A stretch of 64,000 nucleotides of DNA, from the NCBI GenBank assembly GCA_963854735.1, contig OY978101.1, positions 124,001 to 188,000 on the forward strand, in the 5' to 3' direction. The DNA comes from Marvania coccoides (taxonomy: Eukaryota > Chlorophyta > Trebouxiophyceae > Chlorellales > Chlorellaceae). Positions 1 to 64,000 of this stretch are shown piece by piece. Below the pieces are notes generated by a model. It did no database searches. It saw nothing but the letters and a program-made list of their open reading frames with translations, and was not told the DNA's origin. The position numbers and the translations under genes are program-made. How positions within the stretch are numbered: the stretch's first letter is position 1; the number at the start of each line of letters is the position of its first letter.

Positions 1-195
1 CTGTGGAAGGCGTACCGAGGCGCCCTGCAGTCGGGAATTACAACTGGGGCAGGGGCGGCGACGGCGGAGGGGATGCTGGCTGGGACGAGGTTGGAGGGAG
101 GCAGGGGCGGCGTGGGCCCCGAGAAGGCGCGCCGAGTGTTCCAGCTGCTGTTTGCCAACGGCTGGAATTTGACGCCGGCGCCGGGTGGTGCATGA
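1..195 (+). CDS. 3' end of an unidentified gene (partial)
   Basis: The first reading frame is open from the window edge and ends at TGA 193-195, giving 65 residues. The DNA is GC-rich like the confirmed exons and turns AT-rich right after the stop. The protein is Gly/Ala-rich in its first two thirds and ends with a compact hydrophobic segment (KARRVFQLLFANGWNLTP). The start and any upstream exons lie outside the window. I do not recognise the family. The other frames look like shadows. Confidence 0.5.
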   Translation: MWKAYRGALQSGITTGAGAATAEGMLAGTRLEGGRGGVGPEKARRVFQLLFANGWNLTPAPGGA

Positions 196-351
196 GATGA
201 GAGACACTAGAGGGCCAGCCTCTAGTGACAAAATTATTAATGGACGCTGGGCTGGATTGTCCGTGTGTGTGTATTTTTACTCTGTATATTATATTTCAAA
301 TTCATTTTTCTATGTATTGAAAGAACTGCGTACACAGAAAGTGCTCTCAAG

Positions 352-2186
352 ATGGCCATCAATGGTATAGAAGATGGGCGGTTTAAACATCTGCAATATC
401 TCCTGACGCGCCAGGGCAACATCGTGGGCCCAGACTTTGAGGCTGGCCCTGAGCTGCTTGAGTTTCTCCGAGAACAGTGCAGGTGGGGACCTTGACTGGA
501 CTTTTGCCTTGATTTCCGCTTTGATTGCCTCCGAAAAGTGATCTTGACAACTTTGGGGGCTCCTTTTGCGCAGGATTCTGGTGGTGGGTGCGGGAGGTCT
601 CGGATGTGAGCTCCTCAAGGACCTGGCGCTCACCGGCTTTGGCACCATTGACGTGATCGACATGGACACGATTGACGTCTCAAACCTCAACCGCCAGTTC
701 CTTTTTAGGTGCGCGCATGCTGCTACACTGCTGATATACCCGATGCCACTTCATCCGCCCCCCCCCCTCTCATCTGCGTTATTTTCTTTCATTAATTCAG
801 GCCCGCCGACGTCGGCAAGTTCAAGGCTGAGGTGGCTGCCCAGCGCATCATGGAGCGCATCGACGACGTCACCGTGACGCCCCACAATTGCATGATTCAG
901 GACAAGCCCATCGACTTTTATGAGCAGTTTCAGGTCATCGTGCTGGGGTTAGACTCGCTGGAGGCCCGGCGCTACATGAACTCGGTGGCCTGCTCATTCC
1001 TAGGCGAGTCCCACGCGTATATGAAGAGGGGAGGGACTGAAATTCTACGAATTGGGCTCGCTCTCCCTCGCTGCCCGTACCTGCCGTGCCTTTCCCCCCC
1101 GAACTGTACTCCACGCTCGCTTTCTTAATTTGTCCTCCTGATCCCAAATCTCACTCGCCCAATATCCTGCCTCGTTTTGGTACCGCACGCAGAGTACAAC
1201 GAGGACGGCACCCCCGACCTGTCCACCCTCAAGCCCCTGATCGATGGCGGCACAGAGGGGTTTAAGGGCCACGCCCGCGTGCTGCTCCCCGGCATCACCC
1301 CCTGCTTTGAGTGCACGCTCTGGCTGTTCCCCCCGCAGACCAAGTTCCCGCTGTGCACCCTGGCGGAGACCCCGCGTTCCGCCCCGCACTGCATCGAGTA
1401 TGCCAAGATCGTGCTGTGGCCGCGGGAACGCCCAGACGAAGATTTTGACGCCGACGACGAGGGGCACATGCGGTGGGTGTTTGACAAGGCCGCGGAGCGG
1501 GCCAAGGAGTTTGGCATCCCGGGGGTGACCTACCAGCTGACGCAGGGGGTTGTGAAGAACATCATCCCAGCCATTGCGTCTACCAACGCCATCGTAGCCG
1601 CCGCTTGCGCGCTGGAGGCGCTCAAGCTCGTGACCACCTGCTCCACCGGCCTCAACAACTACATGATGTGAGTTGCGGTTCTTTATCATTATTCTCTTTA
1701 CGAGTTTCACCTTCCATTTTCCATTTCGTAAATTGTAATTTTTTCTGCCCCACCAATTTTGATTTCCAGCTGTTTAAATTAAATATGTGGTGTAGGTACG
1801 TGGGCACTGACTCCATCTACACCCTCACATCCTCCTACGAGCGCGACCCCTCGTGCCCAATGTGCAGCGCTGGGGTGAATGTGACGGTGCCGCAGGGAGC
1901 CACTCTGCAGGAGGTCATAGACGCAATGGTGGCGGACGCGGGGCTGGGGCCCCACCTCAGCGCGCCCAGCGTGAGCTACGGCGCGTCCAATTTGTACATG
2001 AGGGGGGCGCTGGAGGAGAGCACGAGGGAGAACCTGGCCAAGCCCATCGAGGAGCTGCTGGAGGGGGCGGCTGTGGATGGAGCGGTGATGACTGTGAACG
2101 ACAAGGCACTGGTGGCGCCGCTGCGGGTGAGGCTGCGATATGCTGCTGCTGCTGGCGAAGCAGCGGAGGACGGGATGGAAGGGTAG
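352..2186 (+). CDS. UBA3: NEDD8-activating enzyme E1 catalytic subunit (UBA3)
   Basis: Five exons fit: 352-482, 574-708, 801-1003, 1193-1667 and 1796-2186, giving about 445 residues, the usual UBA3 length. UBA3 pairs with NAE1/ULA1 to adenylate NEDD8 and pass it to UBC12, activating cullin-RING ligases. Visible marks: the nucleotide-binding loop [16 protein letters not shown] opening exon 2, a [14 protein letters not shown] segment, the crossover-loop catalytic Cys in FPLCTLAE, two zinc Cys pairs (CFEC and CPMC), and a C-terminal UBC12-binding ubiquitin-like fold. ATG 352 was chosen because the DNA upstream is AT-rich and non-coding. Intron 3 uses a GC donor (GCGAGT at 1004) with a normal AG acceptor; only this choice joins the DSLEAR and NEDGT blocks in frame. 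The other introns are GT-AG. Confidence 0.93.
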
Positions 2187-2949
2187 GACGTTAGGTAGCC
2201 AGAGAGAAAGCTACCAGAGCGGCGTTTTAATAGGTAGATATAGATGTAGAATAGTGATGAATGTATACAGAAAGGGCCTTCTGCTGTGGAATAAACAGTT
2301 TAAATTAATTACCTGATCAACATCACACACAGACTGGCGTACGTGCTGGATTATCTCGCAATGCGGACATGTCTCCTCCCCCGCTGAAAGTGCTCCCCCG
2401 CTTGAAGGGGGCGAATTACACCAGTCGCTCTGTGTCTATGAGGCCCCAACCGCAGCCCCTGCATTTTTTCTTTTTCTAATAAACTTGAAATTAAATTTCG
2501 AATTTCAACCGCCAATCAATGGTACATCCCTGCACGAATGGAGCAATTTTCTAGCTACCAACCAAGCATTTTTATATAGAAGGAGTTCAGTTTGCCGCGG
2601 CAGGCATCTTTTTGGTCTTCTGGTCTCTAGTTGTGCTAGTCACAACTGAAGCTGGAGTACACGCGTAGTGCGCAAACGTTCTTCGCCCCCTACCTGTCTA
2701 AAGTGGCCCTTACTCTACGCGATCACATACAAATATACTAGTAACATCTGTATAAGCTCTAAAGTAAGGCGAAGAGGCGTATTTGTTTCAAAAGTCTGGT
2801 TGTCTATTGTTGCTTGTTGATCTAGCAGCCGTGTTGTTAAATTTGATTTATCTGCTATTAATCGTCGTTAAATTGTGTATGACCATCGGGCATCGTTCAT
2901 TGTATCCCTCCTTGTTCCTTCCTGGCAGGATTCACCAGACACCATCACC
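2187..2949. other. Intergenic spacer
   Basis: AT-rich spacer between UBA3 and the small secreted-protein gene. No supported exon, RNA gene or repeat was seen. The last 100 bases presumably contain the 5' UTR of the downstream gene. Confidence 0.6.
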
Positions 2950-3676
2950 ATGACCAAGTTCGTCGTGCTCCTGCTTGTGGCTCTTGTGGCCCAGGCTGCT
3001 GCCAAGGCCGCGAAGAAGCCCGTCGTCCCCAAGCCGCCCCCCGCGGTGACCGTCACCAGCATCACTCCCAATAACCGCGCCCTGACCGGTGCCGGCCCCT
3101 GGACGTATGCCCTCTCAGTCCAGGTGTCTGGTGCCGCTACCGTCACCATGCAGAGCGCTTGCCCCGTTGGCTTCCCCGTTTCCATCACATACAACTCTTT
3201 CACTGCCACCAAAGCGGGTGAGCCCAGGGGATTTAAAAGCTTTTATTTGATCATGTTTTTGCTTTTGTTGTTATTTTTTTTTCCGGTTGTTAACAATTGC
3301 GTTTTTCTTCATCAATCAGGAACCTACGTCATCACCCAGACCATCTCTGTTGTGAACGGTGCTAGCGTTACCGCCGCCGCCTGCGACTCTTTCGCGTACA
3401 TTGCCAGTGTCAAGCAGACCCCCAAGACGGTACGTTCACACACAAAAAATGCTCAGCACGCCTTGCATTTTTTCAGAACTCCCCCCCCCCAAACCAATTG
3501 TATGGTGTCTCTAATCACTCGTTATGTGCGCTCTCAACGCACCACTTTAACAAATCAACGTGCTTGTTCCTCCCGTCGTGCAGTCCGTCACCTGGACCCC
3601 CGGAATTCTGCCCACCGGCCCGGTCAAGCCGGTCAAGCCTGTGAAGCCCCAGAAGCCTAAGAAGAACAAGAACTAA
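2950..3676 (+). CDS. Small secreted protein with Lys/Pro tail
   Basis: Three exons (2950-3217, 3320-3429, 3584-3676) with consensus GT-AG introns encode about 156 residues. The N-terminus is a clear signal peptide (MTKFVVLLLVALVAQAAA). A Pro/Lys linker follows, then about 95 residues of beta-rich, Thr/Val/Ser-rich sequence containing two Cys that could form a disulfide. The C-terminus is a repetitive basic tail (KPVKPVKPQKPKKNKN). Start choice is clear because the ATG opens the signal peptide and follows AT-rich DNA. I do not recognise the domain. A wall or extracellular-matrix protein with a polyanion-binding tail is an inference from composition only. Codon use is strongly biased to C-ending codons (GTC, ACC, AAG), which suggests high expression. 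Confidence 0.8.
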
Positions 3677-4590
3677 TTTCTGGCTTTCTTTTTTAAATAT
3701 TAATCTATGTCGGTGTCAACGTTCTCTTCAAGTACTCCCCACATAATGCGTTTCTTATAAGCAGTACCTGTTGACGCACAAATATTATTGCATTTGCTTG
3801 TCTCCTCTTTTCTAATTCTTCAAAACTCGTTCTTGTAGACATTGCTGCTGTTTCCGCCAACTGCCGTTTGGTATTGGTTGGCAGCATTTTTTTCCCCTCA
3901 TTCTTTTCACTTTTTCATCGCCGAATTTCCGACTGATAAGGGTTTTCGACGAACGACTTCTTTGGAACATCCGTGGTGTATCTCTCAAATCCCTTCCACC
4001 TCTTGCTCGTGAATCGCGTCATATTTCCATTATAGCCGTCCTTCATTTGCCGAGATGCCTATGGAACGACCATTTGCTTTTGCTCATTCTTAAATGAATA
4101 AAGAAAGGGTTCAAAGTTATAAGAATATATTTCGCACGGCGACTGGTTCGCCATTTTAATACTAATATACTAATTCGAAAATTCTTTTGCGCAACAATGC
4201 TGGCTGAAGCCTCCTATTTTGTGATTTATAAAAATGGGTTGAAACTTTATTTTGGGATATAATTTAAACCTTGAAACCATGTTTGGGTTTGCGTGTCGAA
4301 AAAATTGAACTTAAAATTAAAATCAGGTTGCATGGATGGGCTCCCCGCATGCATTCAGCAATATTTCAGTTTATTGGAGCGTGGCTAGCACATCAGAAGA
4401 ACTCCCAGCAAGCTGAGCAGGGTTTGCCATGTCGCTGAGGCTCTTTGTTCTCGCTGCTAGCGCTGCTGCCCCTTCCACTCCCTATAGCACTACCCTGGTC
4501 GATGGCTGCGACAGACAGCGGGAAAGCCGTCCTTGCTGTCTGCCGTGGAGGAGTATCCGCTGAGGCCGCTTTGCCCTGCAGCTGGGGGCG
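3677..4590. other. Intergenic spacer
   Basis: AT-rich, with no open frame that matches the coding composition of the window. Nothing supported was seen. Confidence 0.55.
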
Positions 4591-4596
4591 ATGCCA

Positions 4597-4983
4597 CTAG
4601 TTCTTGCCGAGCCTCAGTTTATCGCAGACGCTGCACCTTGGCCCTTGGCCCCGCTTCTCCAGCGTCACAAAGAAAGATACTGCGCGCAGCAAGCGCAGCA
4701 GCCGAATAAGGCTCAAGAGGCGCCCTGCCCGCACGCTGGCCATGGCTGCCTGGCTGAGTCCGCCCTCTGCTGATGCTGCGTTGGCCACCCAAGACAGGCC
4801 AACCACGATCGAAGCAGTGGCGATAGCGTCCAAGGCGAGCAAGAAACACGACGAGCGGGGCCTAAAGGTGGTGTTCAGGGCGACTTCAAGCGCCAGCATG
4901 GCCATGATGGCGAGTATAAGAAATGCGTCGATCCATCCATACATACATACATTACAGGGTTTAAAGTCCGCACAAAAAGGCAA
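4597..4983 (-). pseudogene. Relic exon of a voltage-sensor-type membrane protein
   Basis: The minus frame reads two hydrophobic helices (around DAFLILAIMAMLALEVAL and FLLALDAIATASIVVGL) and then an S4-like segment, VRAGRLLSLIRLLRLLRAV, with Arg about every third position. That order matches S2-S3-S4 of the voltage-sensor module, and the LDAIATxS wording recalls large algal and ciliate channel-like proteins. The frame ends soon after S4. No pore helix or further exon follows on the minus strand down to 3.9 kb. The exon is isolated in AT-rich DNA. I call it a gene relic; a short independent voltage-sensor protein is the alternative. Confidence 0.45.
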
Positions 4984-5429
4984 CTAAGGCCCCGTAGCAG
5001 ACTGGCACCGAAGTGCAAGCAGAAAATAAAAATAGAAAAATAATGAAAAATAAGTTTGAAACGATAATAAAAGAAAGAATAACCAACCGCCAAAGAAACA
5101 ACGAATATGAAGAAAAGAAAACAAAGAAAACCCGAAAAATTCAGAGTATTATGTCCAGCCACGGAGCGTTTCGTAACCTCCAGCGTCATGGCTAGCCTTA
5201 ATGAAAGAAGCAACCCTGTAAAAACTCATGAGTCGGCAGATGGAGGGGCTTGTAGGCAGCGGACGATGCTGTAGGCGAACAGAGAGTAGACAATGCATTT
5301 TACTATATACGAACTATTAATGTAATTAGTTGGGCTCTCTCCGAATCCAAAAGAGCGCAGATGGCCTGCGAAAACAGAAATATTTTATTGATTACATTAT
5401 TAGCAAACAAAAATGTGAGAGGATAAAGG

Positions 5430-6015
5430 GGTTAGATATTCAATGCGTACCAGCTTCGGCAGCCCCAAGCAATTGCTGCGAGCATCATTTTCAGGCAAAG
5501 AGAAGCTGTTCCTATCGAATCGTGCTCCAGCAAGGAGTCCCGGCGACCATCACTCTGCAGGGGCGCTGGCGATCGAGGAGAGCCCAAGGAGCCGCTTATG
5601 CCATCCGCCGAAATGATGAGAGATCCAGATGCGTCATCAGATGCGACCGTCTTCATACTACGGCTTAAAAATACTCGCAATCAGCTTGCTATTACTCTTT
5701 TGCGATGAAAGTAAACCCCGCAAACATCACCAAATACAAATAATATCTACATTTAAAATGTTTGCATGCTTTTTAAATTTTAGGCGCCTGTTTTGAGCTG
5801 TTGTTTTGGAGAGAAAAGTTTGGTCAAATTGAGCATTTTTTTGGTTGACCACCTTTTTCAGGCCTGGCCTTCTCTGAGCTGCATGGGGGGTGTAAGCGAA
5901 GGCGCAGATGCTGCAGGGCTTTTGCTGCCTCCACCAAGGCCATTTCTTTGAAGAACATATTTATTCCGCTGCCAAACTCTGCATATCTCTCTATCCCCCT
6001 ATCCCACTCCAACAA
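5430..6015 (-). pseudogene. Possible further relic exons of the same membrane-protein gene
   Basis: Two minus-strand stretches have more coding character than their surroundings. One (about 6015-5840) reads EWDRGIERYAEFGSGINMFF, which resembles the short motif preceding the first membrane helix in the channel-like family. The other (about 5680-5432) is Ser/Asp/Gly-rich and hydrophilic. They lie upstream of the S2-S4 relic in the same orientation, consistent with scattered exons of one decayed gene. No complete splice model can be drawn, so this is weak. Confidence 0.25.
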
Positions 6016-6376
6016 TTGTAGATTTTACTTTTGAACAAGCAGAGTAATATATTCAAAAACGTTGCGATTCTTGTGTGTCAACATATTTCGCGCAGAAGAA
6101 GAAGAAATAAATGAAATGAAAAATATTTGTATTTACGTCGCATTCCACCAAAAATGGGAGTAAAGAGTGCGTCAAACGGTCGGATTGCGGTCAGGCATAG
6201 CGGGTGAACCAGTGGATACAGGGAGGGGAGAGAATGCCATTGCGGCAGCATTTGAGCGTGGGATTGTGGAAAGAAGAAAACATATCAAAAAATAATAATC
6301 AAATAACGCAGGCACTCTTCTTTTGCGGACCAGCAGCATTGTCGTCATCATCACTTTTCTACAACAAAATTAAGCC

Positions 6377-8743
6377 TCAACCTTGGGCTGGGATCACTTC
6401 AGGCTGCGCAGCCACCACAGGCGGAGCAGCAGACAGTGTAGCAGCCATCTCCACAGTGGGCGGAGACGCCTCATCATTTTCCAATGCAGCAGGCGGTGCT
6501 TTCGCTTCCTCTTTCACCGCATCGCCAAACGGCGAAGCAGCAGCAGCTTTGTCGCTGTCGCCGCCTCCCTTGGCGAGGCGTTTGCGAGGCGACATGGCCT
6601 CTTGATCCGCAGCCAGAGCCTCCGCTTTGCGCTTGGCGTCGCGGTCTGCGGGCGGCGACATGACGCCGTGGTGCATTGCAGGCATGGACGCCACTTTTTG
6701 CATGGAACCATGGGGCCGGAAGGCAGAAGGGCCGGGGGGGGCAGCGTGCATGCCGCCGTAGGGGTTGAGCGGTGGCATGCCAAACATGGGGAGCATCCCC
6801 ATGGCGGCGTATGGCATGTGGTAGGCTGCGGCAGCTGCTGCAGCGGCGGCAGCGGCCGCTGCAGACGACGGCGGCAGGCTGCTGGTGCGGGGCTGAGGGG
6901 GCACGGCGCCGCTGGATCCAGGCGGTCCTGCGCTGCCCGCACGCATCTGCAGCTTCCCCTCGGCTTCTTTCTTCTCCGCCTGCGCCTTTGCAAGCGCTCC
7001 CTTCACATCTGCCAGCTCCGCCCTCAGCAGCTCGATTTCCTGCTCGCTGGTGCGCAGACCGTCGTCGTCCTCCGCCTCACATGCGGTGGGGTCTTCTGCC
7101 CCCGCATCAACCAGCGCTGCGCGTAGCTGAGTGATCTTTTCGGCCGCACGGCGGCAGGCAGCCTCTGCCACCTCTGCCGCCCGCTCCGACGCCGTCTGCA
7201 TGCTGCGGCTCTCCTCCAGCGCCGCCTCCAGCGCCCTGTTCTCCTCCCGCAGCTGCCTGCTCTCCTCCTGCGCCCGTCTCTGCGCCTCTGCGCCGCCCCC
7301 TACCAGCCGCGTCAGGTTCACCGCGCTGCTCTGCTTGTGGAACTGACGCAGCAGCCCCTGACGCACCGCACCCGGGTCCTGCGCCTCCCCATACCCCACT
7401 TCCTCCTCCCCATGCCCGGTGTCTCCTTCTCCCTCGTCGTCGCTGTGAAGTCCGTCTGCCTCCCCGGCAGCGTCCCGCCTCGCAGCATAGTAGTGCCCAG
7501 GCACCAGCAGCGAGTCTCCAGCGCCGGTATGCGCCAGCACCGGGTTCTCCATGATCATGGACACGCTGTTGCGGCGCAGCATGCCGCGGCGGCCACGCAG
7601 GCCAGAGCCAGTGGAGATGCGGCCTCCCATGCCGCCGCCGCCGCCGGTGCCCTCCTCTTCCTCCCCGCCGGTGCCCTGCTGCTGCCCGCCCCGCAGGGCC
7701 TCCACCGCGTTGTGCAGTGAGTCCTGCAGGTCGGTCTGCGAGCCGTGCGCCCACGCCCGAGGCCCCGCCCGCATTCTCCCCCCCGCCACAGGATGCCGGG
7801 AAGAAACAGGCGGCTCGCCTTGCGACCGCACCTCGTGGTCGCCTGTGGCCGCCATCAGCAGCGCGTCAAACAGGTCGGAGCCGCCTGAGCCGCGAGAATG
7901 CGCTGGGTGGGCGTTGCCGCCGCCGCCCCCAGCGCCGGCATAGTCGTACAACCTACCGGCCGAGGGGTTGCGCCGCATGGCGGCCGAGGAGGCCACCCGC
8001 CGCATCCCCCCCGCCACATTGAGCGCCCCAGCGGAGGCCACCCGCCGCATTTCTCGGTGCGGCGACGGCGGCGCAGCGCGGGGGTTGCTGCCGGCGAAAT
8101 GTGACGCGTCCGCGAGCTCCGCGCGGTCGGGAGACTCGCAGGAGCACGCCGCATCCCCCGCGGTCACCAGCTGACTTTCGTTGCCATTCCTGGTGTCCAC
8201 GATCTCAATGTCCACCATGCACGGGCACAGCCCCAGGCACTCCAGGTTGTACCGCGTCACCGTGAACAGGTAGTTGTTGTCCGAGCCGTAGCGGTTGCGG
8301 TCCAGGTTGGTGGAGTAGTGCCCGCCCTCCCCGTCGGTCAGGGAGTGGCGCCGCAACTCGTCGGCCACGCGGTGGGTCCCTGTGCTGAGCTCCACGACCT
8401 TGGTGCGGCGGGTGTTGGTGGAGAGGATGTGCAGGATGTTGCGGGGCTTGCGCACGCGGGCGGACTCGACGTTGTGCACCGTGGCCAGCACCTGGAGGAA
8501 GGCGGAGGTGACAGAGGCGCAGGCTTCGGTGCCCTCTGGCATGTCGATGCTGTCTGCGACGTCCTGGGTGTAGTGCTTCCATCGGAAGTGCGCTTTGTAG
8601 CTGCGAGGTGGGGCGGCGGGGGGAGGAGGGTGAATTGACAAAGTTGTGGGGAGCAAGAAAAAATGAGGTGATGAATTGCTGGCAACTCACAGCAGCTGGT
8701 TGTTAGTGGGGCGGGACCTTCCAGGTGGTTTCACGCCGTTCAT
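6377..8743 (-). CDS. Large protein of unknown function with conserved N-domain, coiled coil and NLS-like clusters
   Basis: Two exons, 8743-8691 and 8600-6377, joined by a 90-bp GT-AG intron, give about 758 residues. Splicing gives MNGVKPPGRSRPTNNQL followed by YKAHFRWKHYTQDVADSI, so ATG 8743 is preferred over in-frame starts inside the intron. Residues about 20-175 look like a folded domain rich in aromatic residues, Arg and Asp, ending in a Cys pair (CLGLCPC). The middle is Gly/Ser-rich and disordered with tandem VASAGAL/MRRVASS-like motifs. Residues about 460-580 form a Glu/Arg/Ala coiled coil. An Ala run and a Pro/Met/Gly stretch follow, and a basic bipartite-like signal (DRDAKRKAEAL, SPRKRLAKGG) lies near the end. 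I do not recognise the family; a nuclear scaffold or regulator is an inference. Confidence 0.8.
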
Positions 8744-9251
8744 TCTGAACGTGCGAAATGCGACACGCGGGGGTGCGGTGAGGCGAAAACGACAGAAGGG
8801 GGTTGATGATTGAGTGTGATGGTCGAGCAAAAGCGGTCAAACGTCGATCCGCCGCCGGGAGAGCGCCCTAAATTGAAGATCGAAATGATCGTCGCCGCTA
8901 GCCTTGCCAACAGCTGCTGCAGCTCTAGATTTCGGGTGTCGAGTCCAAAAAACTTGCTCCGCAAGAAAAATGCGCAGCGTTGTGGTCCAGCGCGGCCTCA
9001 CTTGCGCCAACAAATATTTTAATCGGAAGTGTGGTGTCGATAAGAAAGAGAAATCGAGGCCAAGGACGAGCCCTTTTTAAAAAAAAAATCCCCCGAGTTG
9101 TCTTTCTCTAAAAGTGTCGCACCCGCTTGTTGGGGGCTGAAAATTACTTGAATGCGGGTTGGATTGAATTCAAGTTGTTAAAAATAAAACATTGGCCGGC
9201 GTTTCATCGTCAATTTTCACGATTTCTCTGAAATTTTATTTTTGGCGGGAA

Positions 9252-9273
9252 TTCCATGCTTCGAAGCATGGAA
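9252..9273. repeat. 22-bp perfect palindrome
   Basis: TTCCATGCTTC is followed directly by its exact reverse complement GAAGCATGGAA with no spacer. It lies in AT-rich non-coding DNA. Confidence 0.85.
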
Positions 9274-9409
9274 CGAGAATACATTTTGAGAAAAAATGGT
9301 GCACGTGTGTATGGCTGAAGCGCGGCATTGCATGGTATAGGCACTTGTCCAGGAAATGCAGCGGCACAGCAAGGACGCTTGAAACCCCGCCGCTGGCTGG
9401 CGCTGACTT

Positions 9410-9442
9410 AGGCCTCTCTCTGAAGTGATAAGAGAGAGGCCT
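9410..9442. repeat. Perfect 12-bp-stem hairpin
   Basis: AGGCCTCTCTCT (9410-9421) and its exact reverse complement (9431-9442) flank a 9-base loop. It has no T-run and no adjacent gene end, so a terminator role is not evident. Confidence 0.85.
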
Positions 9443-9703
9443 GGAAGCAGTTACACCAGTGCTCGATATCCACATCAAATATTTACGCTGAGAGGTCAAC
9501 ACTTTTGTGGAGGTTGGTCATACAGCTGGACGAAAAATAAATGATTTCTTCAAGCGCATGGAACTTTCTAAGCAGGATTTGGCAGTTTAGATCAAGTTGA
9601 TATTATTAATGACAATGGTCCACAAAATGAATGGCAGTCACATGGGCTGGGGCGCTAAATTTAAAAGAGGCAAAATTGTGGCATACTCAATAGCTCATGG
9701 GCG

Positions 9704-9823
9704 ATCAAACCAGCGAGTAGGAACAGGCACCAACTGCTGGCGTCCACCCCCTGAGAACTCTTTGGTTTTCTAAAACAAGGCGAGCTTAATTGTCCTCGGG
9801 GTACACTTGGCATATGAAAAAAA
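9704..9823 (+). repeat. Dispersed short repeat, copy A
   Basis: Shares an ordered block (GATCAAA, an ACTGCTGGCGTCC core, CCCCTG, GAGCTTA, TCCTCGGGGTACACT, GGCATATGAA) with the copies at 35.6 and 41.3 kb. It is about 100-120 bp long with no coding potential. It could be a SINE or MITE remnant. Confidence 0.7.
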
Positions 9824-10217
9824 GAGGCGGGGTTATATCAGACCACAAACAGTATCTTTGTGATAGTGCAAATGTCTAAATCGGGAATTCGTGCGGCTCT
9901 TAGACGTTTGGTGGCTCATATTTTGGCGCATGCTTCCTGCACACGGCCGAAAATTTGCAGGACGACAACTCGATCATAATCCATCGAGGAGTTTGAAAAA
10001 CATTTAAAAGAATCAGATGGCTGCCTTGCCTCCCATGTATACAGATCCATTTTTGTAATTTATTTCACCACTAAATACCTTTAAAAACTCAAAATCGAGG
10101 GAGCTTCAGGTTTTGAATCCCCCAAGAATGGGTATACTTCTCGCTCAGCCCATACCTGGATGTAATTTATTTAAAAATAATTTATGTTTGGATTACTGTC
10201 GAGGAGCGCCCTTGCGG

Positions 10218-13200
10218 ATGCCGCTCTCGGGCGTCTTGGGTCTCCACACATCAACATCACCACAATGCTCTTTTGACAGGCCAATGGGCGGGATGTCCCT
10301 CTTGCGCGCACGCCAGCACTCTCTACCCCGGATCCTGCGCGCTTCCCGCCTGAGCACCAGCCTGTCCGTCGCGCCTTCTTCGTCAGAAGCGAGTGGGCCA
10401 GCGGCAGTCAACCTTCATCGATGGGCCCCAAATGGCCCCGCCTGGGCCTCCCCGCCGCAGCGCTGGGTGGTGTTCAGCGACCTCCACGTCACGCCGCGCA
10501 CCCTCCCCGTCTGCCTGGACGTGCTGCGCCAGGTCCATGCTGCCGCCGCTGCCCGCGACGCCGGCGTTGCATTTCTGGGGGACCTGTGGCACCACCGCGG
10601 GTCGCTGCCGGTGGAGCCCTTGAACGCGCTGGTGCGGCTGTTGTCGACGGAGTGGGAGCGTCCCACGGTGATGCTTGTGGGCAACCACGACCAGGTAAGA
10701 AAGAGAGGAGGGAAGAAAGAGAGAGAACCGTATTGCCTTTGCCGACGATGGTAATATGCTTGCGATTTTCTCCTTCTGCAACTTAAAATACTGAACGAAT
10801 GAACAATACACTTTTGCTTTTATTAAATAAACAGGTCACCATGGAGGGCCTCAGCCACGCGCTGACGCCGTTGGCCGCCGCCGCCCCTCACCTCATCCAC
10901 GTCTTCGACGGACCCGCGCTCTACGCGGGAGCGCTGTGGCTGCCTTACCGCCGCGACCCCCGCGACCTCGCTGCCGCAATCGCGGCTGCAGAGGCCTCCG
11001 GCGAGCCCCTGTCGGCGGTGCTGGCTCATGTTGACGTGCAAGGGGCCTCCATCAACAACGCGTACCAAGCCAGGGATGGGCTGTCCCCTTCCTTCTTCCC
11101 TGCTGGCATGCCTGTGTATTCTGGGCACTACCACAAGCCGCATACCGTGCCTGGCACTGCAGTGCGCTACGTTGGCTCACCGTACCAAGGTGAGGAGAGG
11201 GAGGGGAATATAGTTTGTGTTTTGTGATAAATTTAAAATGCGTTAGCTAAATTTTCTATAGCTTTTTGAATAGTCTTGCAAGAAAGAGTGCTTCATTTTT
11301 TTGAACGTTTTTGAAAACGCGCGCGTCTCTCTTACTGTTACTCCGCTTCCCAAAACCTCGACGTGCAGTCTCCAGGGCGGAGGCGGGGCAGGTCAAGGCG
11401 CTGCTGGTGCTGGACTCGGCGTGGCAGGTGGTTGAGGAGGTGCCCCTTGACCTGGGACCCCGCCATTTTGACTTGGGCGTTGACACCACACCCGCGCTAC
11501 AGCGACAGCTGGAGCAGCAACAACAGCAGCTGATCCTGGGGGAACTGTCGGCAGAAGAGGCAGCCAGCTTTTCTCCAGATGATGGCGTTTTCTGGGGAGA
11601 TTTGGCAGAGCAGCTGCCCGCGGGGATGCGTTCTGGGGACAGACTGCGCCTCACGCTGCCGCAAGACGCCATAAAAGCCCACAAAAAGGCGCTGGCCAAG
11701 CTGGACAAGGCTGGCATTGCCGTGGAGCTGGTGGCGCAGGCCCCATCGTCTGCTGCCCCCAGGATCGCGGCAGCAGAGACCCTGGGCCCTGCGCAGCTGT
11801 TTGCCGCATACGCGCAAATGCGGGGGATGCCTGCCAGCGCGGTGCGCCGCGGGGAAGAGCTGCTGGCAGCTGCAGCGCGAGAGAACCGCGCGGGCATGCA
11901 CCAGCACACACAGTCGGTGGCCCTTTCTTTTGACTGGGTGGAGGTGGAAGGCTACTTTTCTTTTCGCGAGGTACAGCGGTACGACATGTCTGACCGGGGG
12001 CTGGTGGTGGTGACGGGCAGGGTGGAGGGCAGCACCGGGGTGGAGTCCAACGGCGCTGGAAAGACGGCGCTGGCGATGGCGCCGCTGTGGGCGCTGACCG
12101 GCAACGTTGACGCTCGCTCAGAGGTGGGCACAGGAAGGTGGCTCACCAACGCAGCCGTGGTGAACGAAGATGCCAAGCTGGCGCGCGTGCGGGTGGCGGG
12201 GCGTGCTTCCGGCGTCCCCTTTGAGGTGGAGCGTCGGGTGGTGAGGCGAGGGAAGGGCGGCGGTCTGAGCTTTGCGTGGGGCGGCGAAGACCGCACCGCT
12301 GCAGAGATTCGGCTCACGCAGGCCGCGATGGACGCCGCGCTGGGGACGCAGCTGCTGGGGCGGGTGGCTTTCTACGGCCAGAGCGAGATCACGGCGCTGC
12401 TTGAGTCTCGGGACAAGGACTTTAAAGGGGAGCTGGGGAAGATTGTGGACCTGGAGGTGTGGGAGGACGCGAAGAACAGGTCGCGGGGGGCGTTGACGGC
12501 GGCCAAGGCTGCAGCGACGGACGCTGGGGGCGAGTTGAAGGTTCGGAGGGAGTATCTGGAACGGGATGTTGCTGAAATAGAAAGGCTGGAGGCTGAGAGG
12601 GCGGTGGAGCTGGCACGCAGAGATGAACTGATGGCCCGAGGCAGGGCGTCAGCGGCGTCAGCGGCTGGCGAGCTGCAGTGGGCCAGGCGGAGGCTAGCAA
12701 CGACAGTGGCCCAGGCTGCAGCGTGGCTGGGCTCCCACCCACCGCCCGCGCTGCCTGAGGCGGGAGAGTTGAACCATACGGAGTTTGACGACGGCCGCAG
12801 CCAGAGCGCAGCGCTGCACGCGGAGTTGGGCGCAGCCAGGACGCGGCTGGGGGCGGCCCAGGCGGAGCTCACTGCCAAGGCGCGGCAGCTCAAGGTGTAC
12901 CGATCTGTGTCCACCGCCGCGGTTTGCGAGAGCTGCCTGCAGCCCATCTCTGCGCATCAAGCTGGAGAGACGCTGGGGAGGCTGCACGAGGAGCATGCTG
13001 CGGCAGCGGCAGCAGAGCGTGCAGTGGCGGCAGAGGTGGCAGCCGTCGCAGGGAGGCTGGAGCGAGCGGAGGTGGAGGCACGGAAGGAGCGGGAGCGGCG
13101 CAGCAGGGATGCGCAGGCTGCGGCAGTGGAACGTGCGGCGGCGGTGGGGGAGCGGCGGCAGACTGAGCAAGGTGTGGCCGAGGGCCGCCAATGGCTGGAA

Positions 13201-14103
13201 GCGGCGGGCGTCACGCTGGCTGAGCTATCCGCCGAGCTTTCGCTGTCGTTTTCTTCTTCTTCTGAAGAAGAAGAAGAGGTGGGAAAGGGCGACAGTTTAT
13301 GTGGCGATGGCGTGCTGCAGCAGCTGGCGTCCAGCCTGCGCAGCTGCGCCGCTGCGTGCTCTTCTGCCCAGGTCGCCGCCAAAATGAGTCTGGCGGAGGT
13401 GCGCGCCGCTGCCCGCGACACCAGCCCCCTGGACTCTGAGATTCGGCGGTGCAGGGCTCGAGCAGTGGAGGATGCAGCAGAGGTGGAAAGACTCGTCGGC
13501 AGCCTCACAGCCATCGATGCGCAGGTGGCCGACCTGAAGGCAGTCGACGACGCGTTCAAGCCCTCCGGCGTGACGTCCTACGTGATCGAAGCCTCCCTGG
13601 GGGCACTGCAAGACAGCGCCAACCGCCACCTGGCGGTGCTGTCCCCCGATTTGACCCTGGAGCTGTCTGCCACCAAACCCAGCACCGCCAAGGGCGGCGA
13701 CGGGTCCGCGGAGATAGAGCAAGTGAGCAAGCGGGTGCTGGTGCGGGTGCCGGGGTCTACCGAGCTGCGCCCCCGCTCGGTGCAGCAACTCAGCGGCGGG
13801 GAGCGCCGGCGGGTGGCTCTGGCGCTGGCGCTGGGCTTCACCGAGCTGGCGGCGCGGCGGGGACGGCTGCGGTGTGAGCTGCTTGTGCTGGATGAGGTGA
13901 TGCAGTATTTGGACGGCGAGGGGTGCGCTGCGCTTGCCGGGCTGCTGCGTGGACTTGACCCTGGATTTGGCACCGTGCTGGTGGTGGCGCAGGCCAACTC
14001 GTTCATGACCAGGGCGTTTGACGCTGTGGACGTGGTGGTGCGGGGGCGGGAGCGGGGGTCTGTGATTGAGCGAGGAGGAGGAGGAGGCGCGGCATGGAAA
14101 TAA
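10218..14103 (+). CDS. SbcD-SbcC (Mre11-Rad50 type) fusion protein, probably organellar
   Basis: Exons 10218-10694, 10835-11189 and 11369-14103 join in frame into about 1188 residues. The N-terminal third is an SbcD-type metallophosphatase: FSDLHVTP (D88, H90), GDLWHHRG, GNHDQ (residues 155-159) and GHYHK (about 256-260), ending in the SbcD-like tail GSPYQ-SRAEAGQ. The remainder is SbcC/Rad50-like: Walker A NGAGKT (K509), long Glu/Ala coiled coils around a zinc hook CESC (C797, C800), ABC signature LSGGERRR (about 1085) and Walker B LLVLDE (D1119). SbcCD/MR complexes process hairpin and blocked DNA ends. Usually the two activities are separate proteins. The start is ambiguous (ATG 10113, 10218 or 10287); each gives an Arg/Ser-rich, targeting-like N-terminus. 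The acidic run in the coil is encoded by a perfect CTT/AAG palindrome near 13,250. Confidence 0.88.
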
Positions 14104-14351
14104 AATAATAATAAATAGCAGGGTGCACCACATCATCACGTGGTGATGGGTGAGAAATGGTTTTATATGAAAAATGCGTTTTTGAACAAATGAAATATTA
14201 CAATGTTTTTCTAGGTGCTTGTGGAAAATCTGCAGGGAAAAAAGCAGACTATCAAACACAAAGATGAGCAGATGAACGTTTGGGGGTTGAGCGTTGAAAA
14301 AAACTACGAAAATGGGGGAAAAAAGATGAAGTTTCTCCGTTTAAGCGCTTC

Positions 14352-15061
14352 TCAGCTCAGGGCCTGGGCCACGATGTGCATGCGGTGCTCCTGCTCCAGC
14401 CCTGGCAGGCGGCGGTGCAGGCAGCACAGCATGAAGCGGATTACCAGCTTTGTCTCTTCGTCAAGCAGCGGAAAGAACCGCGCTACATGCTGCGGCGAGC
14501 TCTTGTACACCGCCAGTATCGTTCCCCGGGCAGTTCAGCGGGGGCTTCGAAAAGCTGCGATAACCAGCTTTCACCAGCATAAATACCATTTTCGGCGAAA
14601 CAGTTCGGTTAATAATAGTGCGTATCCGCAGTTTCGCCGCTTCCAGGTGTCCATGGGATGCACAGACGCGCAGAGCGGTCTCGCCTCCAGCATGTGCATC
14701 GTTGATGCCCAAGCCAGTATTGTCGAGCACAAAGGCCACAGAGTTGGTGTGGCCTCCCTCAGCGGCGCTGAGCAGCAGGCGGTCGTCATGGCCCCCAGCG
14801 TCAAGGGGCTTCAGCATGGCAGTGTTTCCTCGAAAAGCGGCATGGCCAGAGGCGATAAAGCCAGCAAATGCATCTATGGCTCCAATTATCAGCAGCAGCT
14901 TCAGAACATCGGCATGGCCAGCAGCTGCCGCGGGAAAATGAGTGCGGTGCCGCCTTCCTCTCCAGCCCCAGCCTCAAACAAAGCAGCGGCGCCAGAAGCA
15001 AGCAGGCGCTCCAGCTCCGCTAGATTCCCCGTGGCCGCAGCCTTGGAAAGGTTCAAAATGG
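14352..15061 (-). pseudogene. Ankyrin-repeat pseudogene (paralogue of the 38.5-kb gene)
   Basis: Read on the minus strand, this matches the ankyrin protein at 38.5 kb from near its N-terminus (AAATGNLAELERLLASG) through GGTALI, AAAGHADVLKLLL, SVAFVLDNT, VKAGYRSF, LAVYKSSPQ and a terminal MLCCLHRRLPGLEQEHRMHI ending at TGA 14354-14352. The match needs at least three frame changes (near 14,945, 14,815 and 14,530) and lacks the start ATG. Several repeats are missing. It lies about 250 bp downstream of the SbcD-SbcC-like gene in convergent orientation. It shows no poly-A tract, so it is probably a decayed DNA duplicate and not a retrocopy. Confidence 0.8.
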
Positions 15062-16000
15062 TGTGTTTTGGTTGTAAAGCGGATTTTTCTTGAGCGACGT
15101 TAATGAGAAGGCCGGGGCGGGGGTAACTGAAAAAATCGTCCTATATTTTTTTTTACTTCAAAATATTTTTTTAGAATTAGAAGCTTGTCAGGCACATAAC
15201 TACTATTCAGTACCTCAATGTTAGTCTAAAATATTTTTGGAGAAAAAATTGCGTATGGCCCCGTAGCTGCGCAAGAAAAAAGCAGGGCCCTCTCATTCAG
15301 TTTGAACTGTTGAAAATCCAGCTCGTTAAGAGGAAATGCGCATGCATTCATTACGTACACATGTTACATGTTAATAGCAATTTCAGACTTCATTTTAAAA
15401 ACGGCGAAATGAAATTACCTGCAGCATGTCAGTTGACGCTTCCTGTGTTTGTACTTGTAAGCAAACCATGTTTGGAAGGCAGTTAAATAAACAGCTCATG
15501 CTTGCAATACTGTTTGAACATCCGTTCTTCATCGATTTAACATTGGATGGCCTAATTCTTTTTGAGAACAGCAATCGCAGCTCAGTTTCCCAACCAAGTG
15601 GGACAAGTTGCTGCGCTGCTGTCTTGCCAGGCGTCGTGTCGACGGTGATGCCAGTGCATGCGTAGGCAAAGCTGGAGAAAGGCAGGGGTTGGTGGTCAAC
15701 CATGGTGGTCTTACAAAAAACTTCTTTGAATTTGAATACCGGTACCTCCACCACTCTTTTTTTTTTAAACTCTATTGGAAGGGTTTTTAATGCAGCAACG
15801 CTATTTATTAAATAATCGCATTTTTTTTAATTTATATAGGGCTGTGCACGTGTTTGCGGCGCGGGCCACACTTCTTCTGATCTCTCAATTGAATTAAATA
15901 TTTCGCTTCGGGGATTTCGCCAGCGTAAATATAGTTTCCATCTATCTCAAATTAAAGCCGCAATCTGCGACTCTAATATAACGCGAGACGGCCTCCCAAG
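15062..16000. other. Intergenic spacer
   Basis: AT-rich. A 119-residue minus-strand frame at 15395-15754 has non-coding composition and matches nothing I recognise. The last part is the AFG1 upstream region. Confidence 0.5.
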
Positions 16001-17788
16001 ATGTGGCCGCTGCGCCGGTTGCTGTCATCGACCACATCTGCCGTCAGCTCTTCCCCTCGCGCTGTTCCCAACCTGGTCCACCGATACGAAGAGCTGCTGA
16101 AGGAGGGCGTGTTGCGGCCCGACGCCTCCCAGCTGCGCTGCCTGGGCCGCCTGCAGGGGCTGCTGGAGGAACTGAGCGTCTACGGCGACAAGCTCCGCTC
16201 ATTCGAGACAGCCTGCAGGCAGCGGGAGGCCGCCATGGGCAAGGAGCTGCCTCAGGTCACCCGCGACGTGGAGCGAGAGATGCAGCGTGGCAGCAGCAGC
16301 AGCAGCAGCCTGCTGTCTCGATTTTTTGGCACCGCCGACAGTTCGGCTGAAGAAGCAGCTTCCAGGCGGCGTGCGGTGGAGGCTGCAGTGCATGCGCGCT
16401 TGGTGGAGCTTGTGGGCCCCCCGCCGACCGCCCCATGGGCCCCCAGGGGCGTCTACCTTCACGGTTCAGTAGGCAGCGGGAAAACTCTGCTGCTGGACAT
16501 GCTGTTTGCCGCCGTGGCAGAGAGCGAGGCGCTGCCGCTGCGCCGCCGGCTGCACTGCAACGCCGCGCTTTTGGAGCTGCACTCTCGCATGCACCAGCTG
16601 GAGGGCGCGGCCGCTGCCGCCACGGCTGAGCGCGACGTTGCCAAGCACGCCAAGGTGGCTCGCATTGCGCAGCGGCGGCTGGCGAGGGAGCGAATGGCCT
16701 CAACGCCAGACGAGTTTTCCCGCGGGATCGCCGCCTCCAACGCCGCCGTGATGCTGCGCGCTGCGCGGTCTTTGCTGCGTGGAGAACCGCCCGGCGGTCT
16801 TTATTTTTCGTCGCCGCCCTTTGTCGGGCCCTCCCTCGCCTCCTCGGCGCTGCTGTGCTTTGACGAGCTTCAGACCACCGACCCCTTCAACGTGGCAGCA
16901 CTGAAGGCGTTGACTGAGGCGGCTTTGGCAGATGGCGGCACCCTCGTGGCGACATCAAACAGAGCGCCGGCGCAGCTCAGCCCGCACGGCCTTCACGAGG
17001 CCATGTTTGAGCACTTTGTGGACACCCTGCACTCTGGCTGCGACGTCATTGAGCTCAGCTCCGCCACAGACTATCGCAGGCGCGATTGGGAGCAAACAAC
17101 CAGCAACGCGCACCAACGCTCGGCTGCCAGCGGAACCTTCTTTTACCCCCTGAACGACCGCTCAGAAGAGCTGCTGGAGGCTGCGTGGGGCGCGCTGCCC
17201 GGCACCGACAGCACCGCGCATTTGCGTGTCCCTGTCATGTTTGGCCGCAGCCTGGAGGTGCGTCGCCACCGTGGCGGCGGGGCAGCATGGTTTGCGTTTG
17301 ACGAGCTGTGCGCCCGCCCGCTGGGCCCCTCCGACTACGTGGCCCTGGCTGCCCGCTTCCACACCGTCTTCATCTCTGGCGTGCCCGCCATGTCCATGCG
17401 ACTAAGGGACAAGGCGAGGCGGTTCATCACCCTGGTGGATGAGGTGTACAACCAAAGGGGGCGGCTGGTATGCTCGGCAGCGGTGGAGCTGGACGACCTG
17501 TTCACTGGGGTTGGACCTGAGGCGGGGGAGGAGCCGCTGGTGGACCTGGAGGGGCTGCAATTTGAGCGGGCAGGGGACGAAGAGGCGGAGCACGCACGGC
17601 TGGCGGAGAGGATGGCGGCAGGGGGGCTGGGAGGGGAGGAGGAGCGGTTTGCGTTTGCGCGGGCGGTGAGCCGGCTGCATGAGATGCAGTGCGACGAGGG
17701 AGGGGGAGGGATGTATTGGCGGCTGAGCGAGGCAGCGGCAGAGGCAGTGGCTGGACAGCAGCCAGTGAAACGAACCTTCCCGCTTTGA
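16001..17788 (+). CDS. AFG1/LACE1-type mitochondrial AAA+ ATPase
   Basis: A single exon of 595 residues, normal for the AFG1 (LACE1/ZapE) family. Family members are mitochondrial ATPases that help turn over respiratory-chain subunits. The N-terminus (MWPLRRLLSSTTSAVSSSPR) is a typical mitochondrial presequence. Walker A is GSVGSGKT (from residue 155) followed by LLLDMLF; Walker B is LLCFDELQTTD (D288), then VATSNR and a FYPL segment. The C-terminal region carries the family's ARFHTVFISGVP, RDKARRFITLVDEVYN and LDDLFTG blocks. A Ser run (about 96-102) and a mobile loop differ from bacterial ZapE. The last 130 codons are duplicated at 21.5 kb, marking the left edge of a segmental duplication. 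Confidence 0.93.
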   Translation: MWPLRRLLSSTTSAVSSSPRAVPNLVHRYEELLKEGVLRPDASQLRCLGRLQGLLEELSVYGDKLRSFETACRQREAAMGKELPQVTRDVEREMQRGSSSSSSLLSRFFGTADSSAEEAASRRRAVEAAVHARLVELVGPPPTAPWAPRGVYLHGSVGSGKTLLLDMLFAAVAESEALPLRRRLHCNAALLELHSRMHQLEGAAAAATAERDVAKHAKVARIAQRRLARERMASTPDEFSRGIAASNAAVMLRAARSLLRGEPPGGLYFSSPPFVGPSLASSALLCFDELQTTDPFNVAALKALTEAALADGGTLVATSNRAPAQLSPHGLHEAMFEHFVDTLHSGCDVIELSSATDYRRRDWEQTTSNAHQRSAASGTFFYPLNDRSEELLEAAWGALPGTDSTAHLRVPVMFGRSLEVRRHRGGGAAWFAFDELCARPLGPSDYVALAARFHTVFISGVPAMSMRLRDKARRFITLVDEVYNQRGRLVCSAAVELDDLFTGVGPEAGEEPLVDLEGLQFERAGDEEAEHARLAERMAAGGLGGEEERFAFARAVSRLHEMQCDEGGGGMYWRLSEAAAEAVAGQQPVKRTFPL

Positions 17789-18059
17789 TACACGGATACA
17801 AACCTGTAGTTTAGTTTCATTTTTTTCAATGAGCAGCTTTTTTTTTTCAGCTGTGCTTGATGATATTTTGGTTTTGATTTATCTTAACGTTAACATCGGC
17901 AGATATAAAGACTTACTGCTGGGCCCAGGGTGGGAGGCTCAATGTGTCGTTTGGGGCAGCTGGAGTGCGCTGGAAGTGAGGATTGAAGAGCATGGGAGGC
18001 CAATTGTTGCACTGGGCTATTTTAATTAATTAATTAACTAATTAATTGTATTGTTTTTA

Positions 18060-18850
18060 ATTTTCACATTATTTAAAATACTATTTTACTACTAGTAGTA
18101 CCCGGGTAATAAAATATATAACGCCTTCGTAGTATTATTACCATCAAGCTTGCCCTATATTTTATCAATGCAGGTGTTGCAAGGAGGGTAGGGCGTGCTG
18201 CAAGGGAGGAGGGAGGGAAAGTAGGTAAGTTTACCATGGTGATAGGTAGTACATATACTTAATGCATGCAGCCTGGCTTACTTTTTTTTCTGAAGCCTGG
18301 CCACCAATTCGGCAATGCAAGCCCTGCATAAGCCCTGCATAAGCCTGGGTTTTTTAGCTGTAGGCTTACAATAGGCTTACATATTTTTGGTACGCCTAGG
18401 GTAAGCCTATCCACAAGCCTGCCGTAAGCAATTTCGTAAGCCCTGCATAAGCACCCGCCCATCGCCGCCCCCGTTGGAAGGCTCGTTGGATTTCCCGCTG
18501 GGTCCCCGTTGGGTGGGTTGGGTGGAGCGGGGAATGTTCCTTCGAAACGCAACGAAGCCATCCATCGGGATCCAACGCACAGCTCAATTGTTCAGCTGGG
18601 CCAGAATGCAGCATATTTGTGAGAAAAGAGTTTCTTCGCCGCCCTGTTCTGCGCAACAGATGATCTAAGATTATTTTCTATTTTGCTTCCCAACAGTTTA
18701 GCAAGGTGGTGGTCCTGCCACGCAAAATTGTTAATCCAGAGCACGGCAGGTTATTTTTTGTTTTCCCTCGCCCTCTCTTGCGTCGCACTGAGCAGGGTCA
18801 AGCCCGAATCCAAGCTAAACTTTGCACTTCTAGAGGACACCCAGCGGAAG
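18060..18850. other. Spacer with AAGCC/GGCTT repeat cluster (copy 1)
   Basis: From about 18,270 to 18,455 the motif AAGCCTG/TAAGCC recurs about a dozen times in both orientations, including two direct GCCCTGCATAA units. 18,690-18,770 could contain a small exon (FSKVVVLPRKIVNPEHG, preceded by an AG acceptor and followed by a GT donor) of the gene that follows. The corresponding region of copy 2 is 24,865-25,656. Confidence 0.5.
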
Positions 18851-19534
18851 GAACATCCTGGACCAGCTGCAGCTCTCGCGCCTGGCGGTGGATTGCGTGC
18901 TGGCGTTCAATGTGCGGCTGTTCTGCGCGGGGCCGTGCACCCGCGCCAGCCCTGGCGCCGTGGCTGTGTTCGTGGGGCTACTGCTGCTGGAGGCGCTGGC
19001 GGAACTGTTCAATATGAACACTGGGCAGCGGCTGATGTTCGCATCCTATGGCGACATCGCCAGGATGCTGCCCAGCGGGGTGGTTGGCAGGAAGAGCCCC
19101 CTCTCCCTCCCCCGCGGCCCCCTGGTCAACGTGCCGGGACTGCTCGCTGGCGCTGGGCGGCGGCTGGCGGCGGCGGCGGCAGAGGAGTGCCCACAGCTGC
19201 GGCCTTACTTGGCCTCGGTGCAGGGTCTCCTCACGGAGGCTTCCTTGGCAGGCATCTGGCTGCAGCCCGGCGAGTGCTTCCTGCACCCGTCGCGGTTCTG
19301 CAACGCCCCGCAGGAAGTGGTGGCGGGAACCGCCCGCCTGGTGGATGCGCTGCGGCTGCACGGCCACGACCTGCCGCAGCAGATCGATGCTGCGCTGGCC
19401 GAGGACCTCAAGACAAAGTGGGGGAGGCAGCACGGCGCAGCCAAGGCGCTGGAGGGGCGCTCTGGGGAATTATACGTGGCGGCGCGGAGCGGTGCTCACA
19501 GCAGGAGCGCGGAGCGGCGGCTGGCATACACGCA
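18851..19534 (+). CDS. Hypothetical protein exon, left arm of palindrome, copy 1
   Basis: An AG at 18849-18850 precedes an open, GC-rich frame beginning NILDQLQLSRLAVDCVLAF. It continues with a hydrophobic helix (AVAVFVGLLLLEALAELF), an NTGQRLMFASYGDIARMLPSG block and a basic tail (KWGRQHGAAKALEGRSGELY). Here the frame runs on into antisense of the other arm. In the relative at 34.4 kb it stops right after the equivalent of YTQW (TGGTGA against TGGTGC here), so the natural stop is probably lost. The 5' exons are uncertain. I do not recognise the family. Confidence 0.4.
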
Positions 19535-20173
19535 GTGGTGCGCGGAGAAATACGCACTGGTGTATGCCAGCCGCCGCTTCGCGCTCCTGCTGTGCGCGCC
19601 GCTCCGCGCCGCCACGTACAACTCCCCAGAGCGCCCCTCCAGCGCAGTGGCAGCGCCGTGCTGCCTCTCCCACTTGGTCTTCAGGTCCTCGGCCAGGTCG
19701 GCGTTCATCTGCTGCGGCAGGTCGTGGCCGTGCAGCCGCAGCGCATCCACCAGGCGGGCGGTTCCCGCCACCACTTCCTGCGGGGCGTTGCAGAACCGCG
19801 ACGGGTGCAGGAAGCACTCGCCGGGCTGCAGCCAGATGCCTGCCAAGGAAGCCTCCGTGAGGAGACCCTGCACCGAGGCCAAGTAAGGCCGCAGCTGTGG
19901 GCACTCCTCTGCCGCCGCCGCCGCCAGCCGCCGCCCAGCGCCAGCGAGCAGGCCCAGCACGTTGACCAGGGGGCCGCGCTGGAGGAACGCATGGCTCTTC
20001 CTGTCAACCATCCCACTGGGCAGCATCCTGGCGATGTCGCCGTAGGATGCGAATATCAGCTGCTGCCCAGTGTTCAGGTTGAACAGTTCCGCTAGCGCCT
20101 CCACCAGCAGTAGCCCCACGAGCACAGCCACGGCGCCAGGGCCGGGGTGGGAGCAGGGCCCCGCGCAGAACAG
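18918..20173. repeat. Long palindrome, copy 1 (614-bp arms, 28-bp spacer)
   Basis: Left arm 18918-19531, right arm 19560-20173, spacer 19532-19559. The arms are reverse complements with scattered differences: IDAA against MNAD codons, and different codons before GPLVNV. Transcription through it would give a hairpin RNA of about 1.25 kb. Confidence 0.9.
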
Positions 20174-20455
20174 TCGCCGTAGGATGCGAACGCGCACAGG
20201 TCCCCAGAGCGCCCCTTCAACGCAGCGGCAGCGCCGTGCGGCTTCCCACTTGGCCACCATGACGACGGCCACATTGGCTGCTTCGCCTACAATTGAAATA
20301 GCAAGAAAATGGATGAGGAGGGGCAGAGCGAGAGATCTTTGTGCTCTCTGTGGAGGGGAAAATTTTGATGGGAGTGGAAACCTAAATGGCGATGCATGCA
20401 TGGGGAAGCGGATGCTGTGAGCTGGAGAGGGGCTTACCTTGTCAAAGAAATACAT
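19560..20455 (-). pseudogene. Inverted second copy of the hypothetical gene (right arm, copy 1), chimeric 5' end
   Basis: On the minus strand the right arm repeats the hypothetical protein from RLFCAGPC onward. Upstream of the arm the sequence does not follow the left copy. It joins to another fragment of the same family's tail (KWEAARRCRC, or HGAAAALKGRSGDL in another frame) and, across a possible GT-AG intron, to a short exon MYFFDK at 20455. This reads as a rearranged chimera and not a normal gene. Confidence 0.45.
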
Positions 20456-21129
20456 TTAAATTAAAACAAGGGCAGCCGCTGAATAATCGGGGCAACATGG
20501 GCAGCTGTGGACCAAGGACTTGGGGAAGGGTTCCCTCGGAAGAAACAAATATTTGCGGTCAAAACCGCACCATTTTGGAGCTTTAAACCAATGATTATAC
20601 TTTTATGAACCCTCAAAGGCTGGGGACTGGCACTGAGCACCCTTGCTTGGGACTCATCAAATTAAACATTTTTTTTTTAAAGAAGTTGTCCAAGAGCTCT
20701 TTCTATGCGGCTTCCTGGCCTCCATAGTGCGATCACGGCATCATCGTTTCGGGCGTCAACGCTTCCGTGGTGGCCAGCGGCGGCAAGAGGTTGAAAAACC
20801 GGCGGCAAGCGGTTGAGAGACCGGCGGCCAACACTGCAAAAGCGCACCGAAATGCGCTTTTGGAGGATCTATGCCGATTTATACGGGAATAATGGGAGCG
20901 GCGGCAAAAGAGATGTCGAATTATTTTGTTTAGACGTTTTAACAAGTGACAAGCGGTGACGATGAACGGCATAACTCTTCCATGAGGAAACAACAGCCTG
21001 ATGAAGTGGTAAATTTGTGAAATGTTAAAAGCTGAATGCTGAGCGTAACTAAAATTTACACATTGAAAAAAAAATCGACGTTTGTTTTGAGTTTCAACAT
21101 TTACAACGCTCGGTGAACACAATAAAATG
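20456..21129. other. Spacer (copy 1)
   Basis: AT-rich spacer between the palindrome and the truncated GT64. It has no supported exon. It is repeated at 27,262-27,933. Confidence 0.55.
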
Positions 21130-21529
21130 TTACAAGAAGATGCAGCTGACGCTTTTGATGAAGCAGATTGGTCTTCCATCTCGTTGTTCGCTCCACCGTA
21201 TCTCCTCTCGAGGCAGCTCCGCCCCCACCCCGGCTGGCAGCCCCTTTCTGCGAATGAACCTTGCAAATTCTGTGGAACAATGCTCGCGCTTGGCCTGGTG
21301 CGCGGCGGAGTTCCTGCTGATCCCCACATTTGTCATCATCCACAGGTCCATGCGCCGCCGCGGCCGCACGTACTTGGCCACCGGGGTGGTGAGAATGCCG
21401 CCGCCGCCCTGCAGCTTGACTGCCGCCGCCGCTGCAACGTAATTCATCAAAATGTCCTCGCAGTTGAACAGCCGGTCCACCACGCCGCGACCAAACGTCG
21501 CAAACTCGTCCTGCGTGCGCCAGTAGTCC
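21130..21529 (-). pseudogene. Truncated GT64 glycosyltransferase (C-terminal third)
   Basis: Identical, apart from a few changes, to the last about 130 codons of the intact GT64 gene at 27934-29061 (from DYW to the stop). It is cut at the duplication junction and then fused to antisense AFG1 DNA, so it lacks the membrane anchor and the DxD region. It retains FNCEDILMNYVA. Product of the tandem duplication. Confidence 0.9.
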
Positions 21530-21922
21530 ATGCGACTAAGGGACAAGGCGAGGCGGTTCATCACCCTGGTGGATGAGGTGTACAACCAAAGGGGGCGGCT
21601 GGTATGCTCGGCAGCGGTGGAGCTGGACGACCTGTTCACTGGGGTTGGGCCTGAGGCGGGGGAGGAGCCGCTGGTGGACCTGGAGGGGCTGCAATTTGAG
21701 CGGGCAGGGGACGAAGAGGCGGAGCACGCACGGCTGGCGGAGAGGATGGCGGCAGGGGGGCTGGGAGGGGAGGAGGAGCGGTTTGCGTTTGCGCGGGCGG
21801 TGAGCCGGCTGCATGAGATGCAGTGCGACGAGGGAGGGGGAGGGATGTATTGGCGGCTGAGCGAGGCAGCGGCAGAGGCAGTGGCTGGACAGCAGCCAGT
21901 GAAACGAACCTTCCCGCTTTGA
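21530..21922 (+). pseudogene. 3' fragment of AFG1 (duplicate)
   Basis: Repeats the last 130 codons of the 16.0-kb AFG1 gene almost without change, stop codon and 3' flank included. There is no promoter, presequence or Walker motifs. It arose from the tandem duplication and is presumably non-functional, although still open. Confidence 0.92.
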
Positions 21923-22097
21923 TACACGGATACAAACCTGTAGTTTAGTTTCATTTTTTTCAATGAGCAGCTTTTTTTTTTCAGCTGTGCTTGATGATAT
22001 TTTGGTTTTTCATATGCCCACCAAGCACCGAGGATATTAAGTCTCAATCTTATTTTTCAACAAAAATAAAAATTAAAGAGACACCAGGGGGAGGACG

Positions 22098-22266
22098 CCC
22101 TATAGTAGTTGCACGTTTCTACTCAAAGGTTTCCCATCGTCCAGTCACTTGATGAGTGTACCACAATCTGAGACCGATTCCAATTCTCCTGTAGATTGTG
22201 GCTTAGCCTATATAAGGACTCCTATAGTAGGTGCTCAGTTCCTACTCAAAGGTTTCCCTCGTCCAA
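22098..22266. repeat. 46-bp direct repeat and hairpin in the element's 3' region
   Basis: CCTATAGTAG followed by a variable stretch and then CTACTCAAAGGTTTCCC..CGTCC occurs at about 22,099-22,143 and again at 22,221-22,265. Between them CCACAATCT (22161-22169) pairs perfectly with AGATTGTGG (22193-22201). This could be a remnant of the terminal repeats typical of Penelope-like elements. Confidence 0.75.
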
Positions 22267-22367
22267 ATATTTTACCACATCAAAGATATTCCTAATCTTC
22301 TATGATGTCGCAAGTTGGGTTAGCATATCAAATTTGGTCCAGAAATTTACACCCCCCGGTGTTTGTA

Positions 22368-22727
22368 GAAGAAAAAGAAAAAGAAAAAGAAGAAGAAAAA
22401 GAAAAAGAAAAAGAAAAAGAAAAAGAAAAAGAAAAAGAAAAAGAAAAAGAAAAAGAAAAAGAAAAAGAAAAAGAAAAAGAAAAAGAAAAAGAAAAAGAAA
22501 AAGAAAAAGAAAAAGAAAAAGAAGAAGAAAAAGAAAAAGAAGAAGAAAAAGAAAAAGAAAAAGAAAAAGAAAAAGAAAAAGAAAAAGAAAAAGAAAAAGA
22601 AAAAGAAAAAGAAAAAGAAAAAGAAAAAGAAAAAGAAAAAGAAAAAGAAAAAGAAAAAGAAAAAGAAAAAGAAAAAGAAAAAGAAAAAGAAAAAGAAAAA
22701 GAAAAAGAAAAAGAAAAAGAAAAAGAG
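22368..22727. repeat. (GAAAAA)n microsatellite, about 60 units
   Basis: About 360 bp of GAAAAA repeats with four GAAGAA variants (two near the start, two near 22,521 and 22,540). It is open in several frames only because of its composition and is not coding. Confidence 0.97.
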
Positions 22728-22928
22728 ATTGGTTACCTGTAGAAGGAAGAGTGGGGTGTTAGGCACTCGTTCAGAAAAACGGGGGGAGTTTCTGAACAAT
22801 CTGTGCCGCCGCAGAAAATGCCTATATGTTAGCGAAAATTATAACGCGCGCTTTTCCAAAAGCATGTGCTGTAACCAAAACGTTTTACACGTGAAAAAAC
22901 TTTAATTATCGAAAACTATACCGGGCTC

Positions 22929-24676
22929 CTAAGAGTTCTCCAGTATTCCCAAATGATCAAATATTTGCTGCAAAATAAAAATGCTGCTCATACCATAAAT
23001 ACCATTGTACCTATGGCATAGTTTGCGAATTGTTGTCATCAACATGCGGCGGGGGAATCCCCTTGCGGTCAAATCCTTCACTACTTTTGCCATTGTCAAA
23101 ACAAAACTCTTTGGGCACATGATTGTAGTACGACAATAATGGAAACGACCAATCAAAATATTTCTCTTGATGCCCAAAGATAATTTAGTGCCATATGCAA
23201 TAAAACGTTTGTTTCGAACATGTTGAAAAGCAGAAGATTCAAATTTATTGAAGAATTTTGTGGTTAAAGGAAACTTTCCATTATTGTGTTTAGGGACTAC
23301 TTGAACATCTAAAAACGTAGAAAGTGGAGTGAGCGGAGATAAAGTTATTTCCAAATCTGGAGGGTAAACTCCTTGAATGCCGAAGAAAGTTTGATTTCTA
23401 TAGAGCAAACGATTGAAAAATCTAGCATTTATGGTGTGAATGTCATCAATGAACCTGAGTAGCCACTGCAAGTGGCGAGTTACGAATAGTGCCAAATTGC
23501 CGATATTGATATTGCGTACAGGATGACTAATGGAGACAGACACATTCTCATCGGGAATATCATTTTCAGTAAGCAGCAAAGTAGGAGAATTTAGAGAAAT
23601 AATATTAGAGAGCTGTTCGTAAAAAGCCATTTCGAAAGTAAACAAAAAATGATTTGCAATTTGGACCGAAGCGTTGCCACCCATGGCGATTCCCTGTATT
23701 TGATGGTATATAATGTCACCAAACATAAAATAATTTTCATCAAGTGTGAACTTAAGAAGCTTGAGAGTGTCCTCCAATGAAAGAATCTTGAAAGTGCCGT
23801 TTCTGCCTGAGCCGCCATCACGCTGAGAAATAGGGGGAAGGTGATTCATCCATTCAGCTGGTGTTATCTTTGAACGAGGGAACACCTTAATTGCTGGTCC
23901 TTTCAAATTGAATAAATCTGTATATAGCGTGGATAGACGGGAAAACAAATCTTGTAAACGTAAATTTGTATATAAACGGCTAACGTCGCCTGTTTGGAGT
24001 AGAACAGGTGTGTTGGAATCGTTTATGCCGTTAACAGCATGAATAATATCGACAAATTGTTGAGTATTTTTCAAAATAGAAGAAAAGCCATGAAATTTGA
24101 GGGAATCAGCGAGGGGATGGCCTGGTGGTAGTTTTGGAAACCGAGATTCTAAAAGAGGAAGCAGATCAGGTTCCAAACCTGTCAAAACTGTGCCTAATAC
24201 TTTAGAAGCATTTGTGGTAATGACATTTGCACATCCAACAATAAATCTAGGAGCCGGCGGAAGTTTGTGTAGTTTGATAAGGCAATAATATCGTCCCAAA
24301 GAAGGCTGTCCTTGTTTCATTCGTAATTGGTCTAATTTAATACCTAGCTGCTGAATGAGTGTATCATGAGAAAGTGAACAAATTTCGAAAACTTCACTAG
24401 CAGCTAAATCCATTTTAATTTTATAAACATAATCATAAATGCACCAAACTGCCAATGAATGGCCTGATTTATCGACTGGAGCAATCACAAAATGTTCATG
24501 GAATTCACGAATGTGAGCTTGATCTGTAGGGGTAAAAGCTAAAGGTTCATGTCCTATCGGAAAATGTTGGGCTGGAACTCCAAAACGTTTTCCTATTGGA
24601 ATATCTAAGTCCAAACGTTGGTGAATGGCATCATCTAAAGCTGCACGGAAAGCTGTCCAACCTAAAATACCAAATG
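22929..24676 (-). CDS. Penelope-like reverse transcriptase, 5'-truncated
   Basis: About 582 codons are open on the minus strand from the element's edge to a stop at 22929-22931; there is no initiating ATG. RT landmarks in order: a YYCLIKLHKLP block (fingers), motif A GDVSRLYTNL, motif B IQGIAMGGNASVQIANHFLF, the catalytic RFIDDI (YxDD-type) and a FLDVQVV block, then a thumb with YGTKLSLGIKRN. The DVxxLYTN and GxAMG..ANxF pairing is typical of Penelope-like elements. I see no GIY-YIG endonuclease after the thumb, so it is an endonuclease-minus type or has lost the domain. It is AT-richer than host genes. Confidence 0.8.
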
Positions 24677-25061
24677 GTTTTGATTTATCTTAACGTTAAC
24701 ATCGGCAGATATAAAGACTTACTGCTGGGCCCAGGGTGGGAGGCTCAATGTGTCGTTTGGGGCAGCTGGAGTGCGCTGGAAGTGAGGATTGAAGAGCATG
24801 GGAGGCCAATTGTTGCACTGGGCTATTTTAATTAATTAATTAACTAATTAATTGTATTGTTTTTAATTTTCACATTATTTAAAATACTATTTTACTACTA
24901 GTAGTACCCGGGTAATAAAATATATAACGCCTTCGTAGTATTATTACCATCAAGCTTGCCCTATATTTTATCAATGCAGGTGTTGCAAGGAGGGTAGGGC
25001 GTGCTGCAAGGGAGGAGGGAGGGAAAGTAGGTAAGTTTACCATGGTGATAGGTAGTACATA

Positions 25062-25262
25062 TACTTAATGCATGCAGCCTGGCTTACTTTTTTTCCTGAA
25101 GCCTGGCCACCAATTCGGCAATGCAAGCCCTGCATAAGCCCTGCATAAGCCTGGGTTTTTTAGCTTTAGGCTTACAATAGGCTTGCATATTTTTGGTACG
25201 CCTAGGGTAAGCCTATCCACAAGCCTGCCGTAAGCAATTTCGTAAGCCCTGCATAAGCACCC
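25062..25262. repeat. AAGCC/GGCTT repeat cluster (copy 2)
   Basis: Second copy of the cluster near 18,270-18,455, with a few substitutions. Confidence 0.6.
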
Positions 25263-25656
25263 GCCCATCGCCGCCCCCGTTGGAAGGCTCGTTGGATTTC
25301 CCGCTGGGTCCCCGTTGGGTGGGTTGGGTGGAGCGGGGAATGTTCCTTCGAAACGCAACGAAGCCATCCATCGGGATCCAACGCACAGCTCAATTGTTCA
25401 GTTGGGCCAGAATGCAGCATATTTGTGAGAAAAGAGTTTCTTCGCCGCCCTGTTCTGCGCAACAGATGATCTAAGATTATTTTCTATTTTGCTTCCCAAC
25501 AGTTTAGCAAGGTGGTGGTCCTGCCACGCAAAATTGTTAATCCAGAGCACGGCAGGTTATTTTTTGTTTTCCCTCGCCCTCTCTTGCGTCGCACTGAGCA
25601 GGGTCCAGCCCGAATCCAAGCTAAACTTTGCACATCTAGAGATCACCCAGCGGAAG

Positions 25657-26340
25657 GAACATCCTGGACCAGCTGCAGCTCTCGCGCCTGGCGGTGGATT
25701 GCGTGCTGGCGTTCAATGTGCGTCTGTTCTGCGCGGGGCCGTGCACCCACGCCAGCCCTGGCGCCGTGGCTGTGTTTGTGGGGTACATGCTGCTGGAGGC
25801 GCTGGCGGAGCTGTTCAATATGAACACTGGGCAGCGGCTGATGTTCGCATCCTGTGGCGACATCGCCAGGATGCTGCCCAGTGGGATGGTTGACAGGAAC
25901 AGCCCCCTCTCCCTCCCCCGCGGCCCCCTGGTCAACGTGCCGGGCCTGCTCGCTGGCGCTGGGCGGCGGCTGGCGGCGGCGGCGGCAGAGGAATGCCCAC
26001 AGCTGCGGCCTTACTTGGCCTCGGTGCAGGGTCTCCTCACGGAGGCTTCCTTGGCCGGCATCTGGCTGCAGCCCGGCGAGTGCTTCCTGCACCCGTCGCG
26101 GTTCTGCAACGCCCCGCAGGAAGTGGTGGCGGGAACCGCCCGCCTGGTGGATGCGCTGCGGCTGCACGGCCACGACCTGCCGCAGCAGATGAACGCCGAC
26201 CTGGCCGAGGACCTCAAGACAAAGTGGGGGAGGCAGCACGGCGCAGCCAAGGCGCTGGAGGGGCGCTCTGGGGAGGTATACGTGGCGGCGCGGAGCGGTG
26301 CTCACAGCAGGAGCGCGGAGCGGCGGCTGGCATACACGCA
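25657..26340 (+). CDS. Hypothetical protein exon, left arm of palindrome, copy 2
   Basis: Counterpart of 18851-19534, beginning NILDQLQLSRLAVDCV after an AG, with the same membrane-type helix (AVAVFVGYMLLEALAELF) and basic tail. It reads SCGD and LPQQMNAD where copy 1 reads SYGD and LPQQIDAA. The frame again runs on past the palindrome centre. The family is unknown, and expression is unproven. Confidence 0.4.
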
Positions 26341-26979
26341 GTGGTGCGCGGAGAAATACGCACTGGTGTATGCCAGCCGCCGCTTCGCGCTCCTGCTGTG
26401 CGCGCCGCTCCGCGCCGCCACGTATACCTCCCCAGAGCGCCCCTCCAGCGCCTTGGCTGCGCCGTGCTGCCTCCCCCACTTTGTCTTGAGGTCCTCGGCC
26501 AGGTCGGCGTTCATCTGCTGCGGCAGGTCGTGGCCGTGCAGCCGCAGCGCATCCACCAGGCGGGCGGTTCCCGCCACCACTTCCTGCGGGGCGTTGCAGA
26601 ACCGCGACGGGTGCAGGAAGCACTCGCCGGGCTGCAGCCAGATGCCGGCCAAGGAAGCCTCCGTGAGGAGACCCTGCACCGAGGCCAAGTAAGGCCGCAG
26701 CTGTGGGCATTCCTCTGCCGCCGCCGCCGCCAGCCGCCGCCCAGCGCCAGCGAGCAGGCCCGGCACGTTGACCAGGGGGCCGCGGGGGAGGGAGAGGGGG
26801 CTGTTCCTGTCAACCATCCCACTGGGCAGCATCCTGGCGATGTCGCCACAGGATGCGAACATCAGCCGCTGCCCAGTGTTCATATTGAACAGCTCCGCCA
26901 GCGCCTCCAGCAGCATGTACCCCACAAACACAGCCACGGCGCCAGGGCTGGCGTGGGTGCACGGCCCCGCGCAGAACAG
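25724..26979. repeat. Long palindrome, copy 2 (614-bp arms, nearly identical)
   Basis: Left arm 25724-26337, spacer 26338-26365, right arm 26366-26979. The arms match each other better than the arms of copy 1 do. Variants such as TGTGGC (Cys-Gly) and the SLPRGPLVNVPG coding block are present in both arms here, whereas copy 1 has a different sequence in each arm. Confidence 0.93.
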
Positions 26980-27261
26980 TCGCCGTAGGATGCGAACGCG
27001 CACAGGTCCCCAGAGCGCCCCTTCAACGCAGCGGCAGCGCCGTGCGGCTTCCCACTTGGCCACCATGACGACGGCCACATTGGCTGCTTCGCGTACAATT
27101 GAAATAGCAAGAAAATGGATGAGGAGGAGCAGAGCGAGAGATCTTTGTGCTCTCTGTGGAGGGAAAAAAATTGATGGGAGTGGAAACCTAAATGGCGATG
27201 CATGCATGGGGAAGCGGATGCTGTGAGCTGGAGAGGGGCTTACCTTGTCAAAGAAATACAT
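26366..27261 (-). pseudogene. Inverted second copy of the hypothetical gene (right arm, copy 2), chimeric 5' end
   Basis: Same structure as 19560-20455: an inverted partial copy from RLFCAGPC onward, fused upstream to a further tail fragment of the family and to a possible short exon beginning MYFFDK. The predicted protein now matches the left-arm protein almost exactly across the arm. Confidence 0.45.
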
Positions 27262-27933
27262 TTAAATTAAAACAAGGGCAGCCGCTGAATAATCGGGGCA
27301 ACATGGGCAGCTGTGGACCAAGACTTGGGGAAGGGTTCCCTCGGAAGAAACAAATATTTGCGGTCAAAACCGCACCATTTTGGAGCTTTAAACCAATGAT
27401 TATACTTTTATGAACCCTCAAAGGCTGGGGACTGGCACTGAGCACCCTTGCTTGGGACTCATCAAATTAAACATTTTTTTTTAAAGAAGTTGTCCAAGAG
27501 CTCTTTCTATGCGGCTTCCTGGCCTCCATAGTGCGATCACGGCATCATCGTTTCGGGCGTCAACGCTTCCGTGGTGGCCAGCGGCGGCAAGAGGTTGAAA
27601 AACCGGCGGCAAGCGGTTAAGAGACCGGCGGCCAACACTGCAAACGCGCACCGAAATGCGCTTTTGGAGGATCTATGCCGATTTATACGGGAATAATGGG
27701 AGCGGCGGCAAAAGAGATGTCGAATTATTTTGTTTAGACGTTTTAACAAGTGACAAGCGGTGACGATGAACGGCATAACTCTTCCATGAGGAAACAACAG
27801 CCTGATGAAGTGGTAAATTTGTGAAATGTTAAAAGCTGAATGCTGAGCGTAACTAAAATTTACACATTGAAAAAAAAATCGACGTTTGTTTTGAGTTTCA
27901 ACATTTACAACGCTCGGTGAACACAATAAAATG
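27262..27933. other. Spacer (copy 2)
   Basis: AT-rich duplicate of 20,456-21,129, lying downstream of the intact GT64 stop. No exon is supported. Confidence 0.55.
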
Positions 27934-29061
27934 TTACAAGAAGATGCAGCTGACGCTTTTGATGAAGCAGATTGGTCTTCCACCTCGTTGTTCGCTCCAC
28001 CGTATCTCCTCTCGAGGCAGCTCCGCCCCCACCCCGGCTGGCAGCCCCTTTCTGCGAATGAACCTTGCAAATTCTGTGGAACAATGCTCGCGCTTGGCCT
28101 GGTGCGCGGCGGAGTTCCTGCTGATCCCCACATTTGTCATCATCCACAGGTCCATGCGCCGCCGCGGCCGCACGTACTTGGCCACCGGGGTGGTGAGAAT
28201 GCCGCCGCCGCCCTGCAGCTTGACTGCCGCCGCCGCTGCAACGTAATTCATCAAAATGTCCTCGCAGTTGAACAGCCGGTCCACCACGCCGCGACCAAAC
28301 GTCGCAAACTCGTCCTGCATGCGCCAGTAGTCCTTCATGAGAGAGGCTCGGTAAAACATGGCCACCGTCAACATGATGTTGTACTCCCCACGTCGGTACG
28401 TCTGCTTCTCCGAGAGGTACCGCATTTCATTGGCCCCCTCAATCAGACGCGGGGAGAAACCCGTGAGGCGCTCCGGCTGGGCCTGCCACTCCACAAACCC
28501 TGCCTCCAAGTCTGAGCAAAACAGCAGCGTGTCATCATCGACGGACAGCACCGCCTCGGTGGTGATCAGCGGGTCGGGCTTAAAGCGGTTGCTCAGAGAG
28601 TCGTACACCTCGCCGCGGAAGCGCACAGGGAGGTTCAGCGGCAGGTCAAGTTGCGCCAGCGAGGGCGGCGATGCGTCCGCCCACACCACCACGATCTCTT
28701 TGAGGGAGGGGCAGCGAGAGTAGTGCGTGAGCACGGTGGACAGGGTGCGGAGCCGCCCAGGGTGGCTGATTAAGACGACGGTGTAGCGAGGGGCATCAGC
28801 TGGAAGCTGCAGCGTTGGAATGGCTTCGTTCATTATTGATTGGTAGTAGTCGTAGGACAGGAAGAAGGGCAGCACGGAAATAGCAACCAGGGCCAGCAGG
28901 CAGGCAGCGACGCAGCGCCGGTTGTGACCAAGGCGAAACCAGTGGCGGCGGAGCGTTTTTCTGATGCGCTCAGAGTTGTAGGACGGCCGTCCCTGGGGCG
29001 CGCCAAAGCCCCAAATGCGGGCAGACCCCTTTGATTTACGCAGAACGGGTTTGCGCTGCAT
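27934..29061 (-). CDS. GT64 (exostosin/EXTL2-like) glycosyltransferase, type II membrane protein
   Basis: A single exon of 375 residues. A basic cytosolic N-terminus precedes one membrane anchor (about residues 49-70, VAACLLALVAISVLPFFL), as in Golgi transferases. The catalytic domain has the GT64 landmarks: YTVVLISHPGR, WADASPPSL, the metal-binding VDDD (174-177), a GFSPR segment and NCEDILMNY (about 265-273) with the catalytic acid region. GT64 enzymes transfer GlcNAc or related sugars in the Golgi; plant members act on glycosphingolipids and wall polymers, so the substrate here is open. The last about 130 codons lie in the duplicated segment and are copied at 21.1 kb. Confidence 0.9.
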   Translation of the reverse strand: MQRKPVLRKSKGSARIWGFGAPQGRPSYNSERIRKTLRRHWFRLGHNRRCVAACLLALVAISVLPFFLSYDYYQSIMNEAIPTLQLPADAPRYTVVLISHPGRLRTLSTVLTHYSRCPSLKEIVVVWADASPPSLAQLDLPLNLPVRFRGEVYDSLSNRFKPDPLITTEAVLSVDDDTLLFCSDLEAGFVEWQAQPERLTGFSPRLIEGANEMRYLSEKQTYRRGEYNIMLTVAMFYRASLMKDYWRMQDEFATFGRGVVDRLFNCEDILMNYVAAAAAVKLQGGGGILTTPVAKYVRPRRRMDLWMMTNVGISRNSAAHQAKREHCSTEFARFIRRKGLPAGVGAELPREEIRWSEQRGGRPICFIKSVSCIFL

Positions 29062-30596
29062 TGGTTGTTTGATTGGCTGCTAGGTAGGGTGGGTGGGTGG
29101 GGGTGGGGGTCAATGGGGCATTAAGAGCTGGTCCCTCTTTTTAAATCATGATCGCCAGTATTCTGCTGACTGCGGCGAGATGCTGGAAAGAGAGATGAGC
29201 GCGGTTCCGTTCGAGTGCGATGTGATTTTTGAGTTGGCGTTTATAAAAAGACTGCGCTGGTGATGTATGTGTATTTTAATTATTTCATAAATTTGAATTT
29301 AGCATTCTGGACTGGCTAAGTAGCGTTTGAGATAAGAGAGGGGAATAAATATTATAATTTTCAACGAAATGGGAACAAGCGAACATTGTGGAATTCGTTT
29401 ATGTTGCAAAGCAAATAATAATTTCAAAAAATGTATTTAGTAGCTGTGCTCTCACACAGACGCAGAGCATCACAGTTTCCATCAAGAAATATTTTAAATA
29501 TTTTAAAAATCCCGTCTGCAGACAGCTGTCCCGTAATTTCCCGTCTCGTCTTGCAGGCCCGATTTGACGATACGGCGCAGAGCAGGAAGAAATTTCGGCG
29601 GTAAAGGAGGGCTTTAGGTTGGCAAAAGCACCTTGAAGTTCACTTGAAAGCCACTAGGAAGAGAGTGGCACAATGGCGGTAGGCTCCTGACTTAATTGTT
29701 AGGATCAAGCTTGCCCCTCCACTGTGTGGCCTTTGTTGCCGTCTCTGTGCGGAGTCTAAACACTCAAATTTGTATTTATTTTTGTGGCGACGCTGAATTG
29801 GCCAGTGAACAATTACCCCTGCCGCAATATGTTTTTATTTTTTGAACGCTGGTCAGAAACTCTGGGATTCAATCCACCTTCGGCTTCGAGGAAGGTGCAC
29901 ACTGGAGCACGAGCCGACCTCGACAGCCCGGGTTTAAAATTTCACAAGTCTCCAGTCTTTGATTGTAGGCTAAAACATGGCTACCCTTCAACAAAAAATA
30001 ACCAGAAACCCAATCTCAGATTGAATCTGCAGCTTGTGCGGGGACTCTGGTGACTTTACCAAGCTATAAACTTAGCTTATGCTGCTCATGAAGAGGAGCC
30101 TTTTTATGTGGCCGTAAAAGTTTTTTTGTTCATTGGTGATATAATTTTAATAATCGGAATTTACTCTGAGGGTGTGTTGGCCTGAAATGCGAACAACAAT
30201 AAACCGGTGAAAGATCATCACATTTTGATGGCTCAACAAATATTCACGCCAGCTGCCCATATCAATGACTGCTTTTAGCATAGACCTCGTGGATTGCTAT
30301 TCAGTGTGTAAAAGCGACGACAAATGCAACATTCCCAGGCTCATGCAAAGGAAGAAAGCACATATTTTTTTTCGGCGCGCACCTAATTTTCGGCCAAACA
30401 TTATCGTGCAGGGCAAATAAGAGCGATCGTGCGTTGTTGGAAATATATTGATGGTTTACTGCGTGGATTGAAGCTCTTTCGATCGTATATTTTGACGTTG
30501 CGCCATCGTGGTGAAATTTTAGTGCACTTTTGTGATCTGGTGGCTCATGTCGCCACGCTTTCGTGTGTAGAGGCACATTTTCTCGCACTTCAGCGC
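29062..30596. other. Gene-poor spacer upstream of the tRNA gene
   Basis: About 1.5 kb of AT-rich DNA. No exon with host coding composition was found. An 89-residue plus-strand frame at 29784-30053 is not convincing. TATA-like stretches at about 30,440 and 30,486 precede the permuted tRNA gene by about 110-155 bp. Confidence 0.5.
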
Positions 30597-30720
30597 ATCT
30601 GTAGGTCACCGGTTCGAACCCGGTAGGAGGAGTATATTGATAATGTAAGGGTCTGGTGAGATCTGATCCTCACCCCCGCCGTGTCCTCCTTAGCTCAGCT
30701 GGCAGAGCGCCAGACTGTTA
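30597..30720 (+). tRNA. Circularly permuted tRNA-Asn(GTT): 3' half precedes 5' half
   Basis: The 3' half is 30597-30632: A38, TCTGT, AGGTC, T-arm ACCGG-TTCGAAC-CCGGT, acceptor AGGAGGA and discriminator G. A 51-nt intervening sequence follows (30633-30683). The 5' half is 30684-30720: acceptor TCCTCCT, TA, D-arm GCTC-AGCTGGCA-GAGC, G, CCAGA, CTGTTA. Reordered 5'-3', they form a 73-nt cloverleaf with perfect acceptor (7 bp), D (4 bp) and T (5 bp) stems; the anticodon stem has one C-T mismatch at its base. The anticodon is GTT. The break lies at 37/38 in the anticodon loop. No matching 5' acceptor half exists upstream of the first piece, nor a 3' half downstream of the second. B box and A box are present in reversed order. 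Permuted tRNAs are known from red algae, prasinophytes and a nucleomorph. Confidence 0.9.
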
Positions 30721-30724
30721 TTCA

Positions 30725-30729
30725 TTTTT
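30725..30729 (+). terminator. Pol III-type T-run after the permuted tRNA
   Basis: Five T residues start 5 nt after the last base of the 5' half, as expected for RNA polymerase III termination of the permuted precursor. Confidence 0.6.
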
Positions 30730-31387
30730 GCACCTCTGGGGACATCCCCAGGCTGCGGGGAACGTTTTGGCAAAGTTTGAACTCAAGATGTTCAATGTTG
30801 CAGATGTTCGGCAAATACTCGGCGCTGCAGCCTTCCCGCTCTTCCCAATACATTTATTATGGTGTGAATGATCAATGGCAATGCAGCGCTGTTGAAAACG
30901 GCGTGTTCAAAGCCCATTTGGAGCGATTTTCGACGCCCGGAAATTCTTGGGCACTTTCTTCCCAGTAGGTCACTGCCACCCCACAGGGCGATTTCCAGTG
31001 GCTATGCCCACTGAACTTAGTGCGCACCACATATATGTTAACGCGTGTACGAGACGCATGCCGGTTAATCTCAAGCATAAAACAAGCGTGCCGAACTAAT
31101 CACAATCCTCGATGTCGATGTTTGTCTTTATTGTCGGCCATAAATGGCCCTCATAATTGCGCACAAAATTCACATATTGCTGATTTTATTTGATTCTGCT
31201 TCCCGCTTTCCTTGGCTTCGCCCATAAGTTTACTCTCAAAGTTTGTTTTGAAATCGTCATCGCGACTGCAGCTTGAAGGCAGCAAATTGATGCGTAGTTC
31301 ACACTTTAAAACAACGTCTTGTTCAGTGTAGCTGAACAGCGTAACTAAACGAAACAATGTTTAGTGTTTTTTTCATACGCGTTACGG
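30730..31387. other. Intergenic spacer
   Basis: Holds a perfect 7-bp-stem hairpin at 30736-30751 (CTGGGGA-CA-TCCCCAG). No exon is supported. Confidence 0.5.
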
Positions 31388-31565
31388 TCTCTAGAGTTTG
31401 AGTTTCTGGTTGTGCCATTTGGCCTCACTAACGCTCCCGCAACGTTCATGAGGTTGATGAATGCAGTTTTAAAGGATTTGATCGATGATTGTGTCCTGGT
31501 TTAGATGACATTCTAATCTTTTCCAAACTGATGTTGAACACGCCGCACACCTTGAGAAACTCAGT
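31388..31565 (+). mobile_element. Ty3/gypsy reverse-transcriptase relic
   Basis: Reads [20 protein letters not shown], then [12 protein letters not shown], then after a frame break LDDILIFSK and a trace of the following helix. This is the palm region of Ty3/gypsy RT with the catalytic YLDD damaged by the break. Nothing else of the element (LTRs, integrase, protease) is seen. It is old and not functional. Confidence 0.85.
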
Positions 31566-31616
31566 TTTCTACATATTCCGCGCGCTGGTCCCGCGCTGCA
31601 AGCGCGGAGGACTGCG

Positions 31617-32990
31617 ATGCTTTCGAAGACGAAGCTGGAAGATAAACTTTAGGAGCTCCTGCGGCTCTACGGCGATCGGCTGCCGGCCGACTCCGCAGAG
31701 GCTGCCGCTGAGAAGGAGGAGTCGCAGGCGGCCTGGCAGGAGCGACTGGAGCAGCTTGCTACTGGTGGTGCAGCGGCAAAAAGTAAGAAAGCTGCTGGGA
31801 AGCCTACACAGCGCCCCCGCAGTGCAGGCGCCCACGCTCCGGACGAGGTAGAGGAAGAGGAGGAGGATGGGGACATTAGGATGGCATGCATGGTGACAGC
31901 GCAAGGCAAGTCGAACAGGGTGCGCAGGCTGCCAAAAAACGCTTAAACTGTATATTTCTACACTTAATATTGATATACCTTTGCAAAATAAGCACTTTTA
32001 TTTTATTTATTTTTCATTTGTACTTGGGATTAGTTAATACTGCATCCTGCATATTTTGGTTAAGCACCAAGGATCTGCACTTTCAAACCCATCTGTATTA
32101 ACGTGTACCACTGCAAAATACTTTGCTTCATGTCCTCGAAAACTACCGGCTGACGGAGAGACCCAGTCGTATGTTAACAGCCCAATAAAGTATGAGGCCG
32201 CCTTCTGGCATTTTATAAAGCAAGAGTGAAACCAAAATAGCCCATAGAAGCCATGTCCTGCATCCATTGCCCCTCTTATAGACATTTTTCAGTTCTCCGT
32301 CGGGACGAGAGAAAGAAACTTATAGGGGCCAATTGCTCAGCAGCCAACCCCCCTCGACGAATTTAATGTGGTTAAACATAATTATTGTGTCCTTGAATGC
32401 GCCTAGAATCATGGTATGGACAAATTAAATGATTTTCTTGCCAGCTTTTTATTTATCATATGACAACTTTTATCTCATAACATTCAACTTTCGTTGCATT
32501 TAAATGAAGGTGGGGCTGAGGACGAAGTGGCGGAGGAGAGCAACGGTGTTGAGGCGGGGCCTTCAGCTACGTCTCCAGGACGGGCTGGCCCTAGCAATGC
32601 TCCGGCCGGAGCGAACCGGGCACACACCGCCGCTGCTGAGGAGGATACCTTCCTCTCTGGCCTTAACGCACAGCTCGGTGCCATCCGCCATATGGTCAGT
32701 TACTTTGTTACATTTTTTCATTCGCAATGCCGTCATTATTATCTAGTTTTGCTCAATACTTCTAATTTTTCTTGCAGTCCGCCGTCCGGACCGCTGAGAA
32801 GAAGGCGAAGGAGGTGACGAAGAGGGCGGCGGTGGCAGCGAAGAGGAAGAGGGACTTTGCTGCCGACACTGCAGCCCCCGCAGCCAAGAAGATCGGCCGC
32901 AATCCCAGGCGGGGCGGGGGGTGGGGGTGGGGGGGTCGGGACGCCACCGTCGACGCTGGGGAACCCCAAGGCGCGAGTGCATCGTCTTGA
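31617..32990 (+). pseudogene. Nuclear-type hypothetical gene with in-frame TAG, possibly broken
   Basis: Three segments join in frame: 31617-31905, 32510-32694 and 32778-32990. Intron 1 would use a GC donor (GCAAGT) and intron 2 is GT-AG. The product has an N-terminal coiled coil (ELLRLYGDRLP, AAWQERLEQL), an acidic block (EVEEEEEDGDI), a Ser/Ala/Pro linker and a basic, NLS-like C-terminal stretch (KKAKEVTKRAAVAAKRKRDF). Codon 12 is TAG (31650-31652) where the coil would suit CAG. Either it is a nonsense mutation or CTTTAG is a splice acceptor of an unseen upstream exon. The 3' end coincides with the edge of the 33-kb palindrome, so the original C-terminus may be replaced. Confidence 0.5.
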
Positions 32991-33223
32991 GAAGGATTTT
33001 CACGCTGCTGCCCTCCTGCGAGCCTCACAATAATTTTTGTGTCCAACGTAAGCCCGTGTCGCAGCCCACGGCAGCCGCTCCCTCGTGCATGCACCCCCAT
33101 TTTGAGGGAGGGCTGAGATCTTTTATTTTTTTCAGTTTGCATAGAGAGCTAACGCCTCGTCGCTGCTCCTCCCTCTTTCCATCCACACTCGTTCTGCAGG
33201 TTCCGGCCCATCGCATCACGAAG

Positions 33224-33497
33224 ATGCCAACTTACCACTTCAGCTTGCTGGCGTCCAACGTGCCCAGCTCGAGTCCACTTCTGGACCAGTTGGAGGCGCT
33301 TGGACGCGGCGGCGCCTACACCCCGCCCCCCACCGACCGAGATGCCATCGTCGGCCGGGGCGCTCGCAACAAGAGCGCCTCAGACGCCCTGGTAGAAGGC
33401 GCAGCGGACAAGGCGGTGCTGCTGCTGGGCCACGTAACGCACCACCTGCGTGACCTGCAGGCCGCCGGCACCTCCCCCCATCAACTCAAGTCTGTGG
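33224..33497 (+). pseudogene. Inverted 5' fragment of the MPTYHF-type gene (left arm)
   Basis: Contains the first 91 codons (ATG 33224) and then meets the loop in antisense, so the frame continues into unrelated sequence. It is a partial duplicate of the right-hand gene. Confidence 0.75.
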
Positions 33498-33550
33498 TAT
33501 ACAGCTGTAGAAAACCCCCTCCACGCGAATTGAAAGCAGCCAAAACTCAC

Positions 33551-33916
33551 CGCCTCAAACATGCTGCACTTGGTGAGCACAGTCACGACGCCGCCCCCCA
33601 TGACCTGCGTCCACAGGTCCTGGATGGCCGCCAGCTGCCCCGCCACAGACTTGAGTTGATGGGGGGAGGTGCCGGCGGCCTGCAGGTCACGCAGGTGGTG
33701 CGTTACGTGGCCCAGCAGCAGCACCGCCTTGTCCGCTGCGCCTTCTACCAGGGCGTCTGAGGCGCTCTTGTTGCGAGCGCCCCGGCCGACGATGGCATCT
33801 CGGTCGGTGGGGGGCGGGGTGTAGGCGCCGCCGCGTCCAAGCGCCTCCAACTGGTCCAGAAGTGGACTCGAGCTGGGCACGTTGGACGCCAGCAAGCTGA
33901 AGTGGTAAGTTGGCAT
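33551..33916 (-). CDS. Hypothetical MPTYHF-type protein, first coding exon; rest missing
   Basis: ATG 33916 opens 122 codons ending at a good donor (GTGAGT from 33550). The first 91 lie in the right arm and the last about 31 (AGQLAAIQDLWTQVMGGG through TKCSMFEA) in the loop, so this is the parental copy. Features: a Ser/Pro-rich start, SPLLDQLEALGRGGAY, ARNKSASDALVEGAADKAVL and a His/Leu-rich amphipathic helix. A leader intron may precede the ATG (donor GTAAGC, acceptor TGCAG). Any following exon has been displaced by the inverted left arm. The family is unknown. A diverged relative lies at 53.8-54.2 kb. Confidence 0.45.
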
Positions 33917-34289
33917 CTTCGTGATGCGATGGGCCGGAACCTGCAGAACGAGTGTGGATGGAAAGAGGGAGGAGCAGCGACGAGGCGTTAGCTCTCTATG
34001 CAAACTGAAAAAAATAAAAGATCTCAGCCCTCCCTCAAAATGGGGGTGCATGCACGAGGGAGCGGCTGCCGTGGGCTGCGACGCGGGCTTACGTTGGACA
34101 CAAAAATTATTGTGAGGCTCGCAGGAGGGCAGCAGCGTGAAAATCCTTCCCAAGACGCTGATAAAAAAAAAGCTGGCAAGAAAATCATTGGATTTGTCCA
34201 TGGGGAAGGAAATGACAATGGAATGGGGGAAAAGTGCCATAAAGATTGGCGTTTGTCAAGCGCACATAATGCATCGAGCCCTCCCGCGC

Positions 34290-34498
34290 TGAGGACTGGG
34301 CACGGCACGCCCAGGAGCGGGCTTGAGAAACAACAAAGGCGGCGGCGCCGACCTGGCCGCGGACATGAAGAGAAAGTGGGGGAAGCAGCAAGGCGCAGCC
34401 ACGGCGCTGGAGGGGCGCTCTGGGGATATGTACGTGGCGGCGCGGAGCAGCGCACATAGTAGGAGAGCGGAGCGGCGGCTGCCATATGTGGAGTGGTG
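34290..34498 (+). pseudogene. Tail fragment of the 18.9/25.7-kb hypothetical family
   Basis: Plus-strand frame ADLAADMKRKWGKQQGAATA, then LEGRSGDMYVAARSSAHSRR, ending YVEW and TGA. It is a clear relative of the tail of the palindromic hypothetical genes (KWGRQHGAAKALEGRSGELY ... YTQW) and shows where that family normally stops. The upstream part is missing. Confidence 0.75.
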
Positions 34499-35775
34499 AG
34501 CAGAGAAACACCGGACCCCTTTGGCGACGGGCACCGAGCCGGGGTGGGAGGCGGAGCAGCTGTCCGCAGTAGGGGGGTACGGCACTTTCAACCTAGTTCT
34601 TAAATCAACTGCATTATAAATTGAATGCGGCGAATGAAATTTCCTTTGCCCTTGTGACATTCCTCAGTGCCCGACACGCCGCTCGGTCTGAGCTGTGCTG
34701 CTCTCATCTTTGATAAGTGGTTGCTGGCAATTTAGAGACTTGTGTGCATTTCTAAGCTTGCCATGCCAAATTTCCGTTCATTATACATCCCAGCGGATGG
34801 AAGGGGGTACCCGCCTTACTGTGGCGGGAAGTGGCACGTCGCCTTGCAGGTCTTTATAAGAGCACCTTCTGTAGGAGACGTAACAACCAGATGTAAACCC
34901 ATTAAACCCATTAAACCCATGGCCTGATTGGTGCTGGCAATAAGACTGAGCCGCAGTTTTTTTCCCGTGTATTTGAACCTTCTCTTTATCCCAGTGATTT
35001 ATTGCCGAGGCAAGTATTTATGGGAGAATAGAGGGTCAATATCATTGCAGTTAAGAACGAATTAGAAAGGAATACCCAAATTTCCTGAAAGGAATGCCAG
35101 CGCTGCTCAAGAGATTTGTGGCGGGGGGGGGGGGGTGTAGCAGCACCAGCTGCTCCTCTTTGTTTATATACAATACAGTGATTAATGACACCTTTCTATG
35201 GCTCTAATTCTGTATTTTGCATTCCTTTTGTCTTGTCATCTTATTCTCTCTTTCTATTTTCATGCATTCAAGACCACTCCCCAAAACTTAACAGGGGGGC
35301 TTATTAAATATAATATAACGTCTTGCTGTAAATCCTATCGCTTTAGCAAGCAGAGCTGGGCACTCAAGTAGAGCTGGGCTCCTTTTCTTTTTCTTTTGTT
35401 GTCGAAGGTCCGGTCAGCCTTTTGCGACGCCTACAGGGGGGGCCAGGACGCTGGCAATTCACAGCAGCAGTCCAACCCAAAACCGTACATTCAGCGAGCA
35501 TACAACGCTAGAAAATAGCCAGGTGCTCGGGACTGTTGTGTACCTTCAGCGCTGGTTGGAATTAAAAACACATGCCCATGAAATGCCACGGAACAGGCGC
35601 CTGCTGCTGGCGTCCTCCCTTGGGGACTCTTTGGTTAAAAAAAAAAAAAAAAAAGAGCTTAGTTATCCTCGGAATATACTGGGCATATGAAAGGGGGGAA
35701 AATGCCTACCTAACCTTCACAGACAACAAACAAATTAAAATAAAAAATAAAATGAAGGCGAGAAAATCGTACTAT
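34499..35775. other. Intergenic spacer
   Basis: AT-rich, with a 12-G run near 35,127. It holds dispersed-repeat copy B near its end. No exon is supported. Confidence 0.55.
35588..35692 (+). repeat. Dispersed short repeat, copy B
   Basis: Same ordered block as copy A (GGAACAGGC, TGCTGGCGTCCTCCC, GGGGACTCTTTGGTT, GAGCTTAGTTATCCTCGG, GGGCATATGA), with an added run of 18 A residues in the middle. Confidence 0.75.
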
Positions 35776-37993
35776 TCAAGCGGCTTCCACTCCTTCCTCT
35801 CCGCCGCTCATTTCAAGTTTGAGGTCCGCCGCCACCATCTTTGAGCAAATGGGGTGGTACCTGTCTCTGCACGCCTTAAAAGTCTTTAGAGCGTGCTCTT
35901 TGCCCCCCGGCAGCTTTGCCGACGAGTGCATTGCGCGGAACAGTGGCCGCACAAACTTCATGCGCCCCTGCTCGCCCAGAAACGCCTCCGCTGCCGGCAC
36001 CACACTCGCATCGCCGGCCTTCAAGCACAGCAAGTACCAGGCGCACCGAATCTCCGCGTTCCTTGACGATTCTAGTGTGGGGTAGGCCTTGGCCATGGCG
36101 CGCGTGGTGCGGGGGTGCGCTGGCGTCAACGAGCGCAGTTCCCCCAGCCGGTCCAAAAACGCGACGATTTGGGTGGAAGACCAGCCTGCCATGTCATCAG
36201 GCCCCGCGCCAGGGGGGCCCTCGCTGCCGAGTCCCATCACATCGCCTGCAAAAAAGCAAATAACTCAAGTTGATAGAAGAGAGAGGGTATTATTTTCATT
36301 GAAAACTGCGTTATAGGGAATTGCAATGGCTCACAGGTGTGCCACTTGGCCGCCAACCCAAACGCCGCCTCTGCCAGCGTCTCGTCGTAGGCCATCTCCA
36401 CGGGGGGCATGCCAGGGCGGTGCAGCCACGCCTCCCAGTCAACCTCCTCCACAGCCCCAACCCCGCGCTCTCTAAAGTACCCCATGAAGTAGGCCTTGAA
36501 GTCCTCAGACGTGAGGGGCGTCGCTGCAAAGTGGTCGACGTAGGAGCGAAAAAATGGCAGAAAGCGGTCGGTGCCGCCCACCAGGCGCTCCAAGTAGGCC
36601 CAGAACGCAAAGCCTTTCTCGTAAGGAATGGAGCTGAAGGCGTCGTCGGGGTCCACGCCTGCTGAGAGGTCTGGAATGAGGCAGGTGTAGGGGTGGTCGC
36701 CCCCCCAATTGGCCACCGATTTTTTGAGCGTGATCCACCCCAGGGAGGCGGAGAACTGGAAAGAGGCCTCGCCCTCCAGCACTGCGCCGATGCGGCGCTC
36801 CAGCCATACCGTGGGCCCCTCGTTCAGCCAAAACTCAGACCACCGAGCGTTGCTGACCTGGGAGTGACGATGGCAGGGGACAGAGAAGAACGTGAGAAGC
36901 GAGAAAAGAAAGCGAGAAGGGCACAGCGAGAAAAGAAAGTGAGAAGAGTACATCGAGAAACATGAATAGCGAAAGCCCGAATACACCAGCATCAAATTCA
37001 AAGTGGAAGTACAAGCACGAGCACCGCACTGCTGAGTGGCACCACTGCATACACTCCTCTCACCAAGTTTCCCGTCCATGAGTGCGCAATCTCGTGGGCA
37101 ACCACATTGGCGAGGGAGCGGTCGCCTGCCAGCAGCGTGGGGGTCACAAACGTCAGGCACACGTTCTCCATGCCGCCATAGGGAAACGAAGGCGGCAGCA
37201 GCAGAAGGTCGTACCGGCCCCAGCGATAAGGCCCGGCCAGCGAGGCGGCAGCGTCCAAGAACTTTGGCGTGTCCACAAACTCGTTGGCGGCCGCCTCCAC
37301 GGTCGCAGGCTCGCTCCACACCCGCGAAATGGGCGAGAGGTCTCTGCTGACGAGGTCTCCCACTGCCAGCGCAAGCAGGTAGGAGGAGATGGGCAGCGGC
37401 TGGCAGAACCGAAAAACTTTGCAGCCTGGGCGCCCAGGGGGCAGGTGCGCCAAGTCCCCTGCGGCATCGTCTTCCTGCAGCGCGCTCATGAGGGCCACCA
37501 GCGGCTCAGCCACCCTCACAGCGGCTGTGTAGGTGAATTTGGCGCCAGGGGTGTCTTGGCAGGGGACCAGCGAGCGGGCGTGGATGGCCTGGCACTGGGT
37601 GAACAGAAAAGGGTGCGTCCCGCCTGCAGTCTGCTCGGGAGCCAGCCACTGCACAGCAGCAGCGCTGGGGGAAGTGGTCCACAGCATTTCCACAGCGACG
37701 GCAGACCCCACTGGGAGGCCTGCTGGCAGGGGAATGGAGACGGCGGAGCCCAAGGCGGGGGAGGATTTGCCCTCCGAGAGGGTGACTGAGCTGCCGTTGA
37801 CGGAGACCGAGTCGACTTTGAGGGCGGCGGCGTCGAGGAGGAGCTCCGCAGCGCCCTCCTGCTGGATGCGCACGGTGTGCTTGCCCCACCACCGCAGCGA
37901 CTTTGTGGCAAAGTCCACGTCCACCTCAAAGTCGCTGTGCGTCACTCGCGCGACATCAGGGTTTGAAAATGACGAGGGATCACAGGAAGACAT
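35776..37993 (-). CDS. Leukotriene-A4-hydrolase-type M1 aminopeptidase
   Basis: Three exons (37993-37064, 36857-36335, 36245-35776) give 640 residues, close to the 610 of animal LTA4H. The M1 zinc site is intact: HEIAH (residues 300-304) and the third ligand Glu in LNEG (E323). The family GGMEN substrate-binding motif and the SFPYGG and TPTLLAGD blocks precede it. The C-terminal ARM-like helical domain (exon 3) ends with EQGRMKFVRPLFRAM, as in LTA4H. Plant and algal members act as aminopeptidases; leukotriene synthesis should not be assumed. The frame is open upstream to ATG 38188. That would add a 65-residue Ser/Arg-rich extension that could be a transit peptide; ATG 37993 matches the usual family start. 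Introns are GT-AG. Confidence 0.93.
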
Positions 37994-38188
37994 TGTGTCC
38001 ACTGCGGCAGCGGCGGAGACGGCGCTGACCAGTGATCTTGACTTTGTAGTTGCTTTGGGTAGATTTGAGTATGGATTTGAGTGGTAAACAGATCGGAGTG
38101 GGCTTGCAGGAGCTTGATCACGAATAATGTTGGCAATGCGAAGAGGGCACCCGATACCCGTTAATTGTCTAAACTGCAATGAAATCAT

Positions 38189-38473
38189 TAAAAAGATTTA
38201 TGGCAGAGTGAAAGGGGACAGAAAGACGCGAAAATAGGTATTTGCATTTTTCAACATGTTTTTTTAATTATTTGCAAGGCCACTCTAAATGAGTTCCTTA
38301 ATGATTAAAAAATTCTAAATAATTGCGTTGACGCCATCTTTGCGTTTCAACGTAGCTGAAGAAATCCCAAGAGTGTGATTATTTAGACTTGTTTCCTCCG
38401 GAAATTAATCTGCCTTGTTTTTTTTAACCTCCGTCTCTTCTACCGTTCACCGCCAGCCATAAGTTGCCAAGTC
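38189..38473. promoter_or_regulatory. Divergent intergenic region
   Basis: About 285 bp of AT-rich DNA between the divergently transcribed aminopeptidase and ankyrin genes, so both promoters should lie here. No specific element was recognised. Confidence 0.4.
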
Positions 38474-39682
38474 ATGTTTGCTCTTCGCAACGCTGCGGCT
38501 GCTGGAGACCTGGCGGAGGTGGAGCGCCTGCTCCCTTCCTGCAGCGCCGATGACTTGGAAGTTGGACTAGGAGAGAATGACGGCACCGCCCTCATTGCTG
38601 CGGCCGCTGCCGGCCATGCTGAAATCTTGGAGCTGCTGCTGGAAGCCGGCGCTATAAAAGACGCTATCAATTCCAGCGCAGAAACAGCGTTGCACATTGC
38701 TGCTGCCGCTGGGCATGCAAACGCTGTGGCAGTGCTGATTGCTGCAGGGGCCGACGTTGAAGCGGAGGATGAATTTTCGAAAACTCCGCTCATCAAAGCC
38801 TCGCGTCATGGCCACGTCGATGTAGCTGCCGTGCTCATTGATGCTGGTGCTCTCTTAAATCACGAAGATCAGAATGAGGGCTTCAGCGCTGTCGCCTATG
38901 CAGCAGTCCAAGGGAACACTGACGTGGTGGAGCTTCTCTTCGATGCAGGGGCAGACGATCTCGGCCTGCTGCACAGGGCTGCTGAGGAAGACGACACCGA
39001 CACGGTAGCCTTTGTCCTCGACACCACTGAGTTTGACGTCAACGCGACGTACATTGATGGTGCTGCAGCGTTGCATATTTGCGTTCTTAATGACAACGTG
39101 GAAGCAGCGATATTTCTGATAGAACGCGGAGCAAATGTGGATTCTACAGATTCGCAGGAAGGCGGGGCTCCGCTCAATTGGGCTGCCGGGACTAGCCCTT
39201 TACGCATGGTATCGGCGCTTATAGATGCTGGTGCCAACATTAACATGCTCGATGGAGATGCAAGGACGCCTTTATTCATGGCAGCGAAGTTTACGGATCC
39301 TAACGTTTTTTTCCATCCTCCATATGGCGGCCAGCCCACACCGGACACTATTGATTCACAAAATGCCATAATTGCTGATCAAATGGCCGTCGTGGAGTAC
39401 TTGGTCGCCGCTGGGGCTGAGCTCCCCGATGATTTTGTCAACCACCCTGTTTCGCCTCCAGCTGCCTTTAACCTGGTCAAAGCTGGATATCGAAATTTTG
39501 CAAAGCTCCCGCCGGGCTTTCCTGGGCTGGAGGGAACGATGCTGGCGGTTTACAAAAGCACGCCACAGTTGATGGCGCAGTTTGTTGCGCTGCTTGAAGA
39601 CGGTGCAAAACTGAGGTCCGCACCATGCTGCGCTGTCTGCACCGCCGCCTGCGGTGGGTGGAGGAGGAGCACCGCATGCTGA
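38474..39682 (+). CDS. Ankyrin-repeat protein, C-terminus frameshifted
   Basis: 402 residues in one exon. At least eight ankyrin repeats are visible from residue 1, with the usual TALxxAAxxGHxxxVxxLLxxGA pattern (for example AGHAEILELLLEAGA and ASRHGHVDVAAVLIDAGA). A non-repeat C-terminal region follows (VKAGYRNFAKLPPGFPG, LAVYKSTPQ). Ankyrin repeats bind proteins; the partner is unknown. After residue about 379 the frame becomes Cys-rich (SAPCCAVCTAACGGW). The next frame instead reads EVRTMLRCLHRRLRWVEEEH ... EALAGGDEF and stops at 39717-39719, and it matches the C-terminus of the 14.4-kb pseudogene. So a 1-base loss (or +2) near 39,607 has replaced the ancestral ending. It could be a real allele or a sequencing error. 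Confidence 0.85.
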   Translation: MFALRNAAAAGDLAEVERLLPSCSADDLEVGLGENDGTALIAAAAAGHAEILELLLEAGAIKDAINSSAETALHIAAAAGHANAVAVLIAAGADVEAEDEFSKTPLIKASRHGHVDVAAVLIDAGALLNHEDQNEGFSAVAYAAVQGNTDVVELLFDAGADDLGLLHRAAEEDDTDTVAFVLDTTEFDVNATYIDGAAALHICVLNDNVEAAIFLIERGANVDSTDSQEGGAPLNWAAGTSPLRMVSALIDAGANINMLDGDARTPLFMAAKFTDPNVFFHPPYGGQPTPDTIDSQNAIIADQMAVVEYLVAAGAELPDDFVNHPVSPPAAFNLVKAGYRNFAKLPPGFPGLEGTMLAVYKSTPQLMAQFVALLEDGAKLRSAPCCAVCTAACGGWRRSTAC

Positions 39683-39719
39683 TCGTGGCCGAGGCGCTTG
39701 CGGGCGGCGATGAATTCTG

Positions 39720-40518
39720 ATATACATCCCCCAAGAGCAATAAAACAAAGAAACTGTAGAAAACATTTGCTGAACGTCCATATTACCACTAGTTTATCAC
39801 ATGCTTTGCTTTGCTTTTCATAAAACGACACTAGCCTTTTACAACTTCATATTTTCAACAATTTGGTTTTTGTTCATTTCCACACTGTACCTGAGTGCAT
39901 GCAACCTGTTTTGATGTTTTTGTGCTTTTCCCCCGACCCTTTGGCGCTTTATCAATGTAAAACCCATTATACCGCGCCGTGGCTGACAGTGGACTGTCTG
40001 GCAATAACACCAGCTGCAGCAGAATGTAAATGGATAACAAACAACGCACACAATGTGGGGCCACAGAGAGTCAGCGGGGAGAGCATAAATGGCCGTGCAG
40101 CTACCAGCGATGTGCCTCTTGTCCCAGATCAATTCAGGGTACATATCCTCTATGCTGTGCAGCATTAACCCGTTTCAAAAAGACTCTGTTCTGTTTCAAT
40201 TTCTTAAGATGAATTTTGAAGAAAAAAAAAAATATTGAATGCAACCGCGCCTCATACCCGGCGACCATTATTTGGATCGCAATCTAGGCAGTGTTTTTTT
40301 ATATGTAAAATAAAATTAATAAGGAAGCCACACAGCAAACCGCTTTGAAAAGCTTCCTTCCTCATCACATTTCATTATTATTATGCGTTTTTCAAAGCGA
40401 GCATTCATTTTTCAAATCGGCATCTAAAACGCAACGCACCCCAACTGAAGATTAATCCATCGAGCAGGCCAAACAGGTCATTTTAAGGAATTTCCCAAGT
40501 ACTCCAATCAATCAAACT
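39720..40518. other. Intergenic spacer
   Basis: AT-rich. Short frames on both strands overlap each other and lack coding composition. Nothing is supported. Confidence 0.5.
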
Positions 40519-41101
40519 ATGAAGCAAACCATCCTACAGCTTGCGCGGCAAATCGTGTGTGTCAATTGGGGTATAACGCTTCGGTCTGCAGCGTCTGCGG
40601 GTCCCCTGAATGCCCCATGGGTGCTTCAGGGCGGCCGCTGGATGAGCAATGGCGGTGGCGACCTCGACGTTCAGCAGGAAATGGACAGGGTACGCTGCTT
40701 TGCGCCCGCCACTACTGCTCACTGCATGCCTCAAGCCCCCTTGACGTTTTTACTTCAGATCAACGAGATGTTTGTGGAGGCTCGAGACGAGATTCGGTAC
40801 GCTCAAGATGACGCCGGCACAACGGTGAGGCAAAAGAAAGGGAGGGGGGCGAAATGGCAATAAATTCGTCAGAGTGCATTAATAGAGTTTAATTATGCCC
40901 CCCCCCCCCCCCCCCCCCGTGCAGTATTTCAACGAAAGCTACGACGAGGCCAAGGTTTTGGTTGAGAAGGTCTTGACGGAGTTTGATGGGCTGCTGGCGA
41001 GGCTGGTGAAGGAAGACAGCGGCAAGGTGCAGCGCAGCATGGGCCTTAAAATGGAGCAGCTCAAGGCGGAGCTGAAGCTCTTGGATTCGCTGCATGATTG
41101 A
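40519..41101 (+). CDS. Small conserved helical protein, probably mitochondrial
   Basis: Three exons (40519-40689, 40759-40824, 40925-41101), all phase 0, give 137 residues. The first about 40 residues are Arg/Ala/Ser-rich without acidic residues, fitting an organelle presequence (MKQTILQLARQIVCVNWG). The mature part is a compact acidic helical domain: INEMFVEARDEI, YFNESYDEAKVLVEKVL and KVQRSMGLKMEQLKAEL. I believe this domain is conserved as a small protein in plants and algae but cannot name it with confidence. The second intron contains an unusual run of about 19 C residues just before its acceptor. Confidence 0.8.
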
Positions 41102-41747
41102 GCCACGCGCGGCAAATAATTCATTATATTGATTTTTTATTTTAATTTGAAATGAACCCACCGAATATTACTTTTTAGTCTTGAAAGAGTAATGCTAATA
41201 ATACTAGTATTATTTAGAGAAAGGCGTGATGAATGAAGTTGCATGCGCCCAATTTCATGCTTTTTAGATTAAGGCTTGGCATCATGGACGATCAAAGCAG
41301 GTAATGGCGGGCACCCACTGCTGGCGTCCTCCCCCTGGGGATTTTAAACCGAGTTTGATTATCCTCAGGGTACATTGAGCTTCCAACGCTTAGCTGCAGC
41401 GATTGTCGGAATGCAGCCTTGAGAACTCTCCTCAGCAGCATTAAAAAAGAAATCAAGCACCGCTCTATATGGGGGGGGTCCAACATCGCCTTAGCGCCTG
41501 GCAGCAGCGCCCGCAATTGGGGGTCTTTGCCCATTGCACTGCCTTATTTTTAATGGGCTGCCACTCTATATGGGGGGCGACGGCAGCAGATGAAGAAAAA
41601 ATCGCCACAGTTGTTTTCCCCGCCGTCCATCAATTTTTGTTATTAAATTTTATTAATTGCCAGTACATCAGCGGCCAGTTCCCAGCTGCCTTCCCCGCTT
41701 GTCAATCTATTTATTTGAGCAATTTCACTATTACATCGGTGAACAAA
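41102..41747. other. Intergenic spacer with dispersed-repeat copy C
   Basis: AT-rich. It carries copy C of the dispersed repeat and an imperfect duplication of CTCTATATGGGGGG (41463 and 41572). The second half is presumably the TyrRS upstream region. Confidence 0.5.
41286..41384 (+). repeat. Dispersed short repeat, copy C
   Basis: Shares with copy A GATCAAA, a GGGCACC-type block, ACTGCTGGCGTCC, CCCCCTGGGGA and GATTATCCTCAGGGTACATTG. It lacks the CTTTGG segment and the final CATATGA. Confidence 0.7.
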
Positions 41748-43539
41748 ATGCAGCTGGGACACAAATTGAGCCGGCTACGGCTGATTTTGGAGCCGCGCTG
41801 CGGAATGTGCGGGGCGGCTGCCTCCAACCGCCCCTCTTGGCTGCACTCCCAAGCCTCTCCAATTCCACGACGCCTCTCCTCTGCCCTCTCCCCCAACAGC
41901 ACCAGGGGCAGGCCTCTGACCGCCGCAGTCTCCACCGACGCAGCCCCCGCCACCTCCCCCCCTTCCTCTTCTTCCTCCAGGCCAAACGTGGTGGCGGTGC
42001 TCCGCTCCAGAGGCCTTGTTCAAGACGTCACCAACGCCGACCAGCTGGAGGCGGCGGCAGCGGCCGAGTCGCTACTGGTGTACTGCGGCTTCGACCCTAC
42101 CGCGGACAGCCTGCACCTGGGCAATCTGCTGGGCATCATCGTGCTGTCATGGTTTCAGCGCTGCGGCCACACCCCCGTGGCGCTGCTGGGGGGGGCCACG
42201 GGCAGGGTGGGAGACCCATCAGGTCAGTTCGCATGGGGGGAGAAGTTTGATTTTCTTCATGGGTTGACAAATTATAATTATACATCTTTTGAGTGGGTTT
42301 CTTGTCGTGTGTTATTTTGACCCTTGCTTTTCCATTAATTGCATAGGCAAGTCGGCTGAGCGACCAGTACTGGACGAGCCGGTGATTGAGGCCAACACCG
42401 CGGCCATCGAGGCCACCCTGCGGCGCCTGCTGGCGCCCCCTGCAGACACCGCCTCTGCTGCCCCGTTGGTGGTGAACAATCTCGAGTGGTTTGGGGCCAT
42501 GCCGCTGCTCACATTCCTCAGAGACATCGGTAAGAGTCAACACACACTATTTTTTTTTTTTTTTTTTTTCAAACCTACTTCTCTGATTAAGTACCATCTC
42601 TCTCTCGAAGTGTACTTCAAACTTTTTTATTTACCCATCACTCTCCCCTCATCAGGCAAAATGGCGCGCGTGGGCACTATGATTGGCAAGGAGTCTGTGC
42701 GCAAGCGCATGGAGAGCGAGGCTGGCATCTCCTACACCGAGTTCACCTACCAGCTGCTCCAGGGCTACGACTTTGTGCACTTGGCCAGAGAGCGAGGGGT
42801 TAGGGTGCAGGTGGGGGGCAGCGACCAGTGGGGAAACATCACAGCGGGCACAGACCTGGTGCGGCGCATGCTGCCAGGCGAGGCAGAGGAGGGCGACGCC
42901 CCGCCCCTGTGCTTTGGCCTCACGTTCCCGCTGCTGCTCAAGGCGGACGGCACCAAGTTCGGCAAGTCGGAGTCTGGCGCGCTGTGGCTGTCCCCCGAGA
43001 AGCTGTCTGCGTACGAGTTTTATCAGTTTCTGCTGAAGACCGCTGACGAGGACATCCCGCGCTTCCTCCGCATGCTGACGTTCCTCCCGCTGGAGGAAAT
43101 CGACGCGCTGGTGGCCGCCATGGCTGCGCCCGACTACGTCCCCAACACCTCCCAGCGCAGGCTCGCCGAGGAGGTCACGCGCTTCGTCCGAGGGGAGGAG
43201 GGCCTGCAGCAGGCCCTGGCCGCCACCGCCGCGCTGGCGCCGGGCTCCACCGCGGCGCTCGACCCCGCCACGCTGGAGGCCGCTGCCGCCAACGCCCCGT
43301 CAGCCGCGCTGGCGAGATCTGAGGTGGTGGGGGCGCTGCTGGCTGACGTCATGGTGGCGGTGGGGATGCAGCCCAGCAAGGCCGCGGGGCGGAGGATGAT
43401 CAAGGGCGGGGGGGTGCGGGTGAATAACGTAAAGGTTGATGACGAGGGGCGGGTGCTGGTCGAGGAGGACTTGGTTGACGGTCGGATGCTGCTGCTGGCG
43501 GCGGGCAAGAAGAACAAGATCCTGGTGCGGGTGGAGTGA
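41748..43539 (+). CDS. Organellar (bacterial-type) tyrosyl-tRNA synthetase
   Basis: Exons 41748-42222, 42347-42529 and 42656-43539 give 513 residues. It is the bacterial form of TyrRS, used in plastids and mitochondria. The N-terminus of about 70 residues is rich in Ser, Arg, Pro and Ala and lacks a catalytic fold, as in a dual-targeting peptide. The catalytic core shows YCGFDPTADSLHLGN (HIGH-class motif at residue 123), GGATGRVGDPSG, VGGSDQWGNI and KFGKSESG (KMSKS-class loop, from residue 320). An S4-like RNA-binding domain ends the protein (AAGRRMIKGGGVRVNN). ATG 41748 was chosen because the upstream DNA is AT-rich and non-coding. Intron 2 has a 19-T run. All junctions are GT-AG and keep the frame. 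Confidence 0.94.
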
Positions 43540-43783
43540 TAGATATTGGATATTGGGGGGAAAGAGAGATAGACACAGCAAAGGCGTAGCCTGGGCTGAG
43601 AGTTATTAAAATAAATTAAACTGATTGCTAAGGTGGTTGATTTTTTTCTTCTCCCACGGGTGCGACAACTACTGGTGGGTATAAAGCGGGTTTAAAGGTC
43701 ATATACCTCCAAAGCTAGTTGCAGCCCAAGTATGCAATTAACTTTGAGTATTAAATATTACTCATCTGTAACAATAAAACAGG

Positions 43784-45259
43784 CTAAACTTTGTATTTTG
43801 GGCGGACAGCAGCGAGCTCCGGGGCTGCCGCTTGGGTTGCGTCCCACAGCAGCCCCAGCGCGGCTTTTTCCTTTGATGACAGCCCCATCACGACCAGCAT
43901 GAACCGCGGCGCCTCCGTCAGCGCCTGCAGTAGCGCCGCTGCCTTTTCGCCATCCCCGCCTGCAGCCGTTTTCTCAAGCAGCGCCCGCTGAATTTCCACC
44001 AGCAGCGAAGGCGTGAGCACCTGCTTCAGCAGCTTTGCCAGCTTGGGAGGGTCAATCTGAAGCAGGTAGGCTGCTTGCCGGTCCACGTTCCCCTTCATTC
44101 CTCGCCACGCTTTCTCAAATTGAACGCCAGTGGGCGGCGGCAGGGGAGGGGCAAGGGAGGAAGCGCTCCCTGTGGTAGAGGCGGAAAGCGTGGGTGGTCT
44201 CCGGGCAGGCTTGATGGGCTGTTGCTGCTGAGGTGGCGGGAGCTTTGCATTTGCGAGCGATGGCAGGAGAGACTCAAAGACTGGCAGAATATGCGGCGGC
44301 TGCAACGGCGGGGAAGGCTGCTGTAATGTTGCAGACGGCCCCCTTTCCTGCTGCTGCACAAACGCCGTCGTAGTCTGCGGTGTCGCTCTCTCTTCTTCTC
44401 CTTCGTCTTTTTTCGCAGCATTTGCCTTTCCTGCTGCTGGAGAGACCGGCGGCAGCGGCGGCGGTGCCTCATCCTCATCGCTGCCCTCCGCCGCAATCTC
44501 CACCACCGCCGTTTTCGGACCCTTGCCGTTGCTCTGCGCCGCGCCTGCGCCCTCGCCTGTCCGCTTGGTAGACACTAGAGAGAGGAGCGCCGCCCCTGTC
44601 TCTGTCTCCTCTTCTTTCTTTTTCACCAGCGTCACGGGGATGCGCTCCGGCTCGGGGGGCACCGCGCCGTGAATGTCCGCCCACTGCGCCACGGCAGTCC
44701 TGCGGTCTTCTGCTGCTGCTTTGTTCCCCGGCTCCAACATCAGTGCAGCCTCCAGGTCGGAGATGGCTCCCAGAAGGCGGCCCAACTCCCGCCGCGCAGC
44801 AGCCCGCCGCAGCAGCGCCTTCACGTAGGTCGCGTCCAGCCCCAGCGCGGCAGTGCAGTCTTTTTCGGCCGCCGCATGATCGCCTTGTTTCAGGGAAATT
44901 AAAGCTCGGTTGGCGTGGGCGGTGCAGGTGGGCCGGGCGTCGATGCTGGAGCAGTAGCACGCGTAGGCGTCCTCCAGCTTACCAGCCTTGAAGCTGGCGT
45001 TGCCGCGCTCGCGCCAGGCGTCAGCCTCATCGCTAGAAGGTTGGGCGGCGGTGGCAGCAGCAGCGGGCACGGCTCTGGGTTGGGAGGCGGGACGCTGCGC
45101 GGGATGAGTTGTCTGCTGCGTGCTGGAAGGGCTGGTTGTGGCAGTTGCTGCTGGGATGGAGGCTGTATGCTTCTTTGGTTCGCTTTTCGATTTAGGATTT
45201 AAAACGTTTAGCATCGCTTTGAGCTCCGCAGGCCCCATGCGCTCTTGACGTGCTTCCAT
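43784..45259 (-). CDS. RPAP3-like TPR co-chaperone
   Basis: A single exon of 491 residues. Residues about 80-190 form a TPR array (AWRERGNASFKAGKLEDAYA, HANRALISLKQGDHAAAEKD, ALLRRAAARRELGRL) that should bind the HSP90/HSP70 EEVD tail. A disordered Pro/Glu/Gln linker follows. Residues about 375-485 match the RPAP3 C-terminal helical domain (FEKAWRGMKGNVDRQAAYLL, LLKQVLTPSLLVEI, MLVVMGLSSKEKAAL). RPAP3 is the TPR subunit of the R2TP complex (with PIH1D and RUVBL1/2), which assembles RNA polymerases, snoRNPs and PIKKs. Plant homologues also have one TPR array instead of the two of animals. It is convergent with TyrRS, with 244 bp between the stops. Confidence 0.88.
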   Translation of the reverse strand: MEARQERMGPAELKAMLNVLNPKSKSEPKKHTASIPAATATTSPSSTQQTTHPAQRPASQPRAVPAAAATAAQPSSDEADAWRERGNASFKAGKLEDAYACYCSSIDARPTCTAHANRALISLKQGDHAAAEKDCTAALGLDATYVKALLRRAAARRELGRLLGAISDLEAALMLEPGNKAAAEDRRTAVAQWADIHGAVPPEPERIPVTLVKKKEEETETGAALLSLVSTKRTGEGAGAAQSNGKGPKTAVVEIAAEGSDEDEAPPPLPPVSPAAGKANAAKKDEGEEERATPQTTTAFVQQQERGPSATLQQPSPPLQPPHILPVFESLLPSLANAKLPPPQQQQPIKPARRPPTLSASTTGSASSLAPPLPPPTGVQFEKAWRGMKGNVDRQAAYLLQIDPPKLAKLLKQVLTPSLLVEIQRALLEKTAAGGDGEKAAALLQALTEAPRFMLVVMGLSSKEKAALGLLWDATQAAAPELAAVRPKYKV

Positions 45260-46129
45260 AATTTTTCTGAATAATTTCTAATGCAATTATTTGCGACAAA
45301 CCAGGGGAACGCCGAAGTTTCTAAACTCAGTTCAAAACTCAGTTTTTTCAAAAAAAAATAAAAAATGACGAAGGCCAGGTACCAAATGAGCTTGCTGGGA
45401 GCACCTAAAATGTGGCGAAAAACTAGTATTCGTATAGAGACCAGCGTCGCTGTGGACTTGAGTTCATCAGCAGCATGGCCCGTCAGGTACGGAGCAGCCG
45501 CGGCCACCCTTATTCAAAATTACGAAGAAGACGTATCTCTTTGCAAAAATGATGCATGAGTTCCATGGGAATGCATGCATGCATGTTTTCCTTCAGCATT
45601 TCTTTCATGCTAGGAATGCTCGTTGGAATGCAGCTAGTTTTTTACCCACTCGGTCACCGCCGGACCCTTCTCAATTTTTTTACAGCCACCCTTGCCAAAT
45701 AACTCTCCGCCGCTGCATTGCCCTACGAGATTTAGTTGAATATATTCAGAGGCTGCAATTTGTGCCAAACACGTTGACATCGATGCATTTTTTTACAAAA
45801 AAAACAAAAAAACTTGCCATGCCGTGCCACCAATGCATCCAAATGCCTCAACTTCGTGCAGGCATAGCATGCACTGACCAACTTAACATATTTCGTGTCG
45901 AAATACATTGTGGACCCTTAATAAGAACGTTGAAATCTAAAGTGTTTTGTTGAGGGGTCGTTTACAGTTTTTTAGGCGTCTCAAAATTCCTCTTATTTTA
46001 TATTTTAGATTTATGTTTGAACAGGCACAAAGCCGGTCGTACCGTCAAATGAGCGTCGGGCTCCTAATTTATCTCAAACATTTTATTCATACCCCCGATC
46101 TTGCGTCAAAACAAAAAAAGGACGACAAC
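45260..46129. other. Intergenic spacer
   Basis: AT-rich divergent region between RPAP3 and the PC-esterase gene; both promoters should lie here. No exon is supported. Confidence 0.5.
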
Positions 46130-47804
46130 ATGGCCGATAAAAAGCTGAGGGGGCCCGATTCGCGGCCTGGTACGCCCCGGCGGCGCCGCTCTCGGCAGGC
46201 ATACCAACAAGCGATGGTGAGGGGTCTCTTGACGCGCCTGTCAGCAGCAGGCCTGCTAGCAGCCGCCCTCTTCTTCATCTTCGGCCGCAAGAGCACCCCA
46301 CCCCCGCCTGCTGGTCCCAGTTTTCAGTCCGTGGACATCAGGGCGTTCTCCGAGCTTTCCTCCCCGCCTCACTTCCACTTCATTCCCGACGACCGCCACT
46401 CCACCTTCATCTTTGAGGAGAGCAGCCACCACGACCCCAAACCCTCCCCCATGATGCGCAACTCCATCTATGCGCATTTTGAGGGCGCAGGCGGCGCCAT
46501 CGATCACGGTGTGCAGGCGCATTACTCTGCAGTAGCCGCAGAATGTATTCCTCAAAAGCTAAAAGCAGTAACCAATTTTGCGTCGTGCAGAGCATTTTGG
46601 GTGCTTCTTCAACCGGCTGTCCGACGGCAACCACACCTGCCCGATGGTGCAGCAGCTGCCTCCCGGCAAATGGCGTGTCAACGTCACCCTCGTGCGCACA
46701 ATGAACAGCCACCCATGGCGGGGGTGCCTCAACGAGGCGTTTAACGCCACAGACCCCGCAGAAAAGGACACCGTCGTCTTCCCCCTGGTCGAATACATTA
46801 AGAAGAGCTACTTTTTGACCTGGAATGTGTTTTTAAAGTGCTTTGAGTACCCGCACAAGACAGTCAGCGTTGTCGGGTGGCACAACCCGGGAGGAAAGCT
46901 GTCAGCACGCACCCCTGACCCGACAGCGCCGGCTTGCAGTGGCGCGGTGCAACCTGGGCGGTGGGTGCCGCTGCGGAAATCGTGCGCGGCGTCGGGGCTT
47001 TGCGACGGGGCACTGGAGGAGGGCTTCACACAGAACGAGCACAATAAGGCACGCTCCATGGCGCACGTGTACGCCCCCTTCACATGCCGCCCGCACTATT
47101 ACAGCAAGAAGGAGGCCAGCGCGTGCCTGCAGTCCCGTAAGGTGGGCATGATTGGCGATTCTCGCACCATCCACATGGCTACAGCGCTGCAGCAGTGGGT
47201 GGGGCAGGGCGTCGTGGACTTGGTGCCGTTGAATATGCCGCCGAGGATGGGGCTGGTGCACGCCATGGGCAACAAGGCAGCGGGCGAGGGCTTGCGGAAG
47301 CGACTCAAGGCTGGTGGCACTGTCATCATCAACAGCGTGCTGCACGACGTCGCAGAGTTCTCCGACAACACCACCGCCAACGAAGTGCGAACCGGGGGGT
47401 GGCAGAAGTGGGTCAAGTGCCCCGACTCGTGCGAAGGCAAGGCGGCAAAGGAGTGCGGGTGTGAAAAGAAGTGGGCGGTGCGGGCGTTCTCCGAAGCCAT
47501 TCAGCAGCTGAAGAAGGCGGTCGAGGCATCCCCTGCCAAGGTGTACTGGCTGTCCATTCACAAGCAAGCACCGGTGGCGGACCCAGTGTTTTACGATTTC
47601 CAGACATCTGACGTGTTGCTGGATCTGGAAACCATGGCGGCCAAGGAGCTGGCGGAGGTCGGCGTGAAGCACATCGACTTGCGGCCGCTGACCACCACGG
47701 CCCCCTCTCAGTGGTGGGACGACAGTGTGCACCTGGGCAAAGACGGCCAGTCCCTGTTCCAGCACTTACTCCTGCAGCAGCTGCTGTCTACCGTTTGCTC
47801 TTAA
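46130..47804 (+). CDS. TBL/PC-esterase-type type II membrane protein
   Basis: Exons 46130-46508 and 46591-47804 (GT-AG) give 530 residues. A basic, Arg-rich cytosolic N-terminus precedes one membrane helix (LSAAGLLAAALFFIFG, about residues 38-54), typical of Golgi type II enzymes. The lumenal part has the N-terminal Cys/Trp region of trichome-birefringence-like proteins and then GDSR (residues 315-318, the nucleophile Ser) and a DSVHL motif (D504, H507) near the C-terminus: the GDS and DxxH pair of the PC-esterase/TBL/NXPE fold. Several conserved Cys could form disulfides. Plant TBL proteins O-acetylate wall polysaccharides; the acceptor here is unknown. ATG 46130 lies just after the AT-to-GC composition shift. 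Confidence 0.85.
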
Positions 47805-48144
47805 AAAACCCCGTTATTTTTATATCAAGTATAATTTATATTATGATTGTTTTCTATATTTTTTTCTCGAATTTTGGCACACACATCTGTGCAATGAAGG
47901 CTCTTCACTGAGCAAGCGGTGGAAAACGAAATGAGTATTACGCTATTCATACCTGTTACCCGCCCCACCCCACCCCACCCCACCCCCCCGGAGTACTGCA
48001 TTTACAACGTTCTCAAATACTGTCTCTTGAATACTTTCTTTTACATTGGTTGTCAAGTCAAGAATGAATTAGAAAAAATGAATGATGAAATAGGAGCGCC
48101 AGATGGGCAGTTGATTAATTCGGAGTTTGCTATTATTTGCTTTC
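47805..48144. other. Convergent intergenic region
   Basis: AT-rich spacer between two converging stops. It contains a short CCCCA/CCCAC run near 47,962-47,988. Nothing else is seen. Confidence 0.5.
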
Positions 48145-49220
48145 TCATTCCTTCTTCGGCAATTTCACGCCCAGCAATGCCTTGTCCACAGCGGAATAGA
48201 TCTTCTGCACCTCGTCCCCTTTCTTCAACGCAGCAAATCCAGCGCCGCCAATCATGCCCAGAACGCCAAACTCAGCCAGCCAACCAGGCAGGGGCCCAGT
48301 GCGCTTGCGCGACTTTGTGGCAGCAGGCTTGGCAGCAGCAGGCTTGGCGGCAGGCTTGGGCGCCTCCTTCTTGACGGCAGCGGCAGGCTTGGGCGGAGTC
48401 TGCAGGTAGGAGGACAGGGGCGGCATCATGGGAGCCTCTGGTGCGGGCTTGGGCTTGACCACAGGGGCGGGGGCAGGGGCCACGGCCTTGGGGGCAGGAG
48501 TGAAAACCTTAGGCGGGGGGACGGTGACCTTGGGGGCAGGGGGAGGGATCACCACCTTGGGAGCGGGAGGGGGCACAACCACCTTGGGTGCAGGAGGAGG
48601 GACCACCACCTTGGGGGCCTCCACCTTTTTGAAAACGGGGGCGGGAGCGGGGGCAGGCTTTGAGGCGGGAGCGGGCTTTTCTACGGGCTTGGGGGCCGCA
48701 GCGGGGGTGGATGCCGGGGCAGGCGCCTTCTTTGCGTACCCGTAGCTTTTGTTGTTCTTTGCCACCGACTTCTCATAGGCTTCCAGCATGGCAGAGCGGT
48801 TGGGAAGAGATGGCACGGAGGGCTCGTCTGATGGGTAGGAAGGGGAAGGGAAGGGAAGGGGTGAGAAAAGAGCCAGGGATAGGCGAAGTATTGGTTGCTA
48901 AGCGTTGCTTGATTGCATTGTTTACCTGCGCTGGCGATGGGCACGGCGGTGCTGATGCTGACGGCCAGGGAGAGCGAGACAGCGCCTATCTTCTTGGCCA
49001 GCAGCGGTGCATCGTCCTGCATGGTTCAAGCAGTTAAAGCAGGTGAGTTGAGGCGCAAACATGGCTGCAATCTAGCCACGCATCTGAAAAAACTCACAGC
49101 TGCGGAGGGGGTGGTTGAAGGCTTCATCGCGCAGATGGGTACTGATCGCTTGGATCCGCGCGTGGTGAGGGCGCTGGCAGGCCGCGCCAGAGCGGACCGT
49201 TGAGCAAAGGAAGTCTGCAT
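48145..49220 (-). CDS. Plastid-targeted Pro/Ala/Lys-rich membrane-anchored protein
   Basis: Exons 49220-49098, 49016-48926 and 48827-48145 give 298 residues. The first exon is a plastid-type transit sequence (MQTSFAQRSALARPASALTT). It is followed by a second targeting-like hydrophobic stretch (AKKIGAVSLSLAVSISTAV, ending AVPIASA), the bipartite pattern of thylakoid-lumen or thylakoid-membrane import. After a short conserved-looking segment (NRSAMLEAYEKSVAKNN) come about 130 residues of Pro/Ala/Lys/Val repeats, with KVVVPPPAP repeated. A Gly-rich hydrophobic helix (LAEFGVLGMIGGAGFAAL) and a short basic tail end the protein. I do not recognise the family. A thylakoid or envelope tether is an inference. 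All three exons join in frame by GT-AG introns. Confidence 0.8.
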
Positions 49221-49431
49221 CTTATCTATCACAAAAAAATGTTTCTGATGAGCCTGATCTCCACCAATTCAGGAACTTGGAGATATTTTGTGGGGGTTTT
49301 AGAATAAAAACGAGAATGTGTTTCCAGACGAGCTCAAATTCGGCCTAATCTTTGGCGTTTTGCGCAAAAACGCTGACCAAAATTTAGCACTCGCGAGTTG
49401 CCCCATTTTGCGTTGAAGAAAAGCAAATAAA
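49221..49431. promoter_or_regulatory. 211-bp divergent promoter region
   Basis: The plastid-targeted protein gene and the SDHAF2 gene start back to back, 211 bp apart, so this short AT-rich stretch should contain both promoters. No specific motif was recognised. Confidence 0.5.
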
Positions 49432-50230
49432 ATGCTGCAGCACCTCAGACGCGCCGTGGCGACGCAGTCGTGTCTCCGAGCTGCTTGGGGTTTAGGCATC
49501 CCTGGAACAACGCTGGCAGCCACTCAACGCGCAGCGCTCGCAACAGATGCTCCGTCGACCTCGTCCGAGCCCGAACACACCTTCTCAAGAAACAGAGCGG
49601 TGCGACAGCCAAACCTTAAGAATGCATCATTTTTCACCGGCCTTCTTTCTCCGCTGCCGCTGCTCACATTTGTTGCCTTCTCTTTTCTCGCATGCAGCAC
49701 ATCAACCGCATGTTGTACAGAGCGCGACAGCGTGGGTGGTTGGAGCTCGACCTGCTGGTTGGAATGTGGGCTGAGCGAGAGGTCCACCGCCTCTCGCCAG
49801 AAGTGCTGGCAGACTTTGAGGTGCTGCTGAACCAGGTGAGCCACGAGTGCACTTGATATTTATTCTACTTGATTGCATTTTTTTGGCAATTTGGCCACTA
49901 GAATCGAAATAAATTTATATATTTTGAAAAATGATAATTTCACTGTATTTTTCCACGCTGATTTAGAATTCACAGTTTTATTCCCTTCCGCAGGAAAATC
50001 CGGAGCTGTACAAGTGGCTGACAGGCCAGATTGAGCCCTCTGAGGAGATGGCCAACAACACGGCGTTCAAATCGATCAGGAACGAGGTGAAAGCCTCCAT
50101 GGAGGAGCATGGGACGGTGGTGAGCCCCGCATCGGCGGAGTGGGTGCGGGGATGGGACGACTACAAGAACCAGCTGAAAGAGGCGGGCGCTGTGCTTGGC
50201 GGAGAAGGCGGTGGCGGCGACCCGAAATAA
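49432..50230 (+). CDS. SDHAF2: Succinate dehydrogenase assembly factor 2 (SDHAF2/SDH5)
   Basis: Exons 49432-49599, 49698-49835 and 49994-50230, all phase 0, give 180 residues. SDHAF2 (bacterial SdhE) promotes covalent attachment of FAD to the SDHA flavoprotein of complex II in the mitochondrial matrix. The N-terminus (MLQHLRRAVATQSCLRAAW) is a mitochondrial presequence. The core has the family's RMLYRARQRGWLELDLLVG block with the RGxxE-type motif (RGWLE) needed for flavinylation, and then LLNQENPELYKWLTGQ. The C-terminal extension of about 65 residues (WVRGWDDYKNQL) goes beyond the bacterial length. Introns are GT-AG. Confidence 0.93.
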
Positions 50231-50370
50231 TTGTATGTGCTGTAAGCATTAATCGAGAATGGACTTTGCAAGGGAAGAGGGGCCATATGGGCAATTCTAC
50301 CTGAGACCCGCAGCCTTCTGGGGCGTGGGCATGGATGAGATAGGGCTTGTGCTCGCCAGCGCGGCGGACG

Positions 50371-50570
50371 TTTTTTTTTTTTTGGCGCCGCGCTCGGCCG
50401 CCGCCGGGGGGGCAGAGCGGCAGACTGTTATTTTTGCGCCCCGCGCCACCAGCAGGGGACGGGCGCCCCCCGGGGAGAGCGTCAGACTGTTATTTTGGGC
50501 GTCGCTCGCGCGACCAGCCGGGGCGCCCCCCCGGGAGGGAGAGCGTCAGACTGTTATTTTGGGCGTCGCT
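50371..50570 (+). repeat. Three-unit 64-bp tandem repeat related to the permuted tRNA-Asn 5' half
   Basis: AGAGCGKCAGACTGTTATTTT occurs at about 50413-50434, 50476-50496 and 50540-50560, at a 64-bp period, separated by very GC-rich DNA (GGGCGTCGCTCGCG, CGGGGCGCCCCCCCGGG). Copy 1 (GGCAGAGCGGCAGACTGTTA then TTTTTGC) matches the permuted tRNA gene at 30701-30731 nearly base for base, including the T-run beyond the anticodon-loop break. A 13-T run precedes the first unit. Confidence 0.85.
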
Positions 50571-50727
50571 CGCGACCGGAAGAGGAAAAGGAAAACGTCA
50601 TATCGATCATATGGACATTTTTTTCAAATTCCGTTCTATGTTAAATTAATAAACACTTTTAATTCAATTCAAACTCTCCATCACAGCCAAATCGCTGCCC
50701 GGCCGTGGGGAGCATCGCAGCTGCAAT

Positions 50728-52360
50728 ATGATGCTGCAAAAATTGGCGTCATCACTTTTTCGCGGCAGCGCAAGGAGCGACCCAAGGGCAGCTGCTTGGC
50801 TGCACAGCCTAAACACCCGGCAATTCTCTTCTGGATTAGACAGCAGCGATGGCGAGTCTTCTTCAGACAGCGATGAGGACGACATCGCTGCCAAGTTGGC
50901 GCAGGCCACCATTGTTCCGCCCCCCAACGCCGCAGTTTTCGAAGTCTTTGATGACGGCGAAGCCCCTCCCCCCCCGCCCCCCGCAGCAGCCCCCCCCTCT
51001 GGTGACCCCCATTGGAGGCAGGTCGATGGCGGTTTTCCAGTGACTCCCGCCTTCTTCTCCCTCTGGAAGGAAGCTCGTGGCATGAGCGAGGAGGACGTCA
51101 TGCAGCGCGTGGCCGACGAGGCCTCCGCCGCGGCAGGGCGACGACAAAAGGCAGCAGACGCCACCACCGCCGGCAGCCGCCCCTCCCGCTCTGGTTTTGT
51201 GGAGCCAGCCACCACCGAAGACTGCATGCTGCTGGCGGAGACCATCGAGGCGTACCTCAACGTGTTCCCGCACGCTGAGCACGACGCAGAGGGCATTGGC
51301 CACGTGGACAGGGCCATCCTTGCCGCCATGGCGCTGCACTTCAGAGCTAAGCACGGCGACGGCGGCCGCTCCACCGCCCTGCCGCGGGAGATGGACATGG
51401 GGACACCGCTGGAGACCCGGGTGGTGAACACAGCCCCCCCGGGGCGCCTGGCGTGGGAAATTTTGGGGGTGGAGGAGGAGCGGGGCACAGTGCACTGGGC
51501 GGTGGATTTGACAGACGGAAAAGCGGCCGACCCCTGGCGCAACGCGCAGCTGAGCGATTCCATGAAGATGGCGATGCACCGCGCGCACAAGGCGGACCCT
51601 GTGAAGTACAACGTGGCTGAGCTTGCGCGGGCGTTCAAGATCAGGCAGCAGCGCGTCATGGCCATCCTGGCGCTCAAGGGTGAGTATAGATTTACGATGT
51701 TGTGTTGTGACATTGTATACGTCTACATTATGCTCATAATTAGGTTGCAAATCAATATTTCTGATTAAAAACCTGGCATTTTTGGACACACAATGTGCAG
51801 AGCTGGAGGAGGCGTCCCCCGAGGCGCAGACCCCCGAGGCCGAGGAGCTGGCCAGCGTCATGGAGGATGAGTGGGACTGCTACGAGGCCACAGGCACCGG
51901 CGAGCGCCACTTTGTCACCATTCCCTCCTACCCGGCGTACGTCCAGGCAGACGAGAACGCGGTGCTGGCCAAGCTGGTGGAGGCCACCGGCAAATCGCGG
52001 GGGGAGCTGACGGCCGAGGGCGTCTCTCCAGAGCTGGCCAAGGCGGCGATGGGCGTAAAGCCGCACGCTCAGGTTGAAGAGGAGGTGGCAGCCGCGGAGG
52101 AGGCCCACCTGGTGGCAGAGTTCCGCACAGCGTTGGACTTTAACTTGGGCAAGACTGGCAAGGGTTTGATGCGCACCAGTAGGCGGAAATCTGCCCCCAA
52201 GCGGCCGGAAGAGGGGTGGAGCTTGCTGGTGACGCCGTTGGGGAAGGAGGCGGACAAACCGTACGTGGCCAAGCCTGACGGGTCGAAGCGGCCGCTGAAT
52301 GAGGACGAGGCGTTGCTGGTGGACAGGAGAGCGCCACGCCCGCGCAGGAGAATCATTTAA
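50728..52360 (+). CDS. Mitochondrial small-subunit ribosomal protein mS35
   Basis: Exons 50728-51679 and 51801-52360 (GT-AG) give 503 residues. The first about 35 residues (MMLQKLASSLFRGSARSDPR) form a mitochondrial presequence. A Ser/Asp-rich and Pro-rich disordered stretch follows. The middle and C-terminal parts resemble plant mS35 (S24/S35-type): PVKYNVAELARAFKIRQQRV running into LALKELEE, and later the RRKSAPKRPEEGW ... PDGSKRPLNEDE block near the C-terminus. The protein would sit in the mitoribosome small-subunit head. It is longer than fungal and animal mS35 because of the disordered region. The call rests on C-terminal similarity recalled from plant proteins. Confidence 0.75.
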
Positions 52361-52445
52361 AAAGCTGCAGCAGCGGTACCAAAATTAAATATAAAAATAA
52401 GAGTGTATGGTGTAATTACAACGGCTTTCTTTGAGTAATAGTGAA

Positions 52446-52530
52446 TCAGACATCCCAAGCATCCTTTCTGAGACCAGGATGGGGCTTCAGCATTGATTTC
52501 GTGTTTCCAGCCTGTTGGACTCCCTTTGAA

Positions 52531-52604
<74 letters not shown>

Positions 52605-53241
52605 AGAGGGCTTGTTCGCTGGCTCGTTGACGGTTTTATTCTTTTCCTCGCCCTTATGTTTTGTTGGCTCGCCAACGGCTGCCCTCGCCTCGCCCTGCGC
52701 CTCTGCTCCACCATCGCTGGGCGGTGCTGCGTGTGCAATTTCCAGCTGGGCCAGGGCAGCTGTCGCTTTGTCAACCGAAGAGGATTCCCTTACCACAGGT
52801 GCTTGCTGGCCACGCGGCGCTCTTCTGCCAGGCAAAGCTGCTGCCACCGCTGCTCCTGCTGCAGTGGGCCTTTGGGGGGGGCCTCCCCTGCGAGGAGGAT
52901 CCTCAGGTAAGCCTGGCACCGACCGTGACTCGCGAGACCGCTGTGCAGGGGCTGTCACCGGTGCTCCTCCACCAGCAGCAGCTGCCTCAGCTGCCCTTCG
53001 CTCCTTCAGAAAACAAAACCAGTGAGCTTTCATTATTGCTCATCTTGGAGTAGGAACATGCTAGTTTGAAAGTACTCCGCCTTACCCGAACGTGTCGTGG
53101 GACGTACAGCGGGACCTCTTCTTGCGGAACGTAGCCTGCTCGCACCCTGCGCTCCTTGCGAACGCTGCCGTCGGCGCGCAGGCTGGCTGCAATAACGCGC
53201 TCGCCCTGCTCGTTTACGACGTACTGCGCGGTGCTGGTCAT
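52446..53241 (-). CDS. PYM (partner of Y14-Mago) homologue with long polyalanine
   Basis: Exons 53241-53086 and 53003-52446 give 237 residues. The N-terminus carries the Mago-Y14-binding motif of [23 protein letters not shown], then [23 protein letters not shown] binds the exon-junction-complex core and the 40S ribosome and strips the complex from translated mRNA. The rest is low-complexity Pro/Ala/Glu sequence, a weakly helical stretch ([13 protein letters not shown]) and a run of about 25 Ala encoded by a pure 24-unit CTG/CAG repeat. The N-terminal identification is firm; the C-terminus is unlike animal PYM. The intron is GT-AG. Confidence 0.88.
52532..52603. repeat. (CTG)24 trinucleotide repeat
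   Basis: 24 uninterrupted CTG units on the plus strand, encoding the polyalanine of the PYM gene on the minus strand. Confidence 0.98.
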
Positions 53242-53714
53242 TGTTTAATTTAATAGGAGCAGAGTTGGAGAATCCCTAAATAGGCCAATCACTAAATAAA
53301 TAAAACGAAAATTCCGAATCTCAAATCTTATAAATGTGATTCGGCCAGGCCCTGAAGAACAAAATGAAGGGCAGGCACAATTTAAATGAGGAAGTTAATA
53401 TGTGTTTGGTATCAAAAGTTCTCTGAAACGCGATCAAACGTTGGCGGGTATTTTTGTTTTTGAATTAAACCAAATGGTGAGGGGAACGCCCAGACCTAGA
53501 GAGGCTGCACTTTCTCTGCTTCACAAATTTAAAATTGTTTTTTCAATAAAATATATACAGTACGTACGGAAGTCCTCCTCTTTTCAATGTTCAATGGAGA
53601 AAAGCAGGGGCGATCACCATGATGGTGGATGAAGAGGCTTTTTTCTGCTTCTTTTAAACTTCTACAACTGGTGTATGAAATTCATCGTGGCGGGATGCCT
53701 ATCCAGACGCGTGG
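53242..53714. other. Intergenic spacer
   Basis: AT-rich, upstream of PYM. No exon is supported. Confidence 0.5.
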
Positions 53715-54240
53715 AAGGCTCAATACTCACTTCTTTCAAGTGCAATATTTATTTTTCAGTTTGCGCACACAAGAGCTCACGCCCTTTCACTGCTCCTCCC
53801 CCTTTCAACCATTCCTGTTCAGCAGGTTCCATCGACCCACAAAAAGCGAGATCGCTCCCTATCATTTCTGCTTGAGCAACAATCCCAGCAGCGGTCCATT
53901 CCTGGAAGCGCTGGAGGCTCTGGAGGGCAGCGGCGCCTGTGCCACGCCATCCGTCGACCCTCAGAGCCTTCAGCGCGTCCAGGAATGGACCGCTGCTGCG
54001 CTCATCGCTCAATAGCAAGCTGAAATGAAAGGCATTCGATCTGCCCTTGGGGGAGTGCCCTTGGGAGACCGTGCGGCGGCGGGATGGGTCTGAAAATTTC
54101 CAAATGATAGGTAGTCATTTTTTTTCGGTGGGTCGATGGAACTTACAGAACTATTATGGACGAAAGGGGGAGGAGCAGCGACAAGGCGTGAGCTATTTTT
54201 GCATACTGAAAAAGTAAAGATGCACTTGAACCACGGCATG
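53715..54240. repeat. Diverged inverted repeat of the MPTYHF-type gene
   Basis: Left arm about 53715-53924, centre about 53925-53957, right arm about 53958-54240. The inner 60-70 bp of each arm pair well (AGCGGTCCATTCCTGGA against its complement). Both arms resemble the 33-kb arms: a leader with CACGCC..TCACTGCTCCTCCCCCTTTC, then TYH/HFSLL and SSGPFLDALKAL in place of PTYHFSLL and SSSPLLDQLEAL. The right arm has an extra segment of about 80 bp splitting the TYH and HFSLL codons. Neither arm is an intact gene. Confidence 0.75.
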
Positions 54241-55021
54241 ACAGTATTTTCTCTATTCTGAGTGGTGAAAGGAATTCATTTGACGAGGAATGACTATTTT
54301 TTCTTCTTCTGTTCGTTATAAAGCGACTGGTGCTTTACATCTTGAGTTACGTTTGCATGTGTAAAAAGTTTCGCTGCAACAACTTTTCAACCGTACGACC
54401 CCACAAATCCACCTTTTTTTCACGCTGCTACCCGTTTTTATCATTAAGTGACAACGCGCCGATAAATATTTGGGGGTCAAAATATTACGCCAAATGGGGC
54501 TCGAGCCAGCAAAATTGAATATGAGCGTTGAATGAAAAAACAGTTATAAACTCTACTAGGAATAGAACGATTAGTTCAAACAATGCACCTTTTTTTTTTT
54601 TTTTTTGCAACCGCTGGTCGAAAAAATAATAGAATTAGCTACTCCTGGCGGCGGCATTGGACGGGTTCGCTGAAGCGGCCTCCCTGCTATGAAGAATACA
54701 AGGGCCCCATCGCCGTTGTATACATCCAGGTAAGCTTAAGATCATTCTGTTGTTTATTGTTACAAATCAAAATGAAAGATTGGGTTTTCACATTCATTTT
54801 TATTTTCAAAACACATATTGAACAAAAGCTCTTACACCCTTCAGAGAAGGCTCAGATGAAATGTATATATATTATTTAAAAATGAAAAATAAACAGCAGC
54901 GCTGCATGCAGCCAGGAGCCTCTCGTTTATCCTGCACAATCAAATTTGAGTTCATCCCGAAACCAAAGCACTCTACCTTAAAAAAAAAACGAAATATTTG
55001 CAACAATCGATTCTCTATAAA
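54241..55021. other. Intergenic spacer
   Basis: AT-rich, with an 18-T run near 54,588. No exon is supported. It leads into the PsbP-domain gene. Confidence 0.5.
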
Positions 55022-55909
55022 ATGACCGCCATCAGGGTGCAATGCTCCAGGCTTGACGCACGAACACCATCTCCATCGCAATCCCCACCAGCGCTGCGAC
55101 CCGCTGAGCGCCTACCCTCCCGTAGAGAGCACCTCGCAAAGCTTGCGCTGCTCCCCGTCGCGCTGCCCAGCCTATGCGCCTCCTTCAGCGCCCCAGCACT
55201 GGCAGTGGAGGTTTTGCCGTCGATATCTGACTCCGCTGTTACTGCTGTCGCCCCCCAAGCGCCTCCACCCTCCAAACTCAAGTCCTTCATCGCGCGTGAC
55301 TTCCTGGTGCAGTACCGAACGCCTCAATTCAAAGTAGTAGAGGACCCAAAAGTCATTGACGCACCTCGTGGCAAGCCCTTTACTTTTGATGATAAACACC
55401 CCAATTTCACTCCAAAATGCACAATTTTTGCACCAGAAAATGCGTAACAAATTTCTGCATCCGTGCCTACAGGCCCTCCCAAGGACAACCCTGTGCGCGT
55501 GGAGCTGGGCGAAGCCAACGGCAACTCCAAAGTGACGGTGCTCCAAATCCAGGCCTCGAAGCTGAAGCAGTCCTTCCTCCAGATCACAGACGTCTCCATG
55601 CTGGGCACCCCCGCGGAGGTGGTCCGCATGGTGCTCCCCCCCACCACCAAAGTCCTCTCAGTGGCAGTGAAAGAGTTCCCGCAGCCGCCCCGCAACACCG
55701 GCACAGTTGTGGGCGTGATTGAGAGGGATCCGGTGAAAATATACCGCTATGAAGTGATCCTACCGACGGGGGACCACGCGGAGGTGGCCGTAGGGGCGCT
55801 GCTGGGGCGGGTGCTGATGCTGGGGGCGGCGACAGCGGAGGACAAGTGGAGTGAAGAGGCTGGCGCGCTGCGGGAGATTGCTGAGTCATTCAAGCTGCTG
55901 CCAAAGTGA
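55022..55909 (+). CDS. PsbP-domain protein, thylakoid lumen
   Basis: Exons 55022-55370 and 55473-55909 give 261 residues. The first 60-odd residues form a bipartite plastid/lumen targeting sequence: Ser/Arg/Pro-rich, then a hydrophobic stretch ending in a cleavage site (LLPVALPSLCASFSAPALA). The mature part has the PsbP fold pattern: a YRTPQFKVVEDP start, NPVRVELGEANGNSKVTVLQ, a VEF-like strand and the terminal block YRYEVILPTG, HAEVAVGALLGRVLMLGAAT, LREIAESFKLL. PsbP relatives assist photosystem assembly; the exact member is open. The intron uses a GC donor (GTG/GCAAGC at 55371) with a CAG acceptor; only that choice keeps the frame. ATG 55022 is taken over an in-frame ATG 24 bp upstream. Confidence 0.85.
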
Positions 55910-56028
55910 TCAAATGCATGGGTGGATTTTTTTTGTTACCACTGAGAGATTGAAGTGCTTTTTTCATCTTTAATTGTGAGGTATTAAAAGTGACGTTAAT
56001 TTCAAAAAAAAAAAACGCTATTTGTTTA

Positions 56029-57203
56029 TTAACTGAACTGCTGAAGGAAGCGCAGAAAATGCTGCGCGGCGTCCTTGGTGCCAGGGATAAAGTGCCCACC
56101 AGGGTGACGCAGTAGCTGCTGCCTGTCAGGAGCAAAGCACTGAGCCAGCGCAGCAGCGTCTGCCGATGTTATCTGCCTGTCGTGAGCGTCGGCACCGTAC
56201 ACATGCAGCGAAGGCAAAGGGATGCCGCCAGTGTCCGTGCATGCCTGCAGAAGCTCCTCGACCTCAGGAGCAGCTGGCACGTAGCCACTGCAGCATATTA
56301 CAAACTTCAGCTGCCGCCGCTCTGACGGACGATTTTGGCACTCCAGCGCCGCCAGAGCCGCAGCAATGCCTGCACCTTGGCTGAATCCCAGCACGCCGTC
56401 GAATTCCCCTTCTTGCAGCGCCTTTATCAACGATTCTGCGCTTTCTTCCCACCCAGCCGTTTGAAGGTGGTACTGCTGGTCGTTCAATGAATCAACATTC
56501 ACTGCATCAGCGCTGGAGTCGCCGTACTGCTCCGGCAGCACAAGCCAGGCGCGCCGTTTGCGGGCTTGCGTCGGTTGGCGCCTGCTGCACCTCTCTGCCC
56601 CCTGCAATAATGGCGCCAAATAGGTACATCACAGTACGCTAAATTCCATGCCTAAGTCACGCTCTATTCATTAAAGCGGTAATTTACCTCTGCAGTGCCT
56701 TGAACGCGCGGTACGAAAGCTCGCAGACTCGCCCTCCTGCTGCTGCCGCCCCGGGAAGAAGAAAAAGAAGGTTTAGGAGCTGCCCTCGCCTCCTCAGGCA
56801 CATGTGTTATCTTTGCCGTTCCTTGTCGCTCATCTAGGCGCTCAGCTGTGCATTCTCTGAGTCCAGCTATCTCTGTCAGCGTGCCATCAGTGACTTTGGC
56901 AGCTTCTCTGCGTGCCTGCGCCGTTTGCTCCTCCGCCGCAGGCGATATATTCATCTCAGCCACGGTCTCAGCGTTGCGCTCGGCCTCCAGCGTTGCGCCT
57001 GGCTCCTTTGCCAGAGCTGGCAACTCGTGAGGAGCGTCAATAAAAATTAACTCTGCTGCTGCTCTTAGCCGCTTGCTGAGGGCGGCGGTGCGGCCGCGAA
57101 ACTGGCTGGCCGTCTGTCGAAAGCCGTGCAGGCAGAGAACTCGAAGGCGAGGCTGAACGTCGGTTGCAGCACCGCCGCTATGGCTGACACCTGGCGGCTC
57201 CAT
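56029..57203 (-). CDS. FSH1/OVCA2-family serine hydrolase
   Basis: Exons 57203-56688 and 56601-56029 (phase 0, GT-AG) give 362 residues. The family is an alpha/beta hydrolase group with esterase activity. Visible: the first strand and oxyanion region LRVLCLHGFRQTASQFRGRT, the nucleophile elbow GVLGFSQGAG, YGADAHD with the acid, and the catalytic His in HPGGHFIPG. Between the first strand and the nucleophile is an insertion of about 110 residues that is charged and low-complexity (PEEARAAPKPSFSSSRGGS), well beyond usual FSH1 proteins of 220-280 residues; it holds the intron. Convergent with the PsbP-domain gene, 119 bp between stops. Confidence 0.85.
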
Positions 57204-57669
57204 CTGCGCCTCAGCTGAAGTTCATGTTTTTGTCATTTTTTTCGTTTACTTTGTTCGGCGTGAAGGGTGCTGAAATTCAAAGAAGAAGTGTTTGATCACA
57301 GATATATTTTTTTAACGCAAGGTGCGTGACCCAGTGCAGCAGTTTATGTAACTTAAGAATGCAGACATTTAACTTTCAATTTCTGTTGCCGTTCGAATAT
57401 TTAACTACTACTTGGAATTCTTCCTTCTCACTGATCAGAACTGAGTCAAATTTGATTTGGATTTGTATCGAGTTTTTCGCCAAGCCTTGCTGCACTGCTG
57501 CAAATTTTAATTTCAATTCATTTTATTTGATCTACTGCTCTTAGCCTCCCAAAGAGGTCGCAAACATTTTGAAGGAGTGAATCAATTGCCCTCGGGCCTC
57601 ATCAGAGCTCTTGATCACTTGCATTTCTCGGAAATGCGTGTGAACTGCTGAATAAAGCATTGTCGACAC
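57204..57669. other. Divergent intergenic region
   Basis: AT-rich, between two divergent genes. No recognised element. Confidence 0.45.
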
Positions 57670-60027
<2,358 letters not shown>

Positions 60028-60767
60028 ATAAGAGAAAGAAAGTAAAAGTAAAACCCGAGCAACGTACATTTCTTTTATTTTTTCTTTCATTCGCATTTTG
60101 TATACCCCCTTTTTGGTTTATGGGAGAAACTCGTACTTTACAAGCTCATGATTTGGTTGGATCAATTTTAAATTTCTTGTTCGCTTCTTTTGTCCTTGAG
60201 CGTTGTCTGTTGTTGTTTTGCGTCTGAGAGTGGCCCCTCCCAATAAACCGACTTGAGAAAGTAGAGGTGAAGACTTTGTACTCTTTTTGTGTTTCTTTCT
60301 TTCTTTAATTCTTGCAAGTCCTCTTTCATTTGCGCTTGCAGCGGTCTATTTTGTCGAATTCTTGGAGTTGGGCGGTGGCTGCGCTGAAGGGCTCTTGCCT
60401 GACGCCGCTGCTCGCTGGTTTCAGTTATCCGCCTTTGCATTGTAAATTTTCCAAGTGTGTAATGTTATTCTATCAAAAATTGGTTGCAAAATGTAGGGCA
60501 ATACAGATGCAAAGCAAAATGAGATGCTACGAATGGGACACTGACATTCTCAGAAGAGGAGTTTTTGGCCTATATACGCGGAAAAGGAAGCTGTCGACGA
60601 CCCGAAATCAGCTGGTGGATTAAATATGCGCTCTCATAATTTTGTGGTCATGAACAGCAGGCCATTAAATAATATTCCATTCAGGCTTTCTTTTTATGGC
60701 ATAATAGCTGGCATAATACCCCCCTCATTGCAACGCCCTCCCAGTCCAGTATGATTTAAGCGCAATC
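60028..60767. other. Intergenic spacer
   Basis: AT-rich. No supported exon. Confidence 0.5.
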
Positions 60768-61523
60768 ATGGCCGCTCTCCTTCTGCTGCTGTTTCTGTGT
60801 GGCACTGCCACTGCCACCCTCTCCAGCGCCTCGCCAAAGTGGTGATTATTATTTTTTTGACCCCCTCACGTTTGTCTGCCCCCACCCCCCCCACCCCCCC
60901 CCCCACACACATTCTCAAGTATGCTGTTCTACTGCAGGCACGCGTGCGTCTTTACCCTCGCCAAGCCAAAGACCGAGGCGGCCCTGACCAAGGTGCTCAA
61001 TGCTCCAGTAGAGATTGAAGAAATCCACAACAATACTAATGCCAATCCCAGAGCTGCAGCCTTTTTCGACACCGTGGAGGCTGCAACCGGCGCTTGTGGC
61101 TCCCTCGGCGCCTTTGCTTCCGACCCTTTCGTCCACTCCTACCCCCCAGCAACCTCATTGTCCAATGCCACCTCTGCCCGGTCTGGTGCAGTAGTTACCA
61201 CGCGCCGCTGCTGCGGGTTCCTGTGCTTCGGCACGTGCACCTACTACAATGTGCGGATGGTCTGCCGCTGCAGGCCCAGGTGCACGATTAAGTATTCATA
61301 CATCCTTGCCTCCAACTTGAACAACGCCCCCTCATCCGCCTGCCCCAATTCGTACAACCGTGGTAATCGTTGCACAGTCACGTGGAGTGCGGCATTCAAT
61401 AGCGCGCGCACTATACCCTCCCACAACAGCTACAGTACCACCGTTAGCGGACTTAGCGTCTACAACAGATATGGCGACACCGTCACTGTCCACAAAAGCT
61501 GCACCAGAACCTACACCGTGTGA
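60768..61523 (+). CDS. Secreted cysteine-rich protein
   Basis: Exons 60768-60841 and 60938-61523 (GT-AG; a split TGG codon joins them) give 219 residues. Exon 1 is nearly all signal peptide (MAALLLLLFLCGTATA). The mature protein starts with a short propeptide-like stretch and a Thr/Ser/Ala region (residues about 65-105). A tight Cys cluster (RRCCGFLCFGTCTYY, CRCRPRC) and a Tyr/Asn/Ser-rich C-terminal domain with three more Cys follow. The pattern suggests a disulfide-stabilised extracellular protein. I do not recognise a family. The intron contains a long C-rich run. Confidence 0.8.
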
Positions 61524-61771
61524 TTGTACTGCACTGCGCACGCTAATTATTGTTTTGTGACTATGTTGAGTAGAGTGCAAGCATTCTAAAAAAAAAAAAA
61601 AAAAATGTAAATAAAAAAAAAGGTTCATGGAGGGCGATAGCTGCCAACAGTTCATTCCAGCAATACTGTACAGTTATTGACGCAAATACAACGCACACCG
61701 GAAGCCCCCATGTGGGGCTGCATATCTCCAGCGTTGTTTCAAAACAATTAACCAAAAAAATAACGGTGTGT

Positions 61772-63108
61772 TTACGTCACGCCGGCTTTTGAGCCCAGCT
61801 CGAACAGCGAGAGCCCAATCTCCACAGCGATCAAAATGATGATCGTCCACTCCAGTGCGTCGCTCTTCCTCGCCTGCAGGATCTCCAAAAAGTACTTCAA
61901 GTTGTCCTGAATCAGGTTGAGCTTCATGTTCAGCGTCTTAAACCTCGGCTCCATCTCCAGCTCCGCCCTGAGGAACTCCCAGATGCGGCCGTACTGCACG
62001 TACTTCCACGCGATGTCGTACCGCTCCTGCACCCCCAGTTTCGATATGATCTCGGTCATCACAATGTTGTTCTCCGCCACCAGCCGCAGCAGCATCTGCT
62101 TGTCCACCTTGGCGATGTTGGCGCTCTCCGCCATCTCCAGGTTCATCGAACAGAAGGTCTCCAGGGTGCGCTCCACGTGGGAGGAGTAGAAATCCAGCGC
62201 CACGCTCTGCGCCAGCACCTGCGCCACAACTTGCATGTTCCGCACGTCCAGCGTCTGCAGGCGGATGCACTCGGGCTCCAGCGCGCTCCACCCGGGCAGC
62301 TCTGGCACCACCGACAGCGAGCACTCTGCAGTAAAAAAGGTGGGGAAGAGGAGAGGGGGGATTCATCAATTAATGGCATTTTCTGTTTGTCAAAGAGGCG
62401 CCAAGCAGAGGGGGCAAGAAATCAGTTAAATATAAACAATAAACCACCATTTATTATATATAAAAATATATATATATATTTACGTTAAAAGGAATAAACG
62501 ACTTCACCTTCGTTGTATCTTCGGTCTCCAGGCGTTGGGTCCGCTGCCACCCCCCTCAGCACCTCCAGCCAACGCTCTTTGTCCTCGGGCTCAACGTCGA
62601 AGAACACCGCAGACCCGTACGACGTCGCCACCAGGTAGGGCCCCACCGGCATGCCCTCCGTCTCCGCTATTTCAGGAATTTTAGTGCCGGTCAGTGCCAT
62701 CAGGACCGACCCCTTGTGCAGCCGCTTGTAGTGCCCCACAAACTCGGGGCGGGCCAGCAGAGCATACACGTTGATGCCACTGCCCACGTAGGTGGCTTCC
62801 ACGCGCACGTTTTGCGCGGGGAGGGCCCTGGCTGCGGTGGTTGTCGGTCGGATGACTGGCGGCTGCAACGCTGGCTGCGGGGCGGAGGAAAAGCCGCATA
62901 GGGAGGGGAGGGAGAAGGGAGGAAGGCGGGGGAAAGGTGGGTGGGTGAAGGAAGGTCTTGGGTGGGCGCCGGCGATGGTGGAGAGGGCAGCAGGCAGGGA
63001 GTTGAGCAGGATGGAAGGGGGCGTTATTGCAACTGTGGTGCAGCCTTCTTGGAGCAGGCTCGAACGCAGCAGCTGCCGTGCCAGGCGAGTTGCTTGGGTG
63101 CGCGACAT
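61772..63108 (-). CDS. RMND1/RMD1-type DUF155 protein, mitochondrial inner-membrane type
   Basis: Exons 63108-62508 and 62325-61772 give 384 residues. The first about 90 residues are a long Ser/Arg/Pro/Ala presequence. The DUF155 domain begins with VEATYVGSGINVYALL, includes YLVATSYGSAVFFDVEPEDK, and continues in exon 2 with VLAQSVALDFYSSHVERTLE, then RYDIAWKYVQYGRIWEFLRA and LNLIQDNLKYFLEILQ. A final transmembrane helix (WTIIILIAVEIGLSLF) ends the protein. RMND1 anchors or supports mitoribosomes at the inner membrane. The donor is GAAG/GTGAAG at 62507; reading on would meet a TAA 17 bases later, and the spliced frame gives the continuous RRYNEECSLSVVPELPGW. Confidence 0.9.
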
Positions 63109-63467
63109 TGCGAGGAAATGGCTTGGGTGTTGCTGTTTTAAAGTTTGAAAACCTTGACAAACAAAAATAAATAAATGATTCTTGAGTTTGGGGAGAATTG
63201 CAGCACTTTCGCGCCTCTCTCTCCTGAAGCAGACTCCCAGATGCGAGTAACACAAATTTATAAATGCAGAGCAGCCTGAGAAGACTGCTTTCCGTCTTCT
63301 TTTTCCAGACCAAAATGTTCGGTTGAGCGTCTCCCCCCTTCCTCGTTCATTTATATATCATTTTTTTGAAATGTTACTATAACAATACAACAGAGATGAA
63401 TGCATTCAGACACAGCTGCTGCTAACGCCACATTTTATTTTTATATATTTTCAATCGGAGGGAAAAA
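63109..63467. promoter_or_regulatory. Divergent intergenic region
   Basis: AT-rich 359-bp region between the DUF155 gene and the last gene; both promoters should lie here. No element recognised. Confidence 0.4.
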
Positions 63468-64000
63468 ATGGCTGATGAACTGGAGCTGGAGTTGTCGTAC
63501 GAAGATGATGGTGAGGAGGTTGACTACGGCGAAGAGGTGGACTACGGCGAGAGCGATGCCGAAGAGCCTCATAGAGATGCTAATCAAATCGAAGATGGGG
63601 GCCTTCCCGACGCCAGCGGGGCTGATTTAGGGGCCGATCATGATCGAAAGGTGCGCTGCTTTGCATTCGGCGTAGGACAACGCGCTGCGATTTTCGCTAT
63701 TACCCCAAAACTGCGTCGTTTCAGCTCAGTAGTTGTTGTTATCGCCCCCCCCGCTTGCCCATTTTTTCTCCCTGCAGGGCTCTATCCCAGAGGCTGGTCG
63801 CCCAGGCGGCATCGCTCCCACCACGCGCGATCGCCCAGAGCAGCGGCAGGGCGCCTTCCAGGACGGCCGGCGCAGCGTCAACGGCAGAGGCGGGGGGCGA
63901 TTCAATGCTGCAGGGAGGCAGCAGCAGCAGCAGCAGCACGGGCGGTGGCAGCAGCAGGGCGGGCAGATGATGCACACGCGCACCGGCAGCGGATCCATGC
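63468..64000 (+). CDS. Acidic/RGG-type protein, 5' part (truncated by window edge)
   Basis: Exon 1 is 63468-63650 (61 codons) and exon 2 starts at 63778; the frame is open to the window end. The N-terminus is strongly acidic with a duplicated DYGEEVDYGE motif. Exon 2 is Arg/Gly/Gln-rich (RRSVNGRGGRFNAAG, then two Gln runs), as in RNA-binding or mRNA-processing proteins. No folded domain lies within the window. An RNA-related role is an inference from composition. Confidence 0.7.
   Translation, partial: MADELELELSYEDDGEEVDYGEEVDYGESDAEEPHRDANQIEDGGLPDASGADLGADHDRKVRCFAFGVGQRAAIFAITPKLRRFSSVVVVIAPPACPFFLPAGLYPRGWSPRRHRSHHARSPRAAAGRLPGRPAQRQRQRRGAIQCCREAAAAAAARAVAAAGRADDAHAHRQRIH

Follow-up and report, generated by a model that had tools for sequence, protein, structure and literature searches.

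The locus at positions 30597-30720 of the 64-kb stretch of DNA that was analysed (hereafter, the window) is, in all probability, a functional type II (37/38) circularly permuted nuclear tRNA-Asn(GUU) gene of a green alga and the only nuclear tRNA-Asn gene that we found. At the sequence level, this reading is supported by the reversed order of the two tRNA halves, the cloverleaf that they form when joined, the T-run that follows the 5' half and the presence of sister genes of like build in the same genome. A nuclear permuted tRNA-Asn(GTT) gene had been proposed here in the first-pass annotation; it is still the best reading, now strengthened by the sister genes and by several searches that yielded no other nuclear tRNA-Asn.

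Structure and detection of the permuted gene

The complete 3' half lies 51 nt upstream of the complete 5' half, exactly to the base as annotated previously (Table 1). Joined in silico, the two halves yield a class I tRNA-Asn(GUU) cloverleaf with 20 of the 21 stem pairs formed (acceptor stem 7/7, D stem 4/4, T stem 5/5, anticodon stem 4/5). The acceptor strands, which had been described as perfectly complementary in the reversed order, indeed form all 7 pairs next to the discriminator G73, and the annotated break between positions 37 and 38 agrees with both the sequence and the covariance-model alignment. The joined molecule keeps U8, R15-Y48, G18G19, U33, A37, T54T55C56 and G73, as assessed with the checklist of conserved positions for permuted tRNAs in section 4 of PMC3978253; CCA is absent from the gene sequence. 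The sole failing stem pair is C27-U43, an unpaired position in the anticodon stem that was not mentioned in the first-pass annotation.

Table 1. Positions of the parts of the tRNA-Asn gene and of other features discussed in the text (window coordinates unless a contig is named)
Feature	Position	Strand	Basis and remarks
Leader adjoining position 38	30585..30596	+	Weak partner of anticodon-loop bases 32-34; poor relaxed bulge-helix-bulge
tRNA-Asn(GTT) 3' half, positions 38-73	30597..30632	+	Sequence ATCTGTAGGTCACCGGTTCGAACCCGGTAGGAGGAG; R2 match 30597-30720; anticodon 3' strand, variable loop, T-arm with B box, acceptor 3' strand, G73
Linker between G73 and position 1, 51 nt	30633..30683	+	Sequence
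tRNA-Asn(GTT) 5' half, positions 1-37	30684..30720	+	Sequence TCCTCCTTAGCTCAGCTGGCAGAGCGCCAGACTGTTA; R2; acceptor 5' strand, D-arm with A box, anticodon 5' strand, GTT, A37
T-run TTTTTGC, Pol III-type terminator	30725..30731	+	Starts 4 nt past the 5' half
Permuted tRNA-Ala(CGC), L064	C6:847103-847287		Sister gene
First pair of related stretches	18683-20095 / 25643-27261		Shared ORF sequence
Second pair of related stretches	21130-22047 / 27934-29061		Shared ORF sequence
ORF	22929-24614	-	Resembles a Penelope-like reverse transcriptase by eye
ORF	~31385-31490	+	Resembles a Ty3/gypsy reverse transcriptase fragment by eye
Inverted repeat, 358 nt	33140-33497 / 33643-34000		Perfect; arms 145 nt apart

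Neither ARAGORN nor Rfam at the gathering threshold detected a colinear tRNA in the window; a sub-threshold Rfam match at 30684-30762 (15.9 bits) was rejected as a tRNA, being the 5' half plus the stretch downstream of it. A covariance model of permuted tRNAs (R1) gave the locus 70.3 bits. As the training set of R1 included the tRNA-Asn gene itself, a second model (R2) was built from 15 other tRNAs of the same genome, with this gene left out. The first-pass annotation had called for a permuted-tRNA search, and R2 recovered the locus as its sole match in the window, with a score of 64.1 bits (E ~1e-18 on 64 kb, the E-values of the tool being rough) and no further matches up to E = 10. Furthermore, in a rule-based scan of both strands for the permuted anatomy, this locus was the single hit in the real window, and 120 simulated first-order Markov windows yielded no hit.

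A high R2 score is, by itself, no proof of permutation, because pairs of neighbouring colinear tRNA genes score equally high. Applied to a control set of 754 kb in 100 loci (15 organelle-contig stretches, 77 bacterial-record loci and 8 viral contigs), R2 produced 396 matches at E up to 1, the best of which, at 72.7 bits, outscores the tRNA-Asn gene; all 25 of the control matches that were checked, mostly the highest-scoring ones, span two neighbouring colinear tRNA genes. Given that such tandem pairs mimic the permuted order, the distinguishing criterion is the absence of outer halves. At the tRNA-Asn locus, the outer halves are missing: the window holds no colinear tRNA, and a BLAST search of the genome with the joined sequence returns only the two halves of this locus. 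Folding energy is evidence neither for nor against, because unconstrained folds of the region are no more stable than those of shuffled sequences (z ~ -0.8).

The nuclear tRNA set and the sister permuted genes

The window belongs to contig C5 of a 22,462,713-bp assembly in 15 contigs, two of which are organelle-like: C14 (49,038 nt) and C15 (99,873 nt, carrying rbcL). ARAGORN identified 27 tRNAs on each of these, including one colinear tRNA-Asn apiece. Both the rbcL sequence and a nuclear AFG1-type ATPase agree with a place in the green lineage; among named organisms, the nearest relatives of the nuclear protein are from green algae (apparently Picochlorum, and Parachlorella, Apatococcus and Chlorella) with 42-50% identity, whereas environmental proteins reach up to 57%. 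Genome-wide, 454 first-look candidates were obtained, 63 of them were scored and 61 matched the Rfam tRNA model, with only nine of the 61 falling on the 13 nuclear contigs. These nine colinear tRNAs are Gly-TCC, Gln-CTG, Met, Glu-TTC, Lys-CTT, Cys-GCA, Asp-GTC, Val-TAC and Thr-AGT; for the nuclear Lys, Cys and Thr genes, ARAGORN required an intron.

The T-arm motif GGTTCRANYCC occurs at 132 places in the genome, and among the 100 listed, 86 are on nuclear contigs. Seven of the 86 were previously accounted for by the tRNA-Asn gene and six colinear tRNAs, and 26 of the remaining 79 were inspected. Because the inspected places were picked by motif letters (16 + 10), the counts that follow do not represent a genome rate. 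A 7/7 acceptor partner is found downstream in 11 of the 26, whereas the other 15 reach 5 or 6 pairs; among these 15, the T-stem is perfect in seven and broken in eight. In the ten shorter stretches, a distant acceptor partner could fall past the end of the stretch.

Eight of the 11 are strong with R2 (30.2-60.6 bits): Phe-GAA (L068), Thr-CGT (L060), Ala-CGC (L064), Arg-CCG (L070), Arg-TCG (L065), Thr-TGT (L062), Glu-CTC (L063) and Ser-GCT (L057, assigned by inspection). In seven of the eight, both anticodon strands are readable and form 5/5 pairs across the 37/38 break; in L057, the anticodon 3' strand is partly outside the stretch examined. The other three, L073 (Leu-CAG by inspection, 26.3 bits), L061 (23.2 bits) and L071 (Arg-TCT, 16.5 bits), all fall short of the 28.3 bits that R2 gives to the top-scoring colinear gene (L055) and are weaker permuted candidates, suggested by acceptor pairing and inspection. 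The label Ser(CGA) for L061 failed a check and was withdrawn. With the tRNA-Asn gene, the inspected 26 of the 79 T-arm places thus bring the permuted total to nine strong genes and up to 12 candidates. R2 models 37/38 breaks exclusively, and the sister set covers that break type.

The sister genes are flanked by none of the nine colinear tRNAs and by no other T-arm place from the list. Upstream of them, the sequence was covered for up to ~44 nt, so that an outer half there would be possible. The anticodons of the permuted genes (GAA, CGT, CGC, CCG, TCG, TGT and CTC, GCT and CAG by inspection, and TCT) show no overlap with those of the nine colinear tRNAs.

The first-pass annotation had also suggested a search for a colinear tRNA-Asn elsewhere in the genome. 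This search was limited, extending to pattern-conforming T-arms and, among these, to the 26 of 79 places above, and it recovered organelle copies only. The colinear motif GGCTGTTAACC is present at five places in the genome, namely, the two organelle tRNA-Asn genes and three nuclear places, none of which lies beside any of the listed T-arm places. By exact motifs, two candidates with G73 (L075 and L076) have no adjoining Asn anticodon arm with a matching stem, and an approximate plant tRNA-Asn query matched only the mitochondrial gene in the genome. The permuted gene in the window is therefore the only nuclear tRNA-Asn found in a search that was not exhaustive and leaves room for another among the other 53 of the 79 T-arm places and among off-motif T-arms. 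For both Asn and Phe, the only nuclear genes found are permuted, and for this reason it is plausible that the cell cannot translate without circularisation.

A run of at least four T, starting 2-6 nt past the 5' half, follows 10 of the 12 permuted genes, including all nine strong ones (tRNA-Asn among them), against a background in the window of 9.4% of 20-nt stretches with TTTT. Such a run is not seen at L061 or at L073, where just 11 nt could be read. More specifically, TTTTGC follows the 5' half in six of the 12, tRNA-Asn included, compared to 0.6% of 20-nt stretches, and it is also found no more than 25 nt downstream of four of the nine colinear nuclear tRNAs (e.g. L047, L051, L052 and L055); it may be a terminator that Pol III favours in this alga. 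No TATA-like box was seen within 50 nt upstream of the tRNA-Asn gene, whereas, according to PMC3978253, such boxes are present at most 50 bp upstream of most of the permuted genes of Cyanidioschyzon merolae; in the same account, the box is usual in that alga but not defining, with an ambiguous AT-rich region in some green-algal genes.

Two of the loci have additional tRNA pieces nearby. The permuted Ala(CGC) gene is followed by a second, 65-nt copy, 97% identical, that holds the 5' half and the T-run; section 10 of PMC3978253 presents an extra 5' half at the Ostreococcus lucimarinus tRNA-Cys gene as a plausible intermediate stage. On contig C8, ~5 kb from the intron-bearing tRNA-Lys gene, L080 and the end of L049 contain another 3' half of tRNA-Lys(CTT), whose 5' part seems to be damaged and which may be a decaying copy in inverted orientation.

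The bacterial-like body and alternative explanations

The body of the tRNA had been noted to look more bacterial than eukaryotic, and the comparison bears this out. It shares 64 of 73 positions, including all 14 acceptor bases, with a Vibrio tRNA-Asn, the best among the matches listed, as opposed to 48 of 73 for the plastid and 47 of 73 for the mitochondrial Asn gene; the 64/73 is a selected maximum because a pattern covering positions 1-40 had been used to choose the bacterial set. In unselected BLAST searches of phage and plasmid collections, the best full-length matches listed are 78-84% identical. The body also carries the bacterial-type U1-A72 pair, which PMC9023262 describes as frequent in bacterial Asn tRNAs, the metazoan tRNAs without G1 in its survey being only those for Asp, Glu, Tyr and Met. 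An organelle origin of the tRNA-Asn was rejected on the identity values. One explanation, albeit a doubtful one, would be that a bacterial-type tRNA-Asn, gained by horizontal transfer or shaped by strong convergence, replaced the eukaryotic one in reading the cytosolic Asn codons and has no gene other than the permuted one; if true, this tRNA could be made only via a circle.

The same resemblance, i.e. the 64/73 match within the preselected set and the 78-84% identity of the best listed full-length phage and plasmid matches, could be taken to indicate that a piece of organelle or bacterial DNA carrying a tRNA-Asn was inserted into the nucleus, scrambled and silent. However, the two organelle Asn genes are far from the body in sequence, at 48 and 47 of 73, a blastn search of the phage collection with the surrounding 201 nt produced no match, and the locus is on a eukaryotic contig and has sister genes of like build, all of which makes such an insert highly unlikely. 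A rearranged, unexpressed pseudogene, the relic of a tandem tRNA-Asn pair that lost its outer halves, accounts for the inner order and the high permuted score, both of which neighbouring colinear pairs share; the C27-U43 mismatch points in the same direction, and duplication followed by loss is one of the proposed origins of permuted genes (section 10 of PMC3978253). Considering that the cloverleaf is otherwise intact, that the break is exactly at 37/38 with the T-run in place, that eight strong and three weaker loci are built alike and that the nuclear searches found no replacement tRNA-Asn, we regard a relic as improbable.

That each half is a gene with its own transcript, the two being joined in trans as a split tRNA, has a probability close to nil: we found no specific support for this arrangement, a run of four T is lacking between the halves and present directly past the 5' half, and the 51-nt spacing is inside the 1-74 bp range of intervening sequences reported for permuted genes (PMC3978253).

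Processing and relation to known permuted tRNAs

If the locus is a functional permuted gene, RNA polymerase III would produce a single transcript comprising the leader, the 3' half, the 51-nt linker, the 5' half and a short U-rich trailer. The tRNA-splicing endonuclease would then cut past A37 and ahead of A38, and a ligase would join 37 to 38 into a circular RNA. RNase P and tRNase Z may then open this circle at the acceptor end by excising the linker, and CCA addition and charging with asparagine would follow. This scheme parallels the algal pathway in section 6 of PMC3978253, where the junction is cut, most likely by the splicing endonuclease, and ligated into a circle, and the linker is possibly removed by RNase P and tRNase Z. 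The genome contains two places with matches to the PF01974 endonuclease domain and encodes an RtcB ligase as three neighbouring pieces.

The bulge-helix-bulge predicted in the first-pass annotation is weak. Bases 32-34 can pair with leader positions -4 to -6, producing a 3-bp helix with a 4-nt bulge, but 27% of 2000 shuffled leaders equal this helix, and a constrained fold of the junction reveals no clear bulge-helix-bulge. Among the seven genes whose leaders could be used, tRNA-Asn included, the junction helix is 1-5 bp long and the shuffle fractions are 0.04-0.79. For the junctions of green-algal permuted genes, PMC3978253 reports an hBH motif.

By 2014, 34 permuted tRNA genes had been recorded, from six algae and one archaeon (PMC3978253); two permuted tRNA-Ser genes were found later in the Amorphochlora nucleomorph (PMC4494063), and permuted tRNAs of Auxenochlorella were reported in 2025 (PMC12636532). 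A permuted Ostreococcus tauri Asn(GTT) gene (Maruyama 2010, in Table 1 of PMC3978253) is, like the one described here, a nuclear gene of a green alga with a 37/38 break and no intron; its linker is 22 bp compared to 51 nt here, and the likeness concerns these listed features. The present tRNA-Asn gene thus joins a known class. In C. merolae, 11 of 43 tRNA genes are permuted and, as here, they complete the colinear set and have a downstream T-stretch, with linkers of 7-74 nt that bracket the present 51; the breaks in that alga are at several positions, whereas here only 37/38 was sought (PMC3978253). Likewise in a green alga, Auxenochlorella UTEX 250-A, with a 22-Mb genome, the tRNA set is incomplete until the permuted genes are counted (section 7 of PMC12636532); its plastid and mitochondrial genomes are 84.6 kb and 54.0 kb, respectively, versus 99.9 and 49.0 kb here, which sets the two algae apart.

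What is new is a further green alga rich in permuted tRNA genes, which appears to be a good system for studying the origin of such genes (e.g. Ala-CGC with its second 5' half), as well as transcription with the A and B boxes swapped and the junction structure that the splicing enzymes need.

Near the tRNA-Asn gene, the window contains two pairs of related stretches (Table 1): two blocks have near-identical ORFs on both strands, and two ORFs have a common C-terminal part, which appears to reflect segmental duplications. Two further ORFs look by eye like reverse transcriptase genes, one resembling the Penelope-like type and the other a Ty3/gypsy fragment. Farther downstream, open frames on both strands overlap the perfect inverted repeat.
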